DNA of 37,772 nt, taken from the NCBI GenBank assembly GCA_016873715.1, contig VGWF01000032.1, positions 1 through 37,772 of the forward strand. Reading direction: 5' to 3'. The notes beneath the pieces were generated by a model. It saw only the letters and a list, made by a program, of their open reading frames with translations. It was not told where the DNA came from and made no database searches. Below, piece by piece: positions 1 to 37,772 of the stretch. Position 1 is the first letter of the stretch. Every line of letters begins with the position of its first letter. A program made the translations under genes and the position numbers. The DNA comes from Lentisphaerota bacterium (GTDB lineage Bacteria; Verrucomicrobiota; Kiritimatiellia; PWTM01).

Positions 1-60
1 CCCCGTCGCCGCTCCCGCCGCGATCGCCAGCCCCGCCGCCATCGTCGTCCATCGTTTCAT
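1..60 (-). CDS. N-terminus of an exported protein, cut by the left edge
   Basis: Only the first 20 codons are present, read leftward from an ATG at 60-58. They encode MKRWTTMAAGLAIAAGAATG, which has the basic start and Ala/Gly-rich hydrophobic core of a Sec signal peptide. An AAGGGGA ribosome-binding site lies six bases upstream of the ATG. The mature protein is outside the window, so no function can be given. The start is convincing because it has both a Shine-Dalgarno sequence and a signal peptide. Confidence 0.6.
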   Translation of the reverse strand, partial: MKRWTTMAAGLAIAAGAATG

Positions 61-186
61 GCGCAGTCCCCTTCGACTTGTACAATCACCATAGCAGCCC
101 GGCGCGCCGTCGGCGAGACCGGCGGCGGAGGGTGTCGGGGCCGGCGCTTCCGATCATGCGCACCGATGACGAAGTGTCCCGCGGTG

Positions 187-512
187 GCTCGCCCCTCCAG
201 GACCTGCTTCCATTGTCCCTGCCCAGACGTCCATCCCCATTCGGATGTCATCCTCCGGGCCGGCCCTCAGCCCCTCGACCCTCGCCCCTCTCATGTGCTG
301 GAGGGCCGAGCTATGCGAGGCCGGGGAGGGCGTCACGAGGGTCTGCTTTCGGGCTCGCGGTAGCTCGCCCCTCCAAGACCTGCTTCCATTGTCCCTGCCC
401 ATGGCGTCCATCCCCATTGGGATGACATCCTCCGGGCCGGCCCTCGCCCCTCGACCCTCGCCCCTCTCCTGTGCTGGAGGGCCGAGCTATGCGAGGCCGG
501 AGAGGGCGTCAC
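187..512. repeat. Two direct copies of a 150-bp mosaic repeat in the gap before can
   Basis: Copy 1 is 187-336 and copy 2 is 363-512. They are about 94% identical by eye and separated by 26 bp. Each ends with a 24-base palindromic element (300-323 and 476-499; core GAGCTATGCGAG between GGCC blocks), which recurs seven more times around 20.7-24.5 kb. The reverse complement of the middle of each copy resembles 20632-20700, including the words GGAGGATG and CGAATGGGG, so this is a dispersed family present in both orientations. The whole gap 61-555 holds no credible gene; the open frames through it come from GC bias. Confidence 0.85.
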
Positions 513-555
513 TCCACGGAATCTCGCGTTCGCCTCCGCCCTCAACCCTGCTGCG

Positions 556-1191
556 TCAGCGCCGCCGGGGCGCGCGGGCGGCCTCGGCCTCCGCGATGGA
601 GGCGAGGCTGAGCTTCATGTCCTTCAGGCGCCCGTTCTGGATTCCGTAGATCCAGCCGTGAACGGTGAGGGCTTGGCCGCGCGACCACGCGTCGCGGACG
701 ATTGTCGTGCCGGCGACGTGCTGCACCTGCTCGCGGACGTTGATCTCGCAGAGGCGGTCCACGCGGGCGGCGTGGTCGGCAATGCCCGCCAGTTCGCGGC
801 GGTGCCGTTCCCGCATCTGGCGGATCGGGTGGAGCCAGTTGTCGATCAGCCCGTGGGCCGCATGGTCCAGCGCCGCCTTCACGCCGCCGCAGGCGTAGTG
901 GCCGCAGACGATGACGTGGCGCACCCGGAGCACGTCGACAGCGTATTGGAGCACCGCGAGGCAGTTGACGTCGGTGTGAATGACCTGGTTCGCGACGTTG
1001 CGGTGGACGAACAACTCGCCCGGCAGGAGCCCGACGATGGCCTCGGCCGGCACGCGGCTGTCGGCGCAGCCGATCCAGAGGAACTGCGGCGTCTGCTTGT
1101 GCACGAGGCGCGTGAAGAAGTCGGGCGTCCGGCGGACCGCCTTCGCCGCCCACCGCCGGTTGTTCTCGAACAGCGTCTTCACGGTCTTCAT
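556..1191 (-). CDS. can: Beta-class carbonic anhydrase (Can type)
   Basis: A 211-residue cytoplasmic zinc enzyme that interconverts CO2 and bicarbonate. The zinc and catalytic residues of the beta class are visible: C42-x-D44-x-R46 in GCADSRVP, and H98-x-x-C101 in CGHYACGG. The segments FVHRNVANQVIHTD and TVHGWIYGI closely match E. coli Can, and the length agrees with that enzyme (220 aa). The start at MKTVKTLF was chosen because it aligns with Can and follows a GAGG ribosome-binding site; the frame stays open for 70 more codons upstream, but that extension overlaps the sulfatase promoter region and looks non-coding. It is divergent from the sulfatase with about 100 bp between them. Likely a housekeeping bicarbonate supplier. 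Confidence 0.95.
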   Translation of the reverse strand: MKTVKTLFENNRRWAAKAVRRTPDFFTRLVHKQTPQFLWIGCADSRVPAEAIVGLLPGELFVHRNVANQVIHTDVNCLAVLQYAVDVLRVRHVIVCGHYACGGVKAALDHAAHGLIDNWLHPIRQMRERHRRELAGIADHAARVDRLCEINVREQVQHVAGTTIVRDAWSRGQALTVHGWIYGIQNGRLKDMKLSLASIAEAEAARAPRRR

Positions 1192-1210
1192 GGTCCGGCC
1201 CTCGAATGTG

Positions 1211-1239
1211 TCGCCATCGCCCAGATTCGCGCCTACGAT
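1211..1239 (+). promoter_or_regulatory. Possible sigma70-like promoter for the sulfatase
   Basis: TCGCCA (4 of 6 to the -35 consensus), a 17-base spacer, then TACGAT (4 of 6 to the -10). It lies in the divergent can/sulfatase gap, 55 bases before the sulfatase ATG. The call rests on pattern matching only. Confidence 0.3.
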
Positions 1240-1294
1240 ACGTGGGTTTCCGCAAATGGCCAGCCGGATGTCGGCGGGCCCGGGAGGATTCGGC

Positions 1295-2764
1295 ATGAAG
1301 CGACGGATGGGGATCGGCGCGGTGGCGGGGGTGCTGGCGCTGGCCGGAGGCGCCGCGGCGGCGGAGCGGCTGAACGTTCTCTTCCTGGCGTCGGACGACA
1401 TGCGGCCGCAGCTCGGCTGCTACGGCGATCCGCTGGTGAAGTCGCCGAACCTCGACCGGCTGGCCGCGCGCGGGCGGCTCTTCGAGCGGGCCTACTGCCA
1501 GCAGGCGCTCTGCTCGCCGTCGCGCATCTCGCTGCTGTCGGGACGGCGGATCTCGACGACGAAGATCGACCAGATCGGGCCGACGCTCCGCAGCACGATG
1601 CCGGACATCGTGACGCTCCCGCAGATGTTCAAGAACGCCGGCTGGCATGCGCGCAGCCTGGGCAAGATCTACCACGTCGGCATCGACGACCCGGCGTCGT
1701 GGAACGAGCCGCCGTGGCACTCGAAGGCGCCGCGCTACGGGCCGGCGGGGATGGAGCGCGTGAAGGCGCGTGCCGCGGAGATGAAGGCGAAGGGCATCCC
1801 GATCGAGGAGAAGGGGCCGAACCGTCCGTCGTTCGGCGGCCCGGCGTTCGAGGGGCCGGACGTGGCCGACGAGGCTCTGCTCGACGGGGACACCGCGCGC
1901 CAGGCGCTGGAGGCCCTGCGCGCGCTGGCGAAGACGCCGGACCGCCCGTTCTTCCTCGCCGTCGGCTTCGCCAACCCGCACGTGCCGTGGGTCGCGCCGA
2001 AGCGCTACTGGGACCTCTACCGTCCGGAGGACATCCGGATTCCCACCAACAACTTCGTCCCCCGCGGCGCGCCGGTGTTCGCCGCGAAGTCGGGGCAGGA
2101 TTTCCTCTGGTACGGCAACATCCCGAAGGACCGGGTCATCACGCCGGAGTTCGGCCGGCAGTGCCTGCACGGCTACTTCGCGGCGATCAGCTACGTCGAC
2201 GCGCAGATCGGCCTCCTGCTCGGCGAGCTCGACCGGCTCGGCCTCCGCGAGAAGACGATCGTCGTGTTCTGGGGCGACCACGGCTACTACATGGGCGAGC
2301 ACGGCTGGTGGGGCAGCAAGCACAACAACTACGAGGGCGCGACGCGCGTGCCGCTGATGATCGCCGCGCCGGGCATGAAGTCCGCCGGCAGGCCGACCCC
2401 GGCCGTGGTCGAGTTCATCGACATCTTCCCGACGCTCGCCGACCTCGCCGGGCTGGCCGCGCCGGCGGGCATCGAGGGGCGAAGCCTGCGGTCGCTGCTG
2501 GACGATCCGTCCGCGCCGTGGAAGGCGGGCGCGGTCAGCCAGTACCGGATGGGCGGGAACTTCGGCACGGCCCTCCGCACGGACCGCCACCGCTACGTCG
2601 AATGGGTCGACAAGCAGGGGGCCGTCGCCGGCCGCGAACTGTACGACCACGCGACCGACCCGGGGGAGAACGTCAACGTCCTCGACGGCGCGCCGGCGGA
2701 CCTCGTGCGGGGCCTTGCGGAGCAGCTCGGCGCGGTCCTGCGGCAGCCGGCGCGGACGCCGTGA
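1295..2764 (+). CDS. Exported Cys-type sulfatase, iduronate-2-sulfatase-like
   Basis: A 489-residue S1-family sulfatase that would hydrolyse sulfate esters, probably on a sulfated polysaccharide. Residues 1-23 form a Sec signal peptide (MKRRMGIGAVAGVLALAGGA). The metal pair D34-D35 sits in LFLASDDMRP. The formylglycine motif is C73-S-P-S-R77, the Cys form that must be matured by FGE or anSME; neither maturase is in this window. WGDHGYYMGEHGWW near residue 330 supplies further metal and active-site residues. The start is set by GGGAGG seven bases upstream. DDMRPQLGCYGD and the overall length fit the iduronate-2-sulfatase-like subfamily, but the true substrate cannot be read from sequence. Confidence 0.92.
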   Translation: MKRRMGIGAVAGVLALAGGAAAAERLNVLFLASDDMRPQLGCYGDPLVKSPNLDRLAARGRLFERAYCQQALCSPSRISLLSGRRISTTKIDQIGPTLRSTMPDIVTLPQMFKNAGWHARSLGKIYHVGIDDPASWNEPPWHSKAPRYGPAGMERVKARAAEMKAKGIPIEEKGPNRPSFGGPAFEGPDVADEALLDGDTARQALEALRALAKTPDRPFFLAVGFANPHVPWVAPKRYWDLYRPEDIRIPTNNFVPRGAPVFAAKSGQDFLWYGNIPKDRVITPEFGRQCLHGYFAAISYVDAQIGLLLGELDRLGLREKTIVVFWGDHGYYMGEHGWWGSKHNNYEGATRVPLMIAAPGMKSAGRPTPAVVEFIDIFPTLADLAGLAAPAGIEGRSLRSLLDDPSAPWKAGAVSQYRMGGNFGTALRTDRHRYVEWVDKQGAVAGRELYDHATDPGENVNVLDGAPADLVRGLAEQLGAVLRQPARTP

Positions 2765-2842
2765 GCCGTCGCCCCTCAGCCGCGGCGGAGTGAGGCGTCC
2801 GGCCCGGGCGGTCGCGCGACCGCGGGAAGGCGATCTGCAGGC

Positions 2843-2870
2843 TTGACAGGCCCGGCTCGGACCCTACCCT
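2843..2870 (+). promoter_or_regulatory. Likely sigma70-like promoter for the PEP-CTERM gene
   Basis: A perfect TTGACA at 2843-2848, a 16-base spacer and TACCCT at 2865-2870. It lies 73 bases before the PEP-CTERM start. The exact -35 hexamer is notable in such GC-rich DNA, while the -10 is weak (3 of 6). Confidence 0.45.
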
Positions 2871-2943
2871 TGTGCCGTCCGGACGCCCGTATTCGAAGGG
2901 GCCGGACAGGGTGCGTCGGGAGGCCGTGCGCCGGGAGGGGGGC

Positions 2944-3891
2944 ATGAGAGCTGTCGCATGGGCGGCGTCGGGGCTTGTCATGGCAACCGGCGCGTGCGCG
3001 CAGTTGCTGTCGTTCTCCGCGGCGGAGGAACTCGACACGGAATGGCGGTTCTGGAACGCCTACAACAGCGGCATTCCGGCCCCGCCGGAGCAGTTCGGCA
3101 ACCCGAGCGCGTCGAACCTGAAGGCCCAGACGGGGCGCACAAGTCTCTCCGACGCCGCCTCGCCGTACGGTGGGGCGGCGGTGGTCCGAAGCCAGATCAC
3201 GGCCGATGCGGATCTCAAGGCCTACGCGCGCGCGGAGACCACGGGGCAGCTGGTCACCGGGCGGATGTGGAGCGCCGCCTCGGGCCGGAGCGCCTCCGGC
3301 TGGCGGGCCACGTCGGGGACCTTGCCCGGCGGGCAGCCTTTCGCGGGCGCCTTCAACTTCTCCTTCGAGGGTGACCTGACCATCCAGCCGTCGAGCACGG
3401 TCTTCCTCGATTTTGCGTCGGTCTCCGTGGGGTTCCGCGTGTACTACCCGGAGGCGGTCGAGGGCACCCCCGGGGCGAGCTACTCGGGCCTCTCCGTGCT
3501 GAACCACAACGGGCTGGTCCAGGAGTTCGATTCGCAGGGAGGGTACTACGATATCCACACCGGGGTGCAGACCGGTGTGTTCGCCGTGACGGTGTCCAGC
3601 ACGGCGATCGCGAACGGATGGCACGTGAGCGTGGCGGGTTCCCTTCCGGTCGGCGGCGTGATCGGCGGTTTCAATGCCGTCGACTACTCGCTGGACGTGT
3701 ATGCCTCCGCCCATGGCGACGCCGGCGTTTCCGTCGCGGACTTCGAGAACACGGGGAGCTTCAGTTTCACCGGGCCGGGCGACATCGTCTTCGAGCCCGG
3801 TGCCGTGCCGGAGCCCTCCGCCGCCCTCCTGCTTGCCCTGGGCGGGCTGGCCGCCTTGTCCTTCCGCCGCCGGCACCGCGCACGCCGCTGA
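2944..3891 (+). CDS. PEP-CTERM sorted secreted protein of unknown function
   Basis: A 315-residue exported protein with a signal peptide (MRAVAWAASGLVMATGACAQ) and a textbook C-terminal PEP-CTERM signal. That signal is VPEPS, then a hydrophobic helix AALLLALGGLAALSF, then a basic tail RRRHRARR. In known systems an exosortase recognises this signal and couples sorting to exopolysaccharide production; no exosortase is in the window. The body is rich in Gly, Ser and aromatic residues, as in a secreted beta-sandwich, and I do not recognise its family. The start at 2944 was preferred over 2872 because it follows GGGAGGGGGG and begins the signal peptide. It is the first gene of the rightward group. 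Confidence 0.85.
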   Translation: MRAVAWAASGLVMATGACAQLLSFSAAEELDTEWRFWNAYNSGIPAPPEQFGNPSASNLKAQTGRTSLSDAASPYGGAAVVRSQITADADLKAYARAETTGQLVTGRMWSAASGRSASGWRATSGTLPGGQPFAGAFNFSFEGDLTIQPSSTVFLDFASVSVGFRVYYPEAVEGTPGASYSGLSVLNHNGLVQEFDSQGGYYDIHTGVQTGVFAVTVSSTAIANGWHVSVAGSLPVGGVIGGFNAVDYSLDVYASAHGDAGVSVADFENTGSFSFTGPGDIVFEPGAVPEPSAALLLALGGLAALSFRRRHRARR

Positions 3892-3918
3892 ACGCCCCTC
3901 CGGCCGGGCGCGGGGCGG

Positions 3919-3947
3919 TTGCCGCCCGCGACGATTGCTGGCATAAC
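3919..3947 (+). promoter_or_regulatory. Possible promoter placed almost on the start codon
   Basis: TTGCCG (4 of 6), a 17-base spacer and CATAAC (4 of 6). The -10 ends only 12 bases before the ATG at 3960, and no Shine-Dalgarno sequence lies between. If real, the transcript would be leaderless or nearly so. Confidence 0.3.
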
Positions 3948-3959
3948 TTCCCGGCTGTG

Positions 3960-6506
3960 ATGGCGCGCTGCGTTTCGAGTCTGGTTCCGCACGGGGCCGG
4001 CCGGCTGGCCGCGGTCGTTGCGCTTGCCTGGGCCGTGACGGCGGCGCGGGCGGGCGAGCCTTCGCCGGCGGACGAGGTCGCCGCGCTGCGGGCCGCGGTG
4101 ACCGACCTGGCGGCGTCGTTCGGGGACCGCTACCCCGGCGCGGCCGGTTATCTCGGGCGGATCGATGCCGTCGCGGGACGGCTGGGCGCCGGCGACGCGG
4201 CGGCCCGCGCGGAGTTCGACGCCCTGCGGCGCGAGGCGCTGATCGCCAATCCCCTGGTGAGCGGGCGCCCGATTCTCTTCGTCGTGCGCAGTCAGTTTGC
4301 GAAGGGCCATCACAACACCGAGACCTTCTTCCCCGCGGCGCAGCACGAGTTCAACAGCGGGCGGTTCTCGCCCGGCGGGGCGCTCAAGGCGATCGACCTC
4401 GCCCGCGGCGGCGCGGTGCGGACGCTGATCGACCTGCCCGAGGGCGTCGTGCGCGACCCGGACGTGAGCTTCGACGGCACGCGCGTGCTCGTGTCGCTGC
4501 GGCGGACGCCGGCCGACAGCTACCACGTCTGGGAGGTCGGCGCGGACGGAACGGGGCTGCGGCAGCTCACCACCGCGGCGGACGTGGACGACCTCGACCC
4601 GCTGTACCTGCCCGACGGCGGCATCGCCTTCAGTTCCACCCGCGAGCCGAAGTACTGCATGTGCAACCGGCACATCATGGCGAACCTCTACCGGATGCAC
4701 GCGGACGGCTCGAACATCCGCCAGATCGGCAAGAGCACGCTCTTCGAGGGCCACGGCGCGCTGCTGCCGGACGGCCGCATCCTCTACGACCGTTGGGAGT
4801 ACGTCGACCGCAACTTCGGGGACGCGCAGGGGCTCTGGACCGTCCATCCCGACGGCACGGGCCACGCGCTCTACTGGGGCAACAACACGGCCTCGCCCGG
4901 CGCCGTGCTCGAAGGCCGCGCCGTGCCGGACTCGGACCTCTTCCTCGCGACCTTCAGCTCGTGCCACGACCGGCCGTGGGGCGCGCTGGCGCTCGTCGAC
5001 CGCCGCCGCGGACTCGAGGGCGCCGGGCCGGTGGTGCGCACGTGGCCCGCGAGCGCGACCCGGCTCATCAGCGAGGAGGGCTGGTCGCTCTTCGACCGGT
5101 TCGCATCGGTGAAGCCGAAGTACGAGGATCCGTATCCGCTCGGCGCCCGCCACTTCCTCTGCGCGCGGATGACCGGCGAGGGCGAGGCGATGGGGCTCTT
5201 CCTGCTCGACGTGTTCGGCAACGAGATCCTGCTGCACGCGGAGGCGCCGGGCTGCTTCGATCCGATGCCGCTGGCCGCGCGCCCGCGTCCTCCCGCGATC
5301 CCCGCGCGCCGCGACGACCGCGGGCCCGCGGAGGGCTCCTTCTACGTCGCGGACGTCTACGCGGGCACGCACATGCAGGGCGTCGAGCCCGGGTCGGTGA
5401 AGTGGCTGCGCGTGGTCGAATCGCCGGAGAAGCGGCAGTGGACCGCGCCGACCTGGGGCGGGCAGGGCATCGAGGGGCCGGCAATGAACTGGCACGACTT
5501 CGCGAACAAGCGGATCCTCGGGACGGTCCCCGTCGCCGCGGACGGTTCGGCGTGGTTCGCGGTTCCCTCGGAGCGCTTCGTGTACTTCCAGCTCCTCGAC
5601 GCCGACGGCAGGATGGTGCAGTCGATGCGCAGCGGGACGATCGTCCAGCCGGGCGAGACCGCCGGCTGCATCGGCTGCCACGACGACCGGTCGATGGCCG
5701 CCCCGGTCGGCTCCTACGTGCGGCATCCCGGCCGCGGCGGGCCGGCGCGCCTGCAGCCCTGGCGCGGGCCGGAACGGCTCTTCAACTACCGTGCCGAGGT
5801 GCAGCCGGTGTGGGACGACCACTGCGTCCGCTGCCACGACTTCGGCAAGCCCGCGGGGGAGAAGCTGATCCTCGCGGGCGATCGCGATCTCGCGTTCAAC
5901 GCCTCGTACATCGATCTCTGGCGTCGGGGCGCGATCCGCGCGATCGGTGCGGGTCCCGCGCCGGTCCAGCCGGCACGGTCGTGGGGCTCCCACGCGAGCC
6001 GGCTCGTGGAGGTGCTCCGCAAGGGGCATGCGGGCGTCCGGCTGACGCCGGAGGACTGGGACCGCATCGTCACCTGGATCGACCTCAACGCCCCGTACTA
6101 CCCGAGCTACGCCAGCGCCCACCCGGAGAACCCGGCGGGGCGGTCGCCCCTGGATTCGAAGCAGGTGGAGCGGCTGGAGACGCTGACCGGCGTCCCGCTG
6201 CGGAAGATGCTCTCGCACGGGGGCAGCAAGGGGCCGCAGATCGCGTTCGAGCGGCCGGACCTCAGCCCGTGTCTCGCGGCCCTCGCGGCCGACGATCCGC
6301 GCCGTGCCGAGGCGCTGGCGATCGTCCGCGCCGGCGCCGCCGAGTTCGCGCGGAACCCGGAGCCGGATGCCGACGGCTTCCGGCCCTGCCCGGTCGACGC
6401 ATGGCGCGAGGAGAAGTACGCGGCGCGGCAGGCCGACCTCGACCGTCACCGCTCCGCCATCGCGGCCGGCGGGTCGCACACGGACGGCGGGGGAGGCGGC
6501 GAGTGA
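3960..6506 (+). CDS. HzsA-related secreted c-type haem protein with WD40-like repeats
   Basis: An 848-residue exported protein. A signal peptide (about residues 1-31) is followed by PD40/TolB-like propeller strands, for example DPDVSFDGTRVLVSLRR and DDLDPLYLPDGGIAFSS. Two haem-c motifs follow: C570-IG-C573-H574 and C622-VR-C625-H626. A KYCMCNRH segment in the propeller may hold another metal site. This layout matches proteins annotated as HzsA-related, named after the alpha subunit of anammox hydrazine synthase but common in PVC bacteria that do not make hydrazine, where the role is unknown. Nothing here suggests anammox. The gene overlaps the GH16 gene by 4 bases, so a periplasmic redox or carbohydrate-linked role is plausible but inferred. 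The start was chosen for the signal peptide. Confidence 0.85.
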   Translation: MARCVSSLVPHGAGRLAAVVALAWAVTAARAGEPSPADEVAALRAAVTDLAASFGDRYPGAAGYLGRIDAVAGRLGAGDAAARAEFDALRREALIANPLVSGRPILFVVRSQFAKGHHNTETFFPAAQHEFNSGRFSPGGALKAIDLARGGAVRTLIDLPEGVVRDPDVSFDGTRVLVSLRRTPADSYHVWEVGADGTGLRQLTTAADVDDLDPLYLPDGGIAFSSTREPKYCMCNRHIMANLYRMHADGSNIRQIGKSTLFEGHGALLPDGRILYDRWEYVDRNFGDAQGLWTVHPDGTGHALYWGNNTASPGAVLEGRAVPDSDLFLATFSSCHDRPWGALALVDRRRGLEGAGPVVRTWPASATRLISEEGWSLFDRFASVKPKYEDPYPLGARHFLCARMTGEGEAMGLFLLDVFGNEILLHAEAPGCFDPMPLAARPRPPAIPARRDDRGPAEGSFYVADVYAGTHMQGVEPGSVKWLRVVESPEKRQWTAPTWGGQGIEGPAMNWHDFANKRILGTVPVAADGSAWFAVPSERFVYFQLLDADGRMVQSMRSGTIVQPGETAGCIGCHDDRSMAAPVGSYVRHPGRGGPARLQPWRGPERLFNYRAEVQPVWDDHCVRCHDFGKPAGEKLILAGDRDLAFNASYIDLWRRGAIRAIGAGPAPVQPARSWGSHASRLVEVLRKGHAGVRLTPEDWDRIVTWIDLNAPYYPSYASAHPENPAGRSPLDSKQVERLETLTGVPLRKMLSHGGSKGPQIAFERPDLSPCLAALAADDPRRAEALAIVRAGAAEFARNPEPDADGFRPCPVDAWREEKYAARQADLDRHRSAIAAGGSHTDGGGGGE

Positions 6507-7453
6507 GCGCAGCCCGGGCCCTGGGTGCGGCGACGTGGGCCGCGGCGGCCCTCGCGGGTGCGATCGCCCCGCCGGCGCGGCCGGCGGAGCCATCCACCGG
6601 CATCGTGCATTCGGCCCACGTTCCGGAGGGCTACACGCTCGACTGGCACGACGAGTTCGACGGCCCCCTCGACACCGCGAAATGGGCGCACTTCCTTGCC
6701 GACCGCCCGCGCGGATGGCTGAGGCTTTCGCGCGACGCGGTGTCGAACGCCGCGCCCGGCATCCTCCTGCTCACGGCCTCCGACACGGAGGAGGGACCCG
6801 TCTCGGCGTGGATCACGACGCAGCCCTCCTACCGGCGGACGCGCGGCTATTTCGAGATCCGCGCCCGTCCGCAGACCGCCGCCGGATTGCGCGGCGCCTT
6901 CTGGCTTCTCGCGGCGACGATCGGCACGCCGGCCGCCAGCCCGTGGCATGCAGGCGCCGAGATCGACGTCTTCTCCTACGCGGGCGACGCCGAACGGGAC
7001 CGGGCGCTGTCGCAGGGCGTCTTCTGGGAGTCCTACGCGGGCACGCCCATCGTCCGCACGAACGAGGCCGGCCAGGTCCGCCTCCTCTCCAATGCACCGC
7101 CCCAGCGCGTCGCGGGCACCCTGGTGGACGCCGCGCTAGCGGGGGTCACGAACGCCCTTCCGAGCGCCGCGTTCCACGTCTTCGGCCTGCGCTGGACGGA
7201 GCGGGAGTACGTGTTTACCCTCGATGGCCACGAGACGTTCCGCACGAGCCAGGGCGTCTCGCAGGTTCCCCAGTTCCTGTGTCTCTCGCTGCTCCCGCCG
7301 GCGGGGGTGGCCGAGCGTCCGCGCGACGTCCAGCTTCCGGCTTCGCTTCGGGTGGACTACGTCCGCGTGTACGCCCCGCCGCCCGGCACGAACGCCCCGG
7401 CCCCCGCGTCCGCGGCGGCGCCCGACGCGGCCGCAGCGGCCCCGTCGCCATGA
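6503..7453 (+). CDS. GH16-fold secreted protein lacking the catalytic acid/base
   Basis: A 316-residue exported protein beginning at GTG, which overlaps the upstream stop (GTGA) and follows GGGAGG. A signal peptide precedes YTLDWHDEFDGPLDTAKW, the usual N-terminal signature of glycoside hydrolase family 16; the end of the fold is LRVDYVRVYAP, followed by an Ala/Pro tail. GH16 enzymes carry E-x-D-x-(x)-E. Here the strand reads E153-I-D155-V-F-S158, so the nucleophile and helper are kept but the acid/base Glu is Ser. The protein may be inactive as a hydrolase and serve as a polysaccharide-binding protein, or use another acid. Laminarin, agar or carrageenan substrates are typical of the family, but none can be assigned here. 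Confidence 0.88.
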   Translation: MSAARALGAATWAAAALAGAIAPPARPAEPSTGIVHSAHVPEGYTLDWHDEFDGPLDTAKWAHFLADRPRGWLRLSRDAVSNAAPGILLLTASDTEEGPVSAWITTQPSYRRTRGYFEIRARPQTAAGLRGAFWLLAATIGTPAASPWHAGAEIDVFSYAGDAERDRALSQGVFWESYAGTPIVRTNEAGQVRLLSNAPPQRVAGTLVDAALAGVTNALPSAAFHVFGLRWTEREYVFTLDGHETFRTSQGVSQVPQFLCLSLLPPAGVAERPRDVQLPASLRVDYVRVYAPPPGTNAPAPASAAAPDAAAAAPSP

Positions 7454-8715
7454 CCGCAGCCCCGGCCCCCGTGACCGTTCTGATCGTCGGCGCCGGCGAT
7501 CGCGGCGGCGTCTACGCACGATGTGCGGCGGCCCGGCCGGATCGCGCCCGCGTCGTAGCCGTCGCCGAGCCGCGCGCCTTCCAGCGCGAGGCGATGGCGC
7601 GCGCGCACGGGATCGCGCCGGACCGCGTCTTCCGCTGCTGGAGCGGGGCGGCCGCGCGGCCCCGCATGGCCGATGCGGTCGTGATCGCGACGCCCGACGC
7701 CCTCCACGAGGCGCCTGCGATCGCCTTCGCCCGCCTCGGCTACTCCATCCTGCTCGAGAAGCCGATGGCGCCGACCGGGCCGGCCTGCCGCCGGATCCGC
7801 GACGCCGTGGCGCGGGGAGGGAATGTCTTCGCCGTCGGCCACGTCCTGCGGTACACGGCCTACACCCGCGCGGTGAAGGAGGTCGTCGCGTCCGGCGTCC
7901 TCGGCGACGTGGTCAGCGTGCAGCATCTCGAACCCGTCGGCTACTGGCACCAGGCCCACTCCTTCGTCCGCGGCAACTGGCGCAACGAGGCGGAGTCGAC
8001 CTTCATGCTGATGTCGAAGTCGTGCCACGATCTCGACTGGATCCGCCACGTCGTCGGGCGCCGCTGCCGCCGGGTCTCCTCGTTCGGCTCGCTCCTGCAT
8101 TTCCGCCGTGGGCAGCGCCCGGCGGGCGCGGCGGACCGCTGCGTCGACTGCCCGGTCGCGCGGACCTGCGCCTACGACGCCGCGCGGCTCTACCGCGGCC
8201 TGCTCCGGCGCGGCGTGCGCGGCTGGCCCGTCAACGTGATGGCGCCGGAGGCGACGCCGGCGGCCGTCCGCCGCGCGCTTCGCGAGGGGCCGTACGGACG
8301 CTGCGTCTACGCCTGCGACAACGACGTCGTCGACCACCAGGTCGTCGCCATGGAGTTCGAGGGCGGGCCGACCGCGACCTTCACGATGACCGCGTTCACG
8401 TCGATGAAGTACGACCGCACCACGCGGATCTTCGGCACGCGCGGAGAGCTCGTCGGCGACAGCCGCACGATCCGGTGGACCGACTTCCGCACGGGCCGCG
8501 AGCGGGTCGTCGACCCCTCGCGTCGCGCCGGCCGTCGCGCGGGCGCGGGCCACGGCGGGGGCGACGGCGGGCTCTTCGACGCCTTCCTCCGTGCCGTCGC
8601 CACCGGCGATCGCTCCGCCATCCTCTCCGGCCCCGACGAGACCCTCGAAACGCACCGCATCGTCTTCGCCGCCGAACGCGCGCGCCGGACCGGCCGCGTC
8701 GTGCGCGTGACCTGA
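7450..8715 (+). CDS. Gfo/Idh/MocA family NAD(P)-dependent oxidoreductase
   Basis: A 421-residue cytoplasmic sugar or cyclitol dehydrogenase-like enzyme. The N-terminal Rossmann motif is VLIVGAGDRGG (residues 10-20), and the family signature E103-K104-P105 occurs in LLEKPMAPTG. The C-terminal half has a Cys cluster, C231-VD-C234-PVART-C240, and a later RCVYACDND segment. These occur in a subgroup of the family and suggest a structural zinc site. Its ATG overlaps the GH16 stop (ATGA), so the two are probably translationally coupled. The substrate is unknown; context suggests a sugar released from polysaccharide. Confidence 0.92.
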   Translation: MTAAPAPVTVLIVGAGDRGGVYARCAAARPDRARVVAVAEPRAFQREAMARAHGIAPDRVFRCWSGAAARPRMADAVVIATPDALHEAPAIAFARLGYSILLEKPMAPTGPACRRIRDAVARGGNVFAVGHVLRYTAYTRAVKEVVASGVLGDVVSVQHLEPVGYWHQAHSFVRGNWRNEAESTFMLMSKSCHDLDWIRHVVGRRCRRVSSFGSLLHFRRGQRPAGAADRCVDCPVARTCAYDAARLYRGLLRRGVRGWPVNVMAPEATPAAVRRALREGPYGRCVYACDNDVVDHQVVAMEFEGGPTATFTMTAFTSMKYDRTTRIFGTRGELVGDSRTIRWTDFRTGRERVVDPSRRAGRRAGAGHGGGDGGLFDAFLRAVATGDRSAILSGPDETLETHRIVFAAERARRTGRVVRVT

Positions 8716-8765
8716 GGGCCGCCCGCCCGGCCATCGCACGCGAAAGATCGGCGGTGGCCCCGCAA

Positions 8766-8829
8766 GTCATCACGCTCCGCGTGATGACCATCCGGATTGC
8801 GGAGATGTCCTCACGCGGAGCGTGAGGAC
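8766..8829. repeat. Pair of REP-like hairpins with complementary loops
   Basis: Hairpin 1 (8766-8788) has perfect 9-bp arms GTCATCACG and CGTGATGAC around a CTCCG loop. Hairpin 2 (8807-8829) has perfect arms GTCCTCACG and CGTGAGGAC around a CGGAG loop. The two loops are reverse complements, so hairpin 2 is essentially hairpin 1 in opposite orientation, 18 bases away, like a BIME pair of REP elements. The CGCTCCGCG core recurs in the palindromes at 20707-20730 and 20830-20853. It sits between the oxidoreductase stop and the next promoter and could also stop transcription or protect mRNA ends, but no T-run follows. Confidence 0.85.
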
Positions 8830-8861
8830 TACGTTGGCACCCGCCCCCGGCCGCCGCATGC

Positions 8862-8890
8862 GTGACTTTCCCGGGTTTCCTCCGTAGGAT
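8862..8890 (+). promoter_or_regulatory. Likely promoter for the HTH-EIIA gene
   Basis: GTGACT (4 of 6), a 17-base spacer and TAGGAT (4 of 6), ending 36 bases before the ATG at 8927. Its position after the hairpin pair suggests the regulator gene is transcribed separately from the oxidoreductase operon. Confidence 0.4.
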
Positions 8891-8926
8891 GCCGGGAAAT
8901 CCGGCCGACCGGGCCGGCGGGGTGCC

Positions 8927-9646
8927 ATGCCGCATCGTACGTTCAACGTCCGCGAGGCCGCGGAGTACCTCCACGTCACGGAGGCCGAGGTCGACGAACT
9001 CGTGCGCGCCGGCGAGATCCCGTTCGAATCGCTGGGCAGCCGGGTCGTCTTCCGGCGGAGGGATATCGATGCCTGGGCCTCGTGCCGGGTGCTCGGCCTC
9101 GAATGCGACGGGCTGGACGACTTCCACCGGAAGACCACCGCGAAGTACCACGATCTCTCGAAGCAGCGGGCCATCATTCCCGAACTGATGCAGATCCGCT
9201 ACATCGAGCCCGCACTTGCGGCGCGGACGCGCGCCTCGCTGATCCGCGAGATGGCCGGCCTCGCATCGGCGACCGGCCTCGTCGCGCAGCCGGATGACCT
9301 CCGCGTGAGCCTCGAGGCCCGCGAACGCATGGCCTCGACGGCGCTGCCCGGCGGCGTCGCCATGCTGCATCCCGAGCACCACGATCCGTACATGTTCGAC
9401 GATTCGTTCATCGTCCTCGCCCGGACCGTGCAGGCCCTGCCGTTCGGCTCGCCGGACGGGCTCACGACGGATGTCTACTTCCTGATCGCCAGCCAGGACG
9501 ACCGGATCCACCTGCACCTGCTCGCGCGGCTCTGTGCGATCTGCCACAAGACCGACGCGCTCGACCGCCTGCGCGCCGCGGAGGACGCCGCCGGGATGTT
9601 CGAGATCCTCCTCGCCTCGGAGGAGGAGATCCTCCGCGGGATGTGA
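8927..9646 (+). CDS. Fusion of an excisionase-type HTH domain and a PTS EIIA-like domain
   Basis: A 239-residue soluble protein. Residues 4-50 (FNVREAAEYLHVTEAEVDEL, then FRRRDIDAW) are a MerR/excisionase-type helix-turn-helix. After a linker, residues about 85-237 resemble a type-2 PTS EIIA domain. H148 in GGVAMLHPEHHD is the expected phosphorylated His, and H197 in RIHLHLLARL matches the second conserved His. A DNA-binding EIIA suggests a regulator controlled by phosphorylation, perhaps sensing PEP or sugar state. No EI, HPr or EIIBC gene is in the window. It converges on the TonB receptor with only 3 bp between stops. The EIIA assignment is from motif reading, and the HTH is clearer. Confidence 0.75.
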   Translation: MPHRTFNVREAAEYLHVTEAEVDELVRAGEIPFESLGSRVVFRRRDIDAWASCRVLGLECDGLDDFHRKTTAKYHDLSKQRAIIPELMQIRYIEPALAARTRASLIREMAGLASATGLVAQPDDLRVSLEARERMASTALPGGVAMLHPEHHDPYMFDDSFIVLARTVQALPFGSPDGLTTDVYFLIASQDDRIHLHLLARLCAICHKTDALDRLRAAEDAAGMFEILLASEEEILRGM

Positions 9647-9649
9647 GCC

Positions 9650-11767
9650 TCAGAACCGCGAGTCGATCGCGACCACGAAGTTCCGTCCGGGCTCGTTCAC
9701 GCCCGAGCCGTGGACGCGGTAGTCCGCGCCGGTGACGTTCTCGACCGCGAGGGTGATGTGGGTGTCGTCGAGGACGCGCACGCCGCCGCGCACCGCGCCG
9801 ACCGCGTAGCCGGGCGTGCCGCCGGGCGGGACGCGCTGCGTGTCGCGACGGTCCTCGGCGGACAGCCGGTCCGCGTCGTCGGCGCCGCGCACCGCGACCT
9901 CGGCCCACCACCGGGTTCCCGCGGGCTGCCAGCGCATCGCGACCTCGGCGGTCAGCGGCATCAGGCGCGTCATGCCGTCACGCACGAGTTCGGGCTCGGA
10001 GGTCGGATAGGTGTCGACCTCGCCGTCCATGTAGGCGCCGATCGCGCGGAGCGACCAGTCCGCGAGGAACCGGTATTCCCCTGCAAGCTCCAGGCCCTGG
10101 ACCCATCCCTCGCCGGAGTTCCGCTTGGTCACCTCGCGCGCGTCGTCGATCGTCCGCCCCGTCGGCGCGCGGACGATCAGGTCATCGATCAGCGTGCGGT
10201 AGACCGCGGCCTGCGCGGAGACCTTCCCGGTGCGCAGCTTCACGCCCGCCTCGAGGGAGACGAACCGCTCGGGATCCAGGTCCGTGACCGGCGTCTCGAT
10301 CTCGCCGCTGCGGGCGATGTCGAGGCGGGTCAGGTCGGAGAGGTTCGGGGCGCGGAAGCCCTGCGAGGCGCCGGCGAAGGCCACGACCCGTTCCTCCGTG
10401 TCGAGGGCCAGCGAGGCGCGCAGCGAGCCGACGACCGCGTCCCAGTCGCCTTCCACGCTCATGACATCGCCGGAGACCGGATCCTGAACGCGCTCGGCCT
10501 CGGCGCGGCAGTAGGTGTAGCGGACGCCGGGGATGATCTGCAGACGGCCGGCGGCAAGCGGGACGATGTCCTGCACGTAGGCGCCGAGCATGTCGTAGGC
10601 GGCGTCGTCGCCCACCGGCCCCTGGATGTCGCGCCGGCTCACGCTGCCGTCGGCGCGCAGGCGGTCGCCGGTGGAATCGACGAGATCGCGCGAGTACTCG
10701 GCGCCGTAGACCCAGCGGCCGAAGTCGGTGTCCGACTCGAACTGCAGCGAGGCGCCCCACGTGACGACGTCGAAGCCCTTCCGGCTCGCGCTGTCGTCCT
10801 CCTTGACGCGGTATTCGTCCTCGGCCTGGCTGTGGCGGAACACCGTCAGCCGCACGTCGTCGACGAACGAGCCGGGTTCCTTCGCCGCGAGGGTCGCCCA
10901 CGTGAGATCGCGGGCCTGGTCGTAGGAGAGGACCTTGTCCGTGCCGTGCGCGAGGCCCTCCCAGTCGATCCCGTGGACCGTGCGGTGCGTCCGCCACGCA
11001 TCGTTCTGGCGGACGGTCTGGTGGCCGAGGGTCAGCATGCCGCGGTCGCCGAGTTCGCGGGTAATCATCGCGTCGGCATCCCACTCGTCGTAGCCGGTGT
11101 GGGGCTGGTCGCCGACCTCGTCGCCGCCCTCGACGTCGCCGTAGTCCTTCATCGTGAGCCCCACGACGAAGCCGGTGCGGTCATCGACGCGGCCGCCGGC
11201 CTGGAGGCGCCCGGTGTGGGAGTCCTCGGCGGATGCGTAGCGGTAGTAGGCGCGCCCGGTCAGGTCCGGCCCGCCGGCGGGCGGGGGCTGGACCGGCAGC
11301 GCGTTGACCGTGCCGCCGATCGCGTCGCTGCCGTACAGGACCGACGAGGGCCCCATCACGACCTCCATCCCGCGGAGCGAGAGGGGGTCGACCGTGTTCC
11401 AGTACTGGTTCGGCCCGTCGCGGAAGACGGAGTTGTTGAGCCGGATGCCGTCGACCAGCATCAGGGTCCGGAACCCGGTGAACCCGCGAAGGAAGGGGGA
11501 GCCCTGGCCCTGCGAGGTCTTCTGGATCATCGCCGACGGGACGCCCTGCAATGCGTCCGGCGTCGTGCGGCGGGCCCGCCGCGCACTCAACTCGAGCCCG
11601 TCGATCGCGTGGACCGTCGCCGGCGTGGTCAGCGGATCCGTCGCCAGCCGCGTCGCCGTCACCACGATCTCGCCCGGCGCGTTCGTGGCCGCCGGCGCCT
11701 GTGCCCCGGCCGCCCACGCTCCGACCGCCATCCCCGTCACGAGCGCCCCCGCCACCCCGTGTCTCAT
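9650..11767 (-). CDS. TonB-dependent outer-membrane receptor
   Basis: A 705-residue outer-membrane transporter. A signal peptide (about 1-24) is followed by a TonB-box-like segment GEIVVTATR. The plug domain includes SPFLRGFTGFRTLMLVDGIR and MGPSSVLYGSDAIGGTV, and a 22-strand-type barrel ends in the aromatic residue of VVAIDSRF. AAAGGGGAG lies just upstream of the ATG. The best resemblance is to siderophore, haem or cobalamin-type receptors (BtuB/CirA-like), but the ligand cannot be stated; no SusD partner is adjacent. A TonB protein is encoded at 15196-16029 in the same orientation, beyond the TIR operon. Confidence 0.93.
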   Translation of the reverse strand: MRHGVAGALVTGMAVGAWAAGAQAPAATNAPGEIVVTATRLATDPLTTPATVHAIDGLELSARRARRTTPDALQGVPSAMIQKTSQGQGSPFLRGFTGFRTLMLVDGIRLNNSVFRDGPNQYWNTVDPLSLRGMEVVMGPSSVLYGSDAIGGTVNALPVQPPPAGGPDLTGRAYYRYASAEDSHTGRLQAGGRVDDRTGFVVGLTMKDYGDVEGGDEVGDQPHTGYDEWDADAMITRELGDRGMLTLGHQTVRQNDAWRTHRTVHGIDWEGLAHGTDKVLSYDQARDLTWATLAAKEPGSFVDDVRLTVFRHSQAEDEYRVKEDDSASRKGFDVVTWGASLQFESDTDFGRWVYGAEYSRDLVDSTGDRLRADGSVSRRDIQGPVGDDAAYDMLGAYVQDIVPLAAGRLQIIPGVRYTYCRAEAERVQDPVSGDVMSVEGDWDAVVGSLRASLALDTEERVVAFAGASQGFRAPNLSDLTRLDIARSGEIETPVTDLDPERFVSLEAGVKLRTGKVSAQAAVYRTLIDDLIVRAPTGRTIDDAREVTKRNSGEGWVQGLELAGEYRFLADWSLRAIGAYMDGEVDTYPTSEPELVRDGMTRLMPLTAEVAMRWQPAGTRWWAEVAVRGADDADRLSAEDRRDTQRVPPGGTPGYAVGAVRGGVRVLDDTHITLAVENVTGADYRVHGSGVNEPGRNFVVAIDSRF

Positions 11768-12095
11768 GCCTGCTCCCCTTTCGTACGGCCGTCCCGGATA
11801 CCCTGGCGCGCGTCCCTCCCGTCAGCGCACCTTCATCACATTCCGACAACGGTCGGGAGTTGGACGCGGAATCCGCGTCGGCCGTGCCTTGCCGTGACGG
11901 TCCCGGGTATGGCAGTCTGAGTCGCGGACACGGAGGGCACGATCGCCGGGGTCGCATCCGCGGGAGATGCCGCCGTCGAAGGGGAAACGGCCGGGAGGAG
12001 AGGCGTGGGGATTTCATGAGCGACAGGCACGGAGGGCATCCGGGACCCGCGGCCCCATCGACCGCCTTCCGGCAGGGTGCCGGGGGTCTCCGGAC
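11768..12095. other. Divergent intergenic region between the TonB receptor and the TIR operon
   Basis: This 328-bp gap has no credible gene. It contains the palindrome at 11863-11879. On the minus strand there is a weak promoter-like pair, CTGACG at 11825-11820 and TATCCG at 11800-11795, with a long 19-base spacer. I found no convincing promoter for the TIR operon. Confidence 0.5.
11863..11879. promoter_or_regulatory. Perfect 17-base palindrome, possible operator
   Basis: Arms GACGCGGA and TCCGCGTC around a single central A, located about 95 bases upstream of the TonB receptor start in a divergent regulatory region. The size and symmetry suit a dimeric repressor site. No regulator is identified, and its resemblance to any known box was not checked. 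Confidence 0.35.
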
Positions 12096-13985
12096 ATGAA
12101 CTACTACTACGCCGGCGGGGACGGGCAGCCGGTCGGCCCGCTCACGGCCGGGCAGATGCAGGACCTGTATCGCACCGGCACGATCGACGACACCACGTGG
12201 GTGATCGAGGAGGGCGCCGCGGACTGGAAACCCTACGCGGCGGCCGTTCCTTCCGTGGAGGACGACCCGGCGCCCCCGCCGGCCGGGCCGGAGTGCCGTC
12301 ACTGTCTCGCCGGGAATCCTCCCGGGGCGCGGTTCTGCGAGTCGTGTGGCGAGCCCCTCGACGAGGCCGCCGGGGCCGTGCTCCCGCCGGCGGCGGATGC
12401 GGAGCCGGAGGATCCCCCGCCGCCCGCCGCGCCGACGGTCGGGCTGTCGAAGCATGCGTTCCTCAGCCACTCCTCCCGGGATCACGACGTTGCCCTGCAG
12501 ATCTGCGAGATCCTGGAGAGCCGCGGCGTGAGCTGCTGGATCGCCCCGCGCGACATCGACCCCGGCACGCCCTACGACGAGGAGATCATCCGCGGCATCG
12601 AGAGCTCGCAGACGTTCATCCTCCTGCTCTCGGGCTCGTCCAACGAATCGCAGCACGTCAAGCGCGAGCTGATGCGCGCCCTGCGCGCGAGCCATCCCAT
12701 CTACCCGATCCGCATCCAGAAGGTCGAGCCGGGGCCGAAGCTTGAGTACCTGCTCGAGGGCATCCACTGGGTCGATGCCTGGGCCCCGCCGCTCGAGGAG
12801 CACCTCGACCGGCTGGCGGAACTGATCCTCACCGCCGGACCCGACGCCAAGGGCCACCGCGCGCCGGCGGGCCGCAAGTTCGGCGTCGGTCCGCTCTGGA
12901 GGGTGCGGCGCGGCTGGCGCATCGCGGGCGGCATCGCGGTGACGCTGTCCCTGCTTGCCGTCGCCTGGGCCGCCATGACCTGGAGGACCGGCATCATCTC
13001 CGGCATCGTCGACTACGTGACGCGGCAGATGGAGTCGCGGCTGGGCGCCGTGGGGGAGCGCGAAGCGCCGCGGACGACGAAGCCGGCGGACGACGACCCG
13101 CCGGCGGCGACAGGCGGCTCGGGCCGCTATGCGGCCCTCGTCGCCGAGGGCGCCGAGGCGGCGGCCGCCCGTCGGTGGCAGGATGCCATCAACGCCTACG
13201 AGGCGGCCGTGGCGCTGTCCAACCAATTCGAGACGGCGATGGCGCTCGACCGGGCAAAGAACGCCCTCCGGGGTGAGCGGGAGACCGCCGTTGCATACGC
13301 CCGCGCCATCGCCGCGGGAGAGCTGTCGGAGAAGAAGGGCGACTTCCGCGAGGCCCAGCGGGACTACGAGGGAGCGGCGCGCAGCGCGCAGAGCGACGCG
13401 GACCGGGCGCAGGCGTTGGACAAGGCCCGCCGCGCGGGGGAGAGCATAGCGCTCCAAGCCCGGCGGGAGGACGTGGATCGGATCCTCCGGGCCGCGGTCG
13501 AGTTCGAAGGCCAGAAGGACTGGGACCGCTGTTCGGAGGAGTGCGGGAAGGCCCTGGCCGCGGCTCCCGACGAACCCTCGACCAATCGCGTCCTGGAGTT
13601 GCAGAAACGTCTCGCGTCCGCGATGGCCGAGGAGGTCAAGAACCGGCGGCCGGTGGAACAGACGTTCCAGATCGGATGCATGTCGAAATCCGGGGCTCCG
13701 CGGAAGTACCCTGCCAGCGGGCAAGTCCGTGACGTTTCGGGAGAGGTGCTGGGCGAACTCGCCATCGAGATCGAGTTCTTCGGGACGACAGCCAAGATGT
13801 TCTTCACCCGTGCCAAGCGGAACAGCCGCGCGGATCTCTGCACATTCCGGAACGACGATGCGGTGGGCCTGGTTCGTGTTGCCGAGGTGGATGGCGTGTC
13901 CTTCTCGTTCCGAATCACGGAGCTGAAGAACGGGTTGGCAGAGAGGATCGAGACCTTGGCGATCCAAGTGACGGCGAAGCGATAG
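12096..13985 (+). CDS. Membrane-anchored GYF_2 / zinc-ribbon / TIR-domain protein
   Basis: A 629-residue modular protein. Residues 2-48 are a GYF_2-type domain (YYYAGGDGQPVGPL, then WVIEEGAADWKPY). Residues 67-84 are a zinc ribbon with C67-x2-C70 and C81-x2-C84. Residues 119-245 are a TIR_2 domain: KHAFLSHSSRDHD at the first strand, ILLLSGSS, then VKRE191L, the usual place of the NADase Glu. A hydrophobic helix lies near 277-295. An Ala-rich helical region of TPR or coiled-coil type runs from about 325 to 520, ending in an unrecognised beta-rich domain (about 530-629). There is no signal peptide, so TIR should face the cytoplasm. The start is MNYYY because the GYF domain begins there. The next gene follows by 14 bp. 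A signalling or defence role is inferred only. Confidence 0.85.
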   Translation: MNYYYAGGDGQPVGPLTAGQMQDLYRTGTIDDTTWVIEEGAADWKPYAAAVPSVEDDPAPPPAGPECRHCLAGNPPGARFCESCGEPLDEAAGAVLPPAADAEPEDPPPPAAPTVGLSKHAFLSHSSRDHDVALQICEILESRGVSCWIAPRDIDPGTPYDEEIIRGIESSQTFILLLSGSSNESQHVKRELMRALRASHPIYPIRIQKVEPGPKLEYLLEGIHWVDAWAPPLEEHLDRLAELILTAGPDAKGHRAPAGRKFGVGPLWRVRRGWRIAGGIAVTLSLLAVAWAAMTWRTGIISGIVDYVTRQMESRLGAVGEREAPRTTKPADDDPPAATGGSGRYAALVAEGAEAAAARRWQDAINAYEAAVALSNQFETAMALDRAKNALRGERETAVAYARAIAAGELSEKKGDFREAQRDYEGAARSAQSDADRAQALDKARRAGESIALQARREDVDRILRAAVEFEGQKDWDRCSEECGKALAAAPDEPSTNRVLELQKRLASAMAEEVKNRRPVEQTFQIGCMSKSGAPRKYPASGQVRDVSGEVLGELAIEIEFFGTTAKMFFTRAKRNSRADLCTFRNDDAVGLVRVAEVDGVSFSFRITELKNGLAERIETLAIQVTAKR

Positions 13986-13999
13986 GCAGGGAGACGGCC

Positions 14000-15163
14000 A
14001 TGGACATCCGATTCACCTGCGGCGCGTGCGGGCAGCGGTTCGAGGCGCCCGAGGACATGGCGGGGCAGACGGTGGCGTGTCCCAACCCCTCGTGCGGGAA
14101 GCCGGTGACGGTGCCGGCCGCCACGGCGGCGCCGGTCGAGGCGACGGTGGCATCGCCCGCGCCCGTGTGGCGGCCGCCGCCTCCGCCTCCGCCTGTTGCG
14201 CACGGGCCCCGGCCCGCGGCTGCCGCGCCGGCCGCCCCTGCGCCCGGTACACCGCCTGTGCCCCCGGCATCCCCGGCGCGTCCCGCGCCGCCGGTCACAC
14301 CGCCGCGCCCCGCGCCGGCCCGTCCGCCCGCGCGTCCGCGTGCCCCCGCGGCGTCCGCCCCGGCCTCGAAGCCTCCCGCGTGGCGCGTGGCGCTTGCGCT
14401 GGCCCGGCGGTTCCTCGTGTGGGGCAGGAAGGTCCTCTTCGGGCTGGCCGGGTGGATCGAGCGGGTGACGGCGTCGCTGCGCACCGGCCGCGCGGAGGTC
14501 GGGCCGCAGGAGTACCGCGACGCGGTGCAGCGGCTGGTCAAGTGCGCCGTCGGGATCGTCGCGCTGTTCGTGCTTCAGTGGATCCTCGGCCTCTTCGTGA
14601 AGTCGCGCGGCTACCGCGGGGTCATGATGGCGGGCGACTGGATCCACCTGGCCGTCGCGATCGCGGTGGCGGTGCTGGCGGTCCGCGCCCACCGGCCGGT
14701 CCGCACGCTGGCGGTCTTCCACGCCCTTTCCGCGCGCGGCCTGCGGCGGTGGCTCGGGGGCGAGGCGTGGATGGGGGATCTTGCGACGGCCATCGGTCAC
14801 GCGGTGCTGCTGCTGCTCGCGGGTGGACTGTACGCATTCCTGCTGCCGCACGTCGCGCACTTCAACGAGGCGGTTCTTCACTTCCCGACGCTGACGACGA
14901 TCCTGAGCGTCGCGGTCCTGCTCGCGGCCCTCGGGGTTCTCCTCATGCTGTGGAAGAGCCTGCAGCCGGCGATCGACCACCTGACCGCCCGTCTCGCGGA
15001 GAAGGTCTCGGTTGCCGCGGGCGCGGTGGATCCGGTGCGCTGCCCGGCCTGCTATGCCGCCAACGATCCCGCGGCCGCCGTCTGCGCGTTCTGTGGCGCG
15101 GCGATGCAGGCGCCGGAATCCCCCGCCGCGCCGCCGGAGACCGACCGTCCGGAATCAGGGTGA
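14000..15163 (+). CDS. Multi-pass membrane protein with zinc ribbons at both ends
   Basis: A 387-residue protein. The N-terminal ribbon has C7-x2-C10 and C27-x4-C32 in the form often seen in planctomycete-type zinc ribbons (FTCGACGQRFEAPEDMAGQT). A long Pro/Ala linker runs from about residue 40 to 128. Hydrophobic segments follow around CAVGIVALFVLQWILGLFV, IHLAVAIAVAVLAV, AVLLLLAGGLYAFLL and ILSVAVLLAALGVLL. A C-terminal ribbon has CPAC and CAFC pairs. AGGGAG precedes the ATG. It sits 14 bp after the TIR gene, almost certainly in one operon, so it may be the membrane partner of the TIR protein. I do not recognise the family. Confidence 0.8.
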   Translation: MDIRFTCGACGQRFEAPEDMAGQTVACPNPSCGKPVTVPAATAAPVEATVASPAPVWRPPPPPPPVAHGPRPAAAAPAAPAPGTPPVPPASPARPAPPVTPPRPAPARPPARPRAPAASAPASKPPAWRVALALARRFLVWGRKVLFGLAGWIERVTASLRTGRAEVGPQEYRDAVQRLVKCAVGIVALFVLQWILGLFVKSRGYRGVMMAGDWIHLAVAIAVAVLAVRAHRPVRTLAVFHALSARGLRRWLGGEAWMGDLATAIGHAVLLLLAGGLYAFLLPHVAHFNEAVLHFPTLTTILSVAVLLAALGVLLMLWKSLQPAIDHLTARLAEKVSVAAGAVDPVRCPACYAANDPAAAVCAFCGAAMQAPESPAAPPETDRPESG

Positions 15164-15195
15164 TCGGACGTCGGCGGTCATGGCGGAGGACCGGT

Positions 15196-16029
15196 CTACA
15201 GACCCGCCGCGGGCGACAGGCGGAAGACGATCGGAATGCGGAATTCGCCCCGCGATGCGGAGTCGAACGGGGCGGCCCGGCGGGCCGCGGTCAGGGCCGC
15301 GGCGGCGAGCCGGTCGGAGGCGCCTTCGGCGAGGACGCCGGCCTGCTCCAGCCTGCCTTCCCGCCCGACGATCAACTGCAGGACCACCCGCCCTTCCTCC
15401 CCGCGCCGGCGGGCGGAATCGGGATACGCGAGGTGCCGGTGGATCGCGGTGCGGATCGCGTCCCAGGCGGGTCCGTCTTCCATCGCCGTTGCCTGTTCCG
15501 GGGCCATCGCCGTGGCGGCAGCCGGTTCCTCCGCCCCCTCGCCGGGAGGCGGCGCCGCTTCGATCGCTGCAGGGGGCGGCGGCGCGGGTGGGGGTTCGAC
15601 CGGTACGGCGTTGGTGAGGACGATGGGGACCGGCTCCGTGACGGCGGGCGGCGGCGGATCCGGCATCACGACGGCGGCCGGTTCGGCCCTGACGGGCTCC
15701 GGCGCGCGAGGCACCGGCGGCGGGGGCGGGGGAGGCTGGGGCTTCGGTTCGGCCATCCGGCCCAGGTAGACCACGTGGATGATCTCGCCCGCCGCGCGCG
15801 CGGCGCGATCGCCGACACCCGTCACCTGGAGCAATGCGGCCACGGCCGCCGTGTGGAGGACCGTCGAGGCGGCGAGCGAAAGGCGCGTCAGGCGGAACCA
15901 CGCGCGGGGCGCCGCGGCCGCCGTGACCCGGCCCGGCAGGCGGATCCGCAGCGGCGGACGGCCCGCGATCCGGATCGCGAAGCCGCGGGGCGTGCCGGCG
16001 GGCTGGGGGACAGGGTCCATCGGGTCCAT
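15196..16029 (-). CDS. TonB-family energy-transducer protein
   Basis: A 277-residue inner-membrane protein. There is one N-terminal transmembrane segment (around LSLAASTVLHTAAVAALLQV), a periplasmic Pro-rich spacer (PKPQPPPPPPPVPRAPEPV and later runs), and a C-terminal TonB domain with IHRHLAYPDSARRRGEEG and VVLQLIVGREGRLEQAGV. It would transmit proton-motive force to TonB-dependent receptors such as the one at 9650-11767. ExbB and ExbD are not in the window. Two starts are possible, ATG at 16029 or 16020; both lie near AAGGA, the first at very short spacing and the second at long spacing. The gene converges on the membrane-protein gene with 32 bp between stops. Confidence 0.85.
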   Translation of the reverse strand: MDPMDPVPQPAGTPRGFAIRIAGRPPLRIRLPGRVTAAAAPRAWFRLTRLSLAASTVLHTAAVAALLQVTGVGDRAARAAGEIIHVVYLGRMAEPKPQPPPPPPPVPRAPEPVRAEPAAVVMPDPPPPAVTEPVPIVLTNAVPVEPPPAPPPPAAIEAAPPPGEGAEEPAAATAMAPEQATAMEDGPAWDAIRTAIHRHLAYPDSARRRGEEGRVVLQLIVGREGRLEQAGVLAEGASDRLAAAALTAARRAAPFDSASRGEFRIPIVFRLSPAAGL

Positions 16030-16111
16030 CTTCCTTGCAAAGGCGCCGATTGGACAGCCCGGAATCGGGATGGGCAGGCAAGGAGTACCCGCCCGACGGC
16101 CGACCGGCGGC

Positions 16112-17746
16112 TCAGGGGTCGGAGGGCTTCTTCCTGCGGCCCGCTCCGCCGCCCGCCTCCGGTCCGCCGGGTTTCGGCGCCGGCGCTTCGCCGTCAAACG
16201 CCTGGTTGCCGTACGCCTCGCGCGGGGGCGGCTCGGTCTCCTTCACTTCCCTGCGCAACCGCTCCAGTTCGGTCTTCAGTTCGGCCACGACGGAGGCGTA
16301 GGCGGGATCGCGGATGAAGTTGCGCGTCTCCAGCGGATCCTTCTCGCGGTCGTACAGTTCCCAGTCGTCCACGTCCGGCTTGTAGTAATGCGCGAGCTTG
16401 TAGCGCTCCGTGACGACGCCGTAGTGCGGGCGGACGCGGTGCGGCGCGGGATACTCGTAGTAGTGATAGTAGAAGCTCTTCCGCCAGTCGGCCGGCGTCT
16501 CGCCCCGCAGCAGCGGAACGAGGCTGCGGCCCTGCATCTCGGCCGGCACGGGGAGCCCGGCCGCGTCGAGGAAGGTCTCGGCGAAGTCGAGGTTCGAGAC
16601 GAGGCGCGGGCTCGCGCCGCCCGGCTTCGTGACGCCGGGCCAGCGGACGAGCAGCGGGGCGCGCAGCGACTCCTCGACGATCCACCGCTTGTCGAACCAG
16701 CCGTGCTCGCCGAGGTAGAAGCCCTGGTCCGCCGAGTAGATCACGATCGTGTTCTCGGCCAGGCCCTCCTTCTCCAGGGCGTCGAGGATCCGGCCGACGC
16801 TCTCGTCGACCGACTGGATGCAGCCGAGGTAGTCGTGCATGTAGCGGTTGTAGCGCCAGCGCACGAGATCCTTGCCCGTCGGGTTCGCCTTGCGGAACGC
16901 CTCGTTGCGCGGCTCGTAGTAGGCGTCCCACGCCTTGCGCTGCTCCGGGGTGAGGCTTCCCGGGGCCTTGAGCTTCGCGTCGATCTCCGTGAAGGTCTTC
17001 TCCAGCGTCATGTCCTGGTCTCGCCACGCGAGGCCGCGGTCGCCGCCGTAGTCGTCGAAGAGCGTCTCGGGCTCGGGGTACTGCCGGTCGCCGTCGTGGC
17101 CGAGATGCCGCAGCGCGGGCGCCCACTCGCGGTGCGGGGCCTTGTGCTGGGCCATCAGCACGAAAGGCTTCGTCTTGTCGCGGCCCTTGAGCCATTCGAT
17201 GGAGAGGTCGGTGATGATGTCGGTGACGTACCCCTCGTGCTGGACCTTCTCGCCGTTGCGGATCATCGGCGGGTTGTAGTAGATGCCCTGGCCGGGGAGG
17301 ATGTGCCAGTGGTCGAAGCCGGTCGGATCGCTGATGAGGTGCCACTTGCCGATGATCGCGGTCTGGTACCCCGCGGCCTGCATCATCTTCGGGAACGTCG
17401 CCTGGGAGCCGTCGAAGCGGCAGTTCGAGTTGTTGTAGAAGCCGTTCAGGTGGTTGTACTTTCCGGTCAGGATCGTCGCGCGGCTCGGTCCGCAGATCGA
17501 GTTCGGGACGACGCAGCGGTCGAAGCGGATGCCCTCGCGGCCGATCCGGTCGATATGGGGCGTCTGGATCAGCCGCCGCTTGTCGCCGTAGGCGCTGATC
17601 GCCTGGTAGGCGTGGTCGTCGGAGAAGATGAACACGATGTTCGGCCGCTTCGCCGCGGCGCGTGCGACGAACGGCGCGGCCAGCGCCGTGGTGGCCAGCG
17701 CGGCGGACCGGAGGAAATCCCTGCGGGTCGTTCGGTTCGTGCTCAT
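16112..17746 (-). CDS. Tat-exported Cys-type sulfatase, GlcNAc-6-sulfatase-like
   Basis: A 544-residue S1-family sulfatase. It opens with a twin-arginine signal, [20 protein letters not shown], implying export in a folded state. The metal pair is D43-D44 in [10 protein letters not shown], and the formylglycine motif is C85-G-P-S-R89. [18 protein letters not shown] holds later metal ligands. [11 protein letters not shown] and the overall spacing fit the S1 subfamily containing N-acetylglucosamine-6-sulfatases, though the substrate is unproven. The C-terminal 40 residues are a Pro/Gly/Lys-rich tail. It differs from the first sulfatase in export route and core motif, so the two probably act on different sulfate positions. 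Confidence 0.92.
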
Positions 17747-17779
17747 CGCGTCGTTCTCCCCGGGCCGTCCGCGCCACCC

Positions 17780-17808
17780 CTGACGCGGACAGCCGGAAAC
17801 GGTATTCT
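17780..17808 (+). promoter_or_regulatory. Likely promoter for the zincin gene
   Basis: CTGACG (4 of 6), an exact 17-base spacer and TATTCT (4 of 6). The -10 ends 6 bases before an in-frame ATG at 17815, which would be leaderless. The preferred signal-peptide start at 17920 would have a leader of about 105 bases. Confidence 0.4.
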
Positions 17809-17919
17809 AGGGAAATGGAAACGGGACGAAAGGGAAATCGGCCGGCGCCTTGCGCACGGACGCGACCCCCGGTCGCGGCTGCCGCGGCGCGGCGGGACGG
17901 CCGTGCCTCGGGCCGCGCC

Positions 17920-19242
17920 ATGGCCCGGATCGCGGCCGGCCTGCTCGGCTGCTGCGCCGCCGTGGCGGGGGCCGCGGAGACGGTCTGGCTCGATTTCGAG
18001 ACGCGGGGAACCGCGGCCGACTGGAACGCGCCGCAGGGCGGGCTGGAGTTCGGGATCGCGCCCGTCCCGGCGGACGGCGCCGCCCCGGGTCACGCGCTCC
18101 GGCTGCACGGCCCGGCGAAGGGGTTCCTCTACACGCGGAAGACGGTCCTCCCGGAGATCCTCACGAACGAATGCGCCCTGACTTTCCGCGTCCGGCCCGC
18201 GGATGCCGCCCCGCTGCCGGCGGAGTTCGAGGTGCAGTTCATCGAGCCCGACGGGGTGTCGAAGTTCTGGCGCAAGGTCACGGTCGCGACGCAGGGATGG
18301 ACGCGCGTGGAACTCCCGCTGCGCTTCTTCCGCACCGGCGGCGTGCGGCTGCCGCGATGGACCTCCGTGCGCCACTTCGCCTTTCTCCTCCGCGGCGCGG
18401 CGGACCTGTGGGTCGACGATGTCGCCTTCGTCCGCGAGCCGGACCTGGGGGTCGAGATCGGGCTGAAGGAACTGCGCGCGATCGCGTTCCCGGAGGCCGC
18501 GGAGGGCGCGGTGCGGGCGGTCCGGTCGGCGGAGTTCGCCGTGCTGACCGACTGCGCGGATCTCGATCTCAAGGATCTCGCCGCCGCGCTGGGCGGGCTG
18601 ACCGCGGACCTGCGCCGGCAACTCCCGTCGCTGCCGCCGCCGGAACGGCCGCCGGTGCTGGCCGTGTTCGCCAACGAGGCCGACTACCGCGCCTTCCCCG
18701 GCCGCATCGCGGAGAGGCTCGGATCGGAGGCGTCCCCGCCGACGTCCGACGGCTACACCGTCGTCGGCGTGGCGACCTCGTTCTGGGATCCGGCCAAGGG
18801 CACGCGGCGCCCCGTCTACTTCCATGAATTCGTTCACGCATGGCTTGCGCAGGCCGGCGGGCTCGTCTGCGCGGGCGGATGGCTGCACGAAGGCGTCGCG
18901 AACCACTTCCAGATCGCGATGGTGCCGCAGGACGGCCTCGCGGCGTCGATCGCGAAGGCCATCGCGTCGGGCGCCGCGAAGCCGTTCGGCGAGCTCTGCA
19001 CCGACCGGCCCGTGCGCGTGGCCGACTACTGGCAGCTCATGACCCTCTTCCGGATGTTCCTGGAGCGCGAGCCCTACGCGACGCGGCTCCCCGGCCTGTT
19101 CACCGCGGTGCGTGATGCGAACACCTTCGATCTCGGCCGCCACCTGCAGCCGGTGTTCGGCGTCGACGAGGCCCGGCTGACGGCCGACTGGCGGGCCTTC
19201 TGCGCCGGCGCCTACGGCGCGCCCGCGGCCACCCCGCCGTGA
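17920..19242 (+). CDS. Secreted gluzincin-type metalloprotease-like protein with a jelly-roll N-terminus
   Basis: A 440-residue exported protein. The signal peptide is MARIAAGLLGCCAAVAGAAE. Residues about 22-170 look like a carbohydrate-binding jelly roll (WLDFETRGTAADWN, then WTRVELPLRFF and LWVDDVAFVRE). The zinc site is H302-E303-F-V-H306, with E324 in WLHEGVANHF as the likely third ligand, as in peptidase-MA or DUF1570-type zincins. It may cleave a glycoprotein or another surface protein; no substrate is evident. An in-frame ATG at 17815 would add 35 Arg-rich residues; the inner start is preferred because the signal peptide begins there, though no good ribosome-binding site precedes it. 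Its stop overlaps the MFS start by 4 bases. Confidence 0.75.
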   Translation: MARIAAGLLGCCAAVAGAAETVWLDFETRGTAADWNAPQGGLEFGIAPVPADGAAPGHALRLHGPAKGFLYTRKTVLPEILTNECALTFRVRPADAAPLPAEFEVQFIEPDGVSKFWRKVTVATQGWTRVELPLRFFRTGGVRLPRWTSVRHFAFLLRGAADLWVDDVAFVREPDLGVEIGLKELRAIAFPEAAEGAVRAVRSAEFAVLTDCADLDLKDLAAALGGLTADLRRQLPSLPPPERPPVLAVFANEADYRAFPGRIAERLGSEASPPTSDGYTVVGVATSFWDPAKGTRRPVYFHEFVHAWLAQAGGLVCAGGWLHEGVANHFQIAMVPQDGLAASIAKAIASGAAKPFGELCTDRPVRVADYWQLMTLFRMFLEREPYATRLPGLFTAVRDANTFDLGRHLQPVFGVDEARLTADWRAFCAGAYGAPAATPP

Positions 19243-20624
19243 CGCCGTCCGTCCAGGCCTCCTCGTCGTTCGCGCCGCTGCCCGCCTTCACGCGGCGGCT
19301 CGTCGGCTTCCAGGTTCTCAACGCCGTCAACTTCACCATCGCGCTCGGCTCGCCGATGGTCCTGGCGGCGAAGCTGCTCGGTGCGGGCGAGGCCGCCATC
19401 GGGCTGCTGCTCGCGCTGACGCCGCTCTTCGTCTTCCTCCAGATCCCGTCGGCCCGGCTCGCCGAGTCCTGGGGCTACCGGCGCCTGATGATGGCCGGCT
19501 GGCGGACGCGGTCCTACATGATGCTCGGCATGGCCCCGCTGCCGCTGCTGGTCGGGCACGTGCCGTCGGGCTGGCTTCTGGCCGCGATGATCGCGCTGCT
19601 GCTGGGCTTCAACGTGATCCGGGGATTCGCCTCCGGCGCGTGGTACCCGTGGCTCGCGCACATCGTTCCGGAGGCGCAGCGCGGGCGCTACCTCGGCCGC
19701 GAGAACTTCGCCGTCAACGCCGGCACGCTCGTCGCGCAGGTCGTGTGCGGGTGGTTCCTGGGGAGCGATCCGCCGGCGTGGCACTACACGGTCCTGTTCG
19801 TCGTTTCCTTCGCCGCCGGCTGGTGCAGCGTGTGGTTCTTCGAGCGCGTGCCGTGTCCGCCGCCCCGCACCGGTCCTGCGCCGGCCGGTGACGGCGCGGC
19901 GGCCATGGTCCGGCGGGCGTGGCGCGACGCGCCGTTCCGGCGGATCACGCGCTACACGATGTTGCAGGGCGTCGCGATGTCCGGCGTCGGCGGCTTCCTC
20001 GTCGTCTTCCTGCGGGACCTCGGCCGCATGGGCGCGGGGACGGTCGTGTACGTGATGGCCGCCTCGACGCTGGGCTCGCTCGTCACCGCGGCCCTGATCG
20101 GGCGCAGCCTGGATCTCTTCGGAAGCCGGCCCGTGATCCGGCTGGCGGGACTCGGACAGATCGCGCTGCTGGCGTTCTGGGCGGTCGTCGCCGCGGGACC
20201 GGTGCGGATCACCGCTTCCGCCGCGGCGGCCGCCGCGTTCATCCTCGGCATGCTCGGCACCGCGCACGGGCTCGCGGTGACGCGCCTCACGCTGGCGTTC
20301 TGCCCGCGCGACGACCTCACGCGCTCGATGGCCGTCAACCAGGTCCTGACCTGCGTTACCGCCGGCCTCGGCGCCGTCCTCTGGGGCGCCATGATCGAGT
20401 GGATGCGCGGCCTGCCCGCGCTGGCCGGGTCGCCGGGCGTCGCGTTCGCGGCGTTCTTCGCCACCGGCCTCGTCGTCATGGCCGCCAGCCAGAACGTGCT
20501 CGGCGGCATCCACGAGCCCCACTCGGTGGCCGCCGGGCGGCTGATCGTCCGCGTCCTGTGGCACTGGCCCCTGCGCGTCCTCGGCGGCCTCTGGCTCGGC
20601 GAGGACCGTTCCGCACATCGGTGA
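19239..20624 (+). CDS. Major facilitator superfamily transporter
   Basis: A 461-residue inner-membrane carrier with about twelve hydrophobic segments. The loop between helices 2 and 3 reads LAESWGYRRLMMAGWRTRSY, a variant of the MFS motif-A loop, and the second half repeats it as IGRSLDLFGSRPVIRLAG. The GTG start overlaps the zincin stop (GTGA), so the two are coupled. The substrate is unknown; a sugar, oligosaccharide or peptide would suit the neighbours. The gene ends where the repeat-rich region begins. Confidence 0.85.
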   Translation: MTPSVQASSSFAPLPAFTRRLVGFQVLNAVNFTIALGSPMVLAAKLLGAGEAAIGLLLALTPLFVFLQIPSARLAESWGYRRLMMAGWRTRSYMMLGMAPLPLLVGHVPSGWLLAAMIALLLGFNVIRGFASGAWYPWLAHIVPEAQRGRYLGRENFAVNAGTLVAQVVCGWFLGSDPPAWHYTVLFVVSFAAGWCSVWFFERVPCPPPRTGPAPAGDGAAAMVRRAWRDAPFRRITRYTMLQGVAMSGVGGFLVVFLRDLGRMGAGTVVYVMAASTLGSLVTAALIGRSLDLFGSRPVIRLAGLGQIALLAFWAVVAAGPVRITASAAAAAAFILGMLGTAHGLAVTRLTLAFCPRDDLTRSMAVNQVLTCVTAGLGAVLWGAMIEWMRGLPALAGSPGVAFAAFFATGLVVMAASQNVLGGIHEPHSVAAGRLIVRVLWHWPLRVLGGLWLGEDRSAHR

Positions 20625-20631
20625 CCTGCAG

Positions 20632-20860
20632 AGGGGCGAGGGACGGGGGGCGAGGGCCGGACCGGAGGATGGCAGGCGAATGGGGGCAACCGAATAGGGA
20701 CGGCCGGGAGGGCCGCGCTCCGCGCGGCCGAACGCTGAACCACGGATGACAAGGATCCCACGGATTCGATGAGGACGGCCCGGAGGATGGCAGGCGAATG
20801 GGGGCAACCGAATGGGGACGGCCGGATTGGGAGGGCCGCGCTCCGCGCGGCCGAACGCTG
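20632..20860. repeat. Two direct copies of a mosaic repeat with the GC-paired palindrome
   Basis: The two copies are 20662-20737 and 20780-20860; the second has a 5-bp insertion (GATTG). Both contain GGAGGATGGCAGGCGAATGG and end in a 24-base palindrome (20707-20730 and 20830-20853) with 7-bp arms GGCCGCG/CGCGGCC around CTCCG. Upstream, 20632-20660 is built of 7-base words such as GGGGCGA and GGGCCGG. The reverse complement of the 187-512 repeat shares these words. The gap 20625-21086 has no credible gene; 20740-20770 holds a separate stretch beginning CCACGGATGACAAGG. Confidence 0.85.
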
Positions 20861-20962
20861 GAGCCATGGTTCGACCGAAATCTCGCGGTTGAGATCCGCG
20901 CCTCACCTTCCCGATTGGATCTTGAGCCCCACGGCGCTTCACCGGCAGGGGCGAGGGGAAGC

Positions 20963-21076
20963 AGTGTCGAGTGGCCAGTGTCGAGTGTCGGCCCCTTCCC
21001 GTTGAATGTTGGGCTTTGGCTGTTGAGTCCGAACTTCGGCGTTCGGTGTTGGATGTTCGGCGTTCGTTGCTCGCCC
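20963..21076. repeat. Array of degenerate 7-base words downstream of hrpB
   Basis: It starts with AGTGTCG, AGTGGCC, AGTGTCG, AGTGTCG and continues with TTGAATG/TTGGGCT-like and TTCGGCG/TTCGGTG/TTGGATG words at a 7-base step. The reverse complement has the same AAC-rich words as the large array at 23675-24537, including GAAGTTCGG. It lies immediately after the hrpB stop in opposite orientation to the array before the hrpB start, so the gene is bracketed by inverted arrays. Confidence 0.75.
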
Positions 21077-21086
21077 CGCCTCCCGC

Positions 21087-23612
21087 CTACCGCCACTCGT
21101 GCTTCGGGTACTTGCGGGCGAGTTCCTGCTTCACCTTCGGGTAGGTGGTCTTCCAGAAGCCGGCGAGGTCCTGGGTGACTTGGACGGGGCGCTGGTTGGG
21201 GCCGAGGATCTGGACCGCGAGCGCGACGCGGCCGCCGAGGATGCGGGGCGACTCCGTGACGCCGTAGAGGTCCTGGATCTTCATCGCGATCGACGGCGCG
21301 CCCTGCGCGGCGTAGGTGACCCGCGCGCGCTTGCCGTTGCGAAGCTCGACCCGCTCCGGCGCCTGTTTCTCGATGAGGCCCAGCAGGCGCGGTTCGAGGC
21401 GCGACTTGACCGCGGCGAGCACGGGCCGGTCCTTGAGGTCGCGTGCCGACATCGCGCCGGCGCAGACCGCGCGGATCGCGGCGCGCCGCTCGTCGTCGGT
21501 GAACGGCGGGATGCCGAGTTCCGGCAGGTGGCGCGCCACCGCGGCGACGCGCCAGAGCCACTGGTCGACCGTCTCGTTCCACAGCGGAAGCGTGATCTCG
21601 CCGCGCAGCACTTCGGCGGCCAGCAGGTCCGCCGCCGCTTCCGGGTCGGGATCGCAGGGCTTCGTCTCCAGCGGCAGGTCGCGGAACCGCACCTGGCGCT
21701 CGGCGGTCACGCGTTTCGCGCCCTTGTCGTAGCGGGTTTCGACGCGGTCGTTGAAGTCCGCCGGGAACATCTCGCGCAGCCACTCCGGCTTCACCTCGGT
21801 CGCGAGCGAGAGGATCACCTCGAGGTCGCGGCCCTCGATCTCGCGCACCTCGGCGGCGACAAGCAGGCGGGCGTGGCGGACCGCGCTTTCCCGCGCGAGC
21901 ACGCCCGCGCGGCCGTGGACGAGGCGGCAGCGCAGCGTGCCGCCGTCGACCCGCGCGGCGAGATGGTCGACGAAGCCGGCGAGGATGCACTTCTGGATCG
22001 CGTCGTCGTCCGGCGCCGTCTCGTTGACCGGCAGGCCCTCGGCGCGGGCGATGCGGAGGAACTGGTCGCGCAGCGCGGCGACCTCGCGCACGCCCTGCAC
22101 GCGGATCCCGGCCTTCGAGCAGCGGCCGAGGTCGCCGCCGCACCGGCCGGCATAGGTGAAGGCGCGCATGCGCCGGAAGAAGTCGGACTCCGCCTTGTCG
22201 CCGAAGAGGTCGTCGCGCCGCTCGTCGGTGTCCTTGCCGGCGCGCGGGAAGAGGATGTCGCGGCCCTGCACCAGCGCGGCGATCAGGGCGACGGGCGCGA
22301 CGGCGTCGCGCGTGCCGGCCTCGATCAGCATGCGGGCGTAGCGTGGGTGAAGGGGGAAGGCCAGCATCCGGCGGCCGGTGTCCGTGATGGCGCCGGTGTC
22401 GTCCGCGGCGCCGAGGTCGCGCAGCAGGGTCTCGGCACGGTCGAGCGACCGTGCCTCGGGCGGATCGAGCCAGCGGAACGTGCGGAGATCGTTCGTGCCC
22501 GAGGCCTTCAGGGTCAGCGCGATCTCGGCGAGATCGACGCGGCGGATCTCCGGCAGTTCCTCGACGGCGCGGCCGGCGTGGTCGCGGTCGGTCCACAGGC
22601 GGATGCAGCGTCCCGGCGCGGTGCGGCCGGCGCGCCCGGCGCGCTGGTCGGCCGAGGCGCGACTGATGCGCTCGATCAGCAGCATGTTGATGCCGCGCCC
22701 GGCGTCGAAGCGCGGGATGCGGGCGAGGCCGCTGTCGATGATCGCGCGCACGCCCTCGATCGTGATGGAGGTTTCGGCGACGTTGGTCGAGACGATGACC
22801 TTCGGCCGGCCGCCGGAGGGGGCGACGGCCTCGTCCTGCGCCTCGGGCGGGAGGTCACCGTGAAGCGGGAGCACCGCGTAGCCGGCCGACGCGCCGCTGT
22901 CGCGGATCGCGTTGATCGTGCGCTGGATCTCGTAGGCGCCGGGCATGAAGACGAGCACGTCGCCGGTGAGGCCGTCGGCGACGAGCCGCTCGAACGCGGC
23001 GGCGGCGGCGGTCCAGACGCCCTCGCGCTCCTCGACGGGGCGGGGCAGGTACTCGATGTCGACAGGATAGGTCCGCCCCTCGGAGGTCAGCACGCGGCAG
23101 GGCGAAAGGTACTTCTCCAGCGCCTCGGCGCGCAGCGTGGCGGACATGACCAGGATGCGCAGGTCGGGGCGCTCCTTCGCCTGGAGGTCCAGCGCGCGGC
23201 CGAGGGAGACATCGCCGTAGAGATGCCGCTCGTGGAACTCGTCGAAGATGACGGCCGAGACGCCGCGCAGGGACGGGTCGTCGAGCATCTGCCGCATCAG
23301 CACGCCCTCGGTCACGTAGCGGATGCGCGTATCGCGTCCGCAGACGTTCTCGAAGCGGATCTGGAAGCCGACCTCCGTCCCGAGCCGGCAGGCGCGTTCG
23401 CGCGCGACGCGGGCGGCCAGCAGGCGGGCGGCGAGGCGGCGCGGCTGGAGGACCACGACCTGGCCGTCGCCGAGGAGGCCGCCGTCCAGCAGCATCTGCG
23501 GGATCTGCGTCGACTTCCCCGACCCGGTCGGCGCGCGGACGACCAGCCGCGGGCACTCGCGCGCCGCGTCGAGAAGCTCCTGCCGGATGTCGTGGATGGG
23601 AAGACGGTTCAT
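21087..23612 (-). CDS. hrpB: HrpB-type DExH-box ATP-dependent helicase
   Basis: An 841-residue cytoplasmic SF2 helicase (E. coli HrpB has 809). Motif I is APTGSGKST (residues 27-35), motif II is D124-E-F-H127, motif III is MSATL, and later motifs are STNVAETSITIEGV and QRAGRAGRTAPG. The DEFH box and the C-terminal ending FWKTTYPKVKQELARKYPKH are typical of HrpB rather than HrpA, which is much longer. The cellular role of HrpB in bacteria is poorly defined, and RNA processing is presumed. The gene stands alone, with repeat arrays on both sides, and its promoter touches one of them. Confidence 0.93.
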   Translation of the reverse strand: MNRLPIHDIRQELLDAARECPRLVVRAPTGSGKSTQIPQMLLDGGLLGDGQVVVLQPRRLAARLLAARVARERACRLGTEVGFQIRFENVCGRDTRIRYVTEGVLMRQMLDDPSLRGVSAVIFDEFHERHLYGDVSLGRALDLQAKERPDLRILVMSATLRAEALEKYLSPCRVLTSEGRTYPVDIEYLPRPVEEREGVWTAAAAAFERLVADGLTGDVLVFMPGAYEIQRTINAIRDSGASAGYAVLPLHGDLPPEAQDEAVAPSGGRPKVIVSTNVAETSITIEGVRAIIDSGLARIPRFDAGRGINMLLIERISRASADQRAGRAGRTAPGRCIRLWTDRDHAGRAVEELPEIRRVDLAEIALTLKASGTNDLRTFRWLDPPEARSLDRAETLLRDLGAADDTGAITDTGRRMLAFPLHPRYARMLIEAGTRDAVAPVALIAALVQGRDILFPRAGKDTDERRDDLFGDKAESDFFRRMRAFTYAGRCGGDLGRCSKAGIRVQGVREVAALRDQFLRIARAEGLPVNETAPDDDAIQKCILAGFVDHLAARVDGGTLRCRLVHGRAGVLARESAVRHARLLVAAEVREIEGRDLEVILSLATEVKPEWLREMFPADFNDRVETRYDKGAKRVTAERQVRFRDLPLETKPCDPDPEAAADLLAAEVLRGEITLPLWNETVDQWLWRVAAVARHLPELGIPPFTDDERRAAIRAVCAGAMSARDLKDRPVLAAVKSRLEPRLLGLIEKQAPERVELRNGKRARVTYAAQGAPSIAMKIQDLYGVTESPRILGGRVALAVQILGPNQRPVQVTQDLAGFWKTTYPKVKQELARKYPKHEWR

Positions 23613-23620
23613 GCGCCCCG

Positions 23621-23648
23621 ACGATAGCGGGAACCGGCGCGGTGTCGA
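23621..23648 (-). promoter_or_regulatory. Likely hrpB promoter, with the -35 inside repeat-like words
   Basis: Read on the minus strand: TCGACA (5 of 6) at 23648-23643, a 16-base spacer, and TATCGT (4 of 6) at 23626-23621. The -10 ends 8 bases before the ATG at 23612, implying a leaderless or near-leaderless mRNA. The -35 lies in a GTGTCGAG word like those that form the 20963 array. Confidence 0.4.
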
Positions 23649-23674
23649 GCGGCGAGTGGGGCGGGGCGATCAGC

Positions 23675-24537
23675 GAACATCGAACACCGAACATCGAACG
23701 CCCAACATCGAACGACGGGCGAGCCGACTCAACATCCAACACCCAACGTCCAACAACCAACATCCAACGAGAGGGATGGAGGGCCGAGCTATGCGAGGCT
23801 GCGGGGGCTCAATACCCAAGGGTCGGCGGCGAGCATTGAACATCGAACACCGAACATCGAACGCCCGGCGAGCCGACTCAGCGGCCAACAGCCAACATTC
23901 AACAGCCAACACCCAACGTCCAACAACCAACATCCAATGAGGGGGATGGAGGGCCGAGCTATGCGAGGCCGCGGGACTCAATACCCAAGGGTCGGCGGCG
24001 AGCATTGAACATCGAACACCGAACATCGAACACCCAACATCGAACGACGGGCGTGCCGACTCAACATCCAACACCCAACGTCCAACAACCAACATCCGAC
24101 GAGGGGGATGGAGGGCCGAGCTATGCGAGGCCGCGGGGGCCCAATACCCAAGGGTAGGCGAGCATTGAACATCGAACACCGAACATCGAACGCCCAACAT
24201 CGAACGACGGGCGAGCCGACTCAACACCCAACAACCAACGTCCAACAACCAACATCCGACGAGGGGGATGGAGGGCCGAGCTACGCGAGGCCGCGGGGGC
24301 TCAATACCCAAGGGTCGGCGGCGAGCATTGAACATCGAACACCGAACATCGAACGCCCGGCGAGCCGACTCAGCGGCCAACAGCCAACATTCAACAGCCA
24401 ACACCCAACGTCCAACAACCAACATCCAACGAGAGGGATGGAGGGCCGAGCTATGCGAGGCCGCGGGGGCTCAATACCCAAGGGTCGGCGAGCATTGAAC
24501 ATCGAACACCGAACATCGAACGCCCAACATCGAAGTT
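23675..24537. repeat. Tandem array: 160-169-bp units built of 7-base words plus the 24-base palindrome
   Basis: Units begin at 23675, 23838, 24007, 24167, 24330 and 24497 (the last partial), giving periods of 163, 169, 160, 163 and 167. Each unit opens with 7-base words of the form GAACATC/GAACACC/GAACGCC, then GAGCCGACTC, then AACATCC/AACACCC/AACGTCC words. It then carries a single 24-base palindromic element (23778, 23948, 24110, 24270 and 24440 are its start points), and closes with CTCAATACCCAAGGGT. Both strands stay open over long frames because a 7-base word repeated in three phases gives repeating peptides; these are not considered genes. No integrase, cas gene or unique spacers are present. 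Confidence 0.92.
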
Positions 24538-24549
24538 CGGGCTTCGGGG

Positions 24550-24670
24550 CGGGAGGCGGGAGACGGGAGTGGGGAGTTGGGAGACGGGAGAGGGCTGACG
24601 GCCAAACCCGGAACTCGGAACTTGGAACGCGGAACGTATGGGGCGGGAGTGGGGAGACGGGGACCGGAGT
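24550..24670. repeat. Short 7-base-word tracts: GGGAGNN-type and GGAACNN-type
   Basis: 24550-24591 is six consecutive words: CGGGAGG, CGGGAGA, CGGGAGT, GGGGAGT, TGGGAGA, CGGGAGA. 24609-24636 is four words: CGGAACT, CGGAACT, TGGAACG, CGGAACG. A further GGGAG tract follows at about 24643-24670. Core bases are fixed and flanking bases vary, the same design as the neighbouring large array but with different words. The rest of the gap to 24829 shows nothing I can identify beyond a possible -10 (TAGAAT at 24803). Confidence 0.8.
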
Positions 24671-24829
24671 GAGCGGCCAACTCTGCCCGAAACCGCTTGA
24701 ACCCCGTCGGCCCACGGGCGCAACATCGCAGGCAGGGTCGACGGATGGAGGCCGGAGAAACAGGTGCGGACCGGCACGAAACCGTGAGGAGTGACTGGTC
24801 GGTAGAATATAGGTTGGGGATGGCACGCC

Positions 24830-25627
24830 ATGAAGAGACTTGCAGCGATTACCCTGTGGTTGGTGGTCGGCAGTTCTCTGGCAGATATGGTCGCGTACAA
24901 TGGAGTAGTGCGCATATGGGCAGAATCGGACTCTTCCATCGCGCTTCACTTTCATGATTGGCGCAAGGATCCGCATATCGATGACCCAGAGAAGCCGGAC
25001 ACACCCTTTAGCGAGGCTAATCGTAGTGCGTACGTTGAAGTCTGGAGTAAGACGACAGGAAAGAGGCTCTGGCGCATGCCATCGCCGGCACTCTCGTATT
25101 TGTGGGTAAGCCCGGATGGGAGATACATAGTCGGCATGTCGGACATCCAGATTCACAACCCGTATCAGCTTGTTGTATTCGACGAGACGGGGACGATCCG
25201 CCTCCGAGAACACGTTGTTCAACAAAAGGCTGCGTTCACGGCAGACGAGCTATCCGCGTTCTGGACCAAGTTTCCAGAGGCCAAACGTCACTTGAACAGC
25301 CGTGTCAAAACGATTGGCGGCAAGCATTACGTCGACTTCCTCGTCATGGACATGCCGCGACTGCTCTCGAAAGAAGCATGGGATGCTCTGTTTCAGAAGG
25401 CGGCGCCAAACCCAGAGTTCCCTTACGTGGGCGAGGGTGTGACCAATCGCGTCTACTGGTTCAGTGATAATCCCAACCCGAGAGTCCATGAAGCCGACGG
25501 CAAGACCTACCTGACATTCGACAGCACAGGACTCTTCGGGCCGAGCAAGCGCGTGAAGATTCAGATCCCCCAAGGGGTGGGGCTTACTGGCGACCCGCTG
25601 CGAGGCTCGCCAGCAGCACACCCCTGA
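24830..25627 (+). CDS. Orphan secreted protein in lower-GC DNA
   Basis: A 265-residue protein with a signal peptide (MKRLAAITLWLVVGSSLAD). The mature part has beta-rich segments such as AYVEVWSKTTGKRLWRMPS, YLWVSPDGRYIVGMSD and YQLVVFDETGTIRLREHV, suggesting part of a beta-propeller-like fold. I do not recognise the family. The DNA is visibly poorer in G+C than its neighbours (near half in the first codons against about 70% around it) and uses A/T-ending codons they avoid, consistent with recent acquisition. TTGGGGA precedes the ATG. Repeats flank it on both sides, and it converges on recN. Confidence 0.75.
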   Translation: MKRLAAITLWLVVGSSLADMVAYNGVVRIWAESDSSIALHFHDWRKDPHIDDPEKPDTPFSEANRSAYVEVWSKTTGKRLWRMPSPALSYLWVSPDGRYIVGMSDIQIHNPYQLVVFDETGTIRLREHVVQQKAAFTADELSAFWTKFPEAKRHLNSRVKTIGGKHYVDFLVMDMPRLLSKEAWDALFQKAAPNPEFPYVGEGVTNRVYWFSDNPNPRVHEADGKTYLTFDSTGLFGPSKRVKIQIPQGVGLTGDPLRGSPAAHP

Positions 25628-25778
25628 CGTTCGCCGAGAGGATGGATGGACAGTCTGTGCAGAAGACCCGGCAGACATGAGCGGCCGGCCAATGCCCGGT
25701 ACGGCTTCGCAGCCCGGGACTCGTGGGGTCGCCATGCGCGTTGTCTGACGTCCTGACGGGGCTGTGTTTCCAGTCCTT

Positions 25779-25826
25779 GGAAGCTCCGAACCGGCGAACG
25801 TCCGAACCTTGGAACCTGTGAACTCC
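25779..25826. repeat. Six consecutive 8-base words of the form NGAANNNN
   Basis: The words are GGAAGCTC, CGAACCGG, CGAACGTC, CGAACCTT, GGAACCTG and TGAACTCC, with no gaps, ending 7 bases before the recN stop. They have the same design as the 7-base-word tracts but an 8-base step. The rest of the gap 25628-25778 shows no gene. Confidence 0.75.
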
Positions 25827-25833
25827 TGGCCGC

Positions 25834-27507
<1,674 letters not shown>

Positions 27508-27526
27508 GGCCGTTCCCGCGGCCGAT

Positions 27527-27555
27527 TGGATAGCAGGAACGCCCCCGCCGGGCAA
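27527..27555 (-). promoter_or_regulatory. Possible recN promoter
   Basis: On the minus strand: TTGCCC (4 of 6) at 27555-27550, a 17-base spacer and TATCCA (3 of 6) at 27532-27527, ending 19 bases before the recN ATG. It is weak. Confidence 0.25.
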
Positions 27556-27575
27556 GCCTGTGAAGGGGCTCGCTA

Positions 27576-30500
27576 CTACGGGTCCGCCATTTCGATGCGG
27601 TAGAACTGCTGGGACACGATGCCGTCGTGGGTGAACTTCTGATCGACCACAAGGTACCACGGCGGGATCCCGCCCCCGGGGGTCTGGGTGGAGATCAGCG
27701 TCTGCTGCGTGTTCAGCAGGGAGGGCCACCCGTAGAGATGATAGGTGCGGCCCGCGCGTCCGCGCCATCGGAGGTAGAGCCTCTGCGTGGTCGGCCGGAA
27801 TTCCATCCCGTCGACCGTGAACCGCCCCTCGGGGTCGTTGGGGTCGGTCCCCGCCCGATCCTCCACCCCGTCGGACTGGCCGTCGCCGTCCGTGTCGGGG
27901 CGCCGGGGGTCGGACTCGCCGAGTCCGGGGTCGAAGATGCCGTTGCCGTCGGCGTCCTCCCTGCCGTCCGGAAGGCCGTCGCTGTCCGGGTTGCACGGGT
28001 CGGTCTCCCCCGGATCGCGGCGGCCGTTGTGGTTGAGGTCCTCCGCGCCGTCGGGGAGCTTGTCCTCGTCGGTGTCGGCCAGGCGCGGGTCGGACTCCCC
28101 CGGGTCGACGATGCCGTTGAGGCTCCGGTCCTCGACGCCGTCGGGGATCCCATCGCCGTCGCTGTCGGGTTTCTCCGGGTGCGTGCCCGTTGCGTCCTCG
28201 ATGGAGTCGCTGAGGCCGTCCGCATCGGAGTCCCGGGCGATCTGGAAGGTGGTGGCCTCGCTCCAGGGGGACCACAATCCGTCGGCGTCCATCATGCGGA
28301 GCTGCCACTCGTACTTGCTGCCCTCGACGAGGAAGCCCCCGGGCACGACGTAGGTGTCGGCGGCGAGGGGGCCGCTGTGGATGATGATCGCCTTGGACTC
28401 GTTCCGGACGATGAACTCGGCGAGCCCGAACGCGTCGCCATCCGGGTCCGAGAAGGAGTCCGAGTAGAGGGGCGGGGTGCGCGAACCGATCTCGCCGGAG
28501 GGGGCGAGCGCCAGCGGACGCGAGGGCGGGCGGTTCACCTTGATGGAGGCGCTGCCGGTCGCGGTGTTGCCCGCTCCGTCCATGACCTCCACGTCCAGCG
28601 TGTGCCGCGTAGGCAGGGGCGGGGGCGCATCGAGGGACAGGAGCAACTCGCCGTGGGGCGCCTGCAGCCAGTCCGACCACGCGCCGCCGTTGATGCGGAT
28701 GCGTCGCGAAAGCGGTCCGAAGGCATCCTCGACGCCGATGCGGGCGACGAACTGCGCGTTGGAGACCCATGCGCGGCCGCCGGCATCGGAGAGGACGATC
28801 GACCGGATGGTCGGCGGGTTCCGGTCGAGAAGGATGCTTCTCCGGACCGCCGCGGAGGCGTGGTTTGCCGAGTCGAGGACGCCCGCCTGGAACGTGTAGA
28901 GGCCGTCCACGACCACGTCCACCGCGCCCGTGGCCGACTGCATCGGCGAGGCGGGGATCGTCACCGCCACGGCTCCCGTGCCGCCGTTGAAGGGGCCGTA
29001 GGAGTTCCCGAGCACGAGGTCCTGCACGTGAACGACGCACGAAGTCGCCCCGCGGTCGTCCGACACCGCGAAGTTCAGGGTCACGGTCGGATTCCGCGTG
29101 TAGGCCGCCGTGTCGTTGATCCAGAAGCCCAGCGAGGGCGGGAACGAGTCGGATGGGGTCTGGGCCGCGACGACGGGGCCCGTGAGGCCGGACCGGTCCA
29201 CGGCGCGCACCCGGACGTCGCCGAACGAGGTGTTGAACGGCAGGTCGAGCACCGGCTGCCAGTTCGTGGACGACCAGTGCAGGCCGCCGTCCAGCGACCA
29301 CTCGATGCGCGCGATGCCGGCGTCGGCGTCGAGGGCCGTCAGGGCGACGCGGACGATGCCGGCCGCGGTGTCGACAGCCATCACGGTCAGTCCGGTGACC
29401 GTCGGCGGTGCGAGGTCGACCCAGATCGAGTCGTAGTAGGTTCCGGCGAGGCTGTTGGAGTACGAGTTCTCGTACTGCACGGCCACGGTCCTCGATCCGG
29501 CGCCGGCGACGGAGGCGGTGAACAGGCCCGTGGCCGGCCCGAGGTAGGTGTGCCAGGGCTCGGTGTCGCAGGTGCCGTCCGCGGCGCAGCGGATCCTTCC
29601 TCGGCGGTCGTCCTGGAGCCGGTAGGCGAGGGTCTCGCATCCGAACGAGGGGTTGATCGGCGCGACCACCCACCCGATGCCCGGCACGAAATCGTAGCGC
29701 AGCATTCCGGTTCCGTAGGCGCTGTAGCCGGCGGACACGTTGTAGTAGTCCTGCGTGGTCCCGCCATCCTCGTAGAGCAGAAGGAACGGAGAGCCCGAGA
29801 CGGCGACGGGCGCCGGGAACGTGGCGATCCACTCGCTGTTGCTGGGAATCGCGTCGGCGGTCAGCACGGCGTGTGCCAGCGGCGCGGGGCCGCCGGTGGG
29901 ATCCGTGCCGAGGGTCCCGACCAGCTTGAGATGCAGCGGGCCGGGCGAGCCGACCGCGGTCAGCCGGATCTGCACGGCGGCGAGATTGACGGTGCCGGTC
30001 AGCGCCATGGCCTGGGCGCGATGGCGGTTCGTGGCATGCGAGCCGATGGGTACCGAGCCGCCGAAAGAGGGTTCGATGTGGGCGATCGAGGATGGCGGCG
30101 GGATGATGCGCACGTCGACCGGGATGTTGGTCGTGCCGATGAAGTCCGCCCCGCCCGCCAGTTGCATGTAGCCGGTGGTGTCCACGGCGATGGCGTCGGA
30201 CGCCCCGGCGACGTTGCCCGCCGCGTCGGTGACGCGCGCGGTGACGGTCACCGTCCCGGCGAAGAGGTCCCCCGCGAGACGCCACCGGCGCACGACGCCG
30301 GTGGAGGAGCCGCTGAAGACCGCGGGCGCGGACCACGTGGCGCCGTCGTTGGACAGCTCGACGGACCACGTCATCGACTCGGGCCGGGCGAGCGTCACCG
30401 TCACGTCCGCGCAGCCGTCCGCGGTCGAGACCGCGCCTCCCGCGACGGACACGGTGCAGGTCGGCGCGGCCGTGTCCCGCACGAAGGGGACGTACCGCGT

Positions 30501-32912
30501 CGTGACGAGGCCGGCGGCGTCCCGCGCCATCAGGGCCAGCCGGTAGGCGCCGTTGGTCAGGGCGGAGAGATTCCAGGCGTTGGCGACGAAGTCGGCGCGG
30601 TTGCTGGGCGTCGCGTACGCGGCCCACGCGCTGTCCTGGACCACGGACAGGCCGTCGGCGGACTGGATCTGCCACCGCCACTCGCGGGAGTCCTTCCACG
30701 CCCCGTCGGTCGTCCGGAACGAGAGGGCGAGGTTCGTCGTGCAGGCGCCGCCTCTCGCGGGCGGCTGCACGTCGAGCGCGGGCGGACGGGTGTCCGGCGT
30801 CAGCTGCACGAAGCAGCCGCTCACGTGCTCGTCGGTCTCGGCGTCGACGTACGAGGGGATCCACGCGTTCGTCTGCGCGGTGAACTCCACGCGCGGGTCG
30901 AAGTGGATCTTCCTGGACTCGTAGGCGTCGTGGTGGAAGGCGCAGGACACCAGCCCGCGCGGCGGGACCCGGGGAAACGTGACCACGCCGTTCGCGGCGC
31001 TCGTGCCGGTGCAGAGCACGGGGTTGCCGTACTCGGCCCGAACGCCCGCGATGCGCGCGTGGGACGGGGTTTCGAGGATGCCCATGACGTCCTGGAACTG
31101 GAGCATGTACATCCCGGACTGCCCGTCCAGTTCGGTGGTGCCGCCCTCCGGGTGCACGAAGGCGACGGCCTTGGGCACGTAGTCGAGGCCGTCCGGCGCG
31201 CCGTTGGACGGCACGAGGAATTCGATCATGTAGTCGCCCGCCGGGACCCGTTCGAACCGGAAGGTGCCCCGTGCGTCGCCGGCCGCAAGGCTCGACGTGG
31301 CCCAGCGGGAGCCTCCCGTGCCGTGCAGCCAGACAAGCAGGCCGCCGATTCCCGCGCCGGGGGCGTCCGGATTCGGATGGCACCGGCCGGTGACCGTCCC
31401 CCGCGGCGGATGGGCGTAGACCGGGACGGTGACGGCCATGTTGTTGTTCACGTTGGCGTCGCCGAGCCCGTAGACCGGCGCGCCGTTGGTCATCGTCTTG
31501 ACCTCGAGATAGGCGGTGCGCAGACGCACCTGGTGGGGCCCCTCGGTGAACACGTGATGGAAGAAGAGGTTGGTCGAGCCTCCGGCGGGGATGACGCAGG
31601 TCCGTCCGCCCGAGCGCATCAGCGTCGGCGGCACCGCGGTCGCGCCATCGACGGTGACGGAGTACTCGAGGTGCGCGTTCGTCTGCGTGGCCCGGGCCCC
31701 GATATTGGCGACGGTGAACCGGACGGTCGTCGTTTCCGCCGCGTAGGCCCGGCCGCCGGTGTGGCGGTCGTCGTTGAACGGATTGCAGACCAGGTCGACC
31801 GTCGTGAGGTCCGGGAGGTTCGGCTGCCCCGTGATCGGGAGGGCGATCTCCGGGTTCTCCTTCGCCCGCGTCGCGGCGCCGGACTGGCTCTTCTTGTAGA
31901 AGCTGGCGTTCGTCAGCAGCGCCGCCGACGGCGGCTGGTAGTTGCCCGCCAGCATGCTTCCCGCCCGCTCGACGATCGAAGGCGTGATCCAGAGTTCGAA
32001 CGGCGAGATCAGCGAGAAGACGAGGCCGTCGGTCTGATAGAAGTTGTGGTGGTAGATCGGCAGGATGGGGACCGGGTGGGCCGGCGCGTAGGGATCGGGC
32101 CGGTTGATGGGCACGTACAGCGTGAAGTTGGTCGCCGCCGCCACGCCGTACTGGCGGAACCTCAGCGTGTGGTCGCCGATGCCGACCTGGATGTCGGTTC
32201 CCTCGACCACGCCCTCGGCGCACAGGTTGACGGAGAACAGGTTGACGCCGGCGTCGTCGAGGCTGCTCAGAAGGCCGGCGATCGACTTCACCAAGGGACG
32301 CGCGACGCCTTTCAGGATCGTGGCGACGGGGATCTGGAACGTGTCGACCTGGTCGATGCCGCCGAGAAAATTGGTGCCGAGGGGGGCGGGACCGTCGTCG
32401 GTGTAGCTGATCCGGAAGTCCTTGCCGTAGGAGAGCACCGGCCACTCGATCACGATCGGGCGGCACTGCACGCCGACCTCGATGCCGAAGCTGCTGTAGA
32501 GCTCCGGCTGGTCGGGGTCCTCGTCGGGCTCGATCCATGCGCGGCACGGGACGATGTTGCCCGGCCATACGGAGGCGGCTTCATACTCGACCACCAGTCG
32601 CGTGCGGAGCGCGAACCCGTAGGGCACGTTGCCGACGTACAGGTGGGCCTCGCCCTCGCCCGTCGGCGGGAGCCAGATCCAGCCCGACGACTTGCCCGTG
32701 GCGAAACTGTCCACCAGCGCCGACTCGGCGTGTTCGAAGACGAGGGGGACCTCGAGGCGGGCGTCCGGCGCGCCGGGGGCCGGCCGGATCGCGGCGGCCA
32801 GGGCGCACAGGGTGGCGGCCAGGATCCGTGTCGTGCTCGACGGCACACCCCGGTGCGCCAACGGTGAACTGCCACCCTCCCGGTGCACGCTTCCTCCGAG
32901 GTGGGGGTACAC
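27576..32912 (-). CDS. Giant secreted surface protein with Ig-like domains and thrombospondin type-3 repeats
   Basis: Up to 1778 residues. A hydrophobic signal segment, TRILAATLCALAAAIRP, lies about 28 residues after the first ATG. The start is uncertain: ATG at 32912 has no ribosome-binding site, GTG at 32888 follows GGAGGA, and TTG at 32861 or GTG at 32846 are also possible. A CARDB-like domain (TTTVRFTVANIGARATQTNA), a carboxypeptidase-regulatory-like domain (FRFERVPAGDYMIEFLVP) and several Ig-like modules with 'DAAGN' and 'DRSGL' turns follow. A C-terminal calcium-binding block of thrombospondin type-3 repeats (DSDADGLSDSIED, DSDGDGIPDGVEDRS, DTDGDGQSDGVEDRAG; about 27.85-28.24 kb) precedes a final beta domain. 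There is no PEP-CTERM. An adhesin, matrix or envelope role is inferred. Confidence 0.85.
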   Translation of the reverse strand: MYPHLGGSVHREGGSSPLAHRGVPSSTTRILAATLCALAAAIRPAPGAPDARLEVPLVFEHAESALVDSFATGKSSGWIWLPPTGEGEAHLYVGNVPYGFALRTRLVVEYEAASVWPGNIVPCRAWIEPDEDPDQPELYSSFGIEVGVQCRPIVIEWPVLSYGKDFRISYTDDGPAPLGTNFLGGIDQVDTFQIPVATILKGVARPLVKSIAGLLSSLDDAGVNLFSVNLCAEGVVEGTDIQVGIGDHTLRFRQYGVAAATNFTLYVPINRPDPYAPAHPVPILPIYHHNFYQTDGLVFSLISPFELWITPSIVERAGSMLAGNYQPPSAALLTNASFYKKSQSGAATRAKENPEIALPITGQPNLPDLTTVDLVCNPFNDDRHTGGRAYAAETTTVRFTVANIGARATQTNAHLEYSVTVDGATAVPPTLMRSGGRTCVIPAGGSTNLFFHHVFTEGPHQVRLRTAYLEVKTMTNGAPVYGLGDANVNNNMAVTVPVYAHPPRGTVTGRCHPNPDAPGAGIGGLLVWLHGTGGSRWATSSLAAGDARGTFRFERVPAGDYMIEFLVPSNGAPDGLDYVPKAVAFVHPEGGTTELDGQSGMYMLQFQDVMGILETPSHARIAGVRAEYGNPVLCTGTSAANGVVTFPRVPPRGLVSCAFHHDAYESRKIHFDPRVEFTAQTNAWIPSYVDAETDEHVSGCFVQLTPDTRPPALDVQPPARGGACTTNLALSFRTTDGAWKDSREWRWQIQSADGLSVVQDSAWAAYATPSNRADFVANAWNLSALTNGAYRLALMARDAAGLVTTRYVPFVRDTAAPTCTVSVAGGAVSTADGCADVTVTLARPESMTWSVELSNDGATWSAPAVFSGSSTGVVRRWRLAGDLFAGTVTVTARVTDAAGNVAGASDAIAVDTTGYMQLAGGADFIGTTNIPVDVRIIPPPSSIAHIEPSFGGSVPIGSHATNRHRAQAMALTGTVNLAAVQIRLTAVGSPGPLHLKLVGTLGTDPTGGPAPLAHAVLTADAIPSNSEWIATFPAPVAVSGSPFLLLYEDGGTTQDYYNVSAGYSAYGTGMLRYDFVPGIGWVVAPINPSFGCETLAYRLQDDRRGRIRCAADGTCDTEPWHTYLGPATGLFTASVAGAGSRTVAVQYENSYSNSLAGTYYDSIWVDLAPPTVTGLTVMAVDTAAGIVRVALTALDADAGIARIEWSLDGGLHWSSTNWQPVLDLPFNTSFGDVRVRAVDRSGLTGPVVAAQTPSDSFPPSLGFWINDTAAYTRNPTVTLNFAVSDDRGATSCVVHVQDLVLGNSYGPFNGGTGAVAVTIPASPMQSATGAVDVVVDGLYTFQAGVLDSANHASAAVRRSILLDRNPPTIRSIVLSDAGGRAWVSNAQFVARIGVEDAFGPLSRRIRINGGAWSDWLQAPHGELLLSLDAPPPLPTRHTLDVEVMDGAGNTATGSASIKVNRPPSRPLALAPSGEIGSRTPPLYSDSFSDPDGDAFGLAEFIVRNESKAIIIHSGPLAADTYVVPGGFLVEGSKYEWQLRMMDADGLWSPWSEATTFQIARDSDADGLSDSIEDATGTHPEKPDSDGDGIPDGVEDRSLNGIVDPGESDPRLADTDEDKLPDGAEDLNHNGRRDPGETDPCNPDSDGLPDGREDADGNGIFDPGLGESDPRRPDTDGDGQSDGVEDRAGTDPNDPEGRFTVDGMEFRPTTQRLYLRWRGRAGRTYHLYGWPSLLNTQQTLISTQTPGGGIPPWYLVVDQKFTHDGIVSQQFYRIEMADP

Positions 32913-32984
32913 ATTCGCGGCGCAAAGGACGAGCCCAATCCGCGCCTTTTCCCAGGGTGGGGGGCACGGTGCGGCCGCGGGGCG

Positions 32985-33923
32985 TCATCCCCCGAACCGC
33001 AGGCCGGCGAGGTCGCGGCGGCCGCAGCAGTAGGCGGCGTCGGTCATGGCGGGGCGGCCCTCGGGCTGGATGCGGACGAGGCGGAGGCTGCCGGAACCGC
33101 AGGCGACGCGGATGCCCTTCGCGCCGGCCTCGAGGACGGTGCCGGGTTCGCCCGAGCCGGTCCCGACCTCGGCGGCGTGGATCTTGAGGGTGACGGGCGG
33201 CGTGCCGGGGACGGTGGTGAAACAGCCGGGCCACGGGGAGAAGCCGCGGATCCGGTTGCGGATCGACTCCGCGGGCATCGACCAGTCGATGCGGCCGTCC
33301 TCCTTGGCGAGTTTGGGCGCAAGAACGACCTGCGATTCGTCCTGCGGAACTCGCGGAACGGGCGGGGTGCCGAAGAGATCGAGGGCGCGGTCGAGCAGCC
33401 GGGCGCCGAGGTCGGCGAGGCGGGGCTCCAGCGTGCCGGCGGTGTCGTCGGGCGCGATCGGGGCGCGTTCCATGAGGATGAGATCGCCGGCGTCCATCCG
33501 CGCAGTGACGTAGAGGATGGCGACGCCCGTCTCCGTGTCGCCGTTGGTGATCGCCCACTGGATCGGAGCGGCGCCGCGGTACTTCGGCAGCAGGGAAGGA
33601 TGGATGTTGACCGCGCCCAGCGGGGCGATGTCGAGCAGGGCCTGCCTGAGCATCTGGCCGTAGGCGGCGACGACGAGCAGGTCGGGCTTGAGTGCCGCGA
33701 GGGCCTCGATCGACTCCGGTGCGCTGGCCTTCTCCGGCTGCATCACGGGGAGACCCAGGCGTCCGGCGAGTTCGCCAACGGGGCACGCCGCGGGCTGGAG
33801 GCGGCGGCCGCGCGGGCGGTCCGGCTGCGTGACGACGGCGACGACGCGGTCGCCGGGCCGGCGGGCGACCGCCTGGAGCGCCGGACATGCGAGGGCTCCC
33901 GAGGCGATGAAGGCGATGCGCAT
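32985..33923 (-). CDS. fmt: Methionyl-tRNA formyltransferase
   Basis: A 312-residue cytoplasmic enzyme that formylates initiator Met-tRNA using 10-formyl-THF. MRIAFIASGALACPALQAV opens the Rossmann-like domain. The catalytic region is VNIHPSLLPKYRGAAPIQWA, with the SLLPxYRGxAPI signature and its catalytic Asn and His, and TGVAILYVTARMDAGDLI is conserved. The C-terminal OB-like domain is present. The start follows AGTAGG and lies 7 bp after the stop of the protease gene, so the two are co-transcribed. The usual partner gene def (peptide deformylase) is not adjacent. Confidence 0.96.
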   Translation of the reverse strand: MRIAFIASGALACPALQAVARRPGDRVVAVVTQPDRPRGRRLQPAACPVGELAGRLGLPVMQPEKASAPESIEALAALKPDLLVVAAYGQMLRQALLDIAPLGAVNIHPSLLPKYRGAAPIQWAITNGDTETGVAILYVTARMDAGDLILMERAPIAPDDTAGTLEPRLADLGARLLDRALDLFGTPPVPRVPQDESQVVLAPKLAKEDGRIDWSMPAESIRNRIRGFSPWPGCFTTVPGTPPVTLKIHAAEVGTGSGEPGTVLEAGAKGIRVACGSGSLRLVRIQPEGRPAMTDAAYCCGRRDLAGLRFGG

Positions 33924-33930
33924 GGCGAGC

Positions 33931-36900
33931 CTACTTCCGTTCGCTCGCGCGGATGAGAGCCGGGCCCGGGTTGGCGCGCGCGGCGGCGACATCCTCGAGG
34001 AGCACCCGGACCGCGGCCTCGATCTGCCGGTCGCGGCCGCCCGGGATCTCGCCGGGCTCGGGCCAGACGACGACATCGGGGATCGCGGGGCGGAGTTCCA
34101 TGTCCTGTCCCTCGGCCAGCGTGAACCAGCCGCGGTGGGGGACCTTGAGCGAGCCGAGGTCGAGGATCTTCTGCTCCGGCGTGGCGATCACCGCGCCCTC
34201 CCCGGGCACGCCGACGATGCGGCCGCGCCGAAGCGCGCGGATCGCGTGGCAGAGGATCTCCGAGTTGCTGCCGGTCCTCTGGTTGCAGAGCACGACGAGC
34301 GGCCGGGTCCAGACGACCTTGCCGAGGTAGTCCTCGGGGAAGCTCGGCTCGCCGCCGCGGGGGACGGTGATCGCGTAGCGCGGGTGACAGAGGATCGAGA
34401 GGAGTTGTTCGGAGATGAAGCCGCCGGGGTTGTTGCGCACGTCGATCACGAGGCCGTCCTTGCCGAGGCCCTCGGCGTAGACGTCGCGTTCGAACTGCCG
34501 CAGGTTGCCCAGCTGCATGCGTTCGATGTTGAGGTAGCCGAGCGTGTTGCTGCTCAGTGCCGACACGAGGCGGCGGTTGTCCTCGATCCACTTGCGCCGG
34601 ACGAGCGGGCGCGCCTCGTCGTAGCCGATGGTGGACAGGTCGACGGTTCGCGCCGCGCCGTTCGTGCCGGCGACCTCGAGCCGGACCTCGCGGGGCCAGC
34701 GCCCGTTGAGCACGGTGGTGAGGTCGAGGGCGGGATCGACCGGGACGCCGTCGATCGACCGGATCACCTCGCCCGGGGCCAGGCGCGAATCGGTGCGGTC
34801 GGCGGGGCCGCCGGGGAGGACGTCGCGGATGCGGAGTCCGGGGCCGGCGAAGGCGGGATCGAAGCGGACGCCGAGATGCGCGGTGCGGACGCGCCACTGG
34901 CCGCTCGACCACGCCTTCTTCTCGGGGGTCCAGCCCATGTGCGAGGCGTTGAGGCGGCCGAGCATCATGCGGATGACGCGGGCGAAGGCATCCTCGTCGA
35001 CCGCGGCGGCGGCCTCGTCCTCGAACTCGAGCCGTACGGCCTCCCAGTCGAGGCCGTTGAGCCGCTCGTCGTAGAAGCGGTCGCGCAGCTCGCGCCACGC
35101 CATGCGGAACCCGAGGCGCTGGTGCTCGCGCCAGTCGATCACGTGCAGGGCGGAGAAGGGGTACAGGTCGCCCGAGGCGGCCGGCTTCCCGTCGACGAGC
35201 CACAGGATCCTCCCGCCGCCCTCGGCGACCCACCGGGCCTGGGTGCCGGTCTTCTCGCTGACGAGGGTGGTGGCGCCGGGGTCGGGGAAGTTGACGCGGT
35301 GGGTGCCTCGCTTGCCGCCGACCGTGCCGTGGAAGGCCAGCGCCTTGGAGTCGTACGACCAGAAGAGGTGCTCGGGGACGCAGCCCGGGAGCTTGATGCG
35401 GCGGACGCGGTCCTCGAGCCCGTCGAAATCGATCGTTACGGTCCTGCGGTCGCCTTCGTTCCTCTTTTCGGCGGCGGCCTTGTCCTTCTTCGGCGCGCTC
35501 TTCGCGGCCGATTCGATGGCCTTCTCGATCTTGCGCCGGCGCTCGTCAAGGTCGGCGTCCTCGCGGGAAAGCCAGGCGTAGTAGATGTCGGTTTCGTTGT
35601 CGTAGGTGCGGCCGGTGAAGGCGACGATGCGTCCGTCGGGCGACCAGGCCGGCCAGCGGTCGTCGGCGGGGTTGCGGGAGAGGTTGAAGGGCTCGCGGGC
35701 GCCGTCGGCGGAGACGATCCACACGTCGCTGTTGCCGCCGCTGTCGTGGAGCGAGCAGGCGAGCCAGCGTCCGTCCGGGGACCAGGCGGCCGTGGCGCCG
35801 ATCGGGGAGCGGGCGACGATGCGCGCGGCCGCGCCGTTGGTCGACGCGACGACGACGGAGCCCGGGCCCTCGATCCAGCACAGCTTCGAGCCGTCGGGGC
35901 TGGGCTTCAGCTGCCGGCGGACGAGCCGGTCGCCGGTGAGCGGCTCGAGCCGGAAGGAATCGTGCTGCAGCCAGGTCCGCCCGGCGGCGTTGGTGCGCGG
36001 CGACCACGCGCCGAACGGGCCGGCCTGCCACCAGGGCGAGGAGGGATCGGAGCGCGTGGCGCGCCAGAGGTTGATGCCGAGGCCGTCGTCGCGGAGGACG
36101 TAGAGGCAGGACCGGTCGGTCGAGAACGCCGCCTCGGTGTCGAAATCGAGAGTGCCCGAGGTGACCGGCCGGGGCTCGCGGAGGGTGGTGTCCATGACCC
36201 ACACGTCGCCGCCGGCGGTGAAGGCGACCTGGAGGCCGTCCGTCGTGAAGTCCACGGTGCCGAAGGCGGAGAGGTTCCAGACGGTCTCGTACCACCGACG
36301 GAGGTCCCGTGTCGGCGGGGGCGTCCCGACGGTCCAGAGCGGCACGCGGATCGGCGGGCCCGGGGCGCGGGGATCGATGCGCTCGAACTCGAAGCCGCGG
36401 CGGAAGACGAGGACGGAGCCGTCGCGCGAGATGCCGGCGGCGGCGATCGGGGCTTGGGCGCCGGAGATCAGGATCCGGGCCGCGCCGGTGTCGAGATCGA
36501 AGACGGAAAGGTCGCCGCCGGGGCCGCCGGCGAAGTAGAAGCCCCGTCCATCCGGGCGCCACAGCGGGAAGCGCTGGGGGGTCGGCTCCGCGTGCGGGTG
36601 ACGGAAGGCGCCGGTGGCGGCATCGTGGATCCAGATCTGCGAGGCGGTGCTGCCGTGGTAGCCGAGGCGGTAGGGGTCGACGCCCTCGCGGGTGAAGAGG
36701 ACGCGGGCGCCGTCGGGCGAGAGGTCGGCGTCGCCGGCGTAATCGTCGAACAGCATCACCTCGGCGCGGCGGGCGGTGCGGTCGATGACGAGCAGGCGGT
36801 CGTCGTCGAACCCGGATCCGTCGCGTTCGGCGCGGGCGAGAAGGCGGCGGCCGTCGGGGAACCACCGGACGGACTTGAAGCCCTCGGTGTGCCACGTGAC

Positions 36901-37230
36901 CTGCGTAGGGGCGCCGCCGGCGACGGGGACGACATGGATCTGCGCGCTGTCGTCGCGCTGGCTGAGGAAGGCGATCTCGGCTCCGTCGGGAGAGAAGGCG
37001 GGGCCGGAGTCCGGGGCGGGATGGGGGGCGAGGACGCGCGCCTCGCCGCCGGTCGACGCGGCGATCCAGATGTCTCCGCGCCACTCGAAGGCGAGGAGGC
37101 TCCCGTCGGGCGAGAGCGCGGGCTGGGCGGGGATCCGGATCTCGATCCGGCCGTCCGGACCGGTCCCGACGGCCCGGACAGCCGTGGCGACGGACAGGAG
37201 ACAGAGGGCAAGCCGGATGGCAGGTCTCAT
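33931..37230 (-). CDS. Tricorn-like S41 protease with N-terminal beta-propellers
   Basis: A 1099-residue exported protease. A signal peptide, MRPAIRLALCLLSVATAVRA, is preceded by GGGGGAGA. Two propeller blocks of PD40/WD40-like strands follow (PALSPDGSLLAFEWRGDIW, FSPDGAEIAFLSQR, and later WSPDGRWLACSL). A Lys/Glu-rich linker (about 585-615) leads to a tail-specific-protease core domain (GFRMAWRELRDRFYDE) and a PDZ domain (LRIRDVLPGGPADR and GEVIRSIDGVPVD). The S41 catalytic domain contains the nucleophile loop TGSNSE at 986-991. It is likely a periplasmic peptidase that degrades oligopeptides. An upstream ATG at 37260 is possible but would run into the ridA stop. Confidence 0.92.
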   Translation of the reverse strand: MRPAIRLALCLLSVATAVRAVGTGPDGRIEIRIPAQPALSPDGSLLAFEWRGDIWIAASTGGEARVLAPHPAPDSGPAFSPDGAEIAFLSQRDDSAQIHVVPVAGGAPTQVTWHTEGFKSVRWFPDGRRLLARAERDGSGFDDDRLLVIDRTARRAEVMLFDDYAGDADLSPDGARVLFTREGVDPYRLGYHGSTASQIWIHDAATGAFRHPHAEPTPQRFPLWRPDGRGFYFAGGPGGDLSVFDLDTGAARILISGAQAPIAAAGISRDGSVLVFRRGFEFERIDPRAPGPPIRVPLWTVGTPPPTRDLRRWYETVWNLSAFGTVDFTTDGLQVAFTAGGDVWVMDTTLREPRPVTSGTLDFDTEAAFSTDRSCLYVLRDDGLGINLWRATRSDPSSPWWQAGPFGAWSPRTNAAGRTWLQHDSFRLEPLTGDRLVRRQLKPSPDGSKLCWIEGPGSVVVASTNGAAARIVARSPIGATAAWSPDGRWLACSLHDSGGNSDVWIVSADGAREPFNLSRNPADDRWPAWSPDGRIVAFTGRTYDNETDIYYAWLSREDADLDERRRKIEKAIESAAKSAPKKDKAAAEKRNEGDRRTVTIDFDGLEDRVRRIKLPGCVPEHLFWSYDSKALAFHGTVGGKRGTHRVNFPDPGATTLVSEKTGTQARWVAEGGGRILWLVDGKPAASGDLYPFSALHVIDWREHQRLGFRMAWRELRDRFYDERLNGLDWEAVRLEFEDEAAAAVDEDAFARVIRMMLGRLNASHMGWTPEKKAWSSGQWRVRTAHLGVRFDPAFAGPGLRIRDVLPGGPADRTDSRLAPGEVIRSIDGVPVDPALDLTTVLNGRWPREVRLEVAGTNGAARTVDLSTIGYDEARPLVRRKWIEDNRRLVSALSSNTLGYLNIERMQLGNLRQFERDVYAEGLGKDGLVIDVRNNPGGFISEQLLSILCHPRYAITVPRGGEPSFPEDYLGKVVWTRPLVVLCNQRTGSNSEILCHAIRALRRGRIVGVPGEGAVIATPEQKILDLGSLKVPHRGWFTLAEGQDMELRPAIPDVVVWPEPGEIPGGRDRQIEAAVRVLLEDVAAARANPGPALIRASERK

Positions 37231-37256
37231 CGAGCGGTCTCCCCCGGGGTCGAACC

Positions 37257-37634
37257 TCATTCCTCCACCGACGCGATCGCCGAGATCTCGACGAGGGCAT
37301 CCTTGGGCAGCTTCGCGGCCTGAACGACCTCCCGGGCCGGGTAGGGGGCGGTGAAGAAGCCCTGGTACACGACGTTGAACTCGGCGAACTGTTTCATGTC
37401 CGCGAGGAACACGGTGCATTTCACGATGTGGCCCAGGTCCAGGTTCGCCGCCCGCAGGATGGCCCGGAGATTCTCCATGGCCCGCCGCGCCTGCGAGGGC
37501 AGGGAGGGGGCGAGTTCGCCGGTCGCGGGATCGAGCCCGAGTTGCCCGGAGACGAAGAGCAGCGGTCCGGCGGCGACGGCCTGGGAGTAGGGTCCGATCG
37601 CCTTGGGGGCGTCGGGCGTCTGCACGGCTTGCAT
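37257..37634 (-). CDS. ridA: RidA family enamine/imine deaminase
   Basis: A 125-residue cytoplasmic trimer-forming protein of the YjgF/YER057c/UK114 family, which hydrolyses reactive 2-aminoacrylate-type enamines. Family motifs are APKAIGPYSQAV, LLFVSGQLGLDPATGEL and the C-terminal REVVQAAKLPKDALVEISA, whose Arg is at the usual active-site position. AAAGGAT lies upstream of the ATG. It is the first gene of the leftward ridA / protease / fmt group, with 26 bp to the protease start. The functional link to the protease is not obvious beyond amino-acid metabolism. Confidence 0.95.
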   Translation of the reverse strand: MQAVQTPDAPKAIGPYSQAVAAGPLLFVSGQLGLDPATGELAPSLPSQARRAMENLRAILRAANLDLGHIVKCTVFLADMKQFAEFNVVYQGFFTAPYPAREVVQAAKLPKDALVEISAIASVEE

Positions 37635-37729
37635 GGCGGTGATCCTTTCGTTCGTCCGGGCCCGGCTACAATGCCGTACGCGGAGGTTGTCTGCAATAGC
37701 CTCGCGCCTCGGGCGTTCAATGGAAACCT

Positions 37730-37772
37730 ATGATGAACACCCTCCTTGTTGCGGTCCTCCTTGGCGTGGCCG
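37730..37772 (+). CDS. N-terminus of an exported protein, cut by the right edge
   Basis: Two adjacent ATG codons begin a hydrophobic sequence, MMNTLLVAVLLGVA, which resembles a signal peptide. It is divergent from ridA. A TACAAT -10-like hexamer lies at 37667-37672 without a clear -35. A start at 37720 in another frame gives a Cys/Pro-rich peptide and is less likely. No function can be assigned. Confidence 0.5.
   Translation, partial: MMNTLLVAVLLGVA

Follow-up and report, generated by a model that had tools for sequence, protein, structure and literature searches.

We propose that P0001, a protein encoded in the analysed stretch of DNA (37,772 nucleotides, hereafter the window, which is contig C32 of a 98% complete, 5.1 Mb assembly in 289 contigs), is a one-pass receptor whose cytosolic head is exchangeable between a TIR domain and a Hanks-type kinase. 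As an explanation of the whole we hold this reading with moderate confidence, and the receptor architecture and the head exchange, taken jointly, appear likely. In the proposed model P0001 would span the inner membrane once, with the N-terminal half (GYF_2, zinc ribbon and TIR) in the cytoplasm and the C-terminal half (TPR and beta domain) in the periplasm, and it would belong to a class-wide set of modular receptors with one layout: a zinc-ribbon, FHA or GYF prefix, an output head (a Ser/Thr kinase of the Hanks type in some members, a TIR domain with Box 2 in others), one membrane helix and a variable ectodomain. Binding of a ligand or peptide by the TPR-beta ectodomain could alter the clustering of the TIR heads, which would in turn cleave NAD+, or produce a signal of the ADP-ribose type, or else serve as a scaffold; to an NAD-based output we assign slightly less than an even chance. 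The most likely role of P0001 is envelope or ligand sensing. The sequence itself shows in which order the domains are arranged, that ectodomains are shared, that TIR and kinase heads alike carry zinc-ribbon prefixes of a single type, that the TIR subfamily has its membrane helix and that the Glu is conserved.

Bacterial TIR domains have mostly been studied as soluble immune effectors. If the proposed model is true, they would also have a role in transmembrane signalling, via one-pass proteins that share their sensors with receptor kinases; this would provide a concrete model for the origin of TIR receptors through head swapping on existing sensors, and TIR outputs could be coupled to kinase inputs that are already known. 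A literature search, which included few subscription papers, found no published description of membrane TIRs that share sensors with receptor kinases.

Domain anatomy of P0001 and its kinase counterparts

The order of domains that had been claimed for P0001 from the DNA alone (GYF_2, zinc ribbon, TIR with E191, one membrane helix, helical repeats and a beta domain) is confirmed by Pfam and AlphaFold2 (Table 1). The TIR_2 match lies above the curated cut-off (80.9 bits against 28, with positions 2-121 of the 122-position profile covered), and E191 sits within the motif KREL. The zinc ribbon scores under the cut-off of the DZR family (2.6e-4), yet has a clean CxxC-x10-CxxC pattern. The C-terminal half has no strong Pfam family, the TPR match being sub-threshold only. 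The charge difference across the membrane helix, with lysines and arginines concentrated on its N-terminal side, is clear in P0001 but weak in several relatives. Both P0001 and P0002, the product of the next gene, have a codon composition of the coding type (third-position GC 0.89, second-position GC 0.52 and 0.61, respectively). The GYF_2 domain of P0001 is one of eight matches in its genome, and across this genome and the class GYF_2 domains and zinc ribbons are frequently found as prefixes. The full architecture is a single case, with no second instance in the sampled genomes, and no P0001 was found in viral contigs.

Table 1. Coordinates of the features of P0001 and P0002 in the window
Feature	Position	Strand	Evidence
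P0001, 629 aa, GYF_2-zinc ribbon-TIR-TM-TPR-beta domain, putative membrane TIR receptor	12096..13985	+	Pfam, AlphaFold2
GYF_2 (DUF4339-type), P0001 residues 3-46	12102..12233	+	Pfam PF14237, 5.7e-9
DZR-type zinc ribbon CRHCLAGNPPGARFCESC, P0001 residues 67-84	12294..12347	+	C67/C70/C81/C84
TIR_2, P0001 residues 122-240, with Toll-like Box 2 RDIDPG and E191	12459..12815	+	PF13676 1.3e-22, alignment, tree
E191 codon, position of the TIR NADase catalytic Glu	12666..12668	+	alignment
Single membrane helix, P0001 residues 276-294, predicted N-in	12921..12977	+	K/R 5 vs 1 (N vs C side)
TPR-like helical ectodomain, P0001 residues ~343-518	13122..13650	+	AlphaFold2, VIA-align, identity to kinase ectodomain
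C-terminal eight-stranded beta domain of P0001	13665..13982	+	common only to G013 P0003 among the genomes searched
14-bp intergenic gap, GGGAG Shine-Dalgarno-like motif before P0002	13986..13999	+	sequence
P0002, 387 aa, LysW/FmdB-like ribbon-proline-rich linker-four TM helices-DZR-type ribbon	14000..15163	+	Pfam, sequence

The C-terminal half of P0001 is the informative part. Residues 342-629 of P0001 are homologous to the ectodomain of a kinase, P0003, from an uncultured Lentisphaerae genome (G013, CAISWQ010000028), with 36-37% identity over ~290 aa (E 4.5e-45). In P0003 a LysW-like zinc ribbon is followed by a Ser/Thr kinase domain (PF00069, 1.2e-44), and the TPR-beta half comes after a membrane helix. 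P0001 and P0003 form the sole clear pair with this half among 388 genomes of the phylum, the class sample and a GTDB scan, which apart from G013 returned just TPR-level matches in Parvibaculaceae. An AlphaFold2 model of residues 329-629, based on the two sequences, contains seven helices of the TPR type followed by eight strands (pLDDT 88); the beta domain alone is modelled with pLDDT 87 and pTM 0.79. The helices resemble those of TPR proteins (VIA-align best Z ~10), and no LRR was found in P0001, either by Pfam or in the modelled ectodomain. For the beta domain, Foldseek returned no fold relative in the PDB with E below 0.001, and the S-layer DUF1608 domain was discarded as a candidate fold, its best Z in VIA-align (5.3) being too weak for assignment. 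When relatives of G013 were searched for the beta domain, two weak matches emerged, the stronger of which (G174, E 0.001) was taken as chance, as the long frame at that position is a DNA methyltransferase-like ORF.

P0003 is the third of three kinases encoded in a row in G013, and the ectodomains of the other two are FGE, and LamG with LRR. These sensors too are found on a TIR protein, L088, encoded in a member of the genus to which G013 belongs (g11): its ectodomain matches the FGE of the first kinase (47%, 1e-67) and the LRR of the second (55% over 229 aa, 2e-75). The genome of the window encodes 11 Hanks kinases, several with a similar layout. Two of them, L128 and L129, combine a zinc ribbon, a kinase and a membrane helix with LRR ectodomains that are homologous to the LRR of the TIR proteins L084 and L088 (35%, 2e-43, and 37%, 4e-37). 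Ribbons of the LysW type stand before kinase heads as well as TIR heads, and one is also found at the start of P0002. Among known systems, the PknB-like receptor kinases of the phylum (for example P0003 of G013 and, in the genome of the window, L128, L129 and L133) are close to P0001 and its TIR relatives in the zinc-ribbon prefix, the single membrane helix and the homologous ectodomains, but differ from them in that the head is a kinase and not a TIR domain.

The simplest account of these sequence relationships would be that the head was exchanged while the prefix and the ectodomain stayed; the sharing of sensor halves between TIR and kinase proteins suggests head swapping on surface sensors. 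Alternatively, the promiscuous FGE, LRR and TPR domains could have been recruited independently and in parallel. Such recruitment is less likely in view of the LRR match at 55% and of the TPR-beta match, which is unique. The TPR-beta link between a TIR and a kinase is, on the other hand, seen in a single homologue. The surprising result of this analysis lies beyond the coordinates of P0001 and P0002 themselves: common ectodomains on which TIR and kinase heads appear to be exchanged. The earlier note had listed an envelope-sensing device among the possible functions, and this is now the best reading, as P0001 shares its C-terminal half with the ectodomain of a kinase and keeps the catalytic-position Glu in its TIR.

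Two side observations concern the locus of P0003 and a locus with related ribbons. In L043, downstream of the P0003 gene by ~1 kb or more, there is an AAA ATPase (2137-3261, minus strand; PF00004, 1.3e-35) whose helical N-terminal extension appears MIT-like by eye, and a Snf7/ESCRT-III-like protein (4870-5496, minus strand; PF03357, 4.5e-6, just below the cut-off). With a coiled-coil protein of the same locus, 54% identical to a putative zinc-binding protein upstream of the G013 kinase, they possibly form an ESCRT-like module, judging by sequence similarity. In L141 (G000:C104) two proteins are encoded side by side (1142-3094 and 3425-5146, both on the minus strand). One has a GYF_2 domain and a GxxxSGKS motif that resembles a P-loop, and its start looks FHA-like by eye; the other has a LysW ribbon, a DZR ribbon, a membrane helix and a helical ectodomain, i.e. 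the layout with no head, and bears both ribbon types of P0002.

A subfamily of membrane TIR domains with Box 2

The TIR domain of P0001 carries RDIDPG within the BB loop. This motif, Box 2 (RDxxPG), has been reported in the TIR groups of TLR, IL-1R and MyD88, and according to a survey of TIR domains the prokaryotic members typically lack it (PMC7075850). Our TIR_2 survey covered 146 relatives. Among 45 TIRs of the class that were readable for Box 2, the pattern APR[DN]xx[PA]G occurs in 10. All ten are followed by a membrane helix, compared to 9 of the 35 others (Fisher p 3e-5, a value that ignores relatedness), and they group together on the tree with moderate support (77/92, and 78% of bootstrap trees). 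According to the alignment, all ten also retain the catalytic-position Glu. E191, which had been named as the expected NADase Glu, indeed aligns with the Glu of these membrane relatives and with those of Cat1 and TIR-STING. Nine TIR proteins from the survey are 35-48% identical to the TIR of P0001; in all of them one membrane helix follows the TIR, and the ectodomains are FGE, LRR, LamG, CsgG or caspase-CsgG.

In a rival reading the TIR would be no enzyme but would assemble signalling complexes, as the TIRs of TLR and MyD88 do, and would work together with Hanks kinases encoded by its own genome. Such a scaffold or adaptor would be consistent with the RDIDPG motif at the position known from those proteins (PMC7075850), with the 11 kinases of the genome, several of them similarly laid out, and with L087, in which a TIR-TM-caspase-CsgG gene is followed, two genes further downstream and on its own strand, by a gene for a zinc-ribbon kinase with several membrane helices. 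The arrangement in L087 also agrees with the receptor model. However, pure scaffolds need not retain the catalytic-position Glu, which is invariant in the subfamily, and we regard a scaffold function as unlikely.

With Toll-like and IL-1 receptors the proposed receptor P0001 shares one membrane helix between a sensing ectodomain and a cytosolic TIR, as well as Box 2 in the BB loop, and the relatives L084 and L088 additionally share LRR ectodomains. On the other hand, in P0001 the order is reversed (the TIR is N-terminal), the ectodomain is TPR-beta with no LRR, and the family has bacterial zinc-ribbon, FHA or GYF prefixes. The likeness is best considered an analogy, as there is no evidence of direct descent. 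One may speculate that the class runs a common repertoire of surface receptors, in which a given periplasmic sensor can freely take either a TIR or a kinase head, and that these receptors, some of them with LRR, are functional bacterial Toll-like receptors that signal envelope or extracellular cues via NAD chemistry or TIR assembly; this extended reading we consider possible, if somewhat doubtful.

Several members of the subfamily deserve mention in their own right. L084 (5150-8758, minus strand) is a protein of 1203 aa with the layout FHA-TIR-TM-FGE-LRR; its LRR ectodomain is long and, by its predicted domain order, it is nearest to the Toll-like layout among the proteins seen here. TIR-TM-CsgG proteins are encoded in L087 and L089, where they have a caspase domain, and in L095 and L096. 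Directly upstream of the TIR-TM-CsgG gene in L087, L095 and L096 there is a conserved gene for a TPR-type protein of ~690-835 aa (38%, 1e-150), a recurrent two-gene TIR system in contrast to P0001 and P0002. A protein of 465 aa with a TIR (IAPRDIRSG), a membrane helix and an ectodomain is encoded around 1560-1895 of L107 (MT836910.1), an unverified 'Bacteriophage sp.' scaffold from the human gut that is possibly a bacterial contig. Because this scaffold encodes the TIR-TM-ectodomain layout, the Box-2 subfamily reaches beyond the class.

P0002 and the surroundings of the two genes

The 14-bp spacing of the two genes and the description of P0002 as a multi-pass protein with ribbons at both ends hold true, with four membrane helices located between residues ~182 and 316. 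The ribbons are formed by C7/C10/C27/C32 and C348/C351/C362/C365, and the linker contains 34 Pro in 83 aa. The positive loops fit a predicted topology with both termini on the cytoplasmic side, which would place the ribbons of P0002 on the same side as the GYF domain and ribbon of P0001. Eukaryotic GYF domains bind proline-rich peptides, and the linker of P0002 is a plausible ligand of the GYF domain of P0001. Most likely, P0002 is a cytosol-facing membrane partner or scaffold; that it is the physical partner of P0001 we suggest tentatively.

The two proteins may instead be merely adjacent, P0002 being one of the many zinc-ribbon membrane proteins of the class, a view to which we give some credence without preferring it. 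The membrane region of P0002 has no relatives in the 388 genomes of the phylum; matches of the whole protein are confined to the ribbons and came from 31-32 genomes when two overlapping samples of 58 genomes each were searched, and none of the eight loci with related TIRs encodes a P0002 homologue detectable by sequence. Against mere adjacency stand the common strand and the short gap with a Shine-Dalgarno-like motif, which suggest co-transcription, as well as the proline-rich linker, suited to binding of the GYF type. The interpretation of the two genes as a two-gene module, put forward in the earlier note, finds no support in this sample, given the orphan membrane part and the lack of P0002 homologues in the related loci; the 'matching zinc ribbons' are present in both proteins, but, being common prefixes, they are not in themselves evidence of a dedicated pair. 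Since no second P0001 of full architecture was seen among the genomes sampled, there is nothing against which joint occurrence of precisely these two genes could be counted.

P0001 could also be a stand-alone anti-phage protein, i.e. a membrane-held TIR NADase triggered by infection and leading to abortive infection, with P0002 as a membrane effector or anchor. The TIR_2 domain with Glu at the catalytic position would fit such a function, as would the weak resemblance of the TIR domain, and of that domain alone, to SAVED-TIR and ThsB TIRs in PADLOC, and the occurrence of the caspase and FGE domains of some relatives in predicted conflict systems (PMC7159879, PMC10907252). The domain vocabulary of these FGE/CLec systems (TIR, kinase, FGE, caspase) overlaps with that of the proposed receptor set, in which, however, one membrane helix parts the head from the ectodomain. 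The genes around P0001 and P0002 in the window are metabolic or envelope-related according to Pfam (sulfatases, TonB receptor, TonB, MFS, HrpB, Tricorn-like protease), and neither Pfam nor PADLOC revealed a convincing defence gene or a Thoeris partner (ThsA) among the scanned neighbours. A second-messenger synthase was likewise not found among them, nor were MoxR-vWA, a STAND NTPase or a retroelement among the scanned genes of the window. A defence island was rejected, as the neighbours gave just weak generic matches in Pfam and PADLOC, those of the HrpB helicase to Cas3 and of one HTH protein to mad1.

Thoeris ThsB, Cat1 and TIR-STING are soluble and respond to cytosolic cues. They resemble P0001 in the TIR domain with its aligned Glu, but no partner genes of such systems were found among its neighbours. 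The ectodomain of P0001 has its homologue on a kinase receptor, and matches of the TIR to mobile elements comprise one distant cyanobacterial plasmid (31%) and the unverified 'phage' scaffold. With these neighbours and no convincing PADLOC match, the phage-defence interpretation finds no positive support here, and we consider it rather improbable.

A scan for promoters and terminators was uninformative in the DNA of the window (72% GC). Elsewhere in the window, five degenerate repeats of 160-170 bp form an array at 23665-24545, with nested AACATCCAACACCCAAC / GAACATCGAACACC words; it adjoins a stretch of low GC (0.59 vs 0.72), where a possible secreted protein of 265 aa is encoded (24830-25627). 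A protein of 962 aa that matches the middle domain of hydrazine synthase alpha (PF18582, 5.7e-33) is encoded at 3618-6506 on the plus strand, among sulfatase and oxidoreductase genes.
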